In this document: one piece after another, positions 1-64,000 of the stretch
How the letters are laid out: the number at the start of each line of letters is the position of its first letter
How positions within the stretch are numbered: position 1 is the first letter of the stretch
Assembly: GCA_002711995.1 (NCBI GenBank)
Contig: PASN01000005.1
Location: 1-64,000, forward strand
Reading direction: 5' to 3'
Origin: Halobacteriovoraceae bacterium
GTDB taxonomy: Bacteria > Bdellovibrionota > Bacteriovoracia > Bacteriovoracales > Bacteriovoracaceae
Length of the DNA: 64,000 bases
Notes under the pieces: model-generated
The model's database searches: none
The model's input: the letters and a program-made list of their open reading frames with translations, nothing else
What the model was told of the DNA's origin: nothing
Translations under genes and position numbers: made by a program

Positions 1-1113
1 GTGCTTAATGGAGATATACCTCAGAATCAGAGAGAAAACACTGTAGATAGATTAAAAAAAGGATTTATTGATATCCTTGTGGCAACTGATGTCGCAGCTA
101 GAGGATTAGATGTTGAGAGGATAAAGCTTGTTGTTGATTACGACTTTCCTTTTGACAAGGAAACATATACTCATAGAATCGGAAGAACAGGACGAGCAGG
201 CAAGGAAGGTCAGGCCATTAGCTTATGCGGTTATGAGGATTGCGAAAACTTGGACGCAATTTACGAATATATCGACTCGAAAATACCTAAAATGGATCTA
301 ACAGATGCTGACTTTGCCCAGGATATTGGCAGGAGACCTAGAGTAGACAAAAGGACATTGAAGGTGGTTGAGGATTCAAGAGAAAGAGAGCCAAGACAAA
401 AAAGGTCTCAAACAGATCGCAAAGACGCTCCTAAAAAAGACAACAAGAAAAGAGAAGATAGAAAAAGAGCTGAAAAACCTGAGCATAAAGACTTTGAAAT
501 TGAAAGCTATGACTTTGACCAGGCCCAAGCAGCAGCTCTTAAACATTTTGATGTTCAAGACAAGGATCTTCTTGCAAGTAAAGTCTTAGAGGAAGGAAAG
601 CGTAAATTCTTTATTTTTGGGCCAAAACTTAAAAAGTTCCGTTTCTACACCAAACCACTTAAGCGTTTGGTTCTTCCTTTCTTAATTGAAACAGTTAAGC
701 TTTCTAAGCTTGATCTTTATGTAAGCGTACATCAAGGTAGAGGAAGCCTGGATATTGTCTTTAAGGGGAAAGACCTAGGTCTTCTTCTTACAAATAGAAA
801 GCAACTTTTAAGGTCTTTTGAAACTCTAACTCAAGTGTATCTTCAAGATAAGCTTAGATCCTCAAAGGGTCTTAGAATCAATGCTTCTGTTGAGCAGCAA
901 AAAGATGACAAGCAGAAAGAAGAGGACCTTGTTCAATTGGTAGAGAAAACCAAGGCCCGCGTTAAGCAAACTAGAAGGCCAGTGGTTCTTAAAAGATCTC
1001 TAAACCCTGCGGAAAGAAGAATCATTCATAAGAGCCTGGAAGGATCAGCATTTAAATCTGAATCCCTTGGTGAAGGCAGAATGAAGAAAATAAAAATCTC
1101 TCAAGCAAAATAA
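1..1113 (+). CDS. DEAD-box ATP-dependent RNA helicase, C-terminal part (5' end cut by window)
   Basis: ATP-dependent RNA unwinding, probably in ribosome assembly or mRNA turnover. Only the second RecA-like lobe is present. It opens with LNGDIPQNQRE, then motif V (VATDVAARGLD, about residues 27-37) and motif VI (HRIGRTGRAG, about 58-67). The Walker A and DEAD motifs must lie upstream, so the GTG at base 1 is not a real start. A Lys/Arg/Glu-rich linker (about 110-165) leads to a C-terminal region of roughly 200 residues that is probably RNA-binding. Its 'GLLLTNRKQLLRSFETL' stretch looks a little like a KH-type domain by eye; this is unproven. The gene ends with a TAA directly abutting the stop codon of the convergent oxidoreductase. 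Confidence 0.9.
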   Translation: MLNGDIPQNQRENTVDRLKKGFIDILVATDVAARGLDVERIKLVVDYDFPFDKETYTHRIGRTGRAGKEGQAISLCGYEDCENLDAIYEYIDSKIPKMDLTDADFAQDIGRRPRVDKRTLKVVEDSREREPRQKRSQTDRKDAPKKDNKKREDRKRAEKPEHKDFEIESYDFDQAQAAALKHFDVQDKDLLASKVLEEGKRKFFIFGPKLKKFRFYTKPLKRLVLPFLIETVKLSKLDLYVSVHQGRGSLDIVFKGKDLGLLLTNRKQLLRSFETLTQVYLQDKLRSSKGLRINASVEQQKDDKQKEEDLVQLVEKTKARVKQTRRPVVLKRSLNPAERRIIHKSLEGSAFKSESLGEGRMKKIKISQAK

Positions 1114-2661
1114 TCAGGCGGGAGGTTGATCCTCCCACCCTTCTTCTTTTATAACATCATCTCTTACTTTTAATCCCTCTGTTGGAGGGCCTTGTAGCAA
1201 CTCTCCGGTAGCTGAGAAGCGTCCGCCATGGCATGGACAATCCCAAGACTTTTCTGAGTTATTCCACCTCACATGGCACTTAGCGTGAGGACAGACAGGA
1301 CTTAGTGCGTGAACATTATTTTGTTCATCTTTATAACAGGCCACTTGCTCTCCGTTATGAAAAAGAATCTCTCCCTCTCCAACTTTGAGATCATATGGAC
1401 TTTTTCTATCTCCACCAAAGCGATCGAGAATAAAGTCCTTGGCCGTGGTTATGTTGTGGCCTACAAAACGTTTTCCAGAGCTTGTAATATTTAAACGTCC
1501 TGGGGAGTATAGCTTAGATGCAGAATTGGACACTCCTAATATATCGTCCCCAATAATTTGTGCCGCCAAGGTTCCGAAGGTAAGCCCATTTCCTTCAAAG
1601 CCTGTCGCGTAATAAATGTTTTCCAAAGGGGAAACTTTTCCAATATAGGGAAGTCCATCAGAGGAGAGATAGAATTGTCCGGACCAGCTGGCCTCAAAGC
1701 TTTCGACATTAAGCCTCGCCTTGGCATAATTTCTTAGTTTTTCATAGGCCTTAAAGGTATCAGTTTTTTCGCCAGTTCTGTGATCTGATCCGCCAATCAG
1801 CACATGCTTGGCGCGGTCATCCCCGACCCTTCTAAGGTAATGATAAGGTTCTTGGAGATCCCACATCAACTCATCTGGAAACTCTTCTTTTAATTTCGCT
1901 AATATCATATATGAGCGATAGGGATACACTCGACTTTGAATTATAGGATGCAGGCCAAAGGGCATATGGGTGGCCATCACAAATGTTTGAGCTTTCGCGC
2001 TTACATTTTCAAGGACTGCCTTACCTTCCTTAATCTCCCTGACCTTGGACTGTTGAAATATTCGAGCGCCCTTTTGTCTTGCGGCCTTGGCCAAGCAGAA
2101 TAGATACTTTGTGGGGTGGAACCTAGCGTGAAGGTATAAGGTGAGCTTGGATTTTATTCCCATGGGATGGGTCGCCTGCTCCTCTAAAAATGCGTCAAGC
2201 TCAAGCTTCTCACACGCCTCTTTTTCTTTTTTAAGCTTTTTTTCATCTTCTTCATTATAAGCGATGAAAGCGCCAGGAACTTTTTTAAACTCACAACCAG
2301 GGGCATGATTTCTCGACAGCGCCTCTATGAAATTCATGGCCTTGAAGTTTGATTTTAGAATCATTTTAGATTCCTTTTCACCAAACCTATCCAGCAGCTC
2401 GCTAGGTCTCAGATCTGTCAAAGGATCTAAATGCGCTGAGGTTGCGCCAGTTGCTCCAGCGCCAATATGCTCCCCCTCCAACAGGACCACATCTCTACCT
2501 TGACTAGCAAGTATATAGGCAAGAGTTATGCCTGTTATTCCTCCCCCCACAATACAAATTTCACAATTTGTATCTGAGGTAAGTTTTGGAAAATAGTTAG
2601 ACACTTTCTTTTGATCTATGTCGATATCCCAGAGCGAGGGGGTGGATCTATTTCTACTCAT
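1114..2661 (-). CDS. FAD-dependent oxidoreductase with C-terminal Rieske [2Fe-2S] domain
   Basis: DAO/DadA-type flavoenzyme fused to a Rieske ferredoxin; the substrate is unknown, probably an amine or amino acid. The dinucleotide-binding motif (IVGGGITG) is near residue 39. The C-terminal 80 residues hold both Rieske cluster motifs, CPHAKC and CPCHGGRF, each with one Cys and one His ligand. I chose the internal ATG (MSRNRS) rather than the one 33 bases upstream because AAGGAG sits 7 bases before it. The length of 515 residues is normal for this two-domain architecture. There is no signal peptide, so it is probably cytosolic. It stands alone and converges on the helicase with no intergenic base. 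Confidence 0.88.
   Translation of the reverse strand: MSRNRSTPSLWDIDIDQKKVSNYFPKLTSDTNCEICIVGGGITGITLAYILASQGRDVVLLEGEHIGAGATGATSAHLDPLTDLRPSELLDRFGEKESKMILKSNFKAMNFIEALSRNHAPGCEFKKVPGAFIAYNEEDEKKLKKEKEACEKLELDAFLEEQATHPMGIKSKLTLYLHARFHPTKYLFCLAKAARQKGARIFQQSKVREIKEGKAVLENVSAKAQTFVMATHMPFGLHPIIQSRVYPYRSYMILAKLKEEFPDELMWDLQEPYHYLRRVGDDRAKHVLIGGSDHRTGEKTDTFKAYEKLRNYAKARLNVESFEASWSGQFYLSSDGLPYIGKVSPLENIYYATGFEGNGLTFGTLAAQIIGDDILGVSNSASKLYSPGRLNITSSGKRFVGHNITTAKDFILDRFGGDRKSPYDLKVGEGEILFHNGEQVACYKDEQNNVHALSPVCPHAKCHVRWNNSEKSWDCPCHGGRFSATGELLQGPPTEGLKVRDDVIKEEGWEDQPPA
1120..1150 (+). terminator. Probable rho-independent terminator of the helicase gene
   Basis: A perfect 6-bp stem GGGAGG / CCTCCC with a 5-nt loop begins 7 bases after the helicase stop and is followed by a pyrimidine- and T-rich run. 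It lies wholly inside the 3' coding end of the opposing oxidoreductase gene, where the same bases encode its Pro/Gln/Asp-rich tail. Confidence 0.55.
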
Positions 2662-2813
2662 TGGCCTCTCCTTAAAACCACTATTTAGATGCAATCCTGC
2701 TGCCCTACATAATTTAATTTCAAACTTTGGCAGTCAATTTGCTTATAGTGAATCAGCAGATAAAAACGACTCGGTCTACTTAAGACCTTTAGAAACTTAA
2801 AAAGGAGTTTGAT

Positions 2814-3056
2814 ATGAAAAAGAATATTATTTGGTTGCTTGCCCTATTGGGAATGTTTGGACTAGCTTCATGTGACAATGAGCCTTCAATTGAAGACGAC
2901 ACCATGGGCATTCAAGAGCAAGAAAGCATGTTTGAGGATGACTCCCTTATAGAGGACGACGAGATGATTGAAGACGAGCAACAAATGCAGGAGGATGAAC
3001 TCCTACAAGAAGATCCAATGTTGGATGAAGAAGGCGCGCTTGAAGAAGAGTACTAA
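2814..3056 (+). CDS. Small, extremely acidic lipoprotein
   Basis: Eighty residues. A signal peptide ends in the lipobox LASC, giving a lipidated Cys at residue 20. The mature part is almost entirely Asp, Glu, Gln and Met with no predicted fold, in short repeats of the type E-D-D/E-x-M/L. The ribosome-binding site AAAGGAG is well placed. I do not recognise a family. Such a tail suggests an anionic surface tether or a cation-binding or scaffold role, which is inference only. Its TAA interlocks with the TAG of the convergent pyrophosphatase gene. Confidence 0.8.
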   Translation: MKKNIIWLLALLGMFGLASCDNEPSIEDDTMGIQEQESMFEDDSLIEDDEMIEDEQQMQEDELLQEDPMLDEEGALEEEY

Positions 3057-3682
3057 TCTTCTTCAAACTCATTAGAATAATCGAGTAGCGAGGCGTTAAG
3101 CACTTTGAGCGCCTCGTCCGCTCCATACAAGTGGGTGATTTCAGCAACTGGCGTCTCACCAGTCTTCGGTATTTGTTTATATGTTAAAAAATAGTGTCTT
3201 AATCTATTTATAATGCCTTCAGGACAGTCTTTAACGTCTTTGATGCTTCCATAAACAGCATCGTTTTTAAGAACTGCTATTACTTTATCATCCACTTCTC
3301 CGCCATCAAGCATTCGAAAGCCACCTATTGGAATGGCCTCAAGCAAAACATCACCATGACGGATGTGTTTTTCAGTTAGCACACAAATATCCAACGGGTC
3401 TTTATCCCCTTCCAGGCCTTCTCTGCCAGTTGCGTCCACACTAAGTTTGGCAACCTTTTCATCACAGTAGGTTTTAGGAACAAAACCGTATAAGGCCGGA
3501 ATAATGTTTGAATACTTTTGAGGACGATCCACTTTCAAATAGCCTGATTCTTTATCAAGCTCATACTTTACAGTGTCGTCTGGCACCATTTCAATATAGA
3601 TGTTTAGTATATTCTTATCTTTATCCGCAAAAGGATTGATCCCATGCCATGGGTGGGGTTTTGAACCAAGTTTATTGCCCAT
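3053..3682 (-). CDS. ppa: Inorganic pyrophosphatase, family I
   Basis: Soluble cytosolic enzyme hydrolysing pyrophosphate to two phosphates, which drives biosynthetic reactions. The family I signature appears as DKDPLDICVL (about residues 94-103), with Lys where the second position is usually Gly, Ser, Asp or Asn. The three metal-binding Asp residues are present. At 209 residues it is longer than the usual 175, with an N-terminal extension (PHPWHGINPFADKD) seen in eukaryote-like family I enzymes. It overlaps the upstream VTT membrane protein gene by 11 bases, so the two are co-transcribed. Confidence 0.88.
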   Translation of the reverse strand: MGNKLGSKPHPWHGINPFADKDKNILNIYIEMVPDDTVKYELDKESGYLKVDRPQKYSNIIPALYGFVPKTYCDEKVAKLSVDATGREGLEGDKDPLDICVLTEKHIRHGDVLLEAIPIGGFRMLDGGEVDDKVIAVLKNDAVYGSIKDVKDCPEGIINRLRHYFLTYKQIPKTGETPVAEITHLYGADEALKVLNASLLDYSNEFEED

Positions 3683-4370
3683 TTTGACTCTCCAACTTCT
3701 TTGTTATTCGCTTCCCTATTTTGGCGGAAACAACTAAAAGAAGCAACACCCCGGCAATGGCTATTCCGGTCTGGACTCCTGGCTCTTCAAACATGTGCCT
3801 AATTTCTCTTCCAAGCAGCGTAAGAAGCGTTACGCCAGGCAGGAAACCGATAATGGTTCCTAAAAGAAGCTTCCAAAGAGGAATTTTACAAACGCCTGCA
3901 AAAATATTTGTAACGGTATTTGGGGCCACAGGAGCAAAACAAAGAGCGATCACTGATTTTAGTCCGTCTTTGCAGACCTCTTCGACCAGGAGGTCATATT
4001 TCTGTCCAAAGCGCTTTTTGACAACAGAAAGATCTAACCAATAACCATATGCATACCCGATAATTGCGGCCAATAAAGCGCCAAGCATACATGCAATAAA
4101 CCCATCCATTCCTGGCAGAAAGAAGACAACTGCTAAAAGCAGAGCGTTCATCGGAATAAATAGTCCATTGCCAATTCCAATGAGAACAGCAGACATTATA
4201 ATTCGAGTCTCGACGCTCTCTCCTCTAAATAGGTAGGAGAAGCCATTCTTTACCAACTGTAGAATATCGTAGTCTTCACTAAAGACTCCAAACAACACAG
4301 CGACTCCTATGGCGAGGGCAACAGGTATTAGAATAATATTTGGTGAAATAGACCTTAATTGTTGTTTCAT
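3672..4370 (-). CDS. VTT-domain (DedA/TVP38/TMEM64-like) membrane protein
   Basis: About six hydrophobic segments in 232 residues. The central region has the VTT-family layout: a G-rich re-entrant stretch (FIPMNALLLAVVFFLPG), GALLAAIIGYAYGYWLD, and a C-terminal FAPVAPNTVTNIFAGVCKIPLWKLLLGTIIGFLPG block with conserved Pro residues. Family members move or flip lipids, including undecaprenyl phosphate and phosphatidylethanolamine; the substrate here is unknown. It is translationally coupled to ppa by an 11-base overlap. The start is the ATG before KQQLRSISPN. Confidence 0.72.
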   Translation of the reverse strand: MKQQLRSISPNIILIPVALAIGVAVLFGVFSEDYDILQLVKNGFSYLFRGESVETRIIMSAVLIGIGNGLFIPMNALLLAVVFFLPGMDGFIACMLGALLAAIIGYAYGYWLDLSVVKKRFGQKYDLLVEEVCKDGLKSVIALCFAPVAPNTVTNIFAGVCKIPLWKLLLGTIIGFLPGVTLLTLLGREIRHMFEEPGVQTGIAIAGVLLLLVVSAKIGKRITKKLESQNGQ

Positions 4371-4492
4371 GCGATCAAGTAAAGCATTTGTAAAGCCGTA
4401 AGGCTAAGCATTAAGTTAGCTATGGCCTGCGCAGTTAAACAAAGCTTATACAGAACCCTAGATTGGAACATATGCTGCTTCTTATTTAAGAC

Positions 4493-4615
4493 ATGAAGAC
4501 GATATTACTTCTTTTATTAGCACTCAGCTTCTTTTCATCCTGTTCTGAGAAGCAAGAACAGTACGACCAAAGCGATGCTTACGACACAGATCAATACAAA
4601 GAAAGAAGATTTTAA
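4493..4615 (+). CDS. Forty-residue lipoprotein (short ORF)
   Basis: The ORF reads MKTILLLLLALSFFSSC followed by 23 polar residues rich in Gln, Asp and Tyr, ending ERRF. The hydrophobic leader and lipobox-like FSSC (Cys 17) make a convincing lipoprotein signal, similar in size to entericidins and lysis-type lipopeptides but with no recognised homology. The upstream ribosome-binding site is weak (TTAAG). It is the only gene I can support between 4371 and 4755; the rest of that stretch shows nothing else besides the start of a repeat unit. Confidence 0.55.
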   Translation: MKTILLLLLALSFFSSCSEKQEQYDQSDAYDTDQYKERRF

Positions 4616-4726
4616 AGGTCCAATCCTGTTGGAGCATCCTTGATTTAGAGGCAAATGCTTGGGAAGTTAGAGAGTGGAATAAAATAGATCAAACCTTGAT
4701 CAGGAAGAATCTTTCATGAGACCTTC

Positions 4727-4754
4727 AAGTCTCTGCCTTTTTAAACAGAGACTT
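4727..4754. repeat. Dispersed 3' hairpin repeat, copy 1
   Basis: AAGTCTCTG and CAGAGACTT form a perfect 9-bp stem directly after the stop codon of the leftward secreted-protein gene. It is the first of four copies in the island. The preceding bases (TTGATCAGGAAGAATC) are a diverged form of the CGATC/GATCG hairpin found in the other copies. Confidence 0.7.
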
Positions 4755-4755
4755 A

Positions 4756-5196
4756 CTAGTTATCTAGTAATTCTAGCCCGGAAACTTTGCAAATACCTTG
4801 CTTTTGAAAGAACTCTACAACTTTTCTAATTGTATTAATACTGTTAGCACGGTGTCCCTTGGACGTTGAAAAAGATTCTGAATCCTTTTCATTTACATAA
4901 AGTAAAATAAAATCATCATAATTCTCAGCTTTTTTAAGGCTACACGATCTGAACTTTAAGGTACATGGGAGGCTATTAAAGTTATTAAGTACAAATGTGG
5001 CAAGTTTTCCATCCCCATACGAATTGCCTGAATAAACTTGTGTACCATCTTCGTTCATTAGTTTGATAGTAGGTATAACTGAATACCTACCAGCATAAGG
5101 CTTCCCTGATTCAAAATAACACTTGTTATTCTCGACTTGAGTGAGACCAAGAGAAGACGTGAGAAACAGCAACGTAAACACTATAATTTTCTTCAT
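4756..5196 (-). CDS. Small secreted protein of unknown function
   Basis: 146 residues. The signal peptide is MKKIIVFTLLFLTSSLGLTQ, probably cleaved by signal peptidase I around residue 20, so the product is periplasmic or exported. The mature part has four Cys residues that could form disulfides and no motif I recognise. The start is supported by AAAGGAA seven bases upstream. A GGTTT-N6-AAACC palindrome lies 37 bases before the start, and the AAGTCTCTG hairpin follows the stop, so the gene carries both flanking modules of this island. Confidence 0.75.
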   Translation of the reverse strand: MKKIIVFTLLFLTSSLGLTQVENNKCYFESGKPYAGRYSVIPTIKLMNEDGTQVYSGNSYGDGKLATFVLNNFNSLPCTLKFRSCSLKKAENYDDFILLYVNEKDSESFSTSKGHRANSINTIRKVVEFFQKQGICKVSGLELLDN

Positions 5197-5232
5197 AACA
5201 AATTCCTTTAGACCAGTTCAATTTTATCAAAT

Positions 5233-5248
5233 GGTTTATTTTAAAACC
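5233..5248. promoter_or_regulatory. GGTTT-N6-AAACC palindrome, copy A (possible operator)
   Basis: Inverted repeat GGTTTATTTTAAAACC followed by GTGTTTAT, 37 bases upstream of the leftward 146-residue secreted-protein gene. The same element stands before two other secreted-protein genes at 24-27 bases, with a weaker copy before a fourth. Position and symmetry suggest a repressor or activator site over the promoter. Confidence 0.5.
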
Positions 5249-5305
5249 GTGTTTATAGTTTCTTTGTCTTTCAAAAAAGTGTTCATCAAACCGTGATTTT
5301 AAAGA

Positions 5306-5378
5306 CGATCATTCGTGATCGAAGTGGATTTTGTTTTAAGTCTCTGTCTTTCTGGACAGAGACTTATTCGATAGCTAG
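5306..5378. repeat. Dispersed double-hairpin repeat, copy 2
   Basis: Two palindromes in tandem. CGATCA-TTCG-TGATCG is a perfect 6-bp stem closing a TTCG tetraloop. After about 16 bases comes an 11-bp stem, AAGTCTCTGTC / GACAGAGACTT, then ATTCGATAGCTAG. The last part overlaps the stop codon of the leftward 155-residue gene, so the unit forms that gene's 3' untranslated region. No clean T-tract follows the first hairpin, so simple termination is not obvious. Confidence 0.75.
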
Positions 5379-5831
5379 ACACTGTTTCACAGCGATAAAA
5401 ACATGTGTATTATTTATTTTATTTTGAAAACATTGACCTTCAAGTAGTGATAGATCATTATTCAACATTTGGCAGATGTGAGAAGCTTCTAATTTAGAAT
5501 ATGACCCACCTTCACGTAAAGTTGAATAACATTTATCGGAAACATTGATACAATTTCTTACAACAATTGGGTTATGCCCTAAGTCTTTATTTTCTAAATA
5601 ACATTGTCCTTCAAGTAATGACAAATCATTATTCAACATCTGGCATATTTGAGCTGAGTCAGACGCACTATTTGATTCATCAGTAAGAGCATTTAAATAG
5701 CACTCATCTGCAACATTATTACAAACTCTGTTCGCAACACCAAGGCTAGAGATATCCAAAATATCGTTATAGCAACCAGCGTAAATGCTAAAACTCATAG
5801 ATAAGGTTATAAGTAGTAACAATTTTTTCAT
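5364..5831 (-). CDS. Secreted Cys-rich protein with two tandem 57-residue repeats
   Basis: 155 residues with an N-terminal signal peptide ending near IYAGC; a lipobox reading is possible but not canonical. The mature protein is an internal duplication: ICQMLNNDLSLLEGQC at residues 62-77 recurs at 119-134. The Cys pattern 37, 44, 63, 77 repeats at 94, 101, 120, 134, an exact 57-residue period, and a third unit begins at Cys 151. It is probably a disulfide-stabilised extracytoplasmic protein; I recognise no family. The element GGTATATATCCAAACC lies 24 bases upstream of the start. Confidence 0.78.
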   Translation of the reverse strand: MKKLLLLITLSMSFSIYAGCYNDILDISSLGVANRVCNNVADECYLNALTDESNSASDSAQICQMLNNDLSLLEGQCYLENKDLGHNPIVVRNCINVSDKCYSTLREGGSYSKLEASHICQMLNNDLSLLEGQCFQNKINNTHVFIAVKQCLAIE

Positions 5832-5854
5832 AGTCTAGTTCCTTAAAAGTTAAT

Positions 5855-5870
5855 GGTATATATCCAAACC
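5855..5870. promoter_or_regulatory. GGTTT-N6-AAACC palindrome, copy B (one arm altered)
   Basis: GGTATATATCCAAACC followed by ATGTTTAT, 24 bases upstream of the start of the leftward 155-residue secreted-protein gene. One arm has a single change from GGTTT. The flanking TAATGG and GTTTAT are shared with the other copies. Confidence 0.45.
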
Positions 5871-5926
5871 ATGTTTATTGTTTCTTTGCCTTTATATAAA
5901 TGTGCATCAAAACCTGATTTCAAAAC

Positions 5927-5993
5927 CGATCTTTCCTGATCGAATTTATTTCAAGTCTCTACTTTTCTAACCAGAGTTTTAATCGATAACTAG
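5927..5993. repeat. Dispersed double-hairpin repeat, copy 3 (degenerate)
   Basis: The CGATC-N6-GATCG stem is intact. The second palindrome is decayed (AAGTCTCT with AGAGTTTT), and the terminal AATCGATAACTAG matches the other copies. It sits just past the stop of the leftward 124-residue gene. Confidence 0.6.
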
Positions 5994-5997
5994 GGCA

Positions 5998-6372
5998 TTA
6001 GTATGGCGACCATTTTTTTACTTTGGCATCATAATCAAATGATCTGCGTTCATTGTCGCCACAGGTAATATGGATGGCATGATAGCTATATACAACTTCT
6101 TCCACAGAGCAATTTTCGACCCCTTTCACAGTAACTTTGCGAGAAACAGCGCCGCCTTGTAGCACATCAAACTCAAAAGAGTCTGTATCCACAAGCACTT
6201 CTTTTTTATTAAAAAATGTATCTAACAAATGCTTAGTTGTGGAAAAAAAGGTCTCTCGTTCCTGAAGAGCCTTCACTTCACCACCCATTATTCTTACTTC
6301 AAATGAGTCCAATTCAAGAGCGAAAGATGGCACTGATACCAAAAGTGTTAATCCAAGTAATAGTTTATCCAT
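5998..6372 (-). CDS. Small secreted protein of unknown function
   Basis: 124 residues with signal peptide MDKLLLGLTLLVSVPSFA, probably cleaved after residue 18. This leader is nearly the same at DNA and protein level as those of the genes starting at 8892 and 29569, while the mature proteins are unrelated. The mature part has two Cys and no known motif. The ribosome-binding site AAGGGCC is near the ATG. Upstream lies the shared box CTGGGATAATCTGATCAAGAT rather than the GGTTT palindrome. Function unknown. Confidence 0.7.
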   Translation of the reverse strand: MDKLLLGLTLLVSVPSFALELDSFEVRIMGGEVKALQERETFFSTTKHLLDTFFNKKEVLVDTDSFEFDVLQGGAVSRKVTVKGVENCSVEEVVYSYHAIHITCGDNERRSFDYDAKVKKWSPY

Positions 6373-6501
6373 AAGGCCCTTTCTTTCATTTAAGTATTAT
6401 CTTTAATTTTAATCTTGATCAGATTATCCCAGTTTTGGTGATTCCTCGCTAGACGCTTTGTAATTGTTAATATGGGTGTCAAAAAATTCTACAGTGAATT
6501 T

Positions 6502-6830
6502 GTAAGCGCCCCAAATGTTGTGCAGATTTTTAAGACTTAAGATTGAGCTATTATTTGGCCAAGATATGGCATTTTTTCGTGTCGATTATGTCGCTCTAAA
6601 AGAAATTTGAAGAAACTCACACCGTTTTTCTTGCAAGTTCCGGCCAGTGAAAGCATTAAGTCCCAGGCCCTCACACCTTCCCAGCTTTGATTGAAAAGAG
6701 AGATCTTCTGCTTAATTACTTTTTCTCGAATATCTCTTTCCACAAGGTTGTTGTGAATCTCAACCTCCGGATGCTCAAGCACATACAAAAGTAAATCAAT
6801 TTTTCATTGAACAGGATTTTGAGCAATTAC
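6502..6830 (-). mobile_element. Internally deleted IS66-like element (about 329 bp) with near-perfect target duplication
   Basis: The left end GTAAGCGCCCCAAAT matches the left end of the full element at 9065, and the right end (AACAGGATTTTGAGCAATTAC) matches that element's right end. About 1.4 kb of the interior is missing, with the junction near 6790-6804. Flanking 8-mers are GTGAATTT and GTGATTTT, a 7-of-8 match to the 8-bp target duplication made by IS66-family elements. It looks like a non-autonomous, MITE-like derivative. Confidence 0.75.
6537..6788 (-). pseudogene. C-terminal remnant of IS66-like transposase
   Basis: 83 residues covering only the extreme C-terminus of the 535-residue transposase encoded at 9099-10706. 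They include the catalytic-Glu segment NNLVERDIREKVIKQ and the closing SFFKFLLERHNRHEK. The two are almost identical apart from scattered substitutions. There is no proper start or DDE aspartates, so it is non-functional by itself. Confidence 0.88.
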
Positions 6831-6970
6831 GTGATTTTTTTTAAAAGACGTCGAATATACATGGCCATCCTGGAGTAACATTAGTGTGTGCAATAACTCC
6901 TCCTCTAATAGCACTACTTTAAAATCACCAGCCATAAGTACCTAATTTAGCGTTGAAAAATCTGAGAACC

Positions 6971-6987
6971 TATGGAATTATCCCATA
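6971..6987. promoter_or_regulatory. Palindrome upstream of the nucleotidyltransferase cassette (possible autoregulatory operator)
   Basis: TATGGAATTATCCCATA is a 17-bp palindrome with one mismatched pair. It ends 20 bases before the ATG of the nucleotidyltransferase gene and probably overlaps the promoter. Toxin-antitoxin operons often have such autoregulatory sites; the link here is inference. Confidence 0.4.
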
Positions 6988-7007
6988 AATCATGATACAG
7001 TATTAAG

Positions 7008-7559
7008 ATGAATAGTTTTGAAAAAATGCTAGGTGCCTTGAAACTCTTAAACCAAGAGTTAGTCCATAAGAACACAGATGTTGAACTTACAATCGTTGGC
7101 TCAATGGCGATCTACTTAAATCAAGAACCTATCTCTAGGTTTACGGAGGATGTGGACTTTGTAGGTTACACACCTGATCAAAGGTTCACTGAAGCTGTAA
7201 GAGCAGTCGCTCATAAACTCCAACTTCCAGAAGATTGGATTAATGATAAGGCCGATACCATTGAGCCTCTTCCAAAAAATATTGAAAACGATGTCACTAC
7301 TGATGAAAGGTTTTCAAATATCAAGCTTAGAATCATAAAAAGAAAGACTATTATCAAAATGAAAGTCTATGCATACTTTATGCGACAGGCCCAAAAGGAC
7401 TTAGATGATTTAAAGCTTTTAGCTCCTACCGCAGAAGAATTCGTCAAAGGAGTAGACTATATTAAGGAGACAATAGTTTTTCATCATGGAAAGACTCAAC
7501 TAACAAAACAGGAGGATAGTATTGAGAAATTTACACAGTTCCTACTTAACTCCTTTTGA
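7008..7559 (+). CDS. Nucleotidyltransferase-fold protein (AbiEii/DUF6036-like)
   Basis: 183 residues with the hallmarks of a minimal nucleotidyltransferase: a Gly-Ser motif (VGSMAIYL, G31-S32), then a D-x-D pair (EDVDFVG, D48 and D50), and a later KDLDDL segment typical of AbiEii/MenA-like and DUF6036 proteins. These enzymes transfer nucleotides to RNA or protein, and several are toxins of type IV systems that inhibit growth. It overlaps the downstream gene by 38 bases, so the two are translationally linked. I expect catalytic activity because both Asp are present; toxicity is inference. It sits next to the IS66-like remnant. Confidence 0.68.
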   Translation: MNSFEKMLGALKLLNQELVHKNTDVELTIVGSMAIYLNQEPISRFTEDVDFVGYTPDQRFTEAVRAVAHKLQLPEDWINDKADTIEPLPKNIENDVTTDERFSNIKLRIIKRKTIIKMKVYAYFMRQAQKDLDDLKLLAPTAEEFVKGVDYIKETIVFHHGKTQLTKQEDSIEKFTQFLLNSF

Positions 7560-8202
7560 ATCTTGGGAGGTGTCTGCCCGAAGGTTTGGTTTTGTTACAA
7601 CAAGTGTAGTCGAATCTACAACCCCAACGTGGTATGACCTCGAGCAATTTATAGTCGACGGGGCCAAGTTTTCAACAATTGACTCTAGGTTGTATACCTC
7701 CTATGCGGTTTTTATAAAAACTTTTATAGATATTCTCGCACCAGCAAAGCTAAAGCGAGTTATAGTGAACTCAAAGATTTCAAAAAAAGAATTAAAGTTC
7801 TTAGGCCATGCCCTTGAACTTGGGGCACAAACTAGTTTGCATAAAGGGCAATGGAAGGGCCTAATCAATTTTTTGTACGATGAAATTAAAAGAACAGGAG
7901 AGGAACCGGCTTTTTCTATAGCTCCCTATATCCCTGAAGAAAGCTTTAAGAAATGGAAGCTTCTAAGCTCAAAGCTTGAACTTGATAACAAGAAAAAGTA
8001 TTTGAATATGTCTATGGCCATTAAAGCACCTCAGATCCTTAGAAGAGTTGAAGGAAGGAAAACAGTAGCTGCCGACATTGTTTCTTTTCGAGACATAATG
8101 GGCAAAGAGAAAAGTCTCTCAGAGCTTGCCCGATTAATTAATCAAGATTACTCCACGACCTATAAAGTCGACAAGGTCTTACAACTACAGCTCCTACATT
8201 AA
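7522..8202 (+). CDS. Partner of the nucleotidyltransferase, unknown family with possible C-terminal winged helix
   Basis: 226 residues starting at TTG, a choice supported by a perfect AGGAGG six bases upstream that lies inside the nucleotidyltransferase gene. No signal peptide or membrane segment is present. The C-terminal 30 residues (SLSELARLINQDYSTTYKVDKVL) look like a helix-turn-helix or winged-helix, as in AbiEi-type antitoxins. The gene order is reversed relative to classical abiEi-abiEii. I cannot name the family. It could be the antitoxin and autorepressor of the pair, or an unrelated cassette component. Confidence 0.6.
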   Translation: MRNLHSSYLTPFESWEVSARRFGFVTTSVVESTTPTWYDLEQFIVDGAKFSTIDSRLYTSYAVFIKTFIDILAPAKLKRVIVNSKISKKELKFLGHALELGAQTSLHKGQWKGLINFLYDEIKRTGEEPAFSIAPYIPEESFKKWKLLSSKLELDNKKKYLNMSMAIKAPQILRRVEGRKTVAADIVSFRDIMGKEKSLSELARLINQDYSTTYKVDKVLQLQLLH

Positions 8203-8278
8203 GTAGTTCTTCCAGTCCACTGGTCATTGAGGATCTAGAAAGTGCCCAAAGATCTGTCCAACTAACGGAGCTCACTCC

Positions 8279-8438
8279 AGTTTCTTTGTTTTTCAAAAAA
8301 TGTTCAATGGTTTATACGCAAACCGTGTTATTCCAAATATATTCATCAAACCATGATTATAAAGACGATCTTTCGTGATCGAAGTGAATTTTGTTTCAAG
8401 TCTCTGCTTTCCTAAACAGAGACTTAATCGATAGCTAG
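8279..8438. repeat. Dispersed repeat, copy 4 (long unit with palindrome and two hairpins)
   Basis: Fills most of the gap between the nucleotidyltransferase cassette and the next secreted-protein gene. It contains TTTCTTTG, GGTTTATACGCAAACC (8309-8324), CATCAAACC, the CGATC-N6-GATCG hairpin (8366-8381), the 9-bp AAGTCTCTG/CAGAGACTT stem (8398-8425) and the terminal AATCGATAGCTAG. It closely matches the unit at 5233-5378, although no secreted-protein gene remains immediately to its left. That suggests an orphaned unit after a gene was lost or replaced. Confidence 0.75.
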
Positions 8439-8457
8439 TGTTATCTATGTAATTTTT

Positions 8458-8892
8458 TTAATCAAAGGTAAATTGATCAGCATAACCTTTGTATTCAGAG
8501 TAGTTTCTTGAGCACTCATTTCCTGAGGTTTCTGAGAAAACAAGCTTATTACATGCTCTATCCATAACTAATAGTACATATGTTGTATGCCAACAATCGA
8601 GATTTCTCTCCGTTGTCTTATCACTATAATCTTTTAACAATATTGAAAACTGCCCATCTACTGTTTCTCGGTAATGTATTGTTGGCTCTACACCTTTAGA
8701 GTTAGTTTTTTTATAAGTAATGGGAAGCTCTAGGTACTGATTTTTTGTCAATGTATCAAGAGTAGAATCAACAATGTTCCAGTCACTAGCAAATGTCTCT
8801 TTTATCTCTGCCTCACAATTACTGGCAAAAGGATTGCCGGCAAATGATGATAATGAAGCTAATAGTGTTAATCCAGTTAATAGTTTCTTCAT
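8458..8892 (-). CDS. Small secreted protein of unknown function
   Basis: 144 residues from the ATG of MKKLLTG, chosen over an in-frame ATG 39 bases upstream because AAGGG precedes it and it gives a clean signal peptide (MKKLLTGLTLLASLSSFAG). The leader is nearly the same as those of the genes starting at 6372 and 29569. The mature part has four Cys residues and no known motif. The palindrome GGTTTATATCCAAACC lies 27 bases upstream. It is followed on its own strand by the repeat unit ending at 8438. Confidence 0.75.
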   Translation of the reverse strand: MKKLLTGLTLLASLSSFAGNPFASNCEAEIKETFASDWNIVDSTLDTLTKNQYLELPITYKKTNSKGVEPTIHYRETVDGQFSILLKDYSDKTTERNLDCWHTTYVLLVMDRACNKLVFSETSGNECSRNYSEYKGYADQFTFD

Positions 8893-8918
8893 TTTAAGCC
8901 CTTGTTCATATAAGTAAT

Positions 8919-8934
8919 GGTTTATATCCAAACC
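8919..8934. promoter_or_regulatory. GGTTT-N6-AAACC palindrome, copy D (possible operator)
   Basis: Perfect arms GGTTT and AAACC around ATATCC, followed by GTGTTTAA, 27 bases before the start of the leftward 144-residue secreted-protein gene. Further upstream of that gene lies the box CTGGGAGAATCTAATCAAGAT, also found before the genes starting at 6372 and 29569. Confidence 0.5.
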
Positions 8935-9064
8935 GTGTTTAATATTTCTTTGTCTTTTAATAAATGTGCATCAGATCTTGATTAGATTCTCCCAGCTTTA
9001 GTGACTCGGCGAAAGGCACTTTGTAATTGTTAGTATGGGTGTCAAAAAATTCTACAGTGAATTT

Positions 9065-10811
9065 GTAAGCGCCCCAAATGTTGTGCAGATTCTATTATTT
9101 AAGATTGAGCTATCAATTGGCCGAGATATGGCAAATTTTCGTGTCGATTATGGCGATCTAAAAGAAATTTGAAGAAACTTACACCGTTTTTCTTGCAAGT
9201 TCCGGACAGTGAAAGCATCAAGTCCCAGGCCCTAACACCTTTCCAACTTTGATTAAAAAGAGAGATCTTTTGCTTAATTACTTTTTCTCGAATATCTCTC
9301 TCAACTAAATTGTTGTGAATTTCTACCTCTGGATGCTCAAGCACGTACAAAAGCTTCTTTTTATTTTTCATCGTCAAAGCCAGCTGCTCATTGACTGAAT
9401 TCAGTAGAGTCTTCTGGGTGAAAATCTTGTTAAAGAGCGTGGTTAGGCTCTTTTTCTGATCCTCACATGGACTTTTTCTATAGGCACGAAGCTTTCCATA
9501 AAAAATTCTCATTTCATCAATCAATTCATCGACAATGGTTGAGTGCCCATAAACATCTAAAAGCTTATATTTCCGAATTTCGTGAACCCAACAGAGCTGA
9601 TGTCGCCTCCAAAAGTTTAAATTTTTGGCATCGTCTGTGACAAGATATTTTAAAGGAGGGCCTTGAGCTTTTTTAATGTAGGCACCATACATCGCAGCTT
9701 CTTTAACCTTAGTTTGCTGAGGTTTTGAAAGCTCCAAACCTTCTAAAAGCTTGAAAAAACTCGCCCTTGTAAACACTGTATTGCTAAATAGCTTTCTAGA
9801 CTCTTTTAAAAACTTTTCACCAGCTCCTTCTGAAATGAGGTAATTGATCGCTGTGTGATCAAAGCAATAAGCTTCATTCATTCCAAAGACTGTAGACATT
9901 GCGTCTGCTTTAGTTTTGCGTCCAAATGTTTTGAGAAAGGTCATGTAGATATTTGAAAAACAAAACGTGTATAGAGGAAGATTACTTAACTTGTGCCCAG
10001 TCTCATCCAGGTGATTCGTTTTACTTTTTATGAGTGATGCTTGCCTGGCACCTTCAAGCTCTTCTTCAAGTTCATGCCTTGATTCATTTAACATTCTACA
10101 AAGTTGCCCTTTAGAGATTTCAATTTCAAACTCCATTAAAAACTCACGAACCTTTTCATGAGGGACACGGAGTTTAAAGTACAAATAATCAATTAAGGCC
10201 CTAAGGTCACCGCCAAACTTTGAACCATCAAGGCCCTCAATCTCGCCAACAAAGGTTTTCTTCAAAGACGGTGAGTAGTATCTTTTAAAGACAAATTTAA
10301 TATTTTTCCGTTCAATTTTTAGGTTTTGAATAACCCGTTCGGTGGTTCCAATAAATCGAGCATCTTTTGGAAGGTCTTTTTGATCTACCTCTACTTCAAT
10401 TTCTTTATCAACTGGAATTGATTTCTTTTTGGGAGCGGGAGGGTCTTCATCATCATCGTCGTGATCAAGCTCTGAAGTGTCTCTCTTTTTAATCTTTTTC
10501 TTACCTTTAAACTTTGGTCTGGCCTGTTCGCCTTTGAGGCGTCGAACTTCGTCCTCAAGTTCAGCAATCTTTTTTTGATCCTGAATATTTTTCTCTTTGC
10601 TAATGATCAATTCGTGGACAACTTCAATAAACTTTTGATTCAAATCCTTGCGAATCCAATGCTTTACTTTTTTTATTGAAATATTTTTTAGAACATCAAA
10701 ACCCATGAACCAAATTTAGAACAAAAAAGATGGATGGCCAAATAATTTAAATGACATGGGGCCGTAGAGAAGATCTCAAAATCATCAATGAACAGGATTT
10801 GGAGCAATTAC
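9065..10811 (-). mobile_element. IS66-like insertion sequence (single-ORF), about 1.75 kb
   Basis: Terminal inverted repeats of about 23 bp, roughly 17 matching. The left end starts GTAAGCGCCCCAAATGTTG and the right end, read inward, starts GTAATTGCTCCAAATCCTG. The 5'-GTAA start is typical of IS66-family ends. One transposase gene fills the element. The flanking 8-mers (GTGAATTT and CTTTAAAA) do not match. The left flank of about 90 bases is shared with the deleted copy at 6502, so this copy's surroundings were probably rearranged after insertion. Confidence 0.8.
9099..10706 (-). CDS. IS66-family-like DDE transposase
   Basis: 535 residues. A coiled-coil N-terminus (about 30-60) and an acidic Lys/Asp linker precede the catalytic core: HLDETGH (first Asp near residue 234), TDDAKNLNFW, the CWVHEIRKYK block equivalent to CWAHARRKF of IS66 TnpC, and NNLVERDIREKV carrying the catalytic Glu. 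The C-terminal SLSGTCKKNG block also matches IS66 proteins. It moves the element at 9065-10811. No accessory TnpA/TnpB is present, unlike canonical IS66. The reading frame is intact and a truncated relative exists nearby, so it may have been active recently. Confidence 0.87.
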   Translation of the reverse strand: MGFDVLKNISIKKVKHWIRKDLNQKFIEVVHELIISKEKNIQDQKKIAELEDEVRRLKGEQARPKFKGKKKIKKRDTSELDHDDDDEDPPAPKKKSIPVDKEIEVEVDQKDLPKDARFIGTTERVIQNLKIERKNIKFVFKRYYSPSLKKTFVGEIEGLDGSKFGGDLRALIDYLYFKLRVPHEKVREFLMEFEIEISKGQLCRMLNESRHELEEELEGARQASLIKSKTNHLDETGHKLSNLPLYTFCFSNIYMTFLKTFGRKTKADAMSTVFGMNEAYCFDHTAINYLISEGAGEKFLKESRKLFSNTVFTRASFFKLLEGLELSKPQQTKVKEAAMYGAYIKKAQGPPLKYLVTDDAKNLNFWRRHQLCWVHEIRKYKLLDVYGHSTIVDELIDEMRIFYGKLRAYRKSPCEDQKKSLTTLFNKIFTQKTLLNSVNEQLALTMKNKKKLLYVLEHPEVEIHNNLVERDIREKVIKQKISLFNQSWKGVRAWDLMLSLSGTCKKNGVSFFKFLLDRHNRHENLPYLGQLIAQS

Positions 10812-10848
10812 CTTTAAAATTATTGTTTTTCTCAGGCTGTATTGACTT

Positions 10849-10875
10849 AAAGCCTCGTAAGTACGAGGCTTTTTT
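10849..10875. terminator. Hairpin terminator downstream of the Lrp/AsnC gene
   Basis: AGCCTCGT / ACGAGGCT stem of 8 bp, extended by A-T pairs, with loop AAGT and T6 on the right side. The T-run is best placed for rightward transcription; leftward it is a weaker terminator for the regulator gene that ends 11 bases away. It may be bidirectional. Confidence 0.6.
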
Positions 10876-10885
10876 ATTGTTATGG

Positions 10886-11347
10886 CTACGGAGTGATCTC
10901 TCTTTTAATTGGCTGATCTAAACTTATAAATGACTCTGTTGACTGGATTGCTTCAATAGACTGAAGTCTCTCCGCTAAAAAGGTGTGAAAGTCTCTAATG
11001 CTTTTTGTATGGAGTTTTATAAGTAGAGCATAGTTACCAGTAGTGTAGTGGGCCTCAACAACCTCAGGCATGGCCTTAAGCTTTTCAATGACCATATTTA
11101 GATCCTTTGCATTTGTAAGGTGAATCCCTAAAAATACAGTGACGTCATATCCAAGTTTTTGAAGATTCAATTCAAACTTGCTTCCTTCAATAACCCCCAT
11201 TTTCTTTAGCTTTTCTATTCTTTGGTGGATAGTTCCGCCAGATACAATGAGTTTTCTGGCAATTTCAAGAAAGGGAGTTCTGGCATCCTTAAGTAGTTGG
11301 GCCAGAATTTGCCGATCTAGATTATCAATTTCGTAGTTTTCTTTCAT
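10886..11347 (-). CDS. Lrp/AsnC-family transcriptional regulator
   Basis: 153 residues with the standard two-domain build. The N-terminal winged HTH is at about 8-58 (LDRQILAQLLKDARTPFLEIA, then GGTIHQRIEKLKKMGVI). The C-terminal RAM ligand-binding domain is at about 70-148 (VTVFLGIHL, VVEAHYTTGNYALLIKL, IQSTESFISL). It is divergently transcribed from asparagine synthetase, so it probably senses asparagine or another amino acid and controls asnB and itself, as AsnC controls asnA in E. coli. A long inverted repeat in the shared intergenic region is the likely binding site. Confidence 0.85.
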   Translation of the reverse strand: MKENYEIDNLDRQILAQLLKDARTPFLEIARKLIVSGGTIHQRIEKLKKMGVIEGSKFELNLQKLGYDVTVFLGIHLTNAKDLNMVIEKLKAMPEVVEAHYTTGNYALLIKLHTKSIRDFHTFLAERLQSIEAIQSTESFISLDQPIKREITP

Positions 11348-11412
11348 TTTTTACCTGCTAATTTTTTAATTTAACATGAAATCACTGTCTTTGCTTTCGA
11401 TTTGGTAAAAAT

Positions 11413-11450
11413 ACTGCAATTTAAGTATTGAATGTTGATTAAGTTGCAGT
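11413..11450. promoter_or_regulatory. Long inverted repeat between Lrp/AsnC regulator and asnB (likely operator)
   Basis: Arms ACTGCAATTTAA and TTAAGTTGCAGT are complementary with one mismatch and separated by 14 bases. It lies 35 bases upstream of the asnB start, in the only intergenic region shared by the two divergent genes. AT-rich dyads of this kind fit Lrp/AsnC binding. T5 follows immediately, so a weak attenuator hairpin is an alternative reading. Confidence 0.5.
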
Positions 11451-11484
11451 TTTTGCCGATTATTTATAAATCAGGAGGCACAAA

Positions 11485-13053
11485 ATGTGTGGATTTGTTT
11501 ATTTTAAGGGAAAAGAAAAAGATGTTGTTAAGTCTGCACTTGAGAAGCTTCACCACAGAGGCCCTGATTCAACTAGAATCAGCCAAATAGGTGAGAGCTT
11601 AATTGGGTTTAAAAGACTTGCGATAATGGACTTAAGCGAGGAGGGGAATCAGCCCTTTGAAAGTGAAAGACATGCCATGGCCTGTAATGGTGAAATCTAC
11701 AATCATAGATCCTTAAAAGAAAAATACTCTTTTGAGTATAAGTCCGAAAGCGACTGTGAAGTTATTCTTCCAATTATCGAAAGGGGTGGAATTGAAGGCC
11801 TTGTCTATGAGTTGGATGGAGAATATGCCTTAGTCTATATAGATAAATTAACAGAAGAAATTTTTGCAGCGAGAGATCCAATGGGCATCAGGCCTCTATT
11901 TTATGGATACACTAAAGAAGGCAAAATAGCTTTTGCCTCCGAGGCCAAGGCACTTTTAGAAGAGTGTAGAGACATAGCGCCATTTCCTCCTGGTCACTAT
12001 TACAATAATGGGGACTTTATTTCATATTTAGATCTATCTCATGTGGATGTTCACTCAAAGGATACCCTTGAAGAGGTGTGTGGCAACATCAGAACAAAGC
12101 TTGAGAAGGCCGTAATTAAAAGAATGGACAGTGATGCTCCAATTGGGTTTCTTCTAAGTGGGGGGCTTGATTCATCTCTTGTGTGTGCCATTGCTCAAAA
12201 GCATTCAAAGACTCCAATTAAAACTTTTGCAATAGGCATGAGCGAAGATGCAATTGATTTAAAATATGCAAAAGAAGTTGCTGATCATATTGGCTCTGAT
12301 CACACAGAGGTTATAATTACAAAAGACGACGTTCTAAAAGCGCTAAGAGATGTAATTTATCATTTGGAAACTTGGGATATCACAACCACTCGCGCAAGTG
12401 TTGGAATGTATCTAGTTTGTAAACACATAAAAGAAAAGACTGATATCAAGGTACTAATGACGGGCGAAGTATCTGACGAGATCTTTGGCTACAAATACAC
12501 CGACTTTGCCCCAAGTGCAGAGGAGTTTCAAAAAGAAGCAGCGAAAAGAGTTAAAGAGCTTTATATCTATGATGTTTTAAGAGCGGACAGATGTATTAGT
12601 GCTAACTCTCTTGAAGCAAGAGTGCCATTTTCTGATGCAGACTTTGTAAGCTACGTGATGAGTGTGGATCCAAAACTTAAAATGAACTCATATGGGCATG
12701 GTAAATATCTTTTAAGAAAAGCGTTTGAAGGAGACTACCTTCCACTATCTATTCTTTTTAGGGAGAAAGCTGCCTTTAGTGATGCTGTAGGACACTCCCT
12801 TGTTGATTACATTAAAGAATACGCTGAGGAGTTGTACTCTGAGGTCGAGTTTAAAAAAGGTATGCTCAAGTACGATTACGGTACTCCTTTCACAAAAGAG
12901 TCTTTGATGTTTAGAGACATATTTGAAGGTTTCTATCCTGGAAAGGCAAAGTGGATAAAAGATTTTTGGATGCCAAATAAGGAGTGGGAGAACTGTGATG
13001 TCGCAGATCCAAGTGCGAGGGTCCTTCCAAATTACGGAGCTAGTGGGGCATAA
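11485..13053 (+). CDS. asnB: Asparagine synthetase, glutamine-hydrolysing
   Basis: Makes asparagine from aspartate, glutamine and ATP. The N-terminal glutamine amidotransferase domain begins with the catalytic Cys2 (MCGFVYFKG), followed by the HHRGPDS motif and NGEIYNH. The synthetase domain carries the ATP-pyrophosphatase loop LLSGGLDSSLV (about residue 225) and the conserved LEARVPFSD segment. At 522 residues it is close to E. coli AsnB (554). AGGAGG precedes the ATG. It is divergent from an Lrp/AsnC regulator and followed by its own terminator, so it is a monocistronic, probably amino-acid-regulated gene. Confidence 0.92.
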   Translation: MCGFVYFKGKEKDVVKSALEKLHHRGPDSTRISQIGESLIGFKRLAIMDLSEEGNQPFESERHAMACNGEIYNHRSLKEKYSFEYKSESDCEVILPIIERGGIEGLVYELDGEYALVYIDKLTEEIFAARDPMGIRPLFYGYTKEGKIAFASEAKALLEECRDIAPFPPGHYYNNGDFISYLDLSHVDVHSKDTLEEVCGNIRTKLEKAVIKRMDSDAPIGFLLSGGLDSSLVCAIAQKHSKTPIKTFAIGMSEDAIDLKYAKEVADHIGSDHTEVIITKDDVLKALRDVIYHLETWDITTTRASVGMYLVCKHIKEKTDIKVLMTGEVSDEIFGYKYTDFAPSAEEFQKEAAKRVKELYIYDVLRADRCISANSLEARVPFSDADFVSYVMSVDPKLKMNSYGHGKYLLRKAFEGDYLPLSILFREKAAFSDAVGHSLVDYIKEYAEELYSEVEFKKGMLKYDYGTPFTKESLMFRDIFEGFYPGKAKWIKDFWMPNKEWENCDVADPSARVLPNYGASGA

Positions 13054-13057
13054 AAAA

Positions 13058-13083
13058 GCGGCAAGAAAACTTGCCGCCATTTT
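13058..13083 (+). terminator. Rho-independent terminator of asnB
   Basis: Perfect 8-bp stem GCGGCAAG / CTTGCCGC with an AAAA tetraloop, starting 4 bases after the asnB stop and followed by CATTTT. Confidence 0.8.
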
Positions 13084-13133
13084 AGTATTTTCAATTTATA
13101 GAATCCTTAAAAGCAATCTTATAATTTTAAGCT

Positions 13134-13568
13134 TTAAAGGAACTGAATACCATCTATCTTCATTTGTCCGGCTTCCTCTTTAAAGTAAAACAAGGCCTTG
13201 CCAGGATCTCCTCCTTTAATAAAGGATGCACATCTTAAAATCTTATACTCCTTAGATGAGGCCCTTGGAAATAGAATCAACTTGTCGGCTGGGCATTCTT
13301 GTAATGCTCCAAGAGATTTTAATGAAACTAACCAAATTGCTATTTTTTGATTCAGTCTTTCAGTTACATTGGAAGACGTTTGGGAAGACACACACTCTAG
13401 AAGTTGTTCCCTATTAATCGAATGTTTTTCTTTTGCCAGGTCTTTACAAGCATTAAATTGCTGGTAACTAAACTGGGCCTCCTCTACTGGGCTTAAAGCT
13501 GACACTTTTCTTTGTGCCAACGTTGTACTAATAAAAATAAAAAATAGGGCAAACATAATCTTTTTCAT
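13134..13568 (-). CDS. Small secreted protein of unknown function
   Basis: 144 residues with signal peptide MKKIMFALFFIFISTTLAQ. The mature domain has four Cys (in NACKDLAK, LECVSS, LQECPADK, LRCASF) and no family I recognise. It starts two bases from the stop of the upstream decayed paralogue; AAGGAA at the end of that remnant serves as ribosome-binding site. The pair was therefore probably an operon before the upstream gene decayed. Confidence 0.7.
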   Translation of the reverse strand: MKKIMFALFFIFISTTLAQRKVSALSPVEEAQFSYQQFNACKDLAKEKHSINREQLLECVSSQTSSNVTERLNQKIAIWLVSLKSLGALQECPADKLILFPRASSKEYKILRCASFIKGGDPGKALFYFKEEAGQMKIDGIQFL

Positions 13569-13569
13569 A

Positions 13570-14160
13570 TCAGTTCCTTTGGGTCCTTATACCTGTACTT
13601 TGTTTAATCTTGCTCCCAGAGTGTCCAGGTATGGGTGCCGGATACTCATAAGATGTATAGCGGTGCTCTTTAATTGGCAGACCGGGTGGCTCTTCTTTGC
13701 AAGAATATGATTTAGGGGCATTTGAGTGAATATAGCATTTAGGACTCATTATATAGTTAGAACAATTATTATTTAACAGTTCTCCACACTTTTTGGACTC
13801 AACAGGGCAAAAGTTGATGAGTTTTAATTCTTCATTTTCACGAAGGCTATAAATATCGTCATATAAGGCCTGAAGATTTTTTTTTAAGCTCTTTTCCTTT
13901 GTCGTTAACTTTTTTTAATCTTTTCCTGTATTTTCTTTTGAGGAAAGGACTAACTGGCCCTTCAATGCTTTGAAAAGTGGAACAATTAACACCTTCATTA
14001 TTTCACGCTCCTGACCATAATCTATATCGAATAATTGACTGGGAACTTTAATAAAATAACAGCCCTTTAATGCTTTAAGAGTTTCTTTTTGGGTAAAGCT
14101 ATTTAAAGCTATCTTAAATAGGCGATGCCAAACGAATTGCGATATCACAAGGATATTGCC
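13570..14160 (-). pseudogene. Frameshifted, truncated paralogue of the secreted protein at 14263
   Basis: Read leftward, this stretch encodes clear similarity to the C-terminal half of the 378-residue protein encoded at 14263-15399. NFCPVESKKCG, DDIYSLRENEELK, SPKCY, KSYSC and HRYTSYEYP match NFCPVESRKCD, EEIYSLPENKELK, SPQCF, RSYSC and KYKSYQYP. Further upstream, NEGVNCSTFQSIEGPVSP matches DEGVNCSLFHSMEGPVTP but in a different frame. A run of nine A (13877-13885) causes one frameshift; another lies further upstream (about 14000). The N-terminal half is missing. It accounts for the apparently empty region here. Confidence 0.8.
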
Positions 14161-14262
14161 GAACCATGGTTCCAGTAGGTTATAAGTGGTTAAAAGCTGT
14201 TAAGCATGAGAAACTGAACAAAGTGTTCCTTAAGTTCTACCGTATTAATCCGAAAAGAATAC

Positions 14263-15399
14263 GTGGGTGAGCATTTAAAAAACCTTATTTACATTTCTAT
14301 TGCCTTCTTAGTGGGAGGCTACTCTCAGGCATGGGAAACTGATAATATCTCAACCAGGGTTCAGCTTTTGAAGCAATCCGAAACTCTAGTTCGTCATAAC
14401 CTTTATCTTATCAATGATCAGTCCAATGAAATGATAGAAGCTGCAATAAATCACTTTAATAAAAAGAATCGCTGTGAAGAGGATAGTAAGAGCAATAATC
14501 CTAAAATTTACGCCATGGTAAAGAATACTATGGGTGGAGGATTTATATCGGGTGCACTAGAAGATTGGGTTGAGGAAAGTGACTCGGGAGTAAAAATCCC
14601 TAGCTTAAAAGGAGATGATATTTATTCAGTTTTTCACTGGAACCCTGAACCTCCAATGAATCTAGCAGGTCATGTTGTAGGTACAGACAAGTTGGGCCAC
14701 TTTATTGACCAAGGCTTTGAGTTGTTTTCAAAATATAAACTCGAAAGAAATGATATTAAAGATGTTCTGAAATATAGCGAATCTACTGAAGAAACTTTTG
14801 GAATGTATGGACTTCTCCCTGCGGGCATAAAAAGTTATGGAGACCTTGCTGCTAACTTTAAGGGCTTGCACTTTTACTTGAACCTGTTGAGTGGAAAAGA
14901 CCCACATATAAAGTGCAACATAAAAAATGGACGATACTATCTGGCAAAACCTTTAAATTGGGCTGATTATATTGATGCTTCATTGGACGAGGGGGTTAAT
15001 TGCTCCCTTTTTCACTCAATGGAAGGCCCTGTAACCCCCGCCTTGGAAAGGATGTACTTAAAGAAGAGTTCAGATATTAATAGTCAGGGAAAATCTTTTA
15101 GGAAGAATTTAAAAAAGCTTTATGAAGAAATTTACAGTCTACCCGAAAATAAGGAACTAAAACTTAATAATTTCTGCCCTGTTGAATCAAGAAAATGTGA
15201 TGCAATTTTAGGCTTAAATTGTGCTGCATATACTGTTAGCCCACAGTGCTTTACTTCATCCAGTTCAACTAGATCTTATAGTTGTAGTGAGATCTTACCG
15301 GGGTACCCTGTAAGAAAGCATAAATATAAATCCTACCAGTACCCCTCCGGAGCCGTAAAAGTAATTAAGCACGATGGAACTGAAGCCTTAAAAAACTAA
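14263..15399 (+). CDS. Secreted protein of unknown function (DKLGH motif, Cys-rich C-terminus)
   Basis: 378 residues. It begins at GTG, the only plausible start after an upstream in-frame stop, with a weak ribosome-binding site. The signal peptide ends near SQA. The middle holds VGTDKLGHFIDQGFELF, a D-K-x-G-H motif also seen in some membrane-proximal enzymes but not diagnostic here. The C-terminal 90 residues contain eight Cys in CxxxxSRKC- and SxxC-type spacing, suggesting disulfides. I recognise no family. A decayed paralogue of its C-terminal half lies next to it on the opposite strand, so the gene has been duplicated. Confidence 0.7.
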   Translation: MGEHLKNLIYISIAFLVGGYSQAWETDNISTRVQLLKQSETLVRHNLYLINDQSNEMIEAAINHFNKKNRCEEDSKSNNPKIYAMVKNTMGGGFISGALEDWVEESDSGVKIPSLKGDDIYSVFHWNPEPPMNLAGHVVGTDKLGHFIDQGFELFSKYKLERNDIKDVLKYSESTEETFGMYGLLPAGIKSYGDLAANFKGLHFYLNLLSGKDPHIKCNIKNGRYYLAKPLNWADYIDASLDEGVNCSLFHSMEGPVTPALERMYLKKSSDINSQGKSFRKNLKKLYEEIYSLPENKELKLNNFCPVESRKCDAILGLNCAAYTVSPQCFTSSSSTRSYSCSEILPGYPVRKHKYKSYQYPSGAVKVIKHDGTEALKN

Positions 15400-15624
15400 A
15401 AGAAAATTTAGAGCTGAGTCCAAAAGTTGAAGGGGGCTTCGATCAATAAATGAACTTAAACACTAGAGGTTTATTTCTTCATCAAAGTTTAACTATTTTT
15501 TTCACCTGGTACTAAAGACTATCAAAATTATAGATGGGCGCTCTTGGAAACAGACTTTGGAATTAAAAGAGCTATTTTACTTTTACAATTTTTTTAACAT
15601 AAATTCGGGATCTAGAGTTGAGCT

Positions 15625-15651
15625 AAAAGTAAAATGCCTCCGACTGGAGGC
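15625..15651 (-). terminator. Terminator of the endonuclease IV-like gene
   Basis: Six-base perfect stem GCCTCC / GGAGGC with a 4-nt loop, ten bases past the stop codon. On the leftward strand it is followed by ATTTTACTTTT. The rest of 15400-15624 shows no gene or other signal that I can support. Confidence 0.75.
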
Positions 15652-15661
15652 CTTTGATTTA

Positions 15662-16498
15662 TTAAATTGCGTTGTAGTATTCTTTGAGCATAAGAGCGTC
15701 GTCTTCAAGGTTTGGAGAGTTAGAGATCATATAACCTCTACAATCTTTTTCCTTAAGAGCTTGTAGCATTGCTTTCCAGTTAAACTTTGATTTCTCAAGG
15801 TTTAGGTGCTTCAAGTCGCCTTTAGAGTTTGAGCTGATACCTGAAACATGGATGTGCATGTTTTTAAGAGCGTCAGCGCCAAGTTCAACTTCAAGTTGAT
15901 CAAGAACTTCTTTAATCTCTTCATAAGTGTTGTACTTGCCAGTTCTAGCGTATAGGTGAGAGAAATCCATACAAGGCTTAACACTCATAACATTCTTAGT
16001 AAGAGAAATAAGCTCTTCTAAAGATCCAAACTGAGAAGTCTTGCCAGTAAGCTCTGGTCTAAGCTCAATTTCAATATCAAGACGGTTAAGTCTTTCTTCA
16101 ATAACGTTCATTGATTTTTCAACAAGATCAAATACATCGTACGGAGAATCTTTCATGTAGAAAGCTGCGTGGAAAGTCATAGACTCTGCTCCACAAAGAT
16201 CAGAGATCTTAGCTGTTTGGATGATTCTTTCTACTGAAGAGTCAATCTTGTCTTGCTCTCTAGCATTCAAGTTGATGTAGTATGGACCGTGAGAAGTTAG
16301 TGGAACACCTAATTCGTAAGATACCTTTCTTAAAGCGGAAGATACTTCTTCTTTCATTCTTACGCCATGAGCGAACTCTAATTGCATACAATCAAGACCA
16401 AGTTCACTAATTCTTTGGACGCCGTCTACTGGACTGTTCTTTTTTGCTGTACTGTTAGGCACACCCGCGGTTCCAAATAATAATGTTTCAAAAGACAT
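15662..16498 (-). CDS. Endonuclease IV / xylose isomerase-like TIM-barrel protein
   Basis: 278 residues with the AP endonuclease 2 barrel pattern: GTAGVPNST near the N-terminus, MQLEFAHGV, LTSHGPYYINLNAREQDKIDSS, MTFHAAFYM, IELRPELTGKTSQFGS, PCMDFSHLYART and MHIHVSGI. His, Glu and Asp ligands for the metal centre are therefore in the expected places. It is similar to archaeal-type deoxyribonuclease IV, which nicks DNA at abasic sites, so a base-excision repair role is likely; a sugar isomerase role cannot be excluded. A strong AGGAAGGAG precedes the ATG. Confidence 0.75.
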   Translation of the reverse strand: MSFETLLFGTAGVPNSTAKKNSPVDGVQRISELGLDCMQLEFAHGVRMKEEVSSALRKVSYELGVPLTSHGPYYINLNAREQDKIDSSVERIIQTAKISDLCGAESMTFHAAFYMKDSPYDVFDLVEKSMNVIEERLNRLDIEIELRPELTGKTSQFGSLEELISLTKNVMSVKPCMDFSHLYARTGKYNTYEEIKEVLDQLEVELGADALKNMHIHVSGISSNSKGDLKHLNLEKSKFNWKAMLQALKEKDCRGYMISNSPNLEDDALMLKEYYNAI

Positions 16499-16534
16499 TA
16501 CTCACTCCTTCCTAATTTTACTTCAAACAACGCT

Positions 16535-16780
16535 CTAGAAGATTTTTTTTGACCAAGAATCAAAGTTCTTAATGCAAGAAGAACAACCGCTCCCTAGGCC
16601 AAGTCGCTCTTTTAAAAAATCCAATTCAACTGTTTGTAAGTTCCCTAATATTAACGCTTCTTTTATATCTCTTTTGCTTAGACAGTTACATTCGCATATC
16701 AATGAGTTGTCATTCAGACCGTCTTTAGTCTCCTGAATTTCCCTCAACTCTAGTAGAGCTTCCAGCTCCTCTTTGTCCAT
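16535..16780 (-). CDS. BFD-like [2Fe-2S] ferredoxin-domain protein
   Basis: 81 residues. The Cys arrangement C31-x-C33 then C66-x2-C69, with 32 residues between, matches the [2Fe-2S] BFD domain, whose family member releases iron from bacterioferritin. There are 28 additional N-terminal residues that are acidic and helical. An extra Cys29 precedes the motif. It probably acts in electron transfer or iron mobilisation. It lies upstream of the endonuclease IV-like gene with a 36-base gap, so co-transcription is plausible. Confidence 0.75.
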   Translation of the reverse strand: MDKEELEALLELREIQETKDGLNDNSLICECNCLSKRDIKEALILGNLQTVELDFLKERLGLGSGCSSCIKNFDSWSKKIF

Positions 16781-16941
16781 ATGCCCTCTAAGCTTGGATA
16801 ATAACCTTTAGCGAGGTGTTTTATAGCGTTTTAGGCGATAAATGTCGAGTGCAATGCTCAGACACTGTAATTATGATAGGAAATCGCGCAAAACTTGGTA
16901 GAATAGAGCTAAGTTTTTAATTTTTAAAGGCATATTTTGAA

Positions 16942-17724
16942 ATGAAGCTTCTAATATCTCTATATCATTTTATTCTCACCAATATCTTCCCGGTGATTTT
17001 CATTTTCTTAGTTTTTGATGGGACGGTGCGTGGCGTCGTGTTTTGCGTGTGGTTTCTGTTTTGGACTTTAAGCTATCTCTATATTGATAAAATTATTTTA
17101 TTTTTTTTAGGGGCAATCGAGATCATTGAAAATGATTTTCAGGAGTTATTTCAACAATTTAAAAGTGAAACCTATAAAAGATTCGAAAAACAACCAAAAA
17201 TCTACCTCTACTCCGGCAAGGCACAAAAATGCTTTATATTTGAATCCAGGGGAGAGTGGTCAATCGTGCTAGATAGAAAGCTTGCAGCAGAGCTTGATGC
17301 GGTTTCAACGAAGGCCTTGGTAGAATACCTTGTCACTTATAAGAAAACTTCCGCTCCTTGGAGAATAACAAAGTCACTAGGCATTGTTGTTCTCACAATG
17401 GGTGCAATTTACTCCTTTTGGTCAAAGATTTTGCTCTTAGACACAAACTCGAAAGTTTTTAAGGTGGTTTCCCTATTTAGCTTGGCCCTCTTTAGGCCAT
17501 TTTTTGACGCGGCTCTGGCCTTTGGAAGATCTGCTCCCAAGCTTGAATGTGATAACTCGTTGGCACCAGTAATCCATAGAATTAAAGACTTTGATCCTGA
17601 TTTAAATTATGGGCAATTCATTTTTGATCATCTTCAGGAAAACATAAATCCAAAATCAATGATGATATCCTATATGGAGAGCTTTCCTGTGATTGAAAAC
17701 GCCGTATTAAAAAGAAGTTTCTAA
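16942..17724 (+). CDS. Membrane protein resembling an inactive M48 (HtpX-like) peptidase
   Basis: 260 residues. Two membrane segments lie at the N-terminus (about 5-60) and two more at about 145-185. The segment LYSGKAQKCFIFESRGEWSIVLDRKL, then ALVEYLVTYKK, follows the layout of M48 membrane peptidases. Where those have HExxH, this protein has VEYLVTY, so both zinc His and the catalytic Glu are absent. It would be a pseudoprotease if related. The stop codon overlaps the start of the CHASE2 kinase gene by one base, so it may act in sensing with that kinase. The family call is inference. Confidence 0.55.
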   Translation: MKLLISLYHFILTNIFPVIFIFLVFDGTVRGVVFCVWFLFWTLSYLYIDKIILFFLGAIEIIENDFQELFQQFKSETYKRFEKQPKIYLYSGKAQKCFIFESRGEWSIVLDRKLAAELDAVSTKALVEYLVTYKKTSAPWRITKSLGIVVLTMGAIYSFWSKILLLDTNSKVFKVVSLFSLALFRPFFDAALAFGRSAPKLECDNSLAPVIHRIKDFDPDLNYGQFIFDHLQENINPKSMMISYMESFPVIENAVLKRSF

Positions 17725-19601
17725 TGAAGTTAAAAGACAGGTTTAAGAACATTGAATACAACAACTTGTATCCATTATTTTTTACAATAATCTTCATCCT
17801 TATATTAATTCAGTACTCATTCAATTCTCTGGACGCAATTTTTTACGACTTGTGGGCCAAGGCCGACTTTGTCGCCTCAGAGCCTGAAGAGATTGTGGTC
17901 ATCACTATGGATGAAGAAAGCGATCAGTTCTTGGGCGAGATTTATCCTTATACTTATGCCACACATGTGCGCTTTTTGGATAAACTCTTGGAGGCAAAAC
18001 CGGGTATCGTTTCATATCTTATTCCATTTTTAGAACCTGAAACAAAAGTGGAATCCAAGTACGCTGAAACCTTTCACGATATGCTTTTGAAGTACTCCCA
18101 AAACGATGGACACTTTAGATTTGGCACAGACAAGGACGCGTGGGGAGAGCAAATACCCCCTGAAAACTTAGCCGACCTTGGCTATTCGTTGGCGTTGATA
18201 AATAAAGATGGAAATGTTTTTTCAAAGGATGACGTCACTAGAAGGGTCATTCTAAATATTTCAGGTGAGGACTCACTTCACCTTTGGCTGGCAAGAAAAT
18301 ATCAACAAGACAGAAACCTAGAAACACTTGAAGCCGCTGAATACCAAGGGGCCTATTACAATAGAGAGGCTGATGCCACATTCGCCATGTTCAGATATGG
18401 GGCGGATCCATCATCATACGATGCTGTTACCAGCATACCCTTCCATAGGGTCGTGGTCGGAAATTTTCCAAAAGGATTTTTTAAAGGAAAAACTGTATTA
18501 ATTGGCTCCCAGTACCTTTCGAATATTGGAGATTTCGTAAATACGCCTTTTGGCAAAGAAGAGGTTAAGGCTCCAAAAATAAATGTTCACGCCCAAATTG
18601 TTCAATCCCTTGTAACTGATATGACCGTTGTTAGGGCGCCTGACTGGATTGCAGACTTTATTGCTGTGGTCTTGGCAATTATCTTGTCTTTTATAATCTC
18701 AAAAGTTCAACCCACCAAGGGTTTGATTATCACCATGATGATAATGCTTAGCATGTTCACCATGGCCTATTTGATGTTCATTGGCGCAGGAGTTTGGCTT
18801 AAGCTTTCACACATTATTCTAAGCATCTTTGTGGTTTACTACATTTGGGTTCCCTTCAGAGCAATCGGTGAATATCAAACTCGCTATGCGATTCAAGAGG
18901 AAACCAAGATGTTAAAGAAAGTGGATATGCTAAAGCAAAACTTTATCTCGTTGATGAGCCACGACTTAAAAACCCCTGTGGCGAAGATTGCTGGAATTGC
19001 TGACATTTTAAGAAATCAATATCGGAATGAGCCCAAGCAAAAAGAGCTCTTAGACAATATTGTCTACTCCACAGAGGAGCTAAACAACTTCATCACTTCC
19101 ATTTTAGACTTAACCAAAATTGAATCCAGGGATATTACACTGAGACTTGAGAATAAGGATGTGAATACCCTTATTGAACAAACTGTTGGCAAGTTGAAGT
19201 TTGAGGCCAATGCTCACAATATGAAAATTGAGACCGAGCTATCTCCACTTTATCCGATTAAACTGGACGTTGTGCTTATAAATAGAGTGTTGGCCAACTT
19301 GATCGGCAATGCCATTAAATATGCGGGTGATGGAAGCAATGTTTCTGTGAAATCCTGGGATGATGACGATTGGGTTTATATTGAGATTAAAGACAATGGC
19401 AAAGGTATCGATGAGAAAGATTTAGCTTTTATTTTTGATAAGTTTTATCGGGTAAAGAACGATGACAGTCATAAAATTAAGGGTTCAGGGCTCGGGCTTT
19501 ATTTGGTAAAATACTTTATCGAGTTGCACCACGGTCATATTGAGGTTGCATCTGAACCTAATGAAGGAACAACTTTTTTAATTAAATTAAAGAACGAATA
19601 A
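17724..19601 (+). CDS. CHASE2-domain sensor histidine kinase
   Basis: 625 residues. One membrane segment (about 15-33), an extracytoplasmic CHASE2 domain (about 40-305), three membrane segments (about 308-375), a short coiled linker, then HisKA with phospho-acceptor His413 (SLMSHDLKTPVAKIAG) and an HATPase with N box NLIGNAIKYAG, G1 DNGKGID and G2 GSGLGLYLV. It autophosphorylates in response to an unknown envelope signal. It overlaps the upstream membrane protein by one base and is followed after 15 bases by an NtrC-type regulator, its likely partner. Confidence 0.9.
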   Translation: MKLKDRFKNIEYNNLYPLFFTIIFILILIQYSFNSLDAIFYDLWAKADFVASEPEEIVVITMDEESDQFLGEIYPYTYATHVRFLDKLLEAKPGIVSYLIPFLEPETKVESKYAETFHDMLLKYSQNDGHFRFGTDKDAWGEQIPPENLADLGYSLALINKDGNVFSKDDVTRRVILNISGEDSLHLWLARKYQQDRNLETLEAAEYQGAYYNREADATFAMFRYGADPSSYDAVTSIPFHRVVVGNFPKGFFKGKTVLIGSQYLSNIGDFVNTPFGKEEVKAPKINVHAQIVQSLVTDMTVVRAPDWIADFIAVVLAIILSFIISKVQPTKGLIITMMIMLSMFTMAYLMFIGAGVWLKLSHIILSIFVVYYIWVPFRAIGEYQTRYAIQEETKMLKKVDMLKQNFISLMSHDLKTPVAKIAGIADILRNQYRNEPKQKELLDNIVYSTEELNNFITSILDLTKIESRDITLRLENKDVNTLIEQTVGKLKFEANAHNMKIETELSPLYPIKLDVVLINRVLANLIGNAIKYAGDGSNVSVKSWDDDDWVYIEIKDNGKGIDEKDLAFIFDKFYRVKNDDSHKIKGSGLGLYLVKYFIELHHGHIEVASEPNEGTTFLIKLKNE

Positions 19602-19616
19602 TCAGGGGAGCAATTA

Positions 19617-21107
19617 ATGCATAAGGTACTCGTAGTTGATGATGACAAAGTTTTACAGCAATCTGTAAAGCAGGCCCTGGAATTTCACCATTTCAACGTA
19701 GATGTGGCCGACAACGGCAAAGAGGCCGTGAACGCGGTTTATAGAGAGAAGTATGATTTGGTGGTTATGGATGTCAACATGCCTGAGATGGATGGCATCG
19801 AGGCGTTGAGTGAAATCAAAAAACACGACCCTTCTATCATCGTTTTAGTTTTAACCGCATATTCGAATGTCTCTGATGCGGTTAAGGCCGTAAAAGAAGG
19901 CGCGTTTAACTATCTTGAGAAGCCAATTACCTCCGACAATCTTGTGGCCCTTATTAAAAGGGCCCTGAAAGCAAGGTCGATGGTTGAAACAACTGCTTTT
20001 TCCGCACCTACACTTTCTTTGGGTGATGAAAATGATGACAAGTTTGTTGGCGAATCAAATTCAATGCAAAAGGTTTTCAATGTCATTGGAAAGCTTGCGA
20101 AAGTAAACACTCCCGTACTAATTAGAGGGGAGTCTGGTACAGGTAAGGAATTGGTTGCCAAGGCCATTCACTTTAATGGGCCTAGAAAAGAAAATAAGTT
20201 TGTGGCGGTAAACTGTGGCGCCATTTCAGACAATCTTATTGAGTCTGAACTTTTTGGTCACGAAAAAGGAGCCTTCACAGGCGCTGACCAAAGAAAAATA
20301 GGTAAATTCCAATATGCTGAAGGCGGAACTTTATTTTTAGATGAAATTGGAGATATTTCTCCATCAATGCAAGTAAAGCTTCTTAGAGTTCTTCAGGAAA
20401 GAAAGTTTACTCCGGTTGGCTCAAACAGAGAGATCTCTGTTGATGTAAGGATTATTGCAGCATCACATAAGCCATTTGAAGAGATGATCAAAACTGGAGA
20501 GTTTAGAGAAGATTTGTTTTATAGGTTAAATGTCCTTCCAGTTTATCTTCCACCACTAAGAGAGAGGCAGTCCGACATTCCTCACCTTGTGAATTATTAC
20601 GTGAACTACTTTAACAATGTTCACAGCTTGGAGGTGAGTGGGGTCACTCCTGAGGCCATAAAGATCATGCAAGAATACTCATGGCCTGGAAACATTAGAG
20701 AACTAAGAAATACGATCGAGCACTGTTTTATTATGGAGAGTGGCGATTATATTTCTGAGAGCTCCCTTCCGCAGAAAATTAAAGCAGGAGACAAGGCTTC
20801 AGATGAAAACGAGTCAGAAGATGCAATAATTGATTTTAGAGGTATCCAAGACTCTGTATTGGACAAAGACCCCACAGAGGTGGACAATTCACAATATCAG
20901 TTTACCTTTGCTGAGAGGGAGGACGGCGAAATCAAACTTGATTTCCAGGCCGCCAAAGACAAGTTTGAGCAAGAGTTTATCGAGCAGGCGCTTAAGCTAA
21001 ATAAGGGGAAAATTAACCAAACTGCGCTAAACGCAAACATCCCTAAAAAAACACTTCTTAGAAAAATAGAGAAGTATGAAATTAACCCTAAGGACTACTA
21101 CCAATAA
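19617..21107 (+). CDS. NtrC-family sigma-54-dependent response regulator
   Basis: 496 residues. The receiver domain (1-115) has phospho-acceptor D52 (VVMDVNMPEMDG) and acidic pocket DDD. A central AAA+ domain (about 140-375) carries Walker A GESGTGKE, the sigma-54-contacting loop GAFTGA, and DEIGD. The C-terminal Fis-type HTH is NQTALNANIPKKTLLRKIEKY. An insert of about 70 residues, rich in acidic side chains, separates the AAA+ and HTH parts. It activates sigma-54 promoters when phosphorylated, most likely by the adjacent CHASE2 kinase. Its target promoters are unknown; the flgF promoter in this window is one candidate. Confidence 0.92.
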   Translation: MHKVLVVDDDKVLQQSVKQALEFHHFNVDVADNGKEAVNAVYREKYDLVVMDVNMPEMDGIEALSEIKKHDPSIIVLVLTAYSNVSDAVKAVKEGAFNYLEKPITSDNLVALIKRALKARSMVETTAFSAPTLSLGDENDDKFVGESNSMQKVFNVIGKLAKVNTPVLIRGESGTGKELVAKAIHFNGPRKENKFVAVNCGAISDNLIESELFGHEKGAFTGADQRKIGKFQYAEGGTLFLDEIGDISPSMQVKLLRVLQERKFTPVGSNREISVDVRIIAASHKPFEEMIKTGEFREDLFYRLNVLPVYLPPLRERQSDIPHLVNYYVNYFNNVHSLEVSGVTPEAIKIMQEYSWPGNIRELRNTIEHCFIMESGDYISESSLPQKIKAGDKASDENESEDAIIDFRGIQDSVLDKDPTEVDNSQYQFTFAEREDGEIKLDFQAAKDKFEQEFIEQALKLNKGKINQTALNANIPKKTLLRKIEKYEINPKDYYQ

Positions 21108-21108
21108 A

Positions 21109-21621
21109 ATGAAAAAGAATTTAATACTCTATATTGCGGTGATCTTGGCCATTGTTGTTTTTGACCAATGGACCAAACACCTAGTTTCCTCAAATTTTTA
21201 TTTGGGCGAGTCGGTCAAAGTTATAGATGGACTGCTAAACTTTACTTATGCCCGCAACACTGGCGCGGCCTTCAGCTTTGGTGGAAACTTTGAAGACTGG
21301 GTCAGATACCTACTGTTTTTAGCGCTGCCTGTTGTGGCGTGTATTTGGCTTGCAACTTTGTTGGTGAAGTCTCTGAAGGGACCGAAAATCTTGACGTGGG
21401 CCTACACTCTAATTTTGGGTGGGGCGATAGGGAATCTCATTGATAGATTCCGTTTAGATTATGTTGTTGATTTTATTGATTTCTATCAAGGCAATAGTCA
21501 TTTCGCTACATTCAATATCGCCGACTCGGCTATCACTATAGCTGCAGGCCTCTTAATTATTGACTTCATTCTCAATAAGAAAGAAGAGAGACAGGGGAAG
21601 AAGGAAAAAGGGGTCTTATAA
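21109..21621 (+). CDS. lspA: Lipoprotein signal peptidase (signal peptidase II)
   Basis: Cleaves the signal peptide of prolipoproteins after lipidation, in the inner membrane. 170 residues with four membrane segments. Signature elements are ARNTGAAFSFG, GNLIDRFRLDYVVDFIDFY and FNIADSAI, including the two catalytic Asp. I chose the ATG of MKKNLILYI one base after the response-regulator stop, instead of a longer frame starting inside that gene. It is followed by lgt, so two of the three lipoprotein maturation steps are in one operon, consistent with the many lipoproteins in this window. Confidence 0.93.
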   Translation: MKKNLILYIAVILAIVVFDQWTKHLVSSNFYLGESVKVIDGLLNFTYARNTGAAFSFGGNFEDWVRYLLFLALPVVACIWLATLLVKSLKGPKILTWAYTLILGGAIGNLIDRFRLDYVVDFIDFYQGNSHFATFNIADSAITIAAGLLIIDFILNKKEERQGKKEKGVL

Positions 21622-21625
21622 GTAA

Positions 21626-22363
21626 ATGATTCCAAGCTTTGAACTATTTGGTTTCAAAATTTTTACTTACCCTCTTCTAATGGGTGCAGCTTGGGGCATT
21701 GGTTCCCAAGTGGCAAAAAGACTAAACGACTTTAATTCAACTAAATTTAAAAGCATCAACTTTTACCTTTTGGGTGTATTTCTATCCAGTTGGCTAGGCG
21801 CAAAACTTTTTTATCTATTTACTGTAGAAGCTCGAAGCTTAAAAGGTATTGCTGCTCACAGTGAGTTCTGGCTTGGAGGAGGCTTCGTTTTCTATGGGGG
21901 TCTTCTGGCGGGATTGCTATTTTCAATTCTTTTCGCAATCAAAACAAAGCAAGAACTGAAAGCATTCAATATTTTCATTCCAGGGCTTTGCATTGGACAC
22001 GCTGTGGGAAGGCTAGGGTGCTTAATGGCAGGTTGCTGTTATGGAATTGATTTTAATGGACCTCTATCTGTTCACCTACATGGAGCTGACAGGTTTCCCG
22101 TGCAGCTGTTGGAGGCCATAGTTGTGTTTACTTTCGGTATTCTTTCATTGAAAGAGAGATGGCAAGGCCATCAAAACCTTGCTCTTGGTTATCTTGCTTT
22201 TTACTCAATAGGGAGATTTATCTTTGAATTCCTTAGAGGCGACGCAATAAGGGGCATCTGGTTTGGTTTTATAAGCACCTCCCAAATTGTTTCACTGTTT
22301 ATATCTGGTCTTGTGATGGCATTCCTTTTTTACCGCTCCAGAGCTGTTTCTAACCTGAGCTAA
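21626..22363 (+). CDS. lgt: Prolipoprotein diacylglyceryl transferase family protein
   Basis: Transfers diacylglycerol from phosphatidylglycerol to the lipobox Cys, the first step of lipoprotein maturation. 245 residues and about seven membrane segments. Seen are FVFYGGLLAG, the signature region IGHAVGRLGCLMAGCCYG (the usual form is GRxGNFxNGEYYG, so this is the Cys-rich variant), and SIGRFIFEFLRGD near the C-terminus. It is shorter than E. coli Lgt (291). It lies four bases after lspA. A second, more canonical lgt elsewhere in the genome is possible. Confidence 0.78.
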   Translation: MIPSFELFGFKIFTYPLLMGAAWGIGSQVAKRLNDFNSTKFKSINFYLLGVFLSSWLGAKLFYLFTVEARSLKGIAAHSEFWLGGGFVFYGGLLAGLLFSILFAIKTKQELKAFNIFIPGLCIGHAVGRLGCLMAGCCYGIDFNGPLSVHLHGADRFPVQLLEAIVVFTFGILSLKERWQGHQNLALGYLAFYSIGRFIFEFLRGDAIRGIWFGFISTSQIVSLFISGLVMAFLFYRSRAVSNLS

Positions 22364-22452
22364 GAGGGGCCAACGTCTAAAATTTTGCTCTTGAAAGCTC
22401 TGTGTGGTATTAAAACTCAGAATTTTAACCTGAAATTGTGTGGTGAGTTATT

Positions 22453-25400
22453 ATGACTAAATTACGTTTTGTAACTGCGGCCAGTCTTTTTGACGGCCAT
22501 GACGTATCGATAAATATCATGAGAAGGCTTCTTCAGTCTAAAGGCGTGGAAGTTATACATCTTGGGCACAACCGCTCAGCTCAAGAAGTTGTTGACGCTG
22601 CAATCAGCGAAGACGCGAATGCGATTGCCCTTAGCTCCTATCAGGGTGGGCATAATGAGTACTTTAGATACATAAAAGATCTTCTTATGGAGAGAGGTGC
22701 TGACAACGTTAAAATTTTTGGCGGAGGGGGCGGTGTTATTACTCCTCCAGAGATTAAGGCCTTGGAAGAATACGGTATTAATAAAATCTACCATCCTCAG
22801 GATGGCATGAAACTAGGTCTTGAGGGAATCATTGATGACATGATCGCCAAGGCCAGCGAGAGCACTTTAGAAGGCTTTGACTTCACAAAGATCAAAGGGA
22901 CTTCCAAACTAACTCCTAGAGAAGTGTCCAAGGTAATAACTTATATTGAGGATAAGGCTGAACTTCCTATTGAACTTAGCGAAAAGCAGGTTCCGATATT
23001 TGGTATTACAGGAACTGGAGGGGCAGGTAAGTCATCTTTAATTGATGAGCTGCTTTTAAGATTTCATAGATATTATCCAGATAGAAAGATAGCATTGATT
23101 TCAGTGGACCCTACAAAAAGAAAGACTCAAGGAGCACTGCTTGGAGATAGAATCCGTCTAGGAAGCGCATCCTTTGACAATGTCTTTGTAAGATCTTTGG
23201 CCACAAGAAATTCCAAGACTGAGCTCTCGCCACAAATTTCAAAAGTCACAAGCTTCATGAAGTCCCTGGACTACGACTTAATCATTGTTGAAACGTCCGG
23301 AATTGGCCAGGCCAGTGATGAGATTACACAAGTAGCGGATAAGTGCGCTTATGTAATGACACCAGAGTATGGAGCAGCATCTCAACTTGAAAAAATTGAA
23401 ATGCTTGAAGTTGCAGACTTTATCGCCATAAACAAATACGAAAAACCAAGAAGTGAAGACGCTCTAAGGGATGTTAGAAAGCAATACCGAAGAAATCACA
23501 AACTTTTTGCAAACCACCCTGGCAGTCCAACAGATGAAGAGCTTCCTGTATACGGAACAATGGCCTCTAAATTTAATGATGTGGGAGTAAACGCTTTTTT
23601 CTGCGATCTTGTTAAAGTGTTTGATTTTGACTGGAAGGATGAACTTGATCTTCTACCAAAAGAAAAGTTTCCACAGACCAAACATTCAATTATCCCTGCT
23701 AAGCAAACAGGCTATCTAAGAAGCATTTCTGAGACGGTTAGGGAATATAACGAAAAAACAGAAAAGCTATTATACCTCTTCAATCAAATTGATGGCGTAC
23801 GAACCTCTATTAAATTGGCAAAAACAGATGCGGTAAAAAAAGAGCTAGAAAGTATTGAGAAAGAGCTAAGCTGCGCCTTAACTGAAGAAGATTGGAAAAA
23901 ACTGCAAGAATATGACGACACGGTTTCTCAATATGAGAAAGGCGCTTATAAATATGAAGTAAGGGGTAAAGAGTTTAAGGTCGACACAACTTACACCTCC
24001 CTTTCTCATCAAAACATATCAAGAGTTGGTTTTCCTAAATTTATCGGCATGGGCGAGAAGGTGAAGTTTTTAAGAACTCAGAACCTCCCAGGCTTTTTTC
24101 CATACGCAGCCGGAATTTTTCCTTTTAAAAGAAAGGATGAAGAACCTAAAAGAATGTTCGCAGGCGAGGGCGGGCCAAAAAGAACAAATAGAAGATTTCA
24201 CTATCTATCAAAGGATGACCCTTCAAAAAGACTTTCAACAGCTTTTGATAGCGTAACCCTCTATGGAGAGGATCCGGACCATAGGCCAGATATTTATGGA
24301 AAGGTTGGAGAATCCGGTGTGTCCATTGCCACCCTTCAAGACATGAAGGACCTTTTTGATGGCTTTGATCTCTCTGCTCCAAGCACTTCAGTGTCCATGA
24401 CCATCAATGGGCCAGCTCCAATTATTTTGGTAATGTTCATGAACACAGCGATAAACCAAAAACTGGATGAAGAAGAAAGAAAAGATCCTGCAAAACGCAT
24501 TGAAGTCATGAGACAAGTTCGAGGAACTGTTCAGGCCGATATTCTAAAAGAAGATCAAGCGCAAAACACTTGTATTTTCTCTTTAGACTTTGCTCTAAAG
24601 ATGATGGGGGATGTGCAGCAGTACTTCGCCAAGAACGCCATTAAAAACTATTACGCTGTTTCCATTAGTGGATATCACATCGCTGAAGCTGGAGCGAATC
24701 CAATTACTCAGTTGGCGCTTACACTTTCCAACGGCTTTACCTATGTGGAATATTACCTCTCAAGAGGAATGCATATTGATGAGTTTGCTGAAAACCTATC
24801 CTTCTTTTTCAGCAATGGGCTTGATCCTGAGTATACGGTTATAGGTAGAGTGGCGAGAAAGATTTGGCCAATTGCGATGAAAGAGCGCTACGGCGCCAGT
24901 GTAAAAAGTCAGAAACTTAAGTACCACATTCAGACTTCTGGAAGATCACTGCACGCTCAAGAGATTGATTTCAACGACATCAGAACAACTCTTCAGGCGT
25001 ACCTCGCATTAAGCGACAACTGCAACTCCCTTCATACAAATGCATATGATGAGGCCATAACCACTCCTACAGAGGAGTCTGTAAGAAGAGCGATGGCAAT
25101 TCAGATGATTATTAACCGTGAGTTTGGCCTTAATAAAACTGACAACCCAATGCAAGGCTCTTTCATTGTTGATGAGCTTGCGGAGCTTGTGGAAGAAGCG
25201 GTGTTAAGTGAATTTGAAAAGATCTCAGATAAAGGTGGTGTTCTGGGCGCAATGGAGAGTATGTATCAGAGAGCTCAAATTCAGGAAGAGTCACTGTATT
25301 ATGAATCTCTGAAGGACTCTGGTGAACTTCCTATTATTGGTGTGAATACTTATATTGCGGATAATATTGACGAGCAACTTACTAAAGATATTGAGCTTAC

Positions 25401-25623
25401 TAGAGCAGACCAAGAAGAAAAAGAAGATCAAATCAACAGACTCAACGCCTTTAAAAATGCGAATAAAGACAAGTCTGCGGAACAACTTGAAAAGCTTAAA
25501 AATGTTGCTTTAAGAAATGAAAACATTTTTGAGCAACTTCTTGAAACTGTGAATTACTGCTCTCTAGGTCAGATTACTCAAGTCCTTTATGAGGTTGGCG
25601 GCAAGTACAGGAGAAACATGTAA
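22453..25623 (+). CDS. icmF: Fused isobutyryl-CoA mutase (B12-binding + GTPase chaperone + mutase)
   Basis: Adenosylcobalamin-dependent interconversion of isobutyryl-CoA and n-butyryl-CoA, with a built-in G-protein chaperone. 1056 residues. The N-terminal B12-binding domain (about 1-135) has the base-off motif around D14 and H16 ([13 protein letters not shown]). A MeaB-like GTPase domain (about 165-420) has P-loop GTGGAGKSS at 187-195. The C-terminal part, from about 530, is the mutase large domain ([13 protein letters not shown]..., [35 protein letters not shown]). This architecture is specific to IcmF. A cobalamin adenosyltransferase gene follows directly. It probably serves branched-chain amino-acid or fatty-acid breakdown. 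Confidence 0.93.
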   Translation: [1056 protein letters not shown]

Positions 25624-26187
25624 ATGAAAGTTTACACCAAAACTGGAGATAAGGGTGAGACAGGACTTGTAGGTGGGACTCGCATAAGCAAGTCAGACCT
25701 TCGCCTTGAAACCTATGGAGAAGTTGATGAGCTAAATTCTTTTATAGGCGCGATCCATAGTGCTTTAAAATATGAAAAAGTTTCAATTTCTGGTTCAGAA
25801 ACATTGGAGTTTGTTCAAAACGTTCTTTTCAACCTAGGTTCGAAGCTTGCATGTGAATCCCACTCGTGGGAAACCTTTAAACTTCCGGATGTTAATGCTG
25901 AAGACATTAACCGACTAGAGAATTCAATGGATGAGTTTGATAAGGAGCTTGAGCCTCTTAAGAATTTTATTCTGCCAAATGGGTCGATGGCGGCGTCAAG
26001 CTGCCATATCGCTAGATCTGTCTGTCGTCGTGCCGAAAGAAGACTTGTTCAGTTCTCTAAGGCTCACCCAACAGAGACACCAGAAAACTCAATTCAGTTC
26101 TTGAACCGCTTGTCTGATTATCTTTTTATTTATTCAAGATACATTAATCTTAAACTTGGTGAAAAAGAAACTATTTGGAAGCCTTAG
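25624..26187 (+). CDS. Cob(I)alamin adenosyltransferase, PduO type
   Basis: Makes adenosylcobalamin from cob(I)alamin and ATP, the cofactor of the IcmF mutase encoded immediately upstream (TAA then ATG with no gap). 187 residues with the family start YTKTGDKGETGLVGGTR (ATP-binding loop) and the helical motifs YGEVDELNSFIG, LPNGS and CHIARSVCRRAERRL. The C-terminus NRLSDYLFIYSRYIN is typical. The stop interlocks with that of the convergent FHA gene. Confidence 0.93.
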   Translation: MKVYTKTGDKGETGLVGGTRISKSDLRLETYGEVDELNSFIGAIHSALKYEKVSISGSETLEFVQNVLFNLGSKLACESHSWETFKLPDVNAEDINRLENSMDEFDKELEPLKNFILPNGSMAASSCHIARSVCRRAERRLVQFSKAHPTETPENSIQFLNRLSDYLFIYSRYINLKLGEKETIWKP

Positions 26188-26921
26188 TCCAAGCGAACTA
26201 GCTTCTCACCCAAACTTGGCTTTTCACCATTGCCTCTATTTATCTTGTATACGATAAGTGCGGCGGCTAGGCATACAATTGTTACCGGCAGCAGGTCCAC
26301 CGAAAAGTAAAAGGATATGGCCTTGTTGCTATTATTGGCGAAAGGCTCTGGATAAAATCTAGGCGCAATCTTTAATAGAAATGAAAAAACCGCAATACCA
26401 AGACCAATATCAATAACCAACGCTACGGCTTCTTTTAAGTGGCCAGAAGCCGACTCTGATTTTTTCTTTATCTGTTTTTTCTCTCCATGATAGAGTCTAG
26501 CGCTTCTTGTGAACTTTTGAGCAGCTTCATTGTTTCCAAACTGCTTGCGAGTTTCCTCTTTAGTTTGAAGGTTAAGTGTAATACCCGTGCTGTTTCTTTT
26601 TAAAAGATTTAGAATGTCTTCGGAGTTTTTTTCTTTACCCGCAATTTCAATTACGGTTGAGCCGGCCTTTAATTGGTCCCCTGTGCAGAAACGTTGTTGA
26701 TAAATCTTTATGTCATTTAAGCTTGTGTCATTTTTGCTTTCAAGGTCTTCCACAAACAGAGACTTTCCTTGAATATACAGACGCAGGTGTAGGCCACTGA
26801 GCTCTCCGTCATCTACTGAAATTTTTGACGCTTTTGTTCTGCCAAGCGTAATAGGCTCGTTTGATATTGGATAATACTTTACATCTCCAGCAGGAGGTTT
26901 GACTTTGATAAAAACTTTCAC
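26184..26921 (-). CDS. FHA-domain protein with C-terminal membrane anchor
   Basis: 245 residues. The N-terminal forkhead-associated domain (about 1-95) has the conserved ITLGRTKASKISVDD, LSGLHLRL and DLESKNDTSLND blocks, so it likely binds phosphothreonine peptides at the cytoplasmic side. A Lys-rich linker is followed by two membrane segments (about 165-185 and 205-225). FHA proteins tie Ser/Thr kinase signalling to membrane processes; no kinase is adjacent. It is probably a single-gene transcription unit convergent with the adenosyltransferase gene. Confidence 0.82.
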   Translation of the reverse strand: MKVFIKVKPPAGDVKYYPISNEPITLGRTKASKISVDDGELSGLHLRLYIQGKSLFVEDLESKNDTSLNDIKIYQQRFCTGDQLKAGSTVIEIAGKEKNSEDILNLLKRNSTGITLNLQTKEETRKQFGNNEAAQKFTRSARLYHGEKKQIKKKSESASGHLKEAVALVIDIGLGIAVFSFLLKIAPRFYPEPFANNSNKAISFYFSVDLLPVTIVCLAAALIVYKINRGNGEKPSLGEKLVRLD

Positions 26922-27081
26922 ACTAACCCTCAGATTTTTCTTAGTAATATTAAATACTTAAATTGAAAAAAAGTAAAACATTCTAAAAATGTGGAGTATT
27001 TTTCAGCACTTGCAAGGCTAAAGTACGTTAACATTTGCCTTATTTTGTTGTAGTCTAGGTGGTAGATATAAGGAGAAAATT

Positions 27082-27420
27082 ATGCAAGAGAGTAATCTTG
27101 TTTCAATAACAGAAAAAGCGCAGACACAAATTAAAAACATCTTTAATAGCGAGTCCCCAGGTCCTAATACCGGACTTAGGCTTGCTGTAGTTGGAGGTGG
27201 ATGCTCTGGCCTTCAGTATAAAATTGAGTTTTCCCCAAAAAAAGAAAAAGACAATATTATTTCTTTGGGTGAGATTGAGGTCTTAATTGATCCAAAATCC
27301 TCTATTTACCTTAAGGGTATTGAGCTAGACTTCAAAGACGGCCTTAATGGCAAAGGCTTTGTTTTTAATAACCCAAACGCCACGAACACTTGCGGTTGTG
27401 GGGAGTCTTTCTCTGTCTAA
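27082..27420 (+). CDS. A-type iron-sulfur carrier (IscA/ErpA family)
   Basis: 112 residues. The three cluster-binding Cys are at 41 (GGGCSGLQY), 104 and 106 (NTCGCGESF), the exact family pattern. It holds and delivers [2Fe-2S] or [4Fe-4S] clusters to apo-proteins in the cytosol. AAGGAG precedes the ATG. The downstream YgfZ-TPR gene's frame opens inside its last 25 codons, so the two are translationally coupled; YgfZ/IBA57 and IscA proteins act together in [4Fe-4S] maturation in other organisms. Whether it is ErpA or IscA cannot be decided from this sequence. Confidence 0.92.
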   Translation: MQESNLVSITEKAQTQIKNIFNSESPGPNTGLRLAVVGGGCSGLQYKIEFSPKKEKDNIISLGEIEVLIDPKSSIYLKGIELDFKDGLNGKGFVFNNPNATNTCGCGESFSV

Positions 27421-28945
27421 AAATATTCCCTTACTTGTTGAAGACGTCGTTTACACTGGTGGGCAGTTTAGGCTGCCCAATCATAAAATCATTTCAGTTA
27501 AAGGAGACGACGCTCAGACCTTTTTAAATAACCAAACAACTAATGATGTCTCAAAGCTTGCAGATCAAAGCTTTCATTTAAATTCTGTTTTAGATCTGTC
27601 TGCTAAAATAGTGGGCTTTTTTGAATTGTTGAAAACTGATGAAAATGAATTCTACATTGTTACTCATGTTGATATAGCAGACGCAATTGTGGAAAGACTT
27701 GAAAAATATCTCATTGCCGAAGATGTGGAGATAGAACAAATAAATCAATCCGCTTACGGCATCATCGGAACTAGGCAAGAACAAGCTAAAGGCTGGAGTG
27801 GAATTTATGCTGGTGAGAAAGTTGTTTTAAACTTTGGTGAAAGTGACATTCCTTTGATTAATCAAGAGAGTTTTCATACTTTGAAAGTTCTTACTGGTTA
27901 TCCTGTGTGGGGTGAAACTATTCATGAATCTGAATTAATAAACAACACCACACTAATCGATCTTGCCTATAACAAAGACAAGGGCTGCTTTTTAGGACAA
28001 GAAACAGTTAGTAAAATTGAAACTCGAAGGGGAGCTGCCTTTAAGCCAGTGGTTATTGAATTGAATGATAAGATTAATATCAACTCAAAAGATATTTTGA
28101 AAATTGAAGGGAAAAAAGTCGGAAAGGTGCAATCTCAAGCTGATAGCTATTTGCTTGCATCCTTAAATAGAGAGTCGAGGATTGAAGGTTTAAAAGTTAG
28201 TTTTGATTCGCCTTTTGAGTTTGAAGGTGTTGTTAAAAACCTCCCTATATACAAATCCTCAGAAAAATCGATCTCCTTTTATTATCATGGAGTGGAGCTA
28301 TTTCAGGAAGGGAATGAGGAAGAAGCTGAAAAATATCTTTTAAAATCGATTGAAGTCGATCCGACCTTTGAGGACGCTTATGAAAGTTTAGGTGTTCTTT
28401 ATGGAAGACAAGAGAGGTATAAGGAAGCAATAGCCTATATGGAGAAGTTATCAAAGCTTAACCAGAAATCGGTAATGGCACATACAAACATGTCTCTGTA
28501 TTACATGAAAATCGGAGAAATTGAAAAAGCCGAAGATCAAAAGGCCCAAGCAACCATTAAGCAATTTGAGGTTCTTGGTGACGAAGCTGATCGAAAAAGG
28601 CGTCTCGAGGAAGAAGAGAAAAAAAAGAAAGAAGAGATTGAAAAGCGCGAAGGCATGTACCGTCAAGTTTTGGAGATTGATCCAGAAGACACTTTGGCCA
28701 ATTACGGACTAGGCGAGATTGAACTTGAAAAAGGTCTCTACCAAGATTCGATATCACACCTTAAAAAAGCAATAGAACATAAAAAGAACTACTCTGTGGC
28801 CTGGCTTGCCCTTGGGAAGGCCTATATGCAATCAGGTGAGAAAGAACTAGCTCTTGAAACCTTTAGAGAAGGTATAAAAGTCGCAGGTAAGAATGGCGAT
28901 CTTATGCCGGCCAATGAAATGCAACGGCTTTTGGGTTTACTTTAA
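27413..28945 (+). CDS. YgfZ/GcvT-like folate-binding protein fused to TPR repeats
   Basis: About 510 residues. The N-terminal half is YgfZ-like (Fe-S enzyme repair; tetrahydrofolate-binding GcvT fold) with the diagnostic KGCFLGQETVSKIETRRGAA. The C-terminal half, from about 300, holds at least four TPRs (ELFQEGNEEEAEKYLLKSIEVDP, and LGEIELEKGLYQDSISHLKKAI), split by a Lys/Glu-rich coiled coil. The start is uncertain. The open frame begins with an ATG at 27347 inside the upstream gene, but a GGGGAG lies seven bases before the in-frame CTG at 27413, which I mark. GTG at 27398 is another option. The fusion is unusual; YgfZ alone is about 320 residues. Confidence 0.8.
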   Translation: MSKNIPLLVEDVVYTGGQFRLPNHKIISVKGDDAQTFLNNQTTNDVSKLADQSFHLNSVLDLSAKIVGFFELLKTDENEFYIVTHVDIADAIVERLEKYLIAEDVEIEQINQSAYGIIGTRQEQAKGWSGIYAGEKVVLNFGESDIPLINQESFHTLKVLTGYPVWGETIHESELINNTTLIDLAYNKDKGCFLGQETVSKIETRRGAAFKPVVIELNDKININSKDILKIEGKKVGKVQSQADSYLLASLNRESRIEGLKVSFDSPFEFEGVVKNLPIYKSSEKSISFYYHGVELFQEGNEEEAEKYLLKSIEVDPTFEDAYESLGVLYGRQERYKEAIAYMEKLSKLNQKSVMAHTNMSLYYMKIGEIEKAEDQKAQATIKQFEVLGDEADRKRRLEEEEKKKKEEIEKREGMYRQVLEIDPEDTLANYGLGEIELEKGLYQDSISHLKKAIEHKKNYSVAWLALGKAYMQSGEKELALETFREGIKVAGKNGDLMPANEMQRLLGLL

Positions 28946-29055
28946 GTAAAGATAATTAGGATTTTAATAGAACCTATTTATTAATGCCCTCATATTGTAT
29001 CTTCAGCTGTTACAATTTAAAGTAGAGTCAAAGCTAGGTCTTGATAGAACATAAT

Positions 29056-29088
29056 GAAAAAAGGCCGGTTATTTATCGCCAGCCTTTA
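29056..29088 (-). terminator. Terminator of the small secreted-protein gene
   Basis: Leftward-read hairpin AAAGGC-GG paired with CC-GCCTTT, one bulge per arm, followed by TTTTTTC. It starts 22 bases after the stop codon of the secreted-protein gene. Confidence 0.7.
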
Positions 29089-29110
29089 TGAACGATTTCT
29101 GTGTTTTTAA

Positions 29111-29569
29111 CTAGAGGTTTATGAGTCCACATTCGAGCCTAACTCTTTTCTCATCTTCGCCAAATGCTACTGGGAACTCTATTACTGTCGTTTCACCACT
29201 AGCCAAGGGGACAGAAACACCTAATTCTCCAGATTTTACTGTTACACTTTTTATGATTCTTTCAGCTGAAATTGGATTCTCTGCATAAATAGGTTTAAAT
29301 GTCATTTGCATTGTTTTTCCTTCGTTTAGGACACCTAAACCAAAGTTAACTTCCATTTTAGCATTACCTTCACTTACTAGTCTTTCTAAATTAACAGAAG
29401 TAATATACCCATCAGACCTCAGTCTAGAATCTCTATTGTTTATATGAAATGATTGTTCTTCTACCATTCCAAGCTGATTATTGGTATATGTTGAAAAACA
29501 AGAAAAGTCCTCTATCGCAAATGATGACATCGAAGCTACAAGAGTTAATCCTAATGATAGTTTTTTCAT
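29111..29569 (-). CDS. Small secreted protein of unknown function
   Basis: 152 residues from the ATG of MKKLSLG, preferred to an in-frame start 60 bases upstream because AAGGA lies about 8 bases before it and the signal peptide MKKLSLGLTLVASMSSFA follows. That leader and its DNA are nearly the same as in the secreted-protein genes starting at 6372 and 8892, although the mature domains differ. The mature part is beta-rich by eye with two Cys. A weak form of the GGTTT-N6-AAACC element lies 27 bases upstream, and CTGGGAGAATC-type bases further upstream. Confidence 0.75.
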   Translation of the reverse strand: MKKLSLGLTLVASMSSFAIEDFSCFSTYTNNQLGMVEEQSFHINNRDSRLRSDGYITSVNLERLVSEGNAKMEVNFGLGVLNEGKTMQMTFKPIYAENPISAERIIKSVTVKSGELGVSVPLASGETTVIEFPVAFGEDEKRVRLECGLINL

Positions 29570-29595
29570 AATAAATCCTTTTTCAAGTTTGTAAT

Positions 29596-29611
29596 GGTTT
29601 ATTCTTAAATC
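29596..29611. promoter_or_regulatory. GGTTT-N6-AAATC element, copy E (weak form)
   Basis: GGTTTATTCTTAAATC, 27 bases upstream of the leftward secreted-protein gene at 29569, at the same distance and in the same TAATGG context as copy D. One arm base is changed. It shows that the element is not confined to the 4-9 kb island. Confidence 0.4.
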
Positions 29612-29793
29612 TTGCCTTGATTCTCCCATTTCTTATGATCGAGCGTAAGATCAACTGTAATAGTTTCTTTGGATGTCTAACTAATTGACAGTTAGCTTAT
29701 TGACGAACACTTTAGTAGGGGGAGTTAAAAAAAGGCAGGAACTGTAGTGAACTCTTGCCTATAAGTGAAATTTAGGGACTTTTTAAGAAAACT

Positions 29794-30579
29794 CTAAATA
29801 TGAACACAAGATATCTGAAGTAATTTGTCATCCTTTTTGAAAACTTTCACACCAATCGGTTCTCCATTAAAAAATGTCACGTTCTCAAACAGTATTTCTT
29901 TTTTGTTTTTTACATAGAGAAACGGGAGATCGCGGTCTACTTCTGATATTTCAACAGTGCCACGAAGATAGTTCTTGGCAGTGACCATTCGAAAAACCAC
30001 ATCGTATTTTGATTTTTCAATCTGTGAGCTCTTACCCATACTCTTTACACTACTGTTGTGAACGATAAAACCTTCACTACCTAAAACCCGAGTCGGGTAC
30101 GAATTTTTAATTAAAGAAAGCTGACATGCATACTGTTCGCCTTCTTTGTGTTCCAATGCGATAATTATGTTTGAAGACAAGTTGTATTTTCCTTCTTCAA
30201 GTCCAATGATTCCAAAATATTCGTGAAGCACTATTCTGATTTTGTCTTCTAAAGAGAGCTTTTGCCACTTTCCTTCATTAATTAAAATCTCTCCTTTCAA
30301 TGGGTAGTTTTTAGCTACATATCCTGCTTCATCAGGGCACTCCTTGTCGCTGTCATCTGCACACAGTTTGTAGCCAACTACATAAACTTGTGTCTTTTGG
30401 ATGGCCTCTTCCAGTTTTTCGAGGTCTATGTTGGTTGGGTTTTTACCAGGTGAGCTTAAAAACTTTAAGCTATTGGCGGCTATTTGGGTAAATCTAAGGG
30501 CTATTTCATTGCCGCCATTGCCATCACGGCCGGCAAAGGTATAAGTCGTTAAAAAAATTGCTAGGATTAAAATTTTCAT
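29794..30579 (-). CDS. Secreted protein with HE-containing motif, unknown function
   Basis: 261 residues from the ATG of MKILILAIF, preferred to the TTG two codons before it. The signal peptide ends at TFA and the mature N-terminus is GRDGNGGNE, a Gly-Asn-rich opening I have the impression is common in exported proteins of this bacterial group. The middle has RIVLHEYFGIIGLEEGKY; the H-E pair could be the remains of a zinc metalloprotease helix, but the second His of HExxH is missing. Four Cys. The function is unrecognised. Confidence 0.65.
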   Translation of the reverse strand: MKILILAIFLTTYTFAGRDGNGGNEIALRFTQIAANSLKFLSSPGKNPTNIDLEKLEEAIQKTQVYVVGYKLCADDSDKECPDEAGYVAKNYPLKGEILINEGKWQKLSLEDKIRIVLHEYFGIIGLEEGKYNLSSNIIIALEHKEGEQYACQLSLIKNSYPTRVLGSEGFIVHNSSVKSMGKSSQIEKSKYDVVFRMVTAKNYLRGTVEISEVDRDLPFLYVKNKKEILFENVTFFNGEPIGVKVFKKDDKLLQISCVHI

Positions 30580-30642
30580 GACCAAATTCTACACCCAGTT
30601 TAGGAGTATCTTTTAGTCGAAGTGGAAACATTACAGATGTGT

Positions 30643-31413
30643 CTATTTTTTAGTCACTGGAAAAAGGCCGACATGAAGAGCATAAACAGAGTCCTTCTCA
30701 TCAACATCTTCCAAGAAGTCGCAAAGGCTTTGTCTGAACTTTTTTATAATACCCTTGGCCTCATAGATCTTTCTTTGGTTTGTTGCAAAAACAATTGCAG
30801 AGTGATCCCTATTTTCCATCTCAACTTCATCAATTGCTTCTTTAGACAATTCCAGAAGAGACTTTTGGTACTCTTTATTGGCCTTGTTGGTCTGCTCAAG
30901 ACCTATCTCGTGGCTTGAAAAACCTGCTGTTAGGTCACTAATGTGATCATCCTCTATTTCTATAAGGCCAGCTTGTTGGAGATTGTTTAATACTTCCACA
31001 ATGCGCTCTTCAGTTACTTTTAATTTTTTTGTAAAAAACTCTGTATCAAACTTGCCAGAGTTGAGTTTTATCAATTCCAAAAATGTATAGTGGATAGGAT
31101 CGGAGATGATTTTAAAGACAAGCTCTGGAGTGCTTTTATACTCTTTTTTCGGAGTCGAAATCTTAAAAGCTTTTATATTCTTCTCTTGCTCTATTTTAAA
31201 ACAAATCTTTTCAATCTCTTCAGGACTCTGATCGAGTTTTTCTAAAATTTGCTGAACTAGCTCTATGTCAGGGATTCTTTTTCCATTCATGACTTTAGAG
31301 AGAGAGGAGGGGTCAATATTCAAATCTCTTGCGAATGAGCGCATTGAATAGGCAGGATTGTTGTCTTGTTTCTCTTGTAGCTTGTTTTTTAAAAATTCTG
31401 ATAAAACACTCAT
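30643..31413 (-). CDS. TIGR02147-family regulator with N-terminal helix-turn-helix
   Basis: 256 residues, taken from the second Met, which has AGGA seven bases upstream. The N-terminus (about 20-65) is an XRE-like HTH: MRSFARDLNIDPSSLSKVMNGKRIP. The middle is a winged-helix-like segment (FFTKKLKVTEERIVEVLNNLQQAGLIE). The C-terminal VYALHVGLFPVTKK is a hallmark of TIGR02147 proteins, which are numerous in Bdellovibrio-like bacteria. It is probably a transcriptional regulator; targets are unknown. It lies downstream of two secreted-protein genes, separated by a terminator hairpin. Confidence 0.8.
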   Translation of the reverse strand: MSVLSEFLKNKLQEKQDNNPAYSMRSFARDLNIDPSSLSKVMNGKRIPDIELVQQILEKLDQSPEEIEKICFKIEQEKNIKAFKISTPKKEYKSTPELVFKIISDPIHYTFLELIKLNSGKFDTEFFTKKLKVTEERIVEVLNNLQQAGLIEIEDDHISDLTAGFSSHEIGLEQTNKANKEYQKSLLELSKEAIDEVEMENRDHSAIVFATNQRKIYEAKGIIKKFRQSLCDFLEDVDEKDSVYALHVGLFPVTKK

Positions 31414-31429
31414 CAAAAATCCTATTTCA

Positions 31430-31454
31430 AAAGGGCCTGGTGCTCAGGCCCTTT
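31430..31454 (-). terminator. Terminator of the secreted-protein pair
   Basis: Ten-base perfect stem AAAGGGCCTG / CAGGCCCTTT with a 5-nt loop and a short T-run on the leftward strand, 8 bases after the stop codon. It also lies 16 bases before the start of the downstream regulator, so read-through would be needed to co-express that gene. Confidence 0.75.
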
Positions 31455-31462
31455 AAGTTTCC

Positions 31463-32008
31463 TTATCTTCCAAAGTAGTAGTCTTTACTAACTGAATTTA
31501 AAAACTCTTGTGAAGTAAACTTTTCTACTGCTTCAGCTCTCTCTTGCTCGTTTGAGTAGTAGTCAACATAAGTCGGGCCTTGGTGGTACCAGTCATGACT
31601 AGAGGATACATTGTAAACCTTCCACTCATCAACATTTTTTGTGAATTCCATGTAGTCGACCTTATTTTTTCTTTCTGCATCAACTACAAATCCATCAACT
31701 ATTTTAACCTCTAATTCATAAGTCTCACCTAAGAAAACAGCGTCAAATCCCAGGCTTGAAAGAAAAGAGTATTGTCCTGGCTCTGTTGCGCAAAGCTTTT
31801 TAGAGTTAACTTTTAGCCATTCACCATGGTGTGTTTTTCCAAACAGACCAAATCCGGTCACAGTCTCAAGCTTAAGCATTCCGAGTCCAGTAGGTCCATT
31901 ACATGTAATTTCTCTTACTACGCCTTTTTTAATTTCAGCGGTTTCTTGGGCAAAAAGGCCAGTACTCATAATAGTTAGCGAAGCGATTGTAATAATTAAG
32001 TTTTTCAT
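31463..32008 (-). CDS. Secreted protein of unknown function
   Basis: 181 residues with signal peptide MKNLIITIASLTIMSTGLFAQ. The mature part has two Cys and aromatic-rich stretches (HDWYHQGPTYVDYYSNEQ); no family is recognised. It lies 47 bases downstream of another secreted-protein gene on the same strand, and the pair ends in a strong terminator, so it is a two-gene operon of exported proteins. Confidence 0.72.
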   Translation of the reverse strand: MKNLIITIASLTIMSTGLFAQETAEIKKGVVREITCNGPTGLGMLKLETVTGFGLFGKTHHGEWLKVNSKKLCATEPGQYSFLSSLGFDAVFLGETYELEVKIVDGFVVDAERKNKVDYMEFTKNVDEWKVYNVSSSHDWYHQGPTYVDYYSNEQERAEAVEKFTSQEFLNSVSKDYYFGR

Positions 32009-32055
32009 TTCTATTCCTTTTGTTGGCTTGGTTATTTTAAGTTTTTTATTTTTTA

Positions 32056-32538
32056 TTAAAGGCTTCCGTCGAAGTCTTGCTCTGGGTAATTAAATTCAAG
32101 GTATTCCCCAAATGCAGACCTTATGCTTTCTACACCGAACTTGGTATAACCATTTTTTTTGCAGGTTATGTGGCTTATATTCTTCACATTCTTAAGAGTA
32201 ATGTGTGCCGTAAAATTATAATAACTCGAATATTCATTCTTAATCATTTTGACATCCTCAATTAAGTAACTTTTATCCTGAGCAAGAAATGTTTTATCCT
32301 CATAAAATGGCTGCTTGAGGACCATTACACAGGTAGTCTCGCGCCAATAGCTTAGCTCCGTACTATAGGTCCTTCCAAACTTAAAAGTAATGAATTCTGA
32401 ATGCCCATCAACCGTGAAATCTTCTGTTACTTTTACAGTTCCTCCTATAAGGCTTTCAACGTCAGCTTCTGTTGCAGAAGCATTTAAAGACCCGATAAGA
32501 GTTGTCATAGTTAAAATAGATGTTAGTAGCTTTTTCAT
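32056..32538 (-). CDS. Secreted protein of unknown function
   Basis: 160 residues with signal peptide MKKLLTSILTMTTLIGSLNASA. The mature part has two Cys (TTCVMVLKQ and HITCKKNGY) and a beta-rich look; no motif is recognised. AAGGA lies before the ATG. It is first gene of a two-gene leftward operon with the 181-residue secreted protein. Confidence 0.72.
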   Translation of the reverse strand: MKKLLTSILTMTTLIGSLNASATEADVESLIGGTVKVTEDFTVDGHSEFITFKFGRTYSTELSYWRETTCVMVLKQPFYEDKTFLAQDKSYLIEDVKMIKNEYSSYYNFTAHITLKNVKNISHITCKKNGYTKFGVESIRSAFGEYLEFNYPEQDFDGSL

Positions 32539-32683
32539 TTTTAAATCCTTTGTTTCGGTTTGATGAAAAAGGTTTTATCAGGAATTGTTGCGCTGCGGTA
32601 GGGTGTGGCCGCCTTTGTGTGGACAAGTATGGGGACACGGGTAATTTTTACGAATTTTTGGGTGTAACTTCTTGAAAAAAGGC

Positions 32684-32719
32684 AAAAAAAAAGCCTTCTG
32701 GGTTAAAGAAGGCTTTTTT
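32684..32719 (-). terminator. Rho-independent terminator of tRNA-Asn
   Basis: Leftward-read stem AAAAAAGCCTTCT / AGAAGGCTTTTTT with a short loop and a further run of T, 10 bases past the tRNA 3' end. Bases 32539-32683 between it and the next gene show nothing else I can support. Confidence 0.88.
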
Positions 32720-32728
32720 AGTTTTAAA

Positions 32729-32804
32729 TGGCTGGGGTACGCGGGCTCGAACCGCGGACAAATAGATTAACAGTCTACTGCTCTACCAACTGAGCTATAC
32801 CCCA
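32729..32804 (-). tRNA. tRNA-Asn (anticodon GUU)
   Basis: 76 nt with encoded CCA. The acceptor stem TGGGGTA pairs perfectly with TACCCCA and the discriminator base is G. The D-arm is AGCTCAGTTGGTAGAGC, the anticodon loop CTGTTAA gives anticodon GUU, and the T-arm is GCGGTTCGAGCCCGC. A strong terminator follows. Single tRNA, not in a cluster. Confidence 0.97.
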
Positions 32805-32952
32805 TTAAAACCGTAACAACATTTATAAAGATTAATTATCTAACTGTCCAGCTCTTTTTTGCTGATAAATACTTAATATAAGGTTGAAATTTGTTGAGTT
32901 TTTAACTCAAGTTTTGAGGTGGTTTAACCGATAAGCCTAAAAAAGGAGCTCC

Positions 32953-33570
32953 ATGCTTGGTCCTATGGGGGCAGTGGTTATGAATGTCTTGAAAGTCATG
33001 ACCCCGTCTGAGATAGAGAGATATTCACAGGGCAGGGAAGCCGAAGAGGTTTCCAAAATTGCAGCAGGCGCGGAGTCTATAAGTTCCGGTGGCGCCGGTT
33101 CGTCATTTAATCCACAAAGTGAAAGTCACCATAAGAAAAAAGAACACCCCCCAAACGAGTCCTTAAATGATTCTAGTGAAGCTAAAATTATACCTATAAG
33201 GGAGCAGATGCCAATTCGGCCTCCGCCTAAAGCGCCTCCTCCTGATGAACCAAAATCCACAAAGGTTGAGCCTGAGAATGAGCTCGAAGGGATGGGTATC
33301 GTCTCTGGCGAGAAACAACATGCTATTAAAGAGGCGGCCAGCGCTCGGGAAAAGTCTAAGCAGGACTCTGCTACGATTTTTATCTTAAAAGAGAGGGAGA
33401 GGCTTAAAAAGAGTAAATCCAAGATGAATACCAGCGAGGCTTTTAGGACCTATGCGGAAAGTTCAAACTTGGAGTTTTATAAACCTGAGATCGAAGTTGA
33501 TCTTGATGATCCCGATAAGGAAGAAGCGATAGGTTCTAGAGGCATTTTAATAAATAAAAAGCACTATTAA
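32953..33570 (+). CDS. Hypothetical, largely disordered charged protein
   Basis: 205 residues, no signal peptide. The N-terminus MLGPMGAVVMNVLKVMTPSEIERYSQG may form a helix. The rest is low-complexity: Ser-rich at 45-60, Pro-rich (RPPPKAPPPDEP) at about 90-100, and Lys/Glu-rich towards the end. AAAAGGAG precedes the ATG. I recognise no family; it may be an adaptor or flexible linker protein. Its TAA interlocks with the stop of the convergent AstA-like gene. Confidence 0.65.
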   Translation: MLGPMGAVVMNVLKVMTPSEIERYSQGREAEEVSKIAAGAESISSGGAGSSFNPQSESHHKKKEHPPNESLNDSSEAKIIPIREQMPIRPPPKAPPPDEPKSTKVEPENELEGMGIVSGEKQHAIKEAASAREKSKQDSATIFILKERERLKKSKSKMNTSEAFRTYAESSNLEFYKPEIEVDLDDPDKEEAIGSRGILINKKHY

Positions 33571-34583
33571 AGCTCAATCGCGTGAAGTCTTCCTTTAGAG
33601 TTTGAGGTTAATTCATTTTTATAATCAGGAGTAAGGTAGAGAGCATCCTCTCTATCTACTCCTTCTACAAGCTGTGCTGCAAAGTCATATTCATTGCTTT
33701 TAAGCTCTAGCAGGTAAGGCCTTGCGTTTTCAAGCTTATCAGAGAATTTTGTTTCTTTTAAAACTCGGTTTTTTATAGGTTTTATTTCCTTTAAGTCACA
33801 TCTGTAGTGTGGACCTCCATCAAATGGATCCACTTCATTTATATATTTAAAGCCCACTTTCTCTAACATCGCTTTCACTGGAAGTGTGTCATTTCCAACT
33901 TTTCCAACAGCGTTTCGAGCTTCCATTGGAAGAAGAGTCATATAAATGTTCTCTGAAGGAAAAAGGTTTAGAATAAACTCTTTATTGTTTCTACTTAGAA
34001 TGTCAGCTTCATCGTACTCCATACTCATAAACTTCCGGCCTATTGCCTCCCAAAGGGGTGCCTTGCCTTCTTGATCGAATGGAGGCATGAGTTCAGAATG
34101 AATTTCTTTTTTAAATCTTTTTGGGTGAATGGCCATGTATAAGAATCGCACAAAGGAGATTTGTTTTCCTAGCTTCTCGCCCGTTCCTCTATATTCTGGG
34201 TGTATAACCAGTCCGCCAATCTCGGTAGGCCCGTCCGTATCAAGGCCAAGCTTTAATTTACCGTGAGTGAAGCCTGTATTGATTGTTTCAGAGTACTTTC
34301 TCTCTTGTGACACTCTTAGAAAGAAGTGTGGTTCATCCTCTGTTCCGTGTTGAGCGTGAATCATGGACACGCCCACTACTTTTTTTGATTTATAGTCTTC
34401 AAGCACAAAAATATAATAATTCTCGGAAAGATCTTTGCTTGGGGATTTGAAGCTTTTTTCTGATTTTACGATCTTTTGTTCAATAAGTTTTTTGTTGTGA
34501 GGTAGGTTTATAAATGTAACTTTAGAACTTAGCTCATACAGGTCTTCTAAATCATTAAGAGTTGCATTTCTTAAAAGGTACAT
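33567..34583 (-). CDS. astA: Arginine N-succinyltransferase (AstA)-family protein
   Basis: GNAT-fold acyltransferase that in characterised AstA enzymes transfers a succinyl group from succinyl-CoA to arginine. 338 residues, near the usual 340. Matching blocks are RNATLNDLEDLYEL at the N-terminus, EIGGLVIHPEYRGTGEKLGKQISFVRFLYMA, KAPLWEAIGRKFMSMEYDEAD, LLPMEARNAVGKVG and EVDPFDGGPHYR. No other ast genes are adjacent, so an arginine-degradation role is unproven and another acyl substrate is possible. It overlaps the upstream gene by one base. Confidence 0.78.
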   Translation of the reverse strand: MYLLRNATLNDLEDLYELSSKVTFINLPHNKKLIEQKIVKSEKSFKSPSKDLSENYYIFVLEDYKSKKVVGVSMIHAQHGTEDEPHFFLRVSQERKYSETINTGFTHGKLKLGLDTDGPTEIGGLVIHPEYRGTGEKLGKQISFVRFLYMAIHPKRFKKEIHSELMPPFDQEGKAPLWEAIGRKFMSMEYDEADILSRNNKEFILNLFPSENIYMTLLPMEARNAVGKVGNDTLPVKAMLEKVGFKYINEVDPFDGGPHYRCDLKEIKPIKNRVLKETKFSDKLENARPYLLELKSNEYDFAAQLVEGVDREDALYLTPDYKNELTSNSKGRLHAIEL

Positions 34584-35326
34584 TAGAGATCCTCCAACTT
34601 TTTCACTCTATTGGCGATATCGATGACTTGGTAGTCAAAAATACTTATAGGCAGACATAATAGAGTGTGGTCACTCTTAAAGTTTAAGTTGTCTACGAAT
34701 AGTCCTTGCTGCAAAAAATTCTCCTTAGAAACCTTTTTGGAAACACGAATGTAAAGTCCTTTGGCCTGAACACCTTCTGAAACTAATTGGTCTTCGATAT
34801 CAGCTATTCTTCCTTTGCCCTTATTCAAAGCTATGTGAAAATAGAACTCCAAAAAATCATAAAGGCCAGGCGCTTCCTTCACCTCTTTAAATGAGTCCAA
34901 CGATTTTTCTGTGTTTGCAATCGCCAAAGAAAACTCCCTGCTCCATGGCAGAAGCTTTGTCTTGCTTGGCATAGAATCAAAAAGGGCCTCTTTATTGGTG
35001 TACCAGATATCTTCTAGATGGTGCGAAGGGTCGTTTTTAATAACTCTAACTGCCAAGTCCTCAAAAATGGGATGATTTTTAAAGTCCTTATCAGATGCAA
35101 TGTCTTCTAGCTTGGATGCCACAAGAATTGGATGGTTGAGAGGTAGGGCTCCTTTGGAGCTTGGAAGTCTCAAATCATAGCCAAATGTGTTGTTTTCAAA
35201 TTTGATTATTGGCCCATGCCCGTCAATTATGTTTTGATTGGTTATTGAATCAACGCTTTTTTTCGCAAGCGGTGCCTTCTCAACAAGAGTTTGGGTGAAT
35301 ATGTCTTTTTTATTTAAGCTTTTCAC
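34583..35326 (-). CDS. Hypothetical protein, operon partner of the AstA-like gene
   Basis: 247 residues, no signal peptide or membrane segment. Motifs such as NHPILVASKLEDI and LLPWSREFSLAIANTEKSL give no family I recognise. It overlaps the AstA-like gene by one base, so the two are translationally coupled and probably act in one pathway. Upstream, 77 bases separate it from the divergent TPR-SH3 gene. Confidence 0.68.
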   Translation of the reverse strand: MKSLNKKDIFTQTLVEKAPLAKKSVDSITNQNIIDGHGPIIKFENNTFGYDLRLPSSKGALPLNHPILVASKLEDIASDKDFKNHPIFEDLAVRVIKNDPSHHLEDIWYTNKEALFDSMPSKTKLLPWSREFSLAIANTEKSLDSFKEVKEAPGLYDFLEFYFHIALNKGKGRIADIEDQLVSEGVQAKGLYIRVSKKVSKENFLQQGLFVDNLNFKSDHTLLCLPISIFDYQVIDIANRVKKLEDL

Positions 35327-35403
35327 TAATTTATCCTTCCTTGATTTATACCCGAGGTTGATAATAAAATCTATAAACAGATCTATCCAGAATACGGAAC
35401 GCT

Positions 35404-36045
35404 ATGGAAGTACAACTAAAATACAAGTCCTTGTTTGAAAAAGGTAAGCATACTGAGGCCATTCAGCTTCTTATGAAACAAAAAGATCAATTTGATCCAG
35501 CGATTTATCATTATAACCTTGGTGTGAACCTTGCTTTTGTTAATGAACTTCCTCTTTCAAGATATCATTTGGAAAAGGCACAGAATTTGGGCTTTAAATC
35601 AATAAAAAGTCAGGCAAGCCTTGAAAAAGTCAAAGATGACCTTGGTGTGATTGGAGTGGAGGACAAGTCTTCCTTTAGTGAGCATGTTGTTTCATATAGT
35701 CTGGATGCCTCAATCGCCACGGGAGTGAATATATCTCTAGTTTTACTTCTGTTGTTTTTGATAAAACTTAAATCAATCAGCAAAACTTGGCTGAAAATCA
35801 TAATACCTCTAGTTTGTTTCCTTCCGTTATTGGGACAGTATTACATTCAAAGAAACTTTAACCACGCGATCGCTCTTGAAAAGCTTGAAGTTTTAAGAGG
35901 TCCATCAACAATCTTTGAACAAACCCAAGAAGTAATTCCTGGTATGAGCTTCATAACGTCAGGAATCGCTGGAGAATGGACTTACATCTATTCTCCAAGC
36001 TCCCATAGAGGTTGGATTAAGAATAAAGGATACCTTGAACTATGA
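35404..36045 (+). CDS. TPR protein with membrane hairpin and SH3-like domain (BatE-like layout)
   Basis: 213 residues. Two TPR-like helix pairs at the N-terminus (LFEKGKHTEAIQLLMKQKDQFDPAIYHYNLGVNLAF), two membrane segments (about 100-118 and 125-145), and a C-terminal SH3-like domain (VLRGPSTIFEQ, GEWTYIYSPSSHRGWIKNKGYLEL). This resembles BatE of aerotolerance operons, but no MoxR, BatA or BatB is nearby. It overlaps the next gene by four bases (ATGA). Confidence 0.65.
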   Translation: MEVQLKYKSLFEKGKHTEAIQLLMKQKDQFDPAIYHYNLGVNLAFVNELPLSRYHLEKAQNLGFKSIKSQASLEKVKDDLGVIGVEDKSSFSEHVVSYSLDASIATGVNISLVLLLLFLIKLKSISKTWLKIIIPLVCFLPLLGQYYIQRNFNHAIALEKLEVLRGPSTIFEQTQEVIPGMSFITSGIAGEWTYIYSPSSHRGWIKNKGYLEL

Positions 36046-36659
36046 GCTACGAGAGTGAAATAAAGGATAAGACGGGAAAGGATTCTTTTAGAAACGATAG
36101 GCTGAACATTCCTGTTCTTAAGTACTTTTGGCAAGCAAGCCCATTGTCAGGGACTAGGAGCAAAGGCGTCCACAACTTCTTAAGGAAAGTGAGCGTTCTG
36201 GATAACTTCACGGACTATGAGCTGAGAAGGTTTTCCAAATTTTTACATCTACGAAACTTCCACCCTGGTGAGAAAGTGTTTCTAGAAGGCTCAGGTGGTT
36301 TTGGCTTTTATTTAATCTACTCTGGTAATGTTGATATCAAGTCTGGAGTGAGCACTGGTGGGGAAGATCAGTTGATCACAACTCTTGGCGAGGGCGAATA
36401 CTTTGGTGAGTTGGCCCTTTTGGAAGAGAGAAGTGTGAGAAATGCCACTGCTCAAGCTAAAAACCAAGTTACACTTCTTGCCTTTTTTAAGCCTGACCTG
36501 GATGAATTAACCGAAAGATATCCCGTAGTTGCATCAAAGCTTCTGCGCTCTGTGTCGCTTATTGTGTCGAGGCGGTTTAAGGCCGTTGCAAGTGAACTCA
36601 AAATGCTAAAAGAAAAGCTAAAGGTTGTGGAAAGTGGATCAAAGCAAGAAGCTAAATAA
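36042..36659 (+). CDS. Cyclic nucleotide-binding domain protein
   Basis: 205 residues, soluble. The cNMP-binding beta-barrel spans about 50-165 with the phosphate-binding cassette YFGELALLEERSVRNATAQA, close to canonical FGELALL..RxA, so ligand binding is plausible. No HTH follows the barrel; the C-terminus is helical, so it is not a CRP-type DNA binder but possibly a ligand-responsive subunit. It overlaps the TPR-SH3 gene by 4 bases and the AI-2E-family gene by up to 35, so all three are coupled. Confidence 0.78.
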   Translation: MSYESEIKDKTGKDSFRNDRLNIPVLKYFWQASPLSGTRSKGVHNFLRKVSVLDNFTDYELRRFSKFLHLRNFHPGEKVFLEGSGGFGFYLIYSGNVDIKSGVSTGGEDQLITTLGEGEYFGELALLEERSVRNATAQAKNQVTLLAFFKPDLDELTERYPVVASKLLRSVSLIVSRRFKAVASELKMLKEKLKVVESGSKQEAK

Positions 36660-37680
36660 CAGGCTCTTAAAAAACATATTTTTCTTCACAATAACAGCGA
36701 CTATGGCCGTGGTTCTATTTGCTTTGCCAAGGATTTTTATCCCATTTGGGATTGCCTATATTCTGTCGCTTATGGTTAGACCTTTGGTAAATGTTTTTTA
36801 TAGCTCTAATATTCAAAAGAAAACTTTTGCAGTTCTTTTAACGGTACTCTTTATTTTTGCCTTTATTTATCCTGTTGTAAGCGGAGTAAGCTCAATAGGG
36901 GAAGAGGCGCACAAGCTTGAGTTTTACCTTCCTAGAGCGGAATCTTATTTAAGGCAGCAGTATCTCGAGTTTAAGGACATGGTATTTCAAAGACTTAACT
37001 ATGAAATAAAAATGAATCCTGTGGATGAATTGGTTCGCATAGGACAAGAGTACACCCAATCACTATTTGTTTATCTCCCAAAGCTTTTAGGCTCATTGCT
37101 TGAGTGGGGACTTATAATTCCATTATTTCTAATTTTCATCTTAAAAGACGGAAGGAAGCTTAGATTCAGCTATATAAAAATCATTCCCAATCATATGGTT
37201 GAAAAGACGTATTACTTCTTTCATCAGTTCAACACAAAATTTGGTGATTACATATTTGCTAAGTTTGTTGAGGCCGCAATTGTGGGGACGGTTATCACTA
37301 CCGGTCTTTTAATAATCGAATTTCCCTTTGCATTGTTGCTTGGTCTTTTTGCAGCTATTACAAATATTTTACCTTACATTGGCCCCTTGCTGGGATTTGT
37401 ACCGGCCTTAATTGTAGGCCTGGTTGATCAGAGCCCGGCCCTGGGTCAGATGACCCTTCTGTATTTAATTGCAAATATTATTGATTTAGCATTGGTGTTT
37501 CCTATATTAGTTTCGAAGATTGTAAACCTCCATCCCCTGGTGGTTGTGGTGAGCGTCATTCTAGGCTCACAGGTTGCGGGCATCGTAGGAATGATTGTGT
37601 CCATACCTCTTGCTGCCTTTCTAAAGCTTTTCTTCGTTGAGATCTACAACGAGCTCTATGCCAATCCCACACTGAAATGA
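36625..37680 (+). CDS. AI-2E family (PerM-like) transporter
   Basis: 351 residues with about seven to eight membrane segments and the family's pattern of N-terminal hydrophobic pairs (MAVVLFALPRIFIPFGIAYILSLMVRPLV), a soluble mid-section (about 90-150), and LLGLFAAITNILPYIGPLLGFVPALIVGL. Members export AI-2, indole or ions; the substrate is unknown. The start is uncertain: TTG as marked, or GTG three codons later. It precedes the BamD gene by 39 bases, so envelope-related co-expression is possible. Confidence 0.82.
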   Translation: MWKVDQSKKLNNRLLKNIFFFTITATMAVVLFALPRIFIPFGIAYILSLMVRPLVNVFYSSNIQKKTFAVLLTVLFIFAFIYPVVSGVSSIGEEAHKLEFYLPRAESYLRQQYLEFKDMVFQRLNYEIKMNPVDELVRIGQEYTQSLFVYLPKLLGSLLEWGLIIPLFLIFILKDGRKLRFSYIKIIPNHMVEKTYYFFHQFNTKFGDYIFAKFVEAAIVGTVITTGLLIIEFPFALLLGLFAAITNILPYIGPLLGFVPALIVGLVDQSPALGQMTLLYLIANIIDLALVFPILVSKIVNLHPLVVVVSVILGSQVAGIVGMIVSIPLAAFLKLFFVEIYNELYANPTLK

Positions 37681-37719
37681 CTTTGACTCATTCATGCTAA
37701 AAGTGATATTTATGACTCT

Positions 37720-38463
37720 ATGAAATTCTTATCACTTATCATTGTGGCCTTAATGATGGCCTGTTCCACTGAGAAGCCAAAAGGCAAAACCGAAGCGGAA
37801 GTTTTATACAAAGAGGCCAAATCCATGATGGAAGATGGCCGCTATTTATTGGCAACTGAAAAGCTAAATCAGCTCAAAAATCAATATCCTTATAGTTTCT
37901 ACGCCACTCCATCCGAGCTGATGCTTGCGGATATTCTATATAAGCAAGAAAACTATGTTGAGGCAGCTGCTTCTTATTTGCTTTTTAGAGAGTTTCACCC
38001 AAAGCATGAAAGAATCTCTTACGTTATCTATAAAATTGCGGAGTCTTACTATCAGCAGATACCTGACACTTACGACAGAGACCTTCAGCCTGCCTTTGAG
38101 GCCATAAAGTATTACAAGGACCTACTGTTAAGGTTTCCAAGCTCAAGCTATGCAAAGCAGGCAAAGTCTAAAATTAAAGAAGCTCAAGAAATGATAAGAC
38201 TTAAAGAGAAGTACATCGCAGACTTCTACTATAAAACTGAAGTTTATGATGCCGCTAGATGGAGATATCTTCATATACTTGAGAACTTCCAGGACAAAGA
38301 CCTGGTAAATCACGCAATGAAAAGAGTTATCCTAAGCTCTTACAATCTGAAAGAGTACGATAAGTGCGGACTTTACGGAAAGAGATTTGAAGAGATTGTT
38401 TCTAAAAAAGACTCTGAAATCGCTTCTGTAATCAAAACCTGCATAAAAAAATTAAATAATTAG
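37720..38463 (+). CDS. bamD: Outer-membrane assembly lipoprotein BamD
   Basis: 247 residues. The signal peptide has lipobox MACS, with the lipidated Cys near residue 15. The mature part consists of about five TPR-like repeats (AEVLYKEAKSMMEDGRYLLATEKLNQLKNQYPYSFYA, then ADILYKQENYVEAAASYLLFREFHP) in the usual BamD arrangement. BamD is the TPR lipoprotein of the BAM complex that inserts beta-barrel proteins in the outer membrane. It is followed by a TPR gene, and lspA and lgt elsewhere in the window process it. Confidence 0.83.
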   Translation: MKFLSLIIVALMMACSTEKPKGKTEAEVLYKEAKSMMEDGRYLLATEKLNQLKNQYPYSFYATPSELMLADILYKQENYVEAAASYLLFREFHPKHERISYVIYKIAESYYQQIPDTYDRDLQPAFEAIKYYKDLLLRFPSSSYAKQAKSKIKEAQEMIRLKEKYIADFYYKTEVYDAARWRYLHILENFQDKDLVNHAMKRVILSSYNLKEYDKCGLYGKRFEEIVSKKDSEIASVIKTCIKKLNN

Positions 38464-38477
38464 TCAAAGAGGGCAAC

Positions 38478-39206
38478 TTGGAAAATAAAAGAGAAGAGCA
38501 ACTGCTGTCTCAAGGCAAAGAAATGTTTCAAAAGAATGCTTTGTCCAAAGCTCAAAAGTATTTTGAGGAAGCATTGGAAATCAATCCTAACTGCACAGAT
38601 GCATACTTTTTCATTGGCAATATCTTTCATATAAAGGGTCAGCTTGGCAAAGCGGTAAAGGCCTTCAATAAAGTTGTAGAGCTTGATCCTAACCACACGG
38701 ACGCAGCAATCAGTCTTTCAGTAATCCTAAATGACATTGGAAAGTACGAGCAAGCAAAGGACATCTTTGAAAAGGCCAATGACAAGGTCAAAAAAGAATC
38801 CACTGGCGTTCAGGATCCCCATATAAATAAGAAGTTTGCTCAAAAACACTATGAAATTGCAGAAATGTACTTTTCTTACAATCGCTATGACGAGTCCCTT
38901 TTTGAATATGACAAGGCCAGCAAGCTTGATCCAGACAACCTTGAAACCAGCATTAAGATCGCTAAGGTTTACTCTAAGAAGGGCTATGTTTCAAAGGCCA
39001 TAGAAGTGCTAAGAAAGCTTAAAAATGAAAATCCTTCATACACTCCAGCAAGAGTTGCTTTAGGCCTTCTTCACTACGGCACAGGAAACGTGCTGGAGGC
39101 CCAAACAGAGTGGCAAAATGCATTGGATAAGGATCCTGCAAATGAAGAGCTTCAGATGTATTTAAATCTGTCTAAAAGCGCTACTGAAACCAACCTAACT
39201 ACCTAA
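38478..39206 (+). CDS. TPR-repeat protein
   Basis: 242 residues of tetratricopeptide repeats without signal peptide: at least five units, such as FEEALEINPNCTDAYFFIGNIFHIKGQLGKAVKAF and YDKASKLDPDNLETSIKIAKVYSKKGYVSKAIEVL. It begins at TTG, with GAGGG upstream. Fourteen bases after bamD, so co-transcribed. The role is unknown; such proteins are scaffolds for complexes. The 175 bases that follow show nothing else I can support. Confidence 0.75.
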   Translation: MENKREEQLLSQGKEMFQKNALSKAQKYFEEALEINPNCTDAYFFIGNIFHIKGQLGKAVKAFNKVVELDPNHTDAAISLSVILNDIGKYEQAKDIFEKANDKVKKESTGVQDPHINKKFAQKHYEIAEMYFSYNRYDESLFEYDKASKLDPDNLETSIKIAKVYSKKGYVSKAIEVLRKLKNENPSYTPARVALGLLHYGTGNVLEAQTEWQNALDKDPANEELQMYLNLSKSATETNLTT

Positions 39207-39381
39207 ATAAGAATCTGACTATATAGAAGCAAAGAAAAGAGCTAGTAGGTATTAAAAAATGAATGCTTAACCGAACAATTTATCACAATCAACTTATGGA
39301 GTCCTGAAGTTGATGATTAAGCGTATCGTATTTAGGCACTTTCAATTCAAACTAAATCTGAAGGTTTAGAGTATTATAAAA

Positions 39382-40284
39382 TTAGTTGGGAGTACTTCTG
39401 GACTTAGATTTGGTAGACTTTGCTCTCTTAGAGGTATCACTCTTAAAAAAAGGTTCTAGCTTTGCACACTCAGCCAGTGTCGACTCCACTAAGTACATGC
39501 CCTTAAAACCTTCTTGTAAGAGGGTTGCCTTTTTATTTGTTGTGCCAAGCGTATTCATAGTCTCAACCTCATTGTTCCATACAACTATTGGGCTAAAATA
39601 CTCTTTAGACATCTCATAACCAGCTTTTTTTAATCGAGACATATCATTATTAGAAATATTTACATCTTCGGGAGATATTTTTTTACTTATATTTTGAAGA
39701 CGCTTGAATAAGTGGCTGAATACGCTTGAGCATTCCTGAACTTTTTTTATAGAAACACCTTTGTTTTCTCTATCATAAATTGGATCTGAGCTATTTCCAT
39801 CTCTTGTTATTTCGTTTTTAAATAACTCACAAAACCTTTTAGTATAGGTGATACAATTAACTCTCTCATCACTGATTGAGAATGGATGAGAATTAGCATG
39901 TAGGCTTTGCTCACACTTGGTTTTGCTAACAAGGTTACTTCCCTCAAATCTAGAAGTACTCAAAGTATTCTGGGTCCCAACATGCCAATCCTTTATTTGA
40001 AATTCATCAAGGACTTTCTGGTCTCCATTTTTTACTAAACTGATTTTGTAATGATTAGATTGATCGTATTTATAGGTGTTTACGATTTTTTTAGATAGAA
40101 CTTGTTTGCCATCTGTTTTATTAAGATCATATTGACGCTCAAAGTGATCATTATTCGGAATGGTTAAATCAAAATTTAACATTTGAACATGTGGATTATC
40201 AACTATCGGAGTTAAATCTTTAGCGCTTCCCCTAGCAATGATTATTAAATTTAATGTTATAATGAAGAAGACATAATTTTTCAT
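39382..40284 (-). CDS. Secreted protein of unknown function
   Basis: 300 residues from the ATG of MKNYVFFIIT, chosen because it starts a good signal peptide (cleavage near ARGSA). The longer frame reaching back to 40596 overlaps fliW in another frame. The mature part has several Cys and a Lys/Arg-rich C-terminal tail ending KSRSTPN. No family recognised. It lies downstream of fliW, behind a terminator, so it is probably separately transcribed. Confidence 0.68.
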   Translation of the reverse strand: MKNYVFFIITLNLIIIARGSAKDLTPIVDNPHVQMLNFDLTIPNNDHFERQYDLNKTDGKQVLSKKIVNTYKYDQSNHYKISLVKNGDQKVLDEFQIKDWHVGTQNTLSTSRFEGSNLVSKTKCEQSLHANSHPFSISDERVNCITYTKRFCELFKNEITRDGNSSDPIYDRENKGVSIKKVQECSSVFSHLFKRLQNISKKISPEDVNISNNDMSRLKKAGYEMSKEYFSPIVVWNNEVETMNTLGTTNKKATLLQEGFKGMYLVESTLAECAKLEPFFKSDTSKRAKSTKSKSRSTPN

Positions 40285-40341
40285 TACGGGCTTATCGTTC
40301 AAAAACGATATAGATTTAGGAATATTTATGCTTTTTTTTTT

Positions 40342-40368
40342 AAAAAGCCTCCAAGTTGGAGGCTTTTT
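40342..40368. terminator. Bidirectional terminator between fliW and the secreted-protein gene
   Basis: Stem AAAAAGCCTCC / GGAGGCTTTTT with loop AAGTT, with T5 on one side and A5 on the other, so it can terminate transcription in both directions. It closes the csrA-fliW unit. Confidence 0.85.
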
Positions 40369-40393
40369 AGTATGAGTTTGTGAGGTTTTAAAC

Positions 40394-40957
40394 TTAAGCT
40401 TCGTTTCTGTTTTCTCTTTTAGGAGAAACAGTCTTTTCAGTTGTTGTTTCCTGAGCAGTTGAAACTGCTTGAGGCTCAGACACTGTGGTTCTCTTTGAAT
40501 CATCAGAAGAGTAGGAAACGATATAGCTCTTAAGGTCTTTGTACATTTCGTACTTAACAGACAACTTGCTGTCTTGAAGAACGATCTGCTTAGCAACTTT
40601 CTTCTTGTTGTTGATTACAATTGGAGCCTTAAGGTTTGCTGACATTTCAGTAATGTTCGAAGGAATTGTTAGAATGCTATAGATCTTAGCATCAGACAAA
40701 GCCTCAAGATCTACGCTTGCCATGTCTGCAGGTAGAAGCTTTGCTACGTAATCTGGCTTGAAAATTTTTGGTTCGATAATAGGGAAGGCAATCTCAGAGT
40801 CTTCAATGGATTGCATCCAAAGAATAAGAGTGCTGTCACCTGGGTCTACTACGAAAAATTGCTTTAACTTTTCAAACCCTAAAACACCTTCTGAGAAAGT
40901 GATAATATCTTCTTTATTGACTTGCAGTTCACCAAATCTAGTTGTGTTAACCTTCAC
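40394..40957 (-). CDS. fliW: Flagellar assembly factor FliW
   Basis: 187 residues. The N-terminal 130 match FliW: KVNTTRFGELQVNKEDIITFSEGVLGFEKLKQFFVVDPGD, then SIEDSEIAFPIIEP and LTIPSNITEMSANLKAPIVIN. FliW binds flagellin and the regulator CsrA, releasing CsrA from flagellin mRNA control when flagellin is exported. A disordered C-terminal tail of about 50 residues (Ser, Thr, Lys, Glu) is longer than usual. csrA lies immediately upstream, the standard pairing. Confidence 0.93.
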   Translation of the reverse strand: MKVNTTRFGELQVNKEDIITFSEGVLGFEKLKQFFVVDPGDSTLILWMQSIEDSEIAFPIIEPKIFKPDYVAKLLPADMASVDLEALSDAKIYSILTIPSNITEMSANLKAPIVINNKKKVAKQIVLQDSKLSVKYEMYKDLKSYIVSYSSDDSKRTTVSEPQAVSTAQETTTEKTVSPKRENRNEA

Positions 40958-41043
40958 GTATCCCTCCGAATCAAATGCCAGGTAGTCTAATTCCTACCTT
41001 TTACGATGGTATCAGTCAATTATATTGATCCGCAAGCGGGAAA

Positions 41044-41274
41044 TTAATTCTTCTTCAAATCTTCGCTTAGACGCGAAAGGTCGGAAGGTGTTGATTTTGC
41101 AGCTTCAGTATTTTGGTCTTGGATGGCCTGATATACTTCTTCCCTGTGTATTTTTGTTTCTTTTGGAGCTTTGATGCCTAAACGAACTTGCTTGCCTTTG
41201 ATTTGTACAACGACAATTTTTATATGATCATCAATGGCTATGCTTTCTCCAAGCTTCCTTGTTAGAACTAGCAT
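41044..41274 (-). CDS. csrA: Carbon storage regulator CsrA
   Basis: RNA-binding post-transcriptional regulator, a dimer that blocks translation at GGA sites. 76 residues; the first 60 are canonical (MLVLTRKLGESIAIDDHI, VRLGIKAPKETKIHREEVY, with conserved Arg44-type residue in the RNA-binding patch). A 15-residue acidic C-terminal tail is extra. It precedes fliW by 86 bases and follows flgL, so it is placed to couple flagellin synthesis to flagellar assembly. Confidence 0.96.
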   Translation of the reverse strand: MLVLTRKLGESIAIDDHIKIVVVQIKGKQVRLGIKAPKETKIHREEVYQAIQDQNTEAAKSTPSDLSRLSEDLKKN

Positions 41275-41410
41275 TAGGTATTCCTCTTAACTAACTAAGT
41301 TGGTTTCCTTCAATTGGATGTTTGATATATTACCGCATTATTAAAAATGCAAGTTATTTATTAGCTCTTAGAGGGCTTATAGTAAAACTTACAGGGTAGT
41401 AGAAGTGGTT

Positions 41411-41473
41411 TCACAAGTGCGCCTTGTGACCCTCTAGAAGGATATTTTTGCCAAATAAGTCACTGTTATTTGG
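41411..41473. repeat. Two perfect inverted repeats in the flgL-csrA gap
   Basis: TCACAAG-N5-CTTGTGA (41411-41429) and CCAAATAA-N7-TTATTTGG (41451-41473) stand 21 bases apart in the 277-base region between flgL and csrA. Neither has a T-tract, so they may be operator sites or RNA structures in a flgL-csrA read-through message. Nothing else stands out in this gap except possible promoter hexamers before csrA (TTGCAT and TATATC, 17 bases apart on the leftward strand). Confidence 0.5.
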
Positions 41474-41551
41474 AAGCTGTTAACACGGTGCTTGTTTATG
41501 GCCTTTGTGCATAGCCGAAATATTCCAAATAATTTAAGTGAAAATTTAGCT

Positions 41552-42568
41552 CTACCTCATGAAGTCCATCAAAGATTTGTTCATCAACTGGGCACTTGCT
41601 TTATAAGTTGCTTCAAGTGTGCTTTGTTGACGGGTTAGGTCGGTGAATAGCTCAGCGACGTCAGCATCTTCGATTTTACTCTTGTACTCTGCGTTAAGTA
41701 GTTTTGTTTTCTCTATATTTTCAAAAGCGTTATCTATTGAGTTTATGGTCGAGCCTATAGTTGTTCTAATTTGAACAAGCTTGTCCATGTCTTTATCCAA
41801 AACTGGCAACAAACCTTGAATAATTTCTGGGTTGTTGGTATTTAGCGCGTCCTCAAGGGCCTGAACGTGCTGGATAATATTTCTCTGTGCGTTGTTTGGT
41901 TTCGGCTCCGACTCTGAGGCCAGGGATCTATTTACCTCAAACTCTTGCTCTTTTACTTCTTCCCCATCAATTGTTGGAGTAGGTGGCAGTTTTGGCGCCC
42001 TATCAGCAAGAGTGGTTTCTCCGTCTGGGAAAAATACTTCCTTTCCACTAAAAGAAATAGGCACAAAGAAGTCTTTGCTGACTTCGATGCTGGTTGTTTT
42101 TTCATCACCTAAAAACTTGCCGTTTTCATCAAATGGCTTGGTAAGGTTTTTGTAGCCTGCAAAAATGTATTTGTTGCCCATTCTACGATTGCCAATGCTA
42201 ATCATTTGCTTTTTCAGCTGCTCAACTTCTTTTGCGACACTCTTTCTTATATCAGCATCATAGAAGTTGGAAGACTGTCCAATCGCAAGTTCTTTGGCCT
42301 TGGAGAGTATGTTTGTAAGCTCTTCAACGGCGTTTTCGGTGAATGCAAGCTGTGCCTTGGCAAAGCTTATGTTTCTGCCATATTGCTCGTTGTCGACATC
42401 TTGCGATCTAATTGAAAGAAGCTCGGTGTTTCCAATAGGATCATCTGAAGGCTTTTGAACCCTCTTAAGATTGGAGCCTTTAAGCTGAAGATCCTCAAGA
42501 CGGGATTTTGTTTTTCCAACAGCATGGTTGATAGCGTGAAATGAGCTTTGTTCGGAGACTCTAGTCAT
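41552..42568 (-). CDS. flgL: Flagellar hook-filament junction protein FlgL
   Basis: 338 residues. The N-terminal coiled part (about 1-130: RVSEQSSFHAINHAVGKTKSRLEDLQLKGSNLKRVQKPSDDP) and C-terminal helices (IRTTIGSTINSIDNAFENIEKTKLLNAEYKSKIEDADVAEL) form the conserved D0/D1 domains of FlgL/flagellin-like proteins. It is exported by the flagellar type III system and joins hook to filament above FlgK. It is last of the leftward flagellar operon and four bases after flgK. Confidence 0.9.
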   Translation of the reverse strand: MTRVSEQSSFHAINHAVGKTKSRLEDLQLKGSNLKRVQKPSDDPIGNTELLSIRSQDVDNEQYGRNISFAKAQLAFTENAVEELTNILSKAKELAIGQSSNFYDADIRKSVAKEVEQLKKQMISIGNRRMGNKYIFAGYKNLTKPFDENGKFLGDEKTTSIEVSKDFFVPISFSGKEVFFPDGETTLADRAPKLPPTPTIDGEEVKEQEFEVNRSLASESEPKPNNAQRNIIQHVQALEDALNTNNPEIIQGLLPVLDKDMDKLVQIRTTIGSTINSIDNAFENIEKTKLLNAEYKSKIEDADVAELFTDLTRQQSTLEATYKASAQLMNKSLMDFMR

Positions 42569-42572
42569 CTAA

Positions 42573-44042
42573 TTACCTCATCATCCCTAAAACGCTGTCG
42601 AACATTTCATCTGCAGCCTTTATAACTCTCGCACTCGCATCATAAGAGTGTTGGTATTTCACCAAATTGGCCGTCTCTTCATCAAGAGAGACGCCAGAAA
42701 TTCTTTGTTTAATTGATTTTGCCTGAGCAAGTATGCCCGCGGTTTGTTCTGTGTCTATTTTACTTTTCGCAGTGGTGAGACCTATTTTACCGACTGCCTT
42801 CAAATAGCCTTCTTCTAAAGTGGTGTCTCCCTTGCCAAGAACTTTTTCATGCTGAAGTTTTGAGATTGCGATGGCAATTCTATTATCCCCTGGAGCGTTT
42901 GGAGCTAAGGCCGTAGAAATATTGTTTAGGTCTTCCTTGATGTCATCAGACAGTTGAATATATTCAGCTGCTCTATCCTTGCCTAGAGGCTCCTTAAAGA
43001 AGTTGATTCCGGTGACTTTACCCGCACTGCCGTCATTAATTGGATTTCCGTTTTGGTCTGTGGGCAAGTCTTTATTAGCGAAGCCTCTACGGTGGACTGC
43101 ATTTGTTGCCTTGGCAAGTCCATGGGCCAGCTCGTCGAGCTCACCTCTGAGAAACTCCACATCTTCGTTTCTAGTTTTGATTAAAGCAGAAAGCTTTCCT
43201 TTCTTAAGGTTGTCGGAAATAGAAAGGTTGGTTTGGGCCTCGAAATATATATCAACTTTTCCCTCGGAGTCTCTCCCTTTGCCTTCGCTTCCCATTACCT
43301 TGCCGGCCTTAAGCCTATTGACCGCACCGCCTGCAACTAGGGAGCCAGTGTTGGCAATGTTAACGACATATTGGCCTTTTTCATCCTCGTAGGTGTTTAC
43401 GCTAAAATACTCAGAAAGAAGGCGAGTGGCCTCATCTCTTTGATCTCTCAAGTCGCCAGTTTCACCACCGGCATTCTCAAGACGAATAATTTCTTTATTT
43501 AAATAAGCGATCTTTTCAGCGGATTGATTTATATCTTCAATGGAGCGGCTAAGTTTTGTGTCTATGCCCTCCTTAACCCTCGTGATCGACTCGTTAATTC
43601 TATGAAAGTCTTTAACAACAAGATCAGCGTTGTCTCTGACCATTGTTCTGACAACTTCATTTTCTGGCTGGTTTGCAAGCTCTCTAAAGGCGTTAAAAAA
43701 ACGATTGAGGATTTTATTCATGCCCTCACTATTGATCTCGTTAAAAATCTCTTCGACTTGGGTTAGTTGGTCAGTTCTTTCCTTGTTGAATTCGTGGTTT
43801 GAAATTGAGCTATTAAGCTTCTTTTCAGCAAGAGCGTCGTGGGTTCTTTTAATACTTCGAATGTTAACGCCGCTTCCTACAACATAATCTCCCTCGGAGA
43901 TAGGGGTGCCGGACTCTGTTGTGACTCTTTGGCGAGAGTAATTTTCATTATTGGCATTGGCAATATTATGCGACGTGGTCGCCATGGACTTCTTGGAGGT
44001 CGATAATGCTGAATGTCCAATGCTAAATAAATCCGAACCCAA
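42573..44042 (-). CDS. flgK: Flagellar hook-associated protein FlgK
   Basis: 489 residues. N-terminal motif FSIGHSALSTSKKSMATTSHNIANANNENYSRQRV, with the axial-protein signature of alternating NIANANNEN, and a C-terminal EETANLVKYQHSYDASARVIKAADEMFDSVLGM, identical in plan to FlgK. It joins hook and filament and is exported by the flagellar type III system. It follows FlgN, its chaperone, after nine bases. A variable central region of about 300 residues is Asp/Asn-rich. Confidence 0.93.
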   Translation of the reverse strand: MGSDLFSIGHSALSTSKKSMATTSHNIANANNENYSRQRVTTESGTPISEGDYVVGSGVNIRSIKRTHDALAEKKLNSSISNHEFNKERTDQLTQVEEIFNEINSEGMNKILNRFFNAFRELANQPENEVVRTMVRDNADLVVKDFHRINESITRVKEGIDTKLSRSIEDINQSAEKIAYLNKEIIRLENAGGETGDLRDQRDEATRLLSEYFSVNTYEDEKGQYVVNIANTGSLVAGGAVNRLKAGKVMGSEGKGRDSEGKVDIYFEAQTNLSISDNLKKGKLSALIKTRNEDVEFLRGELDELAHGLAKATNAVHRRGFANKDLPTDQNGNPINDGSAGKVTGINFFKEPLGKDRAAEYIQLSDDIKEDLNNISTALAPNAPGDNRIAIAISKLQHEKVLGKGDTTLEEGYLKAVGKIGLTTAKSKIDTEQTAGILAQAKSIKQRISGVSLDEETANLVKYQHSYDASARVIKAADEMFDSVLGMMR

Positions 44043-44051
44043 AGCTAGTCC

Positions 44052-44561
44052 TTATTTACTCAAACTGCTACGTGTCGCCCCATTGGAGCCGTAGGTTTTA
44101 AATTGTTTCTTCCCGCCAGCAAAGCTGTCTTTTAACTCCCTAAGAGAGATAAGCGCTTTGTTTAGGAATATCTGGTTCTTTTTATTTTGTTCCTGAATTT
44201 TTTCAATGATATCCATGAGAATCAAGTTAAGCTTTTCGATTCTTTGGGCGTTGTTTTCTTGGCCATTGGCATTTAAAAATTCAACGAGATTCTTAACCTT
44301 AACGATTTTGGCCTCTTCCCACTGGGCGTTTAATTCTTTTACAAGCGCTTGTCTCTGTAGGTCGAGCTTTTCAATATCTTTAATTACGAGGCTTTTTTGC
44401 TCAATGGACTCGTCAAGCTCATCCATATCACTTGCAAGAAGGTGAGTGTATTCATCGCATGTGAGCTCGAAGAGTCTTGTGTGCAAAGAGCACTGCTCTT
44501 GCCAAAGGTCGGCTATGGCCTCTGTCTGCAGTTGCAATTTTAGTTCTTGGGCGCCATCCAT
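44052..44561 (-). CDS. flgN: FlgN-like export chaperone for FlgK/FlgL
   Basis: 169 residues, almost all helical with heptads, the FlgN pattern (LWQEQCSLHTRLFELTCDEYTHLLASDMDELDESIEQKSLVIKDIEKLDLQRQALVKEL). FlgN binds FlgK and FlgL before export. Its place directly before flgK and after flgM matches other flagellar clusters. Sequence-level identification is by plan and context, as FlgN diverges strongly. Confidence 0.75.
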   Translation of the reverse strand: MDGAQELKLQLQTEAIADLWQEQCSLHTRLFELTCDEYTHLLASDMDELDESIEQKSLVIKDIEKLDLQRQALVKELNAQWEEAKIVKVKNLVEFLNANGQENNAQRIEKLNLILMDIIEKIQEQNKKNQIFLNKALISLRELKDSFAGGKKQFKTYGSNGATRSSLSK

Positions 44562-44582
44562 GGTTACCTCTTTTTTAATTTA

Positions 44583-44909
44583 TTAATACTCTGTCTGAAG
44601 AACTTTATCCGCAAGGGCGTCATAGTCCACTTCATACGTTCCGGCCTGAATACGGGCCTTAAGATCCGCAATCTTTGACTGGTTGTCCACCGGTGTTGAA
44701 GAGTCCACAGCTTTCTTGATCTTTGAAAAATCCTTGATCGACTCTGGTATGCTCACCTTGGCATCCTTAGCGGTTTTAGTTCTAATCTCTTCAGCCCTGT
44801 CGTAGGTGTTTCGATGAACGTTTCCAGCTTTTCTCAATCTGGCAGCTTCTTTTTGCGCTGTTTTGGAATTGGGAAAAAAAGGTGCTCTAGTGTCGATGCT
44901 ATTGCTCAT
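44583..44909 (-). CDS. flgM: FlgM-like anti-sigma-28 factor
   Basis: 108 residues from the ATG of MSNSIDTRAPFF, chosen over an ATG eight codons upstream because AAGGAG lies six bases before it. The C-terminal IADLKARIQAGTYEVDYDALADKVLQTEY has the FlgM motif for binding FliA. The N-terminal half is flexible, as in other FlgM proteins, which are exported when the hook is complete. It overlaps the FlgJ-like gene by 11 bases. Confidence 0.82.
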   Translation of the reverse strand: MSNSIDTRAPFFPNSKTAQKEAARLRKAGNVHRNTYDRAEEIRTKTAKDAKVSIPESIKDFSKIKKAVDSSTPVDNQSKIADLKARIQAGTYEVDYDALADKVLQTEY

Positions 44910-45288
44910 TGCTCTCTCCTTGTTTGGAGTCAACTTCCTGTTGGTAAGCGTTTATGGCATGCTTGTTGGGCATGCCGACTCTCATGTGTTTAGGATATAT
45001 TTGGTCTAGGATTACATCCTTTAATCCTATGCCATTTTCAGTTTCCGCCATAATTTTGGCGCGTTCATGATCCATTAAAGATTTGTAGTACTTTGTGGCA
45101 CTGCTGTCTGGTTCTGTGCTTTTGACACTTTTGCGCATCTCATTCAGCATGTGATTGATAAATTGGGTCTCCATTCCTTGCGCCACATCCATGTATTCCT
45201 TTGGGATGTTTTGGTACTTCTCAGCACTCTTCTTGGCACGCGCCTGCATGTTAGGATTTTGAATGATAGAATTTATCTTATTCGACAT
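44899..45288 (-). CDS. flgJ: FlgJ-like rod-binding protein (no muramidase domain)
   Basis: 129 residues taken from the ATG (not the TTG one codon before) with GGAAGG upstream. The core YMDVAQGMETQFINHMLNEMRKSVK and YYKSLMDHERAKIMAETENGIGLKDVILDQIYP is the FlgJ N-terminal rod-assembly domain; the peptidoglycan hydrolase half found in enterobacterial FlgJ is absent, as in many delta-type bacteria. Located between flgI and flgM in the operon. Confidence 0.8.
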   Translation of the reverse strand: MSNKINSIIQNPNMQARAKKSAEKYQNIPKEYMDVAQGMETQFINHMLNEMRKSVKSTEPDSSATKYYKSLMDHERAKIMAETENGIGLKDVILDQIYPKHMRVGMPNKHAINAYQQEVDSKQGESNEQ

Positions 45289-45407
45289 CAAACCTTCCTG
45301 GTCTTTATCTTTAGGCCATCATCCTGATTGCCTTTCTTATTAATACTATAACATCAATTCAGCGCGACATTCCATAAAAAAATATGGTTTAAGTCCAGAA
45401 ATTGACA

Positions 45408-46403
45408 CTATATGAGCTCTAGCTCGGCAATTAATGCCCCATTTTTCTTCAAAGTTTGAAAAATAGAGATCAAATCGTCCGGGCTTGTTCCAATTGCGTT
45501 CAGCGCGTTTACAAGATCTTTAAGGGTCGTCTTTTTTTCCATCATAAAAAGCGCCCCCGGTTTGCCTTCTCCGCCTTCTTCTCCGACATTTATGGTCAAA
45601 TCCCCATGGCTGATGGCCACCTTGTGAAGGGTAATCTCTCCACCGGCCACAATTGTTCCAGTCTTCTCATTGATTACAATCTTTGCTTTCTGATCTTGAT
45701 TGATTCTATAGTTCTCTAGAATTGCTATAAGATCCACAACTCTTCTTTGGTAGCTTGGAGGAACCACAAGATCAATGGTCGCTGAATCGGAAGCACTGGC
45801 AAACTTTCCTCCAAGATTTTCATTAATGGTCTTAACCACTCTTGCGGCAGTGGTAAAGTCTGGATTGTTCAAGGCCATCCTCAAGGACTTTTTATCGTTG
45901 AAATTCATCTTAACTTCTTGCTCTACTGTGGCACCATTAGGTATTGCAGCTGTGGTAGCAAACTTTGCGCCCTGCTTTAGGCCTCCAATGCTTAGAGCGC
46001 CACTGGCGATGGCATATACTTTTCCATCGCCGCCCTTTAGCGGTGTTACAAGAAGTGTTCCTCCACCAAGGGAGCTTGCGTCACCAATAGAGGAGATGGT
46101 TACATCAATTTTTTGCCCACTTCTGGCAAATGCTGGAAGCTTTGCTGTGACGATTACTGAGGCTACGTTGGCAGAGCTAACCTCTTGAACCGCATCAAGT
46201 CCGAGAGTTTGAAACATCTTCTTTAGTGAGTTGTTCGTAACTTCACCACCACTGTCGCCCGTCCCGTTAAGCCCAATGACTAAACCGTAGCCAATAAGAG
46301 GGTTGTCTCTTACTCCCTTGATCGTGGCGATGTCCTTTAGGCGATTGTCGGCAAAAGCTGAAAAGGAAAGGGCCATAAATAAAAAAGTGGAAAAAAGCTT
46401 CAT
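45408..46403 (-). CDS. flgI: Flagellar P-ring protein FlgI
   Basis: 331 residues with a Sec signal peptide (MKLFSTFLFMALSFSAFA). The mature N-terminus RLKDIATIKGVRDNPLIGYGLVIGLNGTGDS is the family hallmark, and AKIVINEKTGTIVAGGEITLHKVAISHGDLTI is another. It assembles the periplasmic P-ring around the rod. It overlaps flgH by one base, so the two rings are co-expressed. Confidence 0.95.
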   Translation of the reverse strand: MKLFSTFLFMALSFSAFADNRLKDIATIKGVRDNPLIGYGLVIGLNGTGDSGGEVTNNSLKKMFQTLGLDAVQEVSSANVASVIVTAKLPAFARSGQKIDVTISSIGDASSLGGGTLLVTPLKGGDGKVYAIASGALSIGGLKQGAKFATTAAIPNGATVEQEVKMNFNDKKSLRMALNNPDFTTAARVVKTINENLGGKFASASDSATIDLVVPPSYQRRVVDLIAILENYRINQDQKAKIVINEKTGTIVAGGEITLHKVAISHGDLTINVGEEGGEGKPGALFMMEKKTTLKDLVNALNAIGTSPDDLISIFQTLKKNGALIAELELI

Positions 46404-47140
46404 TAATACCTCAATACTCTAATTTTAGGTTCTAAGATTCGGTCGGACTTTACTGTATCATTGTCGGAAATATCTTTTCTGGAGACCAGTGCTTGAATTT
46501 CAACATATCGCTTTGCCTCTTTAAAAAGCACTTCTTTTCTTCCTCTCACAAGCAGGTAGTCCTTGTTTACGGACTCCACAACCTGTGTGGATATTTTGTC
46601 GTGAACCTTCTGGTCTTTTCCTTCGGCAGATGGCTCCGTTGCTGCCTGGGTTTCCTCGGCCGTCTCAGCACTCTCGCTTTGCCCTTTTTTCTTCTTAGGA
46701 GGGTCTGGGTAGGCACGCTTTAGTTCTTCAGTTATGTCGTCTTTTAGCTTTGAAAGAACATCGATAATAACGATGTCTCCAGGCCTTTTAATGTTGTTTG
46801 TAACAAATAGAAAGCTTTCACTGTTTTTTCCAGACCAAAGACTTCCAGAGTCGTCGTTGTCTTTAAGATCCTCTGCTCGGGCGCGTGGATTTCCATACTG
46901 CCTTTTTACTCTAGGCATAAGATTTTTTGGAGTTCTTTGACCGCCAAGTGTTACAGGGTTTTGAATAGGCCTTCTGTCATTCGTTCTGTCGAGCATTCCC
47001 GGATGCTGCTGGTAATAGTTTTGAAGGGCCTGAGATCTTTGCACTCTGTTCTCCCTGTTTATTTGTTTATGCAAACTCTTTACATAGGAGGAGCAAGACG
47101 AGAGGAAAATAGTGGTTAAAATTAAGAGCGCAGCTTTCAT
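46403..47140 (-). CDS. flgH: Flagellar L-ring lipoprotein FlgH
   Basis: 245 residues. The signal peptide ends in lipobox SSCS with the lipidated Cys near residue 16. GSLWSGKNSESFLFVTNNIKRPGDIVIIDV and VNKDYLLVRGRKEVLFKEAKRYVEIQALVSRKDIS are FlgH blocks; the family core has been interrupted by a long Lys/Glu/Gln-rich insert (about 145-180). It forms the outer-membrane L-ring. It overlaps flgI by one base and flgA by four. Confidence 0.9.
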   Translation of the reverse strand: MKAALLILTTIFLSSCSSYVKSLHKQINRENRVQRSQALQNYYQQHPGMLDRTNDRRPIQNPVTLGGQRTPKNLMPRVKRQYGNPRARAEDLKDNDDSGSLWSGKNSESFLFVTNNIKRPGDIVIIDVLSKLKDDITEELKRAYPDPPKKKKGQSESAETAEETQAATEPSAEGKDQKVHDKISTQVVESVNKDYLLVRGRKEVLFKEAKRYVEIQALVSRKDISDNDTVKSDRILEPKIRVLRY

Positions 47141-48000
47141 AGTTCAACTAATACCTTGTTGTAATCTATAACCTTTCCGGTTAGGACTTTTTTTGTTTTT
47201 GGATTAAAGAGTTTTACAAGTTGTCCAAGCTTTCCGTTCTCTCTGGCAAGCGCTTTGGTTTTGAGGGACAAACTGTCAGATTTAATATGGACTTCAACCT
47301 TGTTATTGTAGCGTACAAGGTTCTTAAGAATTAAGTCACTTTGCTTTAAAAGGCTTCCTTTGCTTATTGGTCTTCTCGTTCTGTAAAACTTTAAATTGTT
47401 AACATCGCTAAAAAGGGCAACTTTTCCACTGTCAATCCCATAAGTCTGTTCAACGATAGTGCTGTCTAAATTGTCAGAGAAGGCCGCAACATCGGTTTTT
47501 AGTCTGTAGCCTTTTCTTTTGATTTTAATCTTTGCGTTAAGCCAAAAGGTTTTTCCGTTAATTTTTAGCTTAATGTTTTTATTGCCAGGTTTTTCACATT
47601 TGGCGCACTCAATAGAGAGGCGGTCACTCTCTTCTAGATTGATGCTTGCTTTGCCGTAAAGGCTTGATAGCGACTCGATTACAAGGTCTTTGTTTTTGAG
47701 CTTTTCCGCAACAAAATCTCTCGCATCCACAACTTCAATTGGGTTGGCAAACTGGATGGACTGGCCATACTCGGTTGAAAAAAGATGACTTAAATGTTTA
47801 GGGTTTAATTTTCCTGAAGCGCTGGATACAAATCTTACAAAGTGATTCTTCGCTTCTGTTGAGCAATTGGTGCTTTTTATAAAAGAGGAGTCTAGAATTT
47901 TATTTATTTTATAAACCCGGGCACTAGTCTGCATTGTGCAATCTTTTGCAAAAGTCGTGCTGGAGAGAAGAATAAGCGAAAGAGCAAATTTAAATATCAT
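47137..48000 (-). CDS. flgA: FlgA-like P-ring assembly chaperone
   Basis: 287 residues with signal peptide MIFKFALSLILLSSTTFA. The C-terminal SAF domain (about 205-287: RTRRPISKGSLLKQSDLILKNLVRY, then ALARENGKLGQLVKLFNPKTKKVLTGKVID) identifies FlgA, which guides FlgI into the P-ring. The N-terminal 200 residues are poorly conserved. It lies one base after flgG and overlaps flgH, consistent with its job. Confidence 0.85.
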   Translation of the reverse strand: MIFKFALSLILLSSTTFAKDCTMQTSARVYKINKILDSSFIKSTNCSTEAKNHFVRFVSSASGKLNPKHLSHLFSTEYGQSIQFANPIEVVDARDFVAEKLKNKDLVIESLSSLYGKASINLEESDRLSIECAKCEKPGNKNIKLKINGKTFWLNAKIKIKRKGYRLKTDVAAFSDNLDSTIVEQTYGIDSGKVALFSDVNNLKFYRTRRPISKGSLLKQSDLILKNLVRYNNKVEVHIKSDSLSLKTKALARENGKLGQLVKLFNPKTKKVLTGKVIDYNKVLVEL

Positions 48001-48001
48001 A

Positions 48002-48850
48002 CTACCTAATATTGTTCACTGTTTGCAGCATTTGATCAGCAATTCCCATAACCTTTGAGTTCATTTCATATGCCCTCTGGGCCTTAATCATGTTGGTCAT
48101 CTCGTTCATTATACTTACATTTGAAGACTCCAGACTGCCTTGTTGAATGGCGCCTGAATTTTCTGTTCCGGGGATGTTTTGAATTGCCTCTCCACTTGCT
48201 GTGGTTACCATGGCAAGGTTTCCGCCTTTGTCAGAGAGCCCGGCTGGGTTTACAAAGGTGAACACTGGAATAACACCTAACTCAACAGGAGCAGTTTGAT
48301 TCGTAAGGTATGCCTGGACCTGGCCATCTTCGGAGATGTTAAGACTTTTAGTGTTGGGAGGGATTGTAATTCCTGGTAAAAGAGGGTGGCCGCCTCTAGT
48401 CTTTAGAACTCCTTGCGCATCAACGGTAAAAGAGCCGTCTCTTGTGTACATAATTTTGTCCCCAACTTGAACGCCAAAAAATCCGTCACCCATGATCATT
48501 AAGTCATAAGGCCTGTTTGTTATTTGGGGACTTCCCATTGTGTGCTGTCTTCTTGTTGCTGAAACTTTGGCACCAGAGCCAATCTGATGTCCGACAGTGT
48601 ATTCAGTGTTGTTGGAAGATCTTCCCCCTGCTTCTTCAACTGTTTCATATAAAAGGTCTTCAAATTCAGTTCTCTGGGCCTTGTAGCCTGTTGTGTTAAC
48701 GTTGGCGATGTTGTTTGAAATAGTGTTAACTTGGGATTCTTGAGCAGACATCCCTGTGGCTGCGGTATTAAGCGCCCTTAGCATTGCCTGCGAACTTAGG
48801 GAAACTGTTGCGGTTAAAAGAATTGTAATTAGTCCTGTGATTTTGCTCAT
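48002..48850 (-). CDS. flgG: Flagellar distal rod protein FlgG with Sec-like leader
   Basis: 282 residues. The FlgG core is textbook: MLRALNTAATGMSAQESQVNTISNNIANVNTTGYKAQR, then a C-terminal LESSNVSIMNEMTNMIKAQRAYEMNSKVMGIADQMLQTVNNI. Normal FlgG starts at that first Met. Here the frame continues 22 residues upstream as MSKITGLITILLTATVSLSSQA, which looks like a cleavable signal peptide, and AGGAG lies before that ATG, while the internal Met has only a weak site. FlgG is exported by the flagellar type III system and normally lacks such a leader. Confidence 0.9.
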   Translation of the reverse strand: MSKITGLITILLTATVSLSSQAMLRALNTAATGMSAQESQVNTISNNIANVNTTGYKAQRTEFEDLLYETVEEAGGRSSNNTEYTVGHQIGSGAKVSATRRQHTMGSPQITNRPYDLMIMGDGFFGVQVGDKIMYTRDGSFTVDAQGVLKTRGGHPLLPGITIPPNTKSLNISEDGQVQAYLTNQTAPVELGVIPVFTFVNPAGLSDKGGNLAMVTTASGEAIQNIPGTENSGAIQQGSLESSNVSIMNEMTNMIKAQRAYEMNSKVMGIADQMLQTVNNIR

Positions 48851-48858
48851 TTTAACTC

Positions 48859-49704
48859 CTAAAACCTTGCGATATCGTTTGCGGCCTTGCCGGAAATACT
48901 GTCATATGTGTTGATGGCCTTTTGAATGTTCTCAAAGTGTCTGTGGGCCTTAATTAGTTCTGACATCTCTTGGATGGCATTCACGTTGGATCCCTCCATA
49001 AAACCTTGATTGACTGTTGTGGCAACATTCTCTCTTTTCACGTTTTTTGGATGATTGTTGATGAACAAGGCGTTGCCTTGCTTTTTGAGAGCGTGAATGT
49101 CGTTGAATTCAACAACTGAAATCTTTCCTAGACTTCCTTGGCTAGAGAAGATCTCTCCTTCCTTGGACACTGAAATTCTAGTGCCGGCGGGAATTTTAAT
49201 AATCCGCTTTTCGATGTCAGATGAGTCGGCTATTTGGGCAGCTTGATCTCCTCCTTGAGATCCCTCTGCCTTGGGTGGGGATAAAAGCTTGAAGCCTCTG
49301 TCCGTCACTAGTTCTCCATCCTTGGATACTGCAAAATTGCCTTTTCTTGTAAATCTGACGCCATTGGGCGTGAGCACTTCAAAAAAACCTTTACCAAACA
49401 AGGCCATATCGAGTGGATTGTTTGTTGGCTTTAAGTCTCCCTGCTCAAAGTCGGTATAGCTTCCATCCACTTTGACGTAAGCGTTTTCAGCGCCTTGTGT
49501 GCGATAGAAGTCGTCAGGACTCCACTCCTTATTAGGAAGATCAATATTGTCACTTCCCTTTGTAAGAGCGGTTAGGTGCTCCTTAAAAACAAGCCTGTCT
49601 TTTTTAAAGCCTGCTGTGTTGGCATTCGCTATATTGTTGGCAATTATTTCAACCTTCCTCTGCTGAGCAATCTGACCGGATAGCGGCACCCAAATATTTT
49701 TCAA
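48859..49704 (-). CDS. flgF: Flagellar basal-body rod protein FlgF
   Basis: 281 residues, beginning at TTG with AGGAGG five bases upstream. NIWVPLSGQIAQQRKVEIIANNIANANTAGFKKDRLVF and the C-terminal VATTVNQGFMEGSNVNAIQEMSELIKAHRHFENIQKAINTYDSISGKAAND match the axial rod FlgF/FlgG group. The order flgF then flgG supports FlgF. It heads the leftward flagellar operon and has a sigma-54 promoter upstream. Confidence 0.85.
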   Translation of the reverse strand: MKNIWVPLSGQIAQQRKVEIIANNIANANTAGFKKDRLVFKEHLTALTKGSDNIDLPNKEWSPDDFYRTQGAENAYVKVDGSYTDFEQGDLKPTNNPLDMALFGKGFFEVLTPNGVRFTRKGNFAVSKDGELVTDRGFKLLSPPKAEGSQGGDQAAQIADSSDIEKRIIKIPAGTRISVSKEGEIFSSQGSLGKISVVEFNDIHALKKQGNALFINNHPKNVKRENVATTVNQGFMEGSNVNAIQEMSELIKAHRHFENIQKAINTYDSISGKAANDIARF

Positions 49705-50033
49705 ATTGTCCTCCTGACATTTTGATTAGATTCATCCTAAATCTAACCTGTCTAAGATTTTAGCAATCCCTATGCCAAAAAATCAGCTATCGGAAAAAAA
49801 CTCCATAGGTCTTAAGTTGTTGTAAATACATTATTCGTCAGAAGGTGTGGTGTTATTTTGACGCTTTTAGTAGAAGTCTAAATGGTGAGAAAATGACCAT
49901 TGCGGAGCACAAATGCTCGTCTTTTCAGTTCCTTAGGTTTCATCCTCAGGAGATATGTGGTAAATCTTTAAAATATTCAAAACTGACAGAAAAAAGATTC
50001 CTGCGTCAACTTTTTGACCCACTGGAGAGAGAT
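49705..50033. other. Divergent flgF-xseB intergenic region (329 bases)
   Basis: Contains the sigma-54 promoter of flgF on its left side. On the right side an open frame runs for 63 codons into xseB from 49845, but it has no recognisable domain and xseB proteins are about 70-80 residues, so I treat it as leader. No other signal could be supported. Confidence 0.5.
49762..49777 (-). promoter_or_regulatory. Sigma-54 promoter of the flgF flagellar operon
   Basis: Read leftward, TGGCATAGGGATTGCT has GG and GC exactly at the -24 and -12 spacing and differs from consensus TGGCAC-N5-TTGCW at one base. It lies 57 bases upstream of the flgF start. RpoN-dependent class II or III flagellar operons are common. 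The response regulator encoded at 19617 is of the activator class required, but no UAS has been assigned. Confidence 0.72.
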
Positions 50034-50252
50034 ATGAGTAAACAAAAAAAATTTGAAACGACACTGGAAAAACTTGAATCAATAGTTGAAGACCTTGAAG
50101 GGGGAGAGCTTGGACTTGATGAGAGCATTAAAAAGTTTGAGAACGGAATTAAGCTTTACCAAGATTGCCGTGGACTTTTAAAGGATGCGGAAAAAAAGAT
50201 ATCTATTTTAACTGAAACCTTAAAAGAAGAGCAGTATCAAGAAGACCAATAA
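50034..50252 (+). CDS. xseB: Exodeoxyribonuclease VII small subunit
   Basis: 72 residues from the ATG of MSKQKKFETTLEKLE, chosen because it gives the family length and has GGAGAG about 10 bases upstream; the frame extends 63 codons further with unrelated sequence. FETTLEKLESIVEDLEGGELGLDESIKKFENGIKLYQDCRGLLKDAEKKI is the complete XseB fold. With XseA it degrades single-stranded DNA. xseA is not in the window. The stop overlaps the next gene's start (ATAATG). Confidence 0.92.
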   Translation: MSKQKKFETTLEKLESIVEDLEGGELGLDESIKKFENGIKLYQDCRGLLKDAEKKISILTETLKEEQYQEDQ

Positions 50253-51166
50253 TGAATAAACTCATTTGGTTTTCTGTTTATTTTTCTTTATTTGGGTGTT
50301 CACAGTTTACTGCCCCTAAAGATACTTCCTACTCAGTCGTAGAGTTTGATGAGCTTGAGAGCAAAGAAATTGTACAAATTGAGAAAGAGAGCAATGTAGA
50401 TTATGGGCCACCCTTAGTTGGAGAGTCAGATTCTACAGAGACCGACTCAAAGACACGCCCAGTTCTTGCCATTGATTTTCTTCCAAGTCTGTACTTCTCG
50501 ATTGGATATGTCTCCACTATTAAAGAGCTTGAAAAGCAGGGTGTTCAAGTGGACATTGTTAGCTCATTTGGATTTAGTTCAGTCGTTGCCGCACTTTACG
50601 CAAAGTATGGTAGTGCGAATATGATTGAGTGGAAAATGTTCGAACTATATCAAGAGCTTGAGAACTTAAAACCTTATGGATCTGAATGGAAGAAGAAGGT
50701 CGTGAGTTTCATGGCAAAGGAATTTAAAAGCCTCAGACTCAATCAGTTGAACAAAGTTCTCATTGTTCCCTATGTTTCTAACGGACAGATTAAGTTTGAT
50801 CTAAATCAGAAGGTGGTGTCAGCTGTTGCAAAAACAATTGATTTGTCTTCAAAGACAAGCCTTATGGGTTTTAACCGCTATGATTACTTAAATAAAATTG
50901 AGAGCTTTGGAGCAGACGATGTGTTAAGAATCGGTCTTTTGCCAAAAGTTATTTCATTCAAAAGACCTGATGGGTTTATGCTTGGTATCTTTACACGCAT
51001 TAAAAGTGCCACAGATGGCGACGCTTTTTCTCCAAATCTTAACTCAATAGGGCATCTTGATTATCTAGAAAATATTTCTGACTATCTAAATCTAGTTAAA
51101 GAGGCCAATGAAGAGTTTTCGAAATACGCCTCTAAAACCATCAAGGAAGAGGCAGGCAATAATTAG
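50252..51166 (+). CDS. Lipoprotein with degenerate patatin-like fold
   Basis: 304 residues. Signal peptide with lipobox FGCS (Cys near residue 16). The segment VLAIDFLPSLYFSIGYVSTIKELEKQGVQVDIVSSFGFSSVVAALYAKYG follows the layout of patatin-like phospholipases, GGGxRG-helix-GxSxG. But the Gly-rich oxyanion loop is replaced by DFLPSLYFS, GxSxG becomes GFSSV, and no DG/A motif is visible, so catalysis is doubtful. The fold call is inference. It overlaps xseB by one base and precedes the PBP1A gene by 52. Confidence 0.6.
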   Translation: MNKLIWFSVYFSLFGCSQFTAPKDTSYSVVEFDELESKEIVQIEKESNVDYGPPLVGESDSTETDSKTRPVLAIDFLPSLYFSIGYVSTIKELEKQGVQVDIVSSFGFSSVVAALYAKYGSANMIEWKMFELYQELENLKPYGSEWKKKVVSFMAKEFKSLRLNQLNKVLIVPYVSNGQIKFDLNQKVVSAVAKTIDLSSKTSLMGFNRYDYLNKIESFGADDVLRIGLLPKVISFKRPDGFMLGIFTRIKSATDGDAFSPNLNSIGHLDYLENISDYLNLVKEANEEFSKYASKTIKEEAGNN

Positions 51167-51218
51167 AGCCTGTTTTTGAATTTGATTTGTTTTATACTCT
51201 TAATAAAAAGGATTTGTT

Positions 51219-53975
51219 TTGAGACCATTCATTAAGTTTTTATTGGCACTTGCCTCTCTTGGATTTTTGGGTGGGCTGTTTGTTCTAGGGCTGATCGTTT
51301 CAATATCATTTGATCTTCCACAAATTAACACGCTTGCAGACTACAATCCGCCAATACCTTCAAGAATCTACTCCAAAGACGGGGAGCTCCTTTTGGAACT
51401 CGCCAAAGAAAGAAGAGAAATTGCATCCTTTGAAGAATTTCCAAAGAGAATAGTAAACGCGTTCTTGGCCGCTGAGGATGACAACTTCTTTAACCACTCC
51501 GGTGTCGACTATATTGGAATTGCCAGGGCAATGGTGAAAAATATTAAGGCCGGCCGGATCGTTCAGGGTGCTTCCACCATCACTCAGCAAGTTGCAAAAT
51601 CGCTCCTGTTGTCGAGTGAGAGAACTTACACACGTAAAATAAAAGATCTCCTTCTAGCGAAAAAAATTGAGGACAAATTTACAAAAGAAGAAATCCTTTT
51701 TCTATATTTAAACCAAGTCTATTTGGGTGGAGGCTACTATGGTGTTAAGGCCGCCTTCAAGGGATACTTTGATAAAGAACTCACTGAGGCGACTGTAGCG
51801 GAAGCAGCTCTTATTGCTGGCCTTTTGGTTGCTCCTGGAAGGTATAGCACTTATGTGAATCCTCAATATGCTAAAACCAGACAGAAATATGTTCTCAAAA
51901 GGATGTTTGCCACTGGAAAAATTTCTAAAGAAGAGTACGAAGAAGCTTTAGGTGAAGATATTAGGATGAAGCTAAGAGAGCCTAATCTCATGAAGGCCGG
52001 ATACTTCACTGACTGGATAAGACAAAGGCTGATCGAAGAGTATGGCGAGGAAGAATTTTTAACAGGTGGCTATGAAGTGACCACCACTCTGGACTGGACT
52101 CTTCAGAAAAAGGCGGAAGACGAAATTCTTGAGGGAGTTAAGGCCATAGATAAAAGACAAGGCTTTAAGGGACCGCTTGCGACTTGGGAAGGCGAGGAAG
52201 TAATAAAGGAAAACTTAATAAAGCAACGAAAAGAAATCTATGACGAAGCGTCATATCACTTCACCTTTAAAGCTGATGGCACCACTGAGCCTGAATATAA
52301 ATATCAGGAAGATGAAATTGAAAATGTGCTGACCTTTGAAAAAGAAGAGTTCGCCCAGTCAAAGGGCAAGTGGAAGAACTACCTTGAAATTGGGGTCAAT
52401 CCTGAAGATGAATTTTTAAAGCTAATAGAGATTGGAAGAAACTACAAAGCTGTTGTGACTAGAGTGAGTAATAGTCAAAGAATGATATATGTTTCCGTTG
52501 CTGGAGTTAAGGGCATGATCCCTTATGAGCATTTCCGCTGGGCACATGAGAGAAACATCACAGAGGATAGGCACTATTGGTCTTATGTCACTCGTCCTGA
52601 AACAATTCTTAAAAGAGGGGACGTGGTAAACGTAAAGGTCCTTGGTAAACCTAGATCCGTTTATAATTATCTTCACTCAGAATTTAAAAAGCGACTCAAA
52701 GGGAAAGACACTCTCGCCACATTCAAGAAGCAGACTTTCTTTTTGATGGCACTTGATCAAGAACCCGACGCTCAGGGAGCTCTGTTGGCGATTTCTCCTC
52801 ATAGTGGAGAAATCATTTCTATGGTTGGAGGAAGCGATTTTTCAAAGTCTCAATTTAATAGGGCCGTTCAATCAAATAGACAGCCTGGATCAGCATTTAA
52901 ACCCTTAATCTACGCAGTTGGACTTGAGAATGGCTTTACACCAAGTTCAATGCTTTTAGACTCGCCTCAAGCTCTTGGGGGAGTGGATGATAGTTTGAGC
53001 TGGAAGCCAAGAAATTACGATGGAAGATTTAAAGGAGAGATGTCTTTTAGAAGAGCTTTGGAAACAAGCCGAAACATCCCTACCATTAGATTGACTCAAG
53101 ATGTGGGCGTATCAAGAATTATAAATTTTGTGGAAAGGATCAAGGTTGAGGCGGATTTGCCAAAGGACTTGAGTGTTTCATTAGGCTCATTTGGCATTAA
53201 CCTTCTTGATCTTGTGAAAACCTATGCAATTTTTCCAAACGGCGGAAAGAAGGTGAAAATCAAATCAGTCATTTCCGTGAAGGACAGGTTTGGAAACCTA
53301 GTAGACTTTGAAAAAGAAGATAAAATTAAAGAAATCATAGAAGCGTCAGAAATAGAGCTTGCTGAGAACTCAGAAGTTGAAAAAGGACCTGACTCTGTTG
53401 ATGAAGATAATGAAATAGCTCCTGAAGATGAGACCGAAGAGAAAGTTAATCCTTTCCTTGCCACTCTTGATGAGGACCAGGTGTACGATTCAAGGTTGGC
53501 CTACCTGATGACAAATCTTTTGAAGGGTGTTGTGGAAAATGGGACAGGCAAAAGAGCTCGAAGCATAGGCTCCTACATTGGAGGAAAAACGGGAACAACT
53601 AATAACTATGTCGATGCATGGTTTTTAGGATTCTCTTCCAAGGTCGTAACAGGCGTGTGGACAGGTTTTGATGATAATCAGACCCTTGGATGGGGTGAGA
53701 CCGGAGCAAAAGCGGCTTTGCCCATATGGAAAAACTATATGGAACTTGGCATTAAGAAGTATGGAGAGTCAGATTTCCCTATTCCAAGCGGCATAGTAAA
53801 TGTTGCAATAAATCCAGAAACAGGAAAGCTTGCCGGTTCTGGCTCCACAAACTCTTTTATGGAAGCATTCGTTGAAGGAACTGAGCCTGGAGCAGAGAGC
53901 GACACTTTTGAAGAGCCCTCAGAGGACTTTGCAGACTCCTTCTTAGAGGACGAAGAATACTATATCTCTCAATAA
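51219..53975 (+). CDS. Penicillin-binding protein 1A-type peptidoglycan synthase
   Basis: Bifunctional glycosyltransferase and transpeptidase of the inner membrane. 918 residues: N-terminal anchor (about 5-28), GT51 domain (about 55-230: AAEDDNFFNHSGVD, QGASTITQQVAKSLLL, RKIKDLLLAKKIE, LNQVYLGGGYYGV), an OB/S1-like insert (about 380-510), and the transpeptidase with S558 in QPGSAFKP, then SRNIPT and KTGTTN. An Asp/Glu-rich insert (about 700-745) and acidic tail stand out. Starts at TTG with AAGGA upstream. The hairpin after its stop runs into the next gene. Confidence 0.92.
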   Translation: MRPFIKFLLALASLGFLGGLFVLGLIVSISFDLPQINTLADYNPPIPSRIYSKDGELLLELAKERREIASFEEFPKRIVNAFLAAEDDNFFNHSGVDYIGIARAMVKNIKAGRIVQGASTITQQVAKSLLLSSERTYTRKIKDLLLAKKIEDKFTKEEILFLYLNQVYLGGGYYGVKAAFKGYFDKELTEATVAEAALIAGLLVAPGRYSTYVNPQYAKTRQKYVLKRMFATGKISKEEYEEALGEDIRMKLREPNLMKAGYFTDWIRQRLIEEYGEEEFLTGGYEVTTTLDWTLQKKAEDEILEGVKAIDKRQGFKGPLATWEGEEVIKENLIKQRKEIYDEASYHFTFKADGTTEPEYKYQEDEIENVLTFEKEEFAQSKGKWKNYLEIGVNPEDEFLKLIEIGRNYKAVVTRVSNSQRMIYVSVAGVKGMIPYEHFRWAHERNITEDRHYWSYVTRPETILKRGDVVNVKVLGKPRSVYNYLHSEFKKRLKGKDTLATFKKQTFFLMALDQEPDAQGALLAISPHSGEIISMVGGSDFSKSQFNRAVQSNRQPGSAFKPLIYAVGLENGFTPSSMLLDSPQALGGVDDSLSWKPRNYDGRFKGEMSFRRALETSRNIPTIRLTQDVGVSRIINFVERIKVEADLPKDLSVSLGSFGINLLDLVKTYAIFPNGGKKVKIKSVISVKDRFGNLVDFEKEDKIKEIIEASEIELAENSEVEKGPDSVDEDNEIAPEDETEEKVNPFLATLDEDQVYDSRLAYLMTNLLKGVVENGTGKRARSIGSYIGGKTGTTNNYVDAWFLGFSSKVVTGVWTGFDDNQTLGWGETGAKAALPIWKNYMELGIKKYGESDFPIPSGIVNVAINPETGKLAGSGSTNSFMEAFVEGTEPGAESDTFEEPSEDFADSFLEDEEYYISQ

Positions 53976-53991
53976 TCTATAGAATTAAAAT

Positions 53992-54023
53992 TCCTCGCTA
54001 ATTGTCCGATAAGTTAGCGAGGA
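53992..54023 (+). promoter_or_regulatory. Ten-base perfect hairpin covering the ribosome-binding site of the TonB-like gene
   Basis: TCCTCGCTAA / TTAGCGAGGA with a 12-base loop stands between the PBP1A stop and the next ATG. The 3' arm ends GCGAGGA, the only Shine-Dalgarno-like GAGG, nine bases before the ATG. The stem would hide it. No T-tract follows, so it is not an obvious terminator in the gene direction. Confidence 0.55.
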
Positions 54024-54032
54024 TAAAAATCT

Positions 54033-54923
54033 ATGGAAGGTTCGGCTAACTCATTAAGTATTTCATCTAAATTATGGCGATTCTCCGCCATATCTCTGGC
54101 CATACATCTAACTCTTCTTTTTTTTAGTGTGGAAGTTGAGCTTAGCTCTAATGGAAGCAACCAGAATAGATCCAAAAATTTGCTAGTTAAACTTGTAAAT
54201 AAATCTTCATTATCGAAGCAAGTGGTTCAAACAGCAAAGTCAAAGCGGGAAAATCCATCGAAAAACACAAAGTTTCTAGGAAAGCATAATAACAACTTCG
54301 ATAGAGAGACCAAGGCCAAAAAGGTCGGAAAACACAAGGCCGCAGGAAAGGGCAGCCGCAACGCTGTCTCTAGGAAAAGTAGCCAGGACTCTGGGAAAAA
54401 AATCAAAAAGTTTAATTTTTCAGATCTTGGAGTCAGTCCAACTGTGCGTCCTAAAAAAGTTGGAAAGAAACAAAAGTTTAAACATGCTCAAAAGGGACTT
54501 GAAAATGGGCAGAAGGGTCAAACAGGACTTGCTCAATCTAGTGACTACATAGAAGAAGTTCCATTGGGAGACTTTACTCGCCTAAACACTCAGGAGTTTA
54601 AGTTTTATGGTTTTTACCACAGAATTAGGCAGAAATTAGAACAGTTTTGGGGCGCAAAGCTTCAAGAGGAAATGGAGCGACTGTACAGGTCTGGAAGGTC
54701 AATCGCAAGTGGTAGGGATCTTCTAACATCCTTGGAGATAAAGATGAACGCCAAGGGAGAGATTGTTAATATAAAGCTAAATTCAACAAGTGGTGTGCAA
54801 GAGCTTGATAATGTGGCGATTAATAGCTTCAACGAAGCCGGCCCGTTTCCAAACCCTCCAAAGAATATGCTCAAAGATGGTATTGCCACTATAAAGTGGG
54901 GCTTTGCTGTAACTTCTAATTAG
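54033..54923 (+). CDS. TonB C-terminal-domain protein
   Basis: 296 residues: one N-terminal membrane segment (about 14-35), a long Lys-rich, charged, probably extended region (about 45-165), and a C-terminal TonB/TolA-like domain (about 190-296: FYHRIRQKLEQFWGAKLQ, LLTSLEIKMNAKGEIVNIKLNSTSGVQELDNVAINSFNEAGPFPNPP). This is the architecture of a periplasm-spanning energy transducer coupling the inner membrane proton motive force to the outer membrane. ExbB and ExbD are not adjacent. The ribosome-binding site is inside a strong hairpin. Confidence 0.8.
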   Translation: MEGSANSLSISSKLWRFSAISLAIHLTLLFFSVEVELSSNGSNQNRSKNLLVKLVNKSSLSKQVVQTAKSKRENPSKNTKFLGKHNNNFDRETKAKKVGKHKAAGKGSRNAVSRKSSQDSGKKIKKFNFSDLGVSPTVRPKKVGKKQKFKHAQKGLENGQKGQTGLAQSSDYIEEVPLGDFTRLNTQEFKFYGFYHRIRQKLEQFWGAKLQEEMERLYRSGRSIASGRDLLTSLEIKMNAKGEIVNIKLNSTSGVQELDNVAINSFNEAGPFPNPPKNMLKDGIATIKWGFAVTSN

Positions 54924-54925
54924 AA

Positions 54926-55213
54926 TCAATGTTGAGGAGGTTCGCCTCTAAGCATTGCCTTGAGTCTATCGATGCCTTCCATTGTCACATAGTCGGCCCA
55001 GATTGAGTCAAGTTCGCGAATTGCTTCAATTACTTGAAGAGCTGCCTGATCTCTGGAAATTTTTTGAGACTCGGCAAGGATAGAAATACTCTTGTTGATA
55101 GCATCAATTGCTGGAGACTGGTTAATTTTAGCTAGCCTTTCTTCATAGCTGTTATCAATCTTTTTTTCTTTGCTCTTGATGATAGCTGTATTTAGAAGCT
55201 GAATAGATTCCAT
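54926..55213 (-). CDS. Small helical hypothetical protein
   Basis: 95 residues, no signal peptide, largely helical: IQLLNTAIIKSKEKKIDNSYEERLAKINQSPAIDAINKSISILAESQKISRDQAALQVIEAIRELDSIWADYVTMEGIDRLKAMLRGE. No family is recognised. Separated by 2 bases from the convergent TonB-like gene. The region upstream to gcvH holds a weak hairpin. Confidence 0.6.
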   Translation of the reverse strand: MESIQLLNTAIIKSKEKKIDNSYEERLAKINQSPAIDAINKSISILAESQKISRDQAALQVIEAIRELDSIWADYVTMEGIDRLKAMLRGEPPQH

Positions 55214-55356
55214 TAACGTTTGTCCTTATGAAGACTGTTGTTCAACAGAGGTTTTGAAGTTTGGTGAGTATGCGCCTAAGCGAAAAAACAGTAAAGGGAA
55301 TTTTGGGGAGAGAGAAAAAATTTTAGGGAAGGGAGAAAAGTAAACGAACTTGAAAC

Positions 55357-55383
55357 AAGGCCAATAGAGCTTCTATTGACCTT
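55357..55383 (-). terminator. Hairpin downstream of gcvH
   Basis: Seven-base stem CAATAGA / TCTATTG, extended beyond one mismatch by GG/CC and AA/TT, starts 20 bases after the gcvH stop. The T-run that follows leftward is poor, so terminator is only a tentative reading. Confidence 0.4.
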
Positions 55384-55402
55384 TGAATGACTTTTCTAGC
55401 GC

Positions 55403-55789
55403 TTAGGAGTTGGTTTCACAAAACGCTTTGTACTTTTCTGCGCTAAGTAATTTTTCCACTTGACTCGAATCAGACATTTTAAGCTTTACAAGCCAAGATC
55501 CAAAAGCATTTTCATTTAACTTTTCAGGAGAGTCCTCAACCTCTTCATTTTTCTCGAGAACTGTGCCGGAGAGCGGAGTGTACAAATCACTAACAGATTT
55601 AATACTTTCAACAACGCCAAAGCTGTCTCCATCTTCAAATTCTGTTTCACTGTCTGGCAATTCAACGAATACGATATCCCCTAGTGATGACTGAGCAAAG
55701 TCTGTAATGCCAATTGTTGCAACATCACCTTCTACTGAGATCCATTCGTGCTCTTCTGTGTAATATAAATTTTCAGGTATTGTGCTCAT
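55403..55789 (-). CDS. gcvH: Glycine cleavage system H protein
   Basis: 128 residues, the usual length. The lipoyl-bearing Lys is K64 in VESIKSVSD. Family blocks [37 protein letters not shown] and [33 protein letters not shown] are present. It shuttles the methylamine group of glycine between the P, T and L proteins. It overlaps gcvT by one base. gcvP was not seen in the window. Confidence 0.96.
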
Positions 55790-56856
55790 TACTTATGTCC
55801 TCCCTTAACAAATGGGCCTTTATGTCTATTGGCCTTGAATTTCTTTCCTCTGATATCTATAAACAATTCAGAGTCAGAAGTATATTTTTCTTTATTTACT
55901 CTGGCCATGGCCACACCCTTTCCTAGCACAACTGACATGCTTCCAGATGTGACTTCTCCTATAATTTGGCCGTTGGAGTCTTCCACCTTGTACCCAATTC
56001 TAGGAATGCCTTTATCTAATACAAGCTTTAGGTTTGAAAAACTGCTCTTGGCATTTTCAAGAGAGGATTTTCCCACAAAGCTTGGTTTCTGAAGCTTCAC
56101 GGTCCATTTTAAACCAGCGTCGAAGGGAGTTAGTTCGTCAGTAATTTCTTGCCCATAAAGAGGGTAACAAACCTCAAGCCTTAAAACATCCCTGGCACCG
56201 AGTCCGCACGGAGTTACGTCTTTTGCCAATAACTTGGCCCAAAGGTTCATGATTTGAGTGTGGGGACCAAATATTTCAAAGCCATCCTCTCCTGTGTAGC
56301 CTGTTCTGGCGTATATTAGAGGAGTTGAACCTTCATTATTGGTTTGCAGTGAATAGTAGGGGATATCGTTCAATTCAGGATCAATTTCTTTTAAGATTTC
56401 AAATGATTTGGGTCCTTGAAGCGCTATAAGAGAGTAATTATCTGACTCATTGCTGAGTTGAACTTCAAAATCTCCAATTTTTGATTGAATCCAGTCCCAG
56501 TCCTTATCCAAGTTAGCGGCATTCACACACAACATGACAAATTCATCAGTAATCTTATAGGCAATCAAGTCATCAACAACAGTTCCATCTTCTCTGCAAA
56601 GAGGAGAGTATACGGCCTTCAATTGGCCTGCATTTAAAAAGTCGTTTGTAATTAAATGGTCCACAAATTTAGCGGCGTCTTTACCTTTAATAAAAAATTC
56701 ACCCATGTGGCTAACATCGAACATTCCGGCGGAGTTTCTTACGGCCAGTGCTTCTTGTTTTAAATTTGAATACTGAATTGGCATTTCAAATCCGCCAAAC
56801 TCAACCATCTTTGCACCTAGGTCTAGGTGACTGTCATATAAAGAAGTTCTTTTCAT
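55789..56856 (-). CDS. gcvT: Glycine cleavage system T protein (aminomethyltransferase)
   Basis: 355 residues. Transfers the one-carbon unit from the H-protein methylamine to tetrahydrofolate, releasing ammonia. [43 protein letters not shown] is the signature N-terminus; [15 protein letters not shown] and [20 protein letters not shown] follow. The catalytic Asp near residue 96 (VVDDLIAYK) is present. It sits between folD and gcvH, making 5,10-methylene-THF for FolD and other users. Confidence 0.96.
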
Positions 56857-56860
56857 ATTT

Positions 56861-57721
56861 TTAACCTTTTGTGGCCCGCTCAGCGGACTTAACTAAATTC
56901 TCCATTAGAGATATGACTGTTAAAGGACCCACGCCACCAGGGACTGGTGTGATGGCCGAAACAATATTTTTGACGTTTTCGAAGTCGACATCTCCACAAA
57001 GTTTACCGTTGTGATCCCTATTAATACCTACATCAATGACAACTTGATTGAGATCTTTGTTAAAGTAGTCCTTAGTTAGAAACTTTGGACTTCCAACAGC
57101 ACTAATTATGATGTCTGCTTGTAGTGTGTGAGATTCCAAGTTTTGAGTCTTTGAATGGCATACAGTAACTGTGGCGCCCATGTTTTGTAATAAGAGAGAT
57201 AGAGGGCGGCCAACTATTAAGCTTTTGCCAATAATTACAACTCTTTTACCTAAAGCTTCAATTTGATTGTGGTTTAAAAGTTCCAAGACTCCCATTGGGG
57301 TGCATGGGAGGAAGAAAGGGGTCTTTCCCTTATAAATGTCCACTATTGTTGCACCTCCAAATCCATCAACGTCCTTTTCAGGATTGATTAAAGAGGTGAC
57401 ATCGATATCTTGTAAATGTTCAGGTACTGGAAGTTGAACAAAGCAACCATGAATTGAGGGGTCATTATTCATTGAATCAACCTCATTAAGAAATTCTTTT
57501 CTTGTCACATCATGAGGAAGTCGTAAGAGCTCGAAATCACATTGAAGCTTTTTGCAGGTTTTTTCTTTTATTCCAACATAGACTAGACTCGCAGAGTTTT
57601 CACCTACGAGAACCACCTTCATTTTTGGCCTAATTGTCCTTTCTTTGAGCTTTTGAACCCTTTTAGCCAGCTTTTCAAGCTTGTTATCTACTATGTTTTG
57701 AGTGCTAAGAATAGTTGTCAT
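56861..57721 (-). CDS. folD: Bifunctional methylene-THF dehydrogenase / methenyl-THF cyclohydrolase
   Basis: 286 residues. The catalytic Lys lies in YVGIKEKTCKKL (about residues 51-62), the substrate loop is CFVQLPVPEHLQDID, the Rossmann motif is VVIIGKSLIVGRPLSLLLQ, and the C-terminal signature is TPVPGGVGPLTVISLMENLVKS. It oxidises the one-carbon unit that GcvT delivers. It is first of the leftward folD-gcvT-gcvH operon, with four bases to gcvT. Confidence 0.96.
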   Translation of the reverse strand: MTTILSTQNIVDNKLEKLAKRVQKLKERTIRPKMKVVLVGENSASLVYVGIKEKTCKKLQCDFELLRLPHDVTRKEFLNEVDSMNNDPSIHGCFVQLPVPEHLQDIDVTSLINPEKDVDGFGGATIVDIYKGKTPFFLPCTPMGVLELLNHNQIEALGKRVVIIGKSLIVGRPLSLLLQNMGATVTVCHSKTQNLESHTLQADIIISAVGSPKFLTKDYFNKDLNQVVIDVGINRDHNGKLCGDVDFENVKNIVSAITPVPGGVGPLTVISLMENLVKSAERATKG

Positions 57722-57865
57722 ATTTGCAAAATATATTAAAAAATTGGCATTTGATAGAAAAAATCAGGATGAGATTTCAAATACTTGCTAAAAACGCTAA
57801 AGTTTTTTGAGCGCAGTGCGATATGTGGTTACAATTGAGTAAATAACTCGGTAAGGGATATTGGA

Positions 57866-58141
57866 ATGAACAAGAAATACGAATGCACAATTTGCAAACA
57901 TTATGGAAGGCCAACCTTTGACAAGTCTACTTTAGAGAGACAAAGCTTGTATGATGATCAAGGAAACCCTATTCCTGTTATATTGTGCAGAAAACATGCT
58001 GTGCAGCTTTTCCAGTCTGGTCAAAAGAAGTTCCTAATATCCCATTACAGAATCCTGAATGATCTTATAGCCTCCGATGAAATGAAGTTCCTAGAGCTAA
58101 TGGAGAGAACCGTAAGGGCAAATCTGGACATGATCTCCTGA
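57866..58141 (+). CDS. Small zinc-finger-like hypothetical protein
   Basis: 91 residues. CTICKHYGRP near the N-terminus (CxxC) and LCRKHAVQLF about 35 residues later (CxxxH) could form a zinc site. The protein is otherwise Lys/Arg-rich with no known domain. It precedes ruvC by 57 bases, so it may share the ruv message. Homologues, if any, are unknown to me. Confidence 0.62.
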   Translation: MNKKYECTICKHYGRPTFDKSTLERQSLYDDQGNPIPVILCRKHAVQLFQSGQKKFLISHYRILNDLIASDEMKFLELMERTVRANLDMIS

Positions 58142-58198
58142 TCCTAATTGTAGACTAAATGCACAAACATTCGTATTATTGGAGAAAAAGGCTGCAAT

Positions 58199-58741
58199 TT
58201 GCTTGTACTGGGAATTGACCCTGGCTCCATAACAACCGGATGGGCACTGCTTAATGGCAAGGGAAGAAAAATTAGTGTCATAGGCTCTGGTGTTCTACGC
58301 TTCAATGGCAAAGAGAACTTTCTAGATAGGCTCACTGAGATCAAAGTGGCCTCCAACAAACTTATCGAAGAACTATCTCCCGATGCTATCGCATTTGAGT
58401 CCCTTATCTACGTAAAGAGCCCGCAGGCATTAATTAAGTTGGCCCAAACAAGAGGGGTTATTCTATCTGCTTGCGTGGAAAAGTATAAGAATAGAATCTT
58501 TGAATACTCGCCCAATGCAATTAAATCTATCGCCACCGGCCATGGACATGCTGATAAAGAGGGCGTTAGAAAGTTTTTAGATATGACTTTGGGAAAGAGG
58601 GATTATCAGACCCATGACGAAAGTGACGCCGTTGCCATCGCTTTGTGCCACTTACTAAATTCAAAAAGCATTACTAAAGTTGGAAGCTCAAAAGGCTCAT
58701 CGGGACTGGCAAAAGCATTGGCCCACAAAATAGGAAATTAA
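58199..58741 (+). CDS. ruvC: Crossover junction endodeoxyribonuclease RuvC
   Basis: Resolves Holliday junctions on the RuvAB complex. 180 residues. D7 in LGIDPGSITTGWALL, the Glu in AIAFESLIYVKSPQALIKLAQTRGV, and the HDESDAVAIALCH Asp pair give the acidic centre. It starts at TTG with AAGG seven bases upstream. It is followed after one base by ruvA, then ruvB. Confidence 0.95.
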   Translation: MLVLGIDPGSITTGWALLNGKGRKISVIGSGVLRFNGKENFLDRLTEIKVASNKLIEELSPDAIAFESLIYVKSPQALIKLAQTRGVILSACVEKYKNRIFEYSPNAIKSIATGHGHADKEGVRKFLDMTLGKRDYQTHDESDAVAIALCHLLNSKSITKVGSSKGSSGLAKALAHKIGN

Positions 58742-58742
58742 G

Positions 58743-59332
58743 ATGATTGGATACTTGGAAGGAACCACCATTTTTCGGATGGGAAAAAATTAATAATAAA
58801 CACCAACAGCGGTGTTGGCTATGAGGTTAATTACGCTTATTTTGCCAAAGAGGGTGAACCAACCAAAGTATTCATACATCACAGCATTAGTGAGAATGAT
58901 CAAAGCCTTTGGGGATTTAAAACTGTAGAGGATAAGGCGATGTTTGAGCTTTTAAAATCTGTAAACAAAGTAGGCCCATCAAAGGCCTATCCGCTAGTCA
59001 CTCAAATTGGCATATCCGACTTAGTTTCTGCAATTGCGCTTGAACAGAAAGAAGTTTTGACTCAGGCACAGGGAATTGGAAAAAAGATGGCCGAACAGAT
59101 CATCCTTAGTTTGAAAGATAAAGTGCAGAAATTAGAAATTAGTAAAAATATAGAAAACACTGCAGCTATACCTCAGTCCTCCAAAGAGGAAGGTATTGTA
59201 AAAGACGCTCTACAGGCTCTAGAAAGCTTAGGCTATAGCGAGAAGATGGTTGCTTCCGTAGTTAGTAAACATTTTTCCGAAAACATTGAATCAAGCGAAG
59301 ACTTAATAAAGCTTGTGCTTAAGGAGCTATAG
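58743..59332 (+). pseudogene. ruvA: ruvA, interrupted by a -1 frameshift in a T5 run
   Basis: Holliday-junction-binding subunit. The ATG starts MIGYLEGTTIF, the normal RuvA N-terminus, but then reads into stops. One base back, the frame continues SDGKKLIINTNSGVGYEVNYAYF and on to the ordinary C-terminus (VGPSKAYPLVTQIGISDL, AQGIGKKMAEQIILSLKDK). The break is at 58771-58775, a run of five T; six would restore the frame. The two segments together make a full-length RuvA. It could be a real mutation, a sequencing error or slippage. Overlapping genes before and after are intact. Confidence 0.85.
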
Positions 59333-59334
59333 GC

Positions 59335-60321
59335 ATGCATGACGAGCGTTTTCTTTCAGACTCCATTAAAAGCAGCGAAGTGGAACATGACACTAAGCTT
59401 AGGCCGCAGAACTTTCAAGAATATGTCGGGCAAAAGAGAGTTGTTGAGAACGTTGAATTGATGGTCAAATCCTCCGTTAAAAGAAATGCGGCAATGGACC
59501 ACGCCCTTTTATCAGGACCTCCGGGGCTAGGAAAAACCTCATTGGCAATGCTTATTGCCAAAAACATCGGCAGTGAGCTTCATGTTATATCAGGCCCTGC
59601 CATTGAAAAAAAGGGGGATCTTGCCGCGGTTCTAACAAACCTTGCTCCAAGAGATGTGTTATTCATTGATGAAATACACAGAATGCATATAAGTGTTGAG
59701 GAGATTTTATACTCTGCTATGGAGGATTATCGCCTTGATATTTTAATTGGTCAGGGGGCATCGGCAAGGACCATGCAAATTGACCTGGTGCCTTTTACAT
59801 TAGTGGGTGCCACAACAAGAAGTGGTCTTTTGTCCAATCCTTTAAGGGATAGGTTCATGGCCCATTTGCACTTTGACTACTATGGTTCAGATGAGTTGGC
59901 CGTAATCATTTCAAACAATGCTAAAAAAATGTCTATCAACCTCGAAGTCAAAGCACAAAATGAGATAGCGAAAAGAAGTCGCGGCACTCCGCGAATTGCC
60001 AATAGAATCCTTAGAAGAGTAAGAGACTTTGCTCTAGTGCAAGATCACGAAAAGGTAGGTGTTGAAGACGTGGTCCAAGCGCTCAGACTTTTGGATATTG
60101 ATGAGTTGGGGCTGGACTCTATGGATAGAAAAATTTTGAATGTTATTAAAGATTACTACCAGAGTGGTCCTGTTGGGATAGATGCCCTTTGTGCCACTTT
60201 GGGCGAAGATAAACAAACTGTTGAGGAAGTGTATGAGCCCTACCTTCTTAAAGAAGGGCTTCTGCTTAGAACCCCAAGAGGCAGGGCGCTGTCTGAGAAA
60301 GCCTTAAACCATATAAAATAA
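59335..60321 (+). CDS. ruvB: Holliday junction branch migration helicase RuvB
   Basis: 328 residues. LRPQNFQEYVGQKRVVENVELMV, Walker A GPPGLGKT, Walker B DEIHRM, sensor ATTRSGLLSNPLRDRF and C-terminal winged helix VGIDALCATLGEDKQTVEEVYEPYLLKEGLLLRTPRGR are all canonical. It drives branch migration with RuvA and acts with RuvC. It starts three bases after the ruvA stop. Confidence 0.97.
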   Translation: MHDERFLSDSIKSSEVEHDTKLRPQNFQEYVGQKRVVENVELMVKSSVKRNAAMDHALLSGPPGLGKTSLAMLIAKNIGSELHVISGPAIEKKGDLAAVLTNLAPRDVLFIDEIHRMHISVEEILYSAMEDYRLDILIGQGASARTMQIDLVPFTLVGATTRSGLLSNPLRDRFMAHLHFDYYGSDELAVIISNNAKKMSINLEVKAQNEIAKRSRGTPRIANRILRRVRDFALVQDHEKVGVEDVVQALRLLDIDELGLDSMDRKILNVIKDYYQSGPVGIDALCATLGEDKQTVEEVYEPYLLKEGLLLRTPRGRALSEKALNHIK

Positions 60322-60595
60322 TCTTAATCCTGTTTTTAATCTTGAGAATTTTGTTGTCTGCTGGTAATTCTTAATAAAACTTTAGAAAACAGTGACTTAA
60401 GACCGACTGCCTAGAATTCATGTAGGCGAATGTACTTTCGACACTTCTTTTTTATTGACCACGAATGGTATAAAACATCGAAAATACATAGAAAAAATTT
60501 TCTGACGTGTATTTTTAGATATTTGCCTTATACTTAATGAACGTGATGCGAAACAACGAATTAGGTTTAGTAGCTCAAAAAGGAAGCTGGAAAAA

Positions 60596-61513
60596 ATGAT
60601 ATACCAAAGAACCCTTGCCAAAAAAGTACAAGTAACAGGAATAGGACTACATTCTGGCAAGAAGGTTACGCTTAAATTGTTTCCAGCGGAAGCTGATACA
60701 GGTATCGTATTTAAGCGAACCGACATAAAAAACTCCAAAAAAATGCGTGCTGACGCCAGAACTGTTGGAGCTACTGAAAATAACACCACACTTGGAGAAG
60801 GTGAGGATTGCGTTCATACTGTAGAACACCTTCTATCAGCTCTATATGGCCTTGGAATAAATAACGTTTACTGTGAGATTGATGGGCCAGAAATACCTAT
60901 TATGGATGGCTCGAGTGCCTCTTTTGTGTTCATCTTGAAAGAGACAGGTGTCCAAAATCTAAATAAATCAAAACAGTTTATGGTTCTAGTGGACAAGGTT
61001 CGGGTTGAGGCCAATGGTACTTGGGCAGAAATTGAGCCTGCTAATAATCTTATTATTGACTCTACCATCGTCTTTGCACACCCCGTTATTAAAGCTCAAA
61101 AGCAAGTTTTTGAATTTAGCTGTGAAAACTTCATTAACGAAATTAGCAGGGCCAGAACATTTGGGATGCTTAAAGACGTTGACCACTTAAAAAGAAAAGG
61201 CCTGGTAAAAGGTGGATCTTTGGACAACGCGATAGTGTTGGATGACTTTAAGGTTGTGAATCCTGAAGGGCTGAGATTTGCTGATGAATTCGTTAGACAT
61301 AAAATTTTGGACACCATAGGTGACATAAGTCTATTGGGCTACGAAGTTGCAGGGAAGATTACAACTTATAAGTCTGGACACTATTTGCACAACCAGTTGT
61401 GCCGTAAAATCTTGGATACACCTTCTTGTTATGAAGTGGTTTCGGCAAGCTCTTTGACTCAAGAGGCCAGAGAAGCGCATATGCTGCCTCATATGATATC
61501 GGTAACCAATTAG
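60596..61513 (+). CDS. lpxC: UDP-3-O-acyl-N-acetylglucosamine deacetylase LpxC
   Basis: First committed step of lipid A synthesis. 305 residues. Zn-binding HTVEHLLSALYGLGI, then ISRARTFGML, VVNPEGLRFADEFVRHKILDTIGDISLLG (third zinc ligand and catalytic His) and YKSGHYLHNQL match. AAGGAAG is upstream of the ATG. The upstream 274 bases hold no gene; -10-like TATACTT (about 60530) may belong to its promoter. Confidence 0.96.
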   Translation: MIYQRTLAKKVQVTGIGLHSGKKVTLKLFPAEADTGIVFKRTDIKNSKKMRADARTVGATENNTTLGEGEDCVHTVEHLLSALYGLGINNVYCEIDGPEIPIMDGSSASFVFILKETGVQNLNKSKQFMVLVDKVRVEANGTWAEIEPANNLIIDSTIVFAHPVIKAQKQVFEFSCENFINEISRARTFGMLKDVDHLKRKGLVKGGSLDNAIVLDDFKVVNPEGLRFADEFVRHKILDTIGDISLLGYEVAGKITTYKSGHYLHNQLCRKILDTPSCYEVVSASSLTQEAREAHMLPHMISVTN

Positions 61514-61577
61514 GCAAATGCTTTTCAAATAAAACCAAATAATGTAATAGTGAAGAACTTTATCTTTAAGGAGAGTT

Positions 61578-61961
61578 ATGTTTCGTGTTGCATTTTTGGT
61601 TCTTATAACCGCTGCCTCCTCTTATGCTCAAAATTTAAAATGGGCCGACCTTGTTGAAAGCAGGACCTATAAAGTTGATAGAGATATCGAGCTATCTTAT
61701 AATGCCAAAACATACCAATTGAGGGCGCAAGATGAGCTTAAGCTTTTAGACTTTCGTCCGCTTTCCATGATTAACGTGTTCCTTGCAGAGTTTAAGATAT
61801 TGAATTGCAAAGATGGAAACTTTTCATCTGAAATGGTCATCTTGGAAGTGGATCAGCCTTCCGGAAAAGCTGCTAGCGTAGGCGTGGACATGGCCAAGAA
61901 GTGCGTGCTGGAAATTTTCGTCGAAAAGAAAGATTATAACGCCATTAGTATCATAAGGTAG
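61578..61961 (+). CDS. Small secreted protein of unknown function
   Basis: 127 residues with signal peptide MFRVAFLVLITAASSYAQ. The mature part has two Cys (NCKDGNFSSEM and KCVLEIFVEKK) and no motif I know. AAGGAGAG precedes the ATG. It is seven bases before proS, so the two are probably co-transcribed, an odd pairing. Confidence 0.65.
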   Translation: MFRVAFLVLITAASSYAQNLKWADLVESRTYKVDRDIELSYNAKTYQLRAQDELKLLDFRPLSMINVFLAEFKILNCKDGNFSSEMVILEVDQPSGKAASVGVDMAKKCVLEIFVEKKDYNAISIIR

Positions 61962-61967
61962 GTTGAA

Positions 61968-63698
61968 ATGAAGTTGTCCAAAGCTTTTTGGCAAACTTAT
62001 AAAGAAGCACCAAGCGACGCTGAAGTTGTTTCACATAAACTTCTCGTTAGAGCTGGCTTTATCCACAAGACAGGCTCGGGAATCTATAGCTATTTACCAA
62101 TGGCCCAGAGAACGATCAGAAAGATCGAAGCAATAATTCGCGAAGAGTTGGATGCGATTGGTGCCCAAGAACTTGAAATGTCTTTTGTTACCCCTGCCCA
62201 ACTGTGGAAAGAGTCAGGTAGATGGGAGAGTATGGGACCTGAAATGCTCAGGGTAAAAGATAGAAAACAAAATGACTTCTGCCTTAGTCCAACAAATGAA
62301 GAGTCCATTACCGACATATTCCGAAAAGCGATAACTTCCTATAAGCAACTTCCAGTTAGCCTTTACCAAGTTAAGACAAAGTTTAGGGACGAGATAAGAC
62401 CTAGATTTGGTCTGATGCGAGGAAAAGAGTTCATAATGAAAGACGCCTACACTTTTAGCTTGAGCAAGGAGTGTTTAGATGAACAATATGATCTCTATTA
62501 TAAGGCCTACACTAGAATATTAGAAAGAATGGGACTTGAGCATATCATCGTGGAAGCAGACCCCGGTGCAATGGCATCCGGAGATGCCAAAACGCATGAA
62601 TTCCAAGTTATTGCAGACTCTGGTGAGGACACGGTGGTTCAGTCTAAGGCTGCCAACTATGCCGCTAACTTGGAGAAAGCTTCCACTGTGAGACCTAAAC
62701 TTGAGTTTGCTCCATCTAGTGAAATAAAGGAAGTGGAAACAAAAAACGCACAAACATGTGAGGAAGTCTCGAAGCTATTGGAGCTTCCAATTACCCAAAC
62801 GATCCAGTCTTTGGCCTACAAAGCTACTTATGGCCAAAAAACTGCCAACTACATGCTTCTTTTGCTAGGGGATGACAGCCTTAATGAGCTAAAGCTTAAA
62901 AACTTCTTGAAGGCTGATTCTGTGCAACCGTTAAACTCTGAAGAGTTGGAATCTTTAGGCCTGGTTAAGGGTTATATGAGCCCTCATGGTGTGAAAGAAA
63001 AAATAAGCTATATAGTGGATAAGGCCATAGATCCTGAGTGTGGTTATGTTGCTGGCGCAAACAAAGAGGACTATCACATTGAAGGATTCACACCATCCAG
63101 GGATATTGACTCTTTTAAAACATGTGATTTGAGAATGGCACGGCCTGGAGATCTTGTTCCTGGCACGGATCAACCAATAGAATTTAAAAAAGGTATTGAA
63201 GTTGGACATATTTTTCAACTTGGAAATAAATATACTAAGGCAATGAACGCGACGGTGCTTAACCAGAATGGAAAGAAAGAGTTTCCATTGATGGGATGCT
63301 ATGGGATCGGTGTCACGAGAACAATGGCCGCGGCCATAGAGCAAAACCATGATGAGAATGGAATTGTTTGGCCGGCTTCAATAGCACCATATCAAGTTTA
63401 TTTTGCAGTTATCGGTAAAAAGGAAGCTACTAAAGAGTTGGCTGAAGAAATTTACACTGAGCTTTCCTCAAACAAGGTTGAAGTTCTTTTTGATGATAGA
63501 GGTTTTGGGCCTGGTCCAATGTTTAAGGACTCGGATCTGTTGGGTCTTCCGATAAGAGTTGTTTTAGGAGAAAGGGACTATGCGGCCTCAGGAGACTTAG
63601 AAATTAAGGTGAGGTCCACGGGCGAAACCTTTAAGTGTAAAAAAGAGGAACTTGTCCAAAAGGTTTCTGACCTGCTTGTTTCCCTAACGGATAAATAA
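61968..63698 (+). CDS. proS: Prolyl-tRNA synthetase, bacterial type
   Basis: 576 residues, class II. N-terminal KAFWQTYKEAPSDAEVVSHKLLVRAGFIHKTGSGIYSYLPMAQR and motif 2 RPRFGLMRGKEFIMKDAYTF. The INS editing domain (about 225-380) is present between motifs 2 and 3 (GCYGIGVTRTMAAAIEQNHDENGIVWP). The C-terminal anticodon-binding domain has VEVLFDDRGFGPGPMFKDSDLLGLP. Length and the insert fit the bacterial editing form. Its stop overlaps the next start by one base. Confidence 0.96.
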   Translation: MKLSKAFWQTYKEAPSDAEVVSHKLLVRAGFIHKTGSGIYSYLPMAQRTIRKIEAIIREELDAIGAQELEMSFVTPAQLWKESGRWESMGPEMLRVKDRKQNDFCLSPTNEESITDIFRKAITSYKQLPVSLYQVKTKFRDEIRPRFGLMRGKEFIMKDAYTFSLSKECLDEQYDLYYKAYTRILERMGLEHIIVEADPGAMASGDAKTHEFQVIADSGEDTVVQSKAANYAANLEKASTVRPKLEFAPSSEIKEVETKNAQTCEEVSKLLELPITQTIQSLAYKATYGQKTANYMLLLLGDDSLNELKLKNFLKADSVQPLNSEELESLGLVKGYMSPHGVKEKISYIVDKAIDPECGYVAGANKEDYHIEGFTPSRDIDSFKTCDLRMARPGDLVPGTDQPIEFKKGIEVGHIFQLGNKYTKAMNATVLNQNGKKEFPLMGCYGIGVTRTMAAAIEQNHDENGIVWPASIAPYQVYFAVIGKKEATKELAEEIYTELSSNKVEVLFDDRGFGPGPMFKDSDLLGLPIRVVLGERDYAASGDLEIKVRSTGETFKCKKEELVQKVSDLLVSLTDK

Positions 63699-64000
63699 TG
63701 AATGAAACAGACTTTATTGTTTGTCTTCACAGCATCGCTGCTGCTTTGAATAATCCATCTCGAAGAGATATGAAATTAATCTTGACCGAGGATGGTAAAG
63801 AAGAGCTCAAGAAAAAATGCGATCTTGGGAAGGTTGATGTTAATTTGGTCTCATCCCATAAGCTACAAGAAGAAGCCAAAAAGCTCTATGCCAATAAAGG
63901 TATGGATTATCACCGTGTACCTTCTGGAGCGCTATTAATTGCTGCAGCTCTACCTGAAATGGAAGTTAGAGAACTTTATGAGCTTGCTAAAAAAAGTAAT
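63698..64000 (+). CDS. SpoU/TrmH-family RNA methyltransferase, N-terminal part (cut by window)
   Basis: The first 101 residues, open to the window edge. It starts with an ATG overlapping the proS stop by one base. ETDFIVCLHSIAAALNNPSRRDMKLILTEDGKEELKKKCDLGKVDVNLVSSHKLQEEAKKLYANKGMDYHRVPSGALLIAAAL resembles the substrate-binding domain of RlmB-type 2'-O-methyltransferases, where the His motif is usually HQGV. The SAM-binding knot domain lies beyond the window. The rRNA or tRNA target is unknown. Confidence 0.72.
   Translation, partial: MNETDFIVCLHSIAAALNNPSRRDMKLILTEDGKEELKKKCDLGKVDVNLVSSHKLQEEAKKLYANKGMDYHRVPSGALLIAAALPEMEVRELYELAKKSN

Follow-up and report, generated by a model that had tools for sequence, protein, structure and literature searches.

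Our analysis indicated that the deposited ruvA gene most probably (about 0.8) lacks one T of a run of six owing to a consensus, base-calling or assembly error, and that the gene would be ordinary and intact in the organism itself. The gene lies in a 64,000-nt stretch of the forward strand of PASN01000005.1 (the window, to which all plain coordinates refer), located in contig C2 of a source genome (G000) of 3.70 Mb in 23 contigs with a completeness of 96.4%. The error is favoured because the same run has six T and is in frame in a congener, because the gene is in frame in all relatives' loci compared, and because six other conserved genes of the assembly are each broken by a single base. Taken at face value, ruvA here would enter databases as a pseudogene or a case of recoding.

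In the deposited sequence, the start codon and the body of ruvA do not share a single continuous frame. Translation from the ATG at 58743 (frame 0) gave MIGYLEGTTIFRMGKN and ended at the TAA at 58791–58793, and the −1 frame is open from 58742 to 59332, reading ...FSDGKKLIINTNSGVGYEV... through the end of RuvA. The product of the −1 frame scored 152.2 bits against the NCBIfam model TIGR00084 (ruvA), above the cut-off of 85, and its match to Pfam RuvA_N starts only at model position 16. These results bear out an earlier note on this DNA, which had described MIGYLEGTTIF and a stop in frame 0 with RuvA continued in the −1 frame. Its description of ruvC and ruvB as normal on either side was also upheld (Table 1): the RuvC product is above the cut-off of TIGR00228 but below that of NF000711, and the RuvB product passes both NF000868 and TIGR00635. 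An alternative start codon in the −1 frame was ruled out, as no ATG, GTG or TTG is found in that frame upstream of 58940. A RuvA_N profile search of the whole genome gave a single match and no second ruvA copy elsewhere. The break is more than a chance reading, since one base leaves a conserved RuvA body without an in-frame start.

Table 1. Features of the ruvA locus (window coordinates) and the six other interrupted genes of the assembly (L, sampled locus; C, contig of G000).
Feature	Position	Strand	Basis, or state in relatives
ruvC, intact, upstream neighbour	58199..58741	+	ORF list; NCBIfam TIGR00228, 103.9 bits (cut-off 100.65)
ruvA start piece in frame 0, 16 codons and TAA stop	58743..58793	+	Sequence, translation
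T5 run, site of the frame break	58771..58775	+	Sequence, comparison with relatives; T6 in congener G001
Remaining ruvA in −1 frame (SDGKKL... to stop)	58775..59332	+	Translation, profile matches
ruvB, intact, downstream neighbour	59335..60321	+	ORF list; NCBIfam NF000868, 458.8 bits (cut-off 282)
der (engA), in-frame TGA	L070:3262-3264 (G000:C19:3262)		Gly in 6/6 relatives
dnaE, full-length copy, in-frame TGA	L081:10153-10155 (G000:C13:110153)		Gly in G001, G002, G019 and G006; Gln in G016
yicC, in-frame TGA	L077:3248-3250 (G000:C6)	−	Arg in 1/6, Lys in 5/6 relatives
Glutamine-amidotransferase (GATase)-like gene, in-frame TAA	L052:10246-10248 (G000:C12)	−	Lys in 3/4, Met in 1/4 relatives
LPG-synthase-TM-like gene, in-frame TAA	L068:3100-3102 (G000:C17)	−	Ser in 3/4, Thr in 1/4 relatives
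S41 peptidase gene, frame break at A run	near L065:18500 (G000:C14)		One 627-aa frame in G001

The ruvA loci of relatives were compared at the DNA level in 37 cases, which represent about 35 genomes, as L034 duplicates L003 and L038 duplicates L005. A RuvA match was found in 54 of the 58 other genomes searched, and 29 of those 54 were compared in this way. Ten loci came from a search of named genomes and were metagenome bins labelled as Halobacteriovoraceae, Bacteriovoracaceae or Oligoflexia; L040 and L041, from the same search, are without the 5′ end of ruvA and stand outside the 37. No RuvA match was obtained in four of the 58 other genomes of the phylum (G031, G040, G043 and G047), two of them more than 90% complete, which real absence or distance may explain.

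In each of the 37 loci a start codon in frame with the gene lies close to where it was expected, so the shift site is not conserved. The longest T run at the site ranges from 1 to 6. The only congener whose sequence covers the site, G001 (L003 and L034, same contig), reads GTA GTT TTT TCA GAT, a T6 run in frame, and its RuvA is 81% identical to that of the window over 114 residues. Comparing the T-run length in relatives had been proposed in the earlier note, and this is what it gave. The contigs of a second congener, G002, break inside ruvC and pick up at RuvA residue 104, leaving the site uncovered. In most relatives' loci 11 codons separate the start from the S of (F)SDG, and in the window the 11 residues MIGYLEGTTIF are followed by SDGKK in the −1 frame; the join therefore lies within the T5 run at 58771–58775. 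A shift at the A6 run at 58784–58789, where A AAA AAT before the TAA resembles a slippery heptamer, was rejected, because SDG lies upstream of it in relatives and the window has SDG only in the −1 frame. Comparison with G001 showed purifying constraint on the −1 frame (pN 0.108, pS 0.751, the latter saturated, over 109 codons).

The earlier note had also pointed out that tRNA-Phe could re-pair one base back, and this was found to be so: the frame-0 Phe codon TTT is at 58773–58775 and another TTT at 58772–58774, so that at the join, C ATT TTT, the Phe tRNA can re-pair on TTT, although the tRNA for Ile ATT cannot do so on CAT. Full-length RuvA might in principle be made by −1 slippage, either of the ribosome, with TTT re-pairing before CGG, or of the RNA polymerase transcribing the T run, but we consider this very improbable. 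CGG was the rarest sense codon in our first sample (1.3 per 1000 of 73,987 codons), and a purine-rich GGAAGGA is present upstream at 58757–58763. Against this, all 37 relatives' loci are in frame without a shift, and CGG is merely TCG GAT read out of frame. The T5 run is also shorter than the Tn, n > 8, given for transcriptional slippage in PMC3711429, whose main text does not mention ruvA. No notable downstream RNA structure was found when 84 nt were folded without pseudoknots (z −0.93; 34 of 200 shuffles equally or more stable). On its sequence, then, a T5 run with no notable downstream fold appears to be a weak shift site. Our literature search, judged by titles or the start of abstracts, found no account of programmed or ribosomal frameshifting in ruvA. 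If T5 were real and a little −1 slippage at TTT, ahead of the rare CGG, yielded full-length RuvA, this would be recoding of a repair gene peculiar to the lineage and absent from the 37 other RuvA loci examined; its probability is very low.

Other broken conserved genes were looked for in 692,042 bases of the 3.70 Mb genome, the window included. Frame changes were sought with a three-periodic codon model, which gave 136 raw and 23 kept candidates, and a scan for in-frame stops with coding sequence on both sides gave seven. Of 139 simulated deletions, the codon model recovered 89 in raw form and 69 once filtered; the shift in ruvA, being too close to the start, escapes it. Its application to a first sample of 297 kb confirmed no break; the confirmed ones came with the larger sample and the stop scan. 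Indels could not be counted usefully from a blastn comparison of the window with G001, since at 72 to 77% identity the noise was too high. Within the 64,000-nt window no second break was confirmed, and in the whole sample six further conserved genes were each found to be broken by one base, five by in-frame stops and one by a frame break (Table 1). Two stop candidates, L069:7982 and L069:15000, were gene boundaries by translation and not breaks. Of the 23 frame candidates, one was the dnaE stop and one the S41 peptidase, and 13 others viewed as translations resembled gene ends or overlaps.

The stop in der falls after 138 residues of its frame, and the frames of all six relatives are unbroken across the site (564 to 616 aa); the stops within some relatives' der matches lie ahead of the frame holding the site. 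This gene is essential in Escherichia coli and Bacillus subtilis. A sequence error is therefore likely there. The dnaE frame is 1119 aa long here vs 1266 aa in G001, and of about 1240 residues the break removes the last 121. The genome also has a second dnaE-type gene, a shorter one (G000:C7:68053-70857), which at 546 bits, neighbours included, exceeds the cut-off of the family. As only these last residues are lost and a second copy exists, the dnaE break gives weaker support for an error. Five of six relatives have a yicC frame of 290 to 302 aa; that of the sixth, G016 (L159), measures 152 aa, with its own stop at another place. The GATase-like frames run through in the four relatives compared (290 to 317 aa). 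Of six genomes searched for the LPG-synthase-like gene, two gave no match, and in the other four its frame also runs through (334 to 362 aa). In yicC and the LPG-synthase-like gene, the same Pfam family flanks the break on both sides. The S41 peptidase pieces match residues 5–278 and 247–625 of the G001 frame, and both frame breaks, in this gene and in ruvA, lie at a homopolymer.

That the organism suppresses stops or frame breaks genome-wide, for example by reading TGA as an amino acid, is extremely improbable. Three TGA and two TAA do interrupt conserved genes, and two of the three TGA are at glycine positions. But where the genes are interrupted, relatives have Gly, Arg or Lys, and Ser, and there are two different stops as well as two frame breaks. 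Moreover, 68 of 527 ORFs of at least 150 aa end in TGA. UGA recoding was rejected on this ordinary use of TGA and on the varied residues. No single recoding fits the mixture of TGA, TAA and frame breaks, both of the latter at homopolymers; random errors would explain it better.

G004, a relative assembled in two contigs, served as a control: the same scans were applied to 560,000 of its bases, and candidates were judged by translation and Pfam. Five stop and 17 frame candidates were obtained. Four of the five stop candidates were run on Pfam: one had different families on the two sides, and three had no family on either side, which makes Pfam uninformative for them. Of the frame candidates, six of the 17 were viewed as translations. 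One candidate, L183:2014 (minus strand), is a Methyltransf_30 gene without ATG, GTG or TTG in the first 484 bases after the call; it may have a lost or unusual start, and so may be a break in the control. The chance of all six breaks falling in the sample, with none in the control, is about 0.025, and when L183:2014 is counted, the chance of at least six of seven in the sample is about 0.09. The excess of breaks over the control is thus suggestive only.

The sample also contains 39 N letters, in six of its 33 stretches, none of them in the window. Eighteen were tested: counting the N as a base preserved the frame for 13, removing it gave a better fit for none, and five were undecided. A further 14 lie in L043 and seven in L076. 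Where decided, the N letters are of substitution type, and they mark uncertain bases and say little about homopolymers. The 14 N letters of L043 are clustered within 100 bases (L043:1917-2016, G000:C3).

That replication slippage recently deleted one base of the T run in the organism itself, inactivating ruvA in the sequenced strain or population, is unlikely, but deserves some weight. The deposited sequence does break the gene, and T runs are natural slippage sites. The next in-frame ATG, at 58940, would leave only the C-terminal two thirds of the protein, without the N-terminal domain. Because purifying constraint acts on the remainder of the gene, any such loss must be recent. Likewise, all the other breaks except that in der, five of six, could be real mutations. 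Counting against an error are the second copy of dnaE, the fact that the other four genes (yicC, the GATase-like and LPG-synthase-like genes and the S41 peptidase) are not known to be essential, and the yicC of G016, a relative, which is also interrupted. On the other side, ruvB and ruvC are intact, and the early stop in der should hardly be tolerable in a live cell, which makes errors likely in this assembly. The weaker support from dnaE and the weaker control lowered our estimate for a sequence error from 0.83 to 0.80 and slightly raised that for a real mutation.

A sequence error is accordingly the reading we retain: the cell's own DNA would have T6 at the site, and standard RuvA would be made from ruvC-ruvA-ruvB in the usual way. 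The view of the earlier note that an error or recoding is likelier than loss was supported for error, given the six further single-base breaks, but not for recoding, since none of the relatives examined needs a shift and the T5 run has no notable downstream fold. Its statement that ruvA requires a −1 frameshift was right about the deposited sequence, but the word is too strong, because the cell's own gene may have no frame break. Single bases interrupt conserved genes of this assembly, including at least one that is normally essential (der), and its other apparently broken genes should therefore be distrusted until checked against reads.

The GeneTack survey regards a singleton frame transition as a likely sequencing error or indel mutation, and clustered transitions as ones that may be programmed (PMC3711429). 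The ruvA transition appears to be a singleton among the relatives examined. Like the singletons described there, it is a break in one genome without shifted relatives; unlike them, it is accompanied by further breaks in the same assembly. With dnaX-type −1 programmed frameshifting it shares a T run where one tRNA could re-pair one base back, but it lacks a tandem slippery heptamer at the join and a notable fold downstream, and it is not conserved in the relatives examined. With RuvA (TIGR00084) and ruvCAB loci the window shares the gene order ruvC-ruvA-ruvB and, in the −1 frame, the residues, length and domains, and it differs in that one base in a T run places the start codon and the body in different frames.
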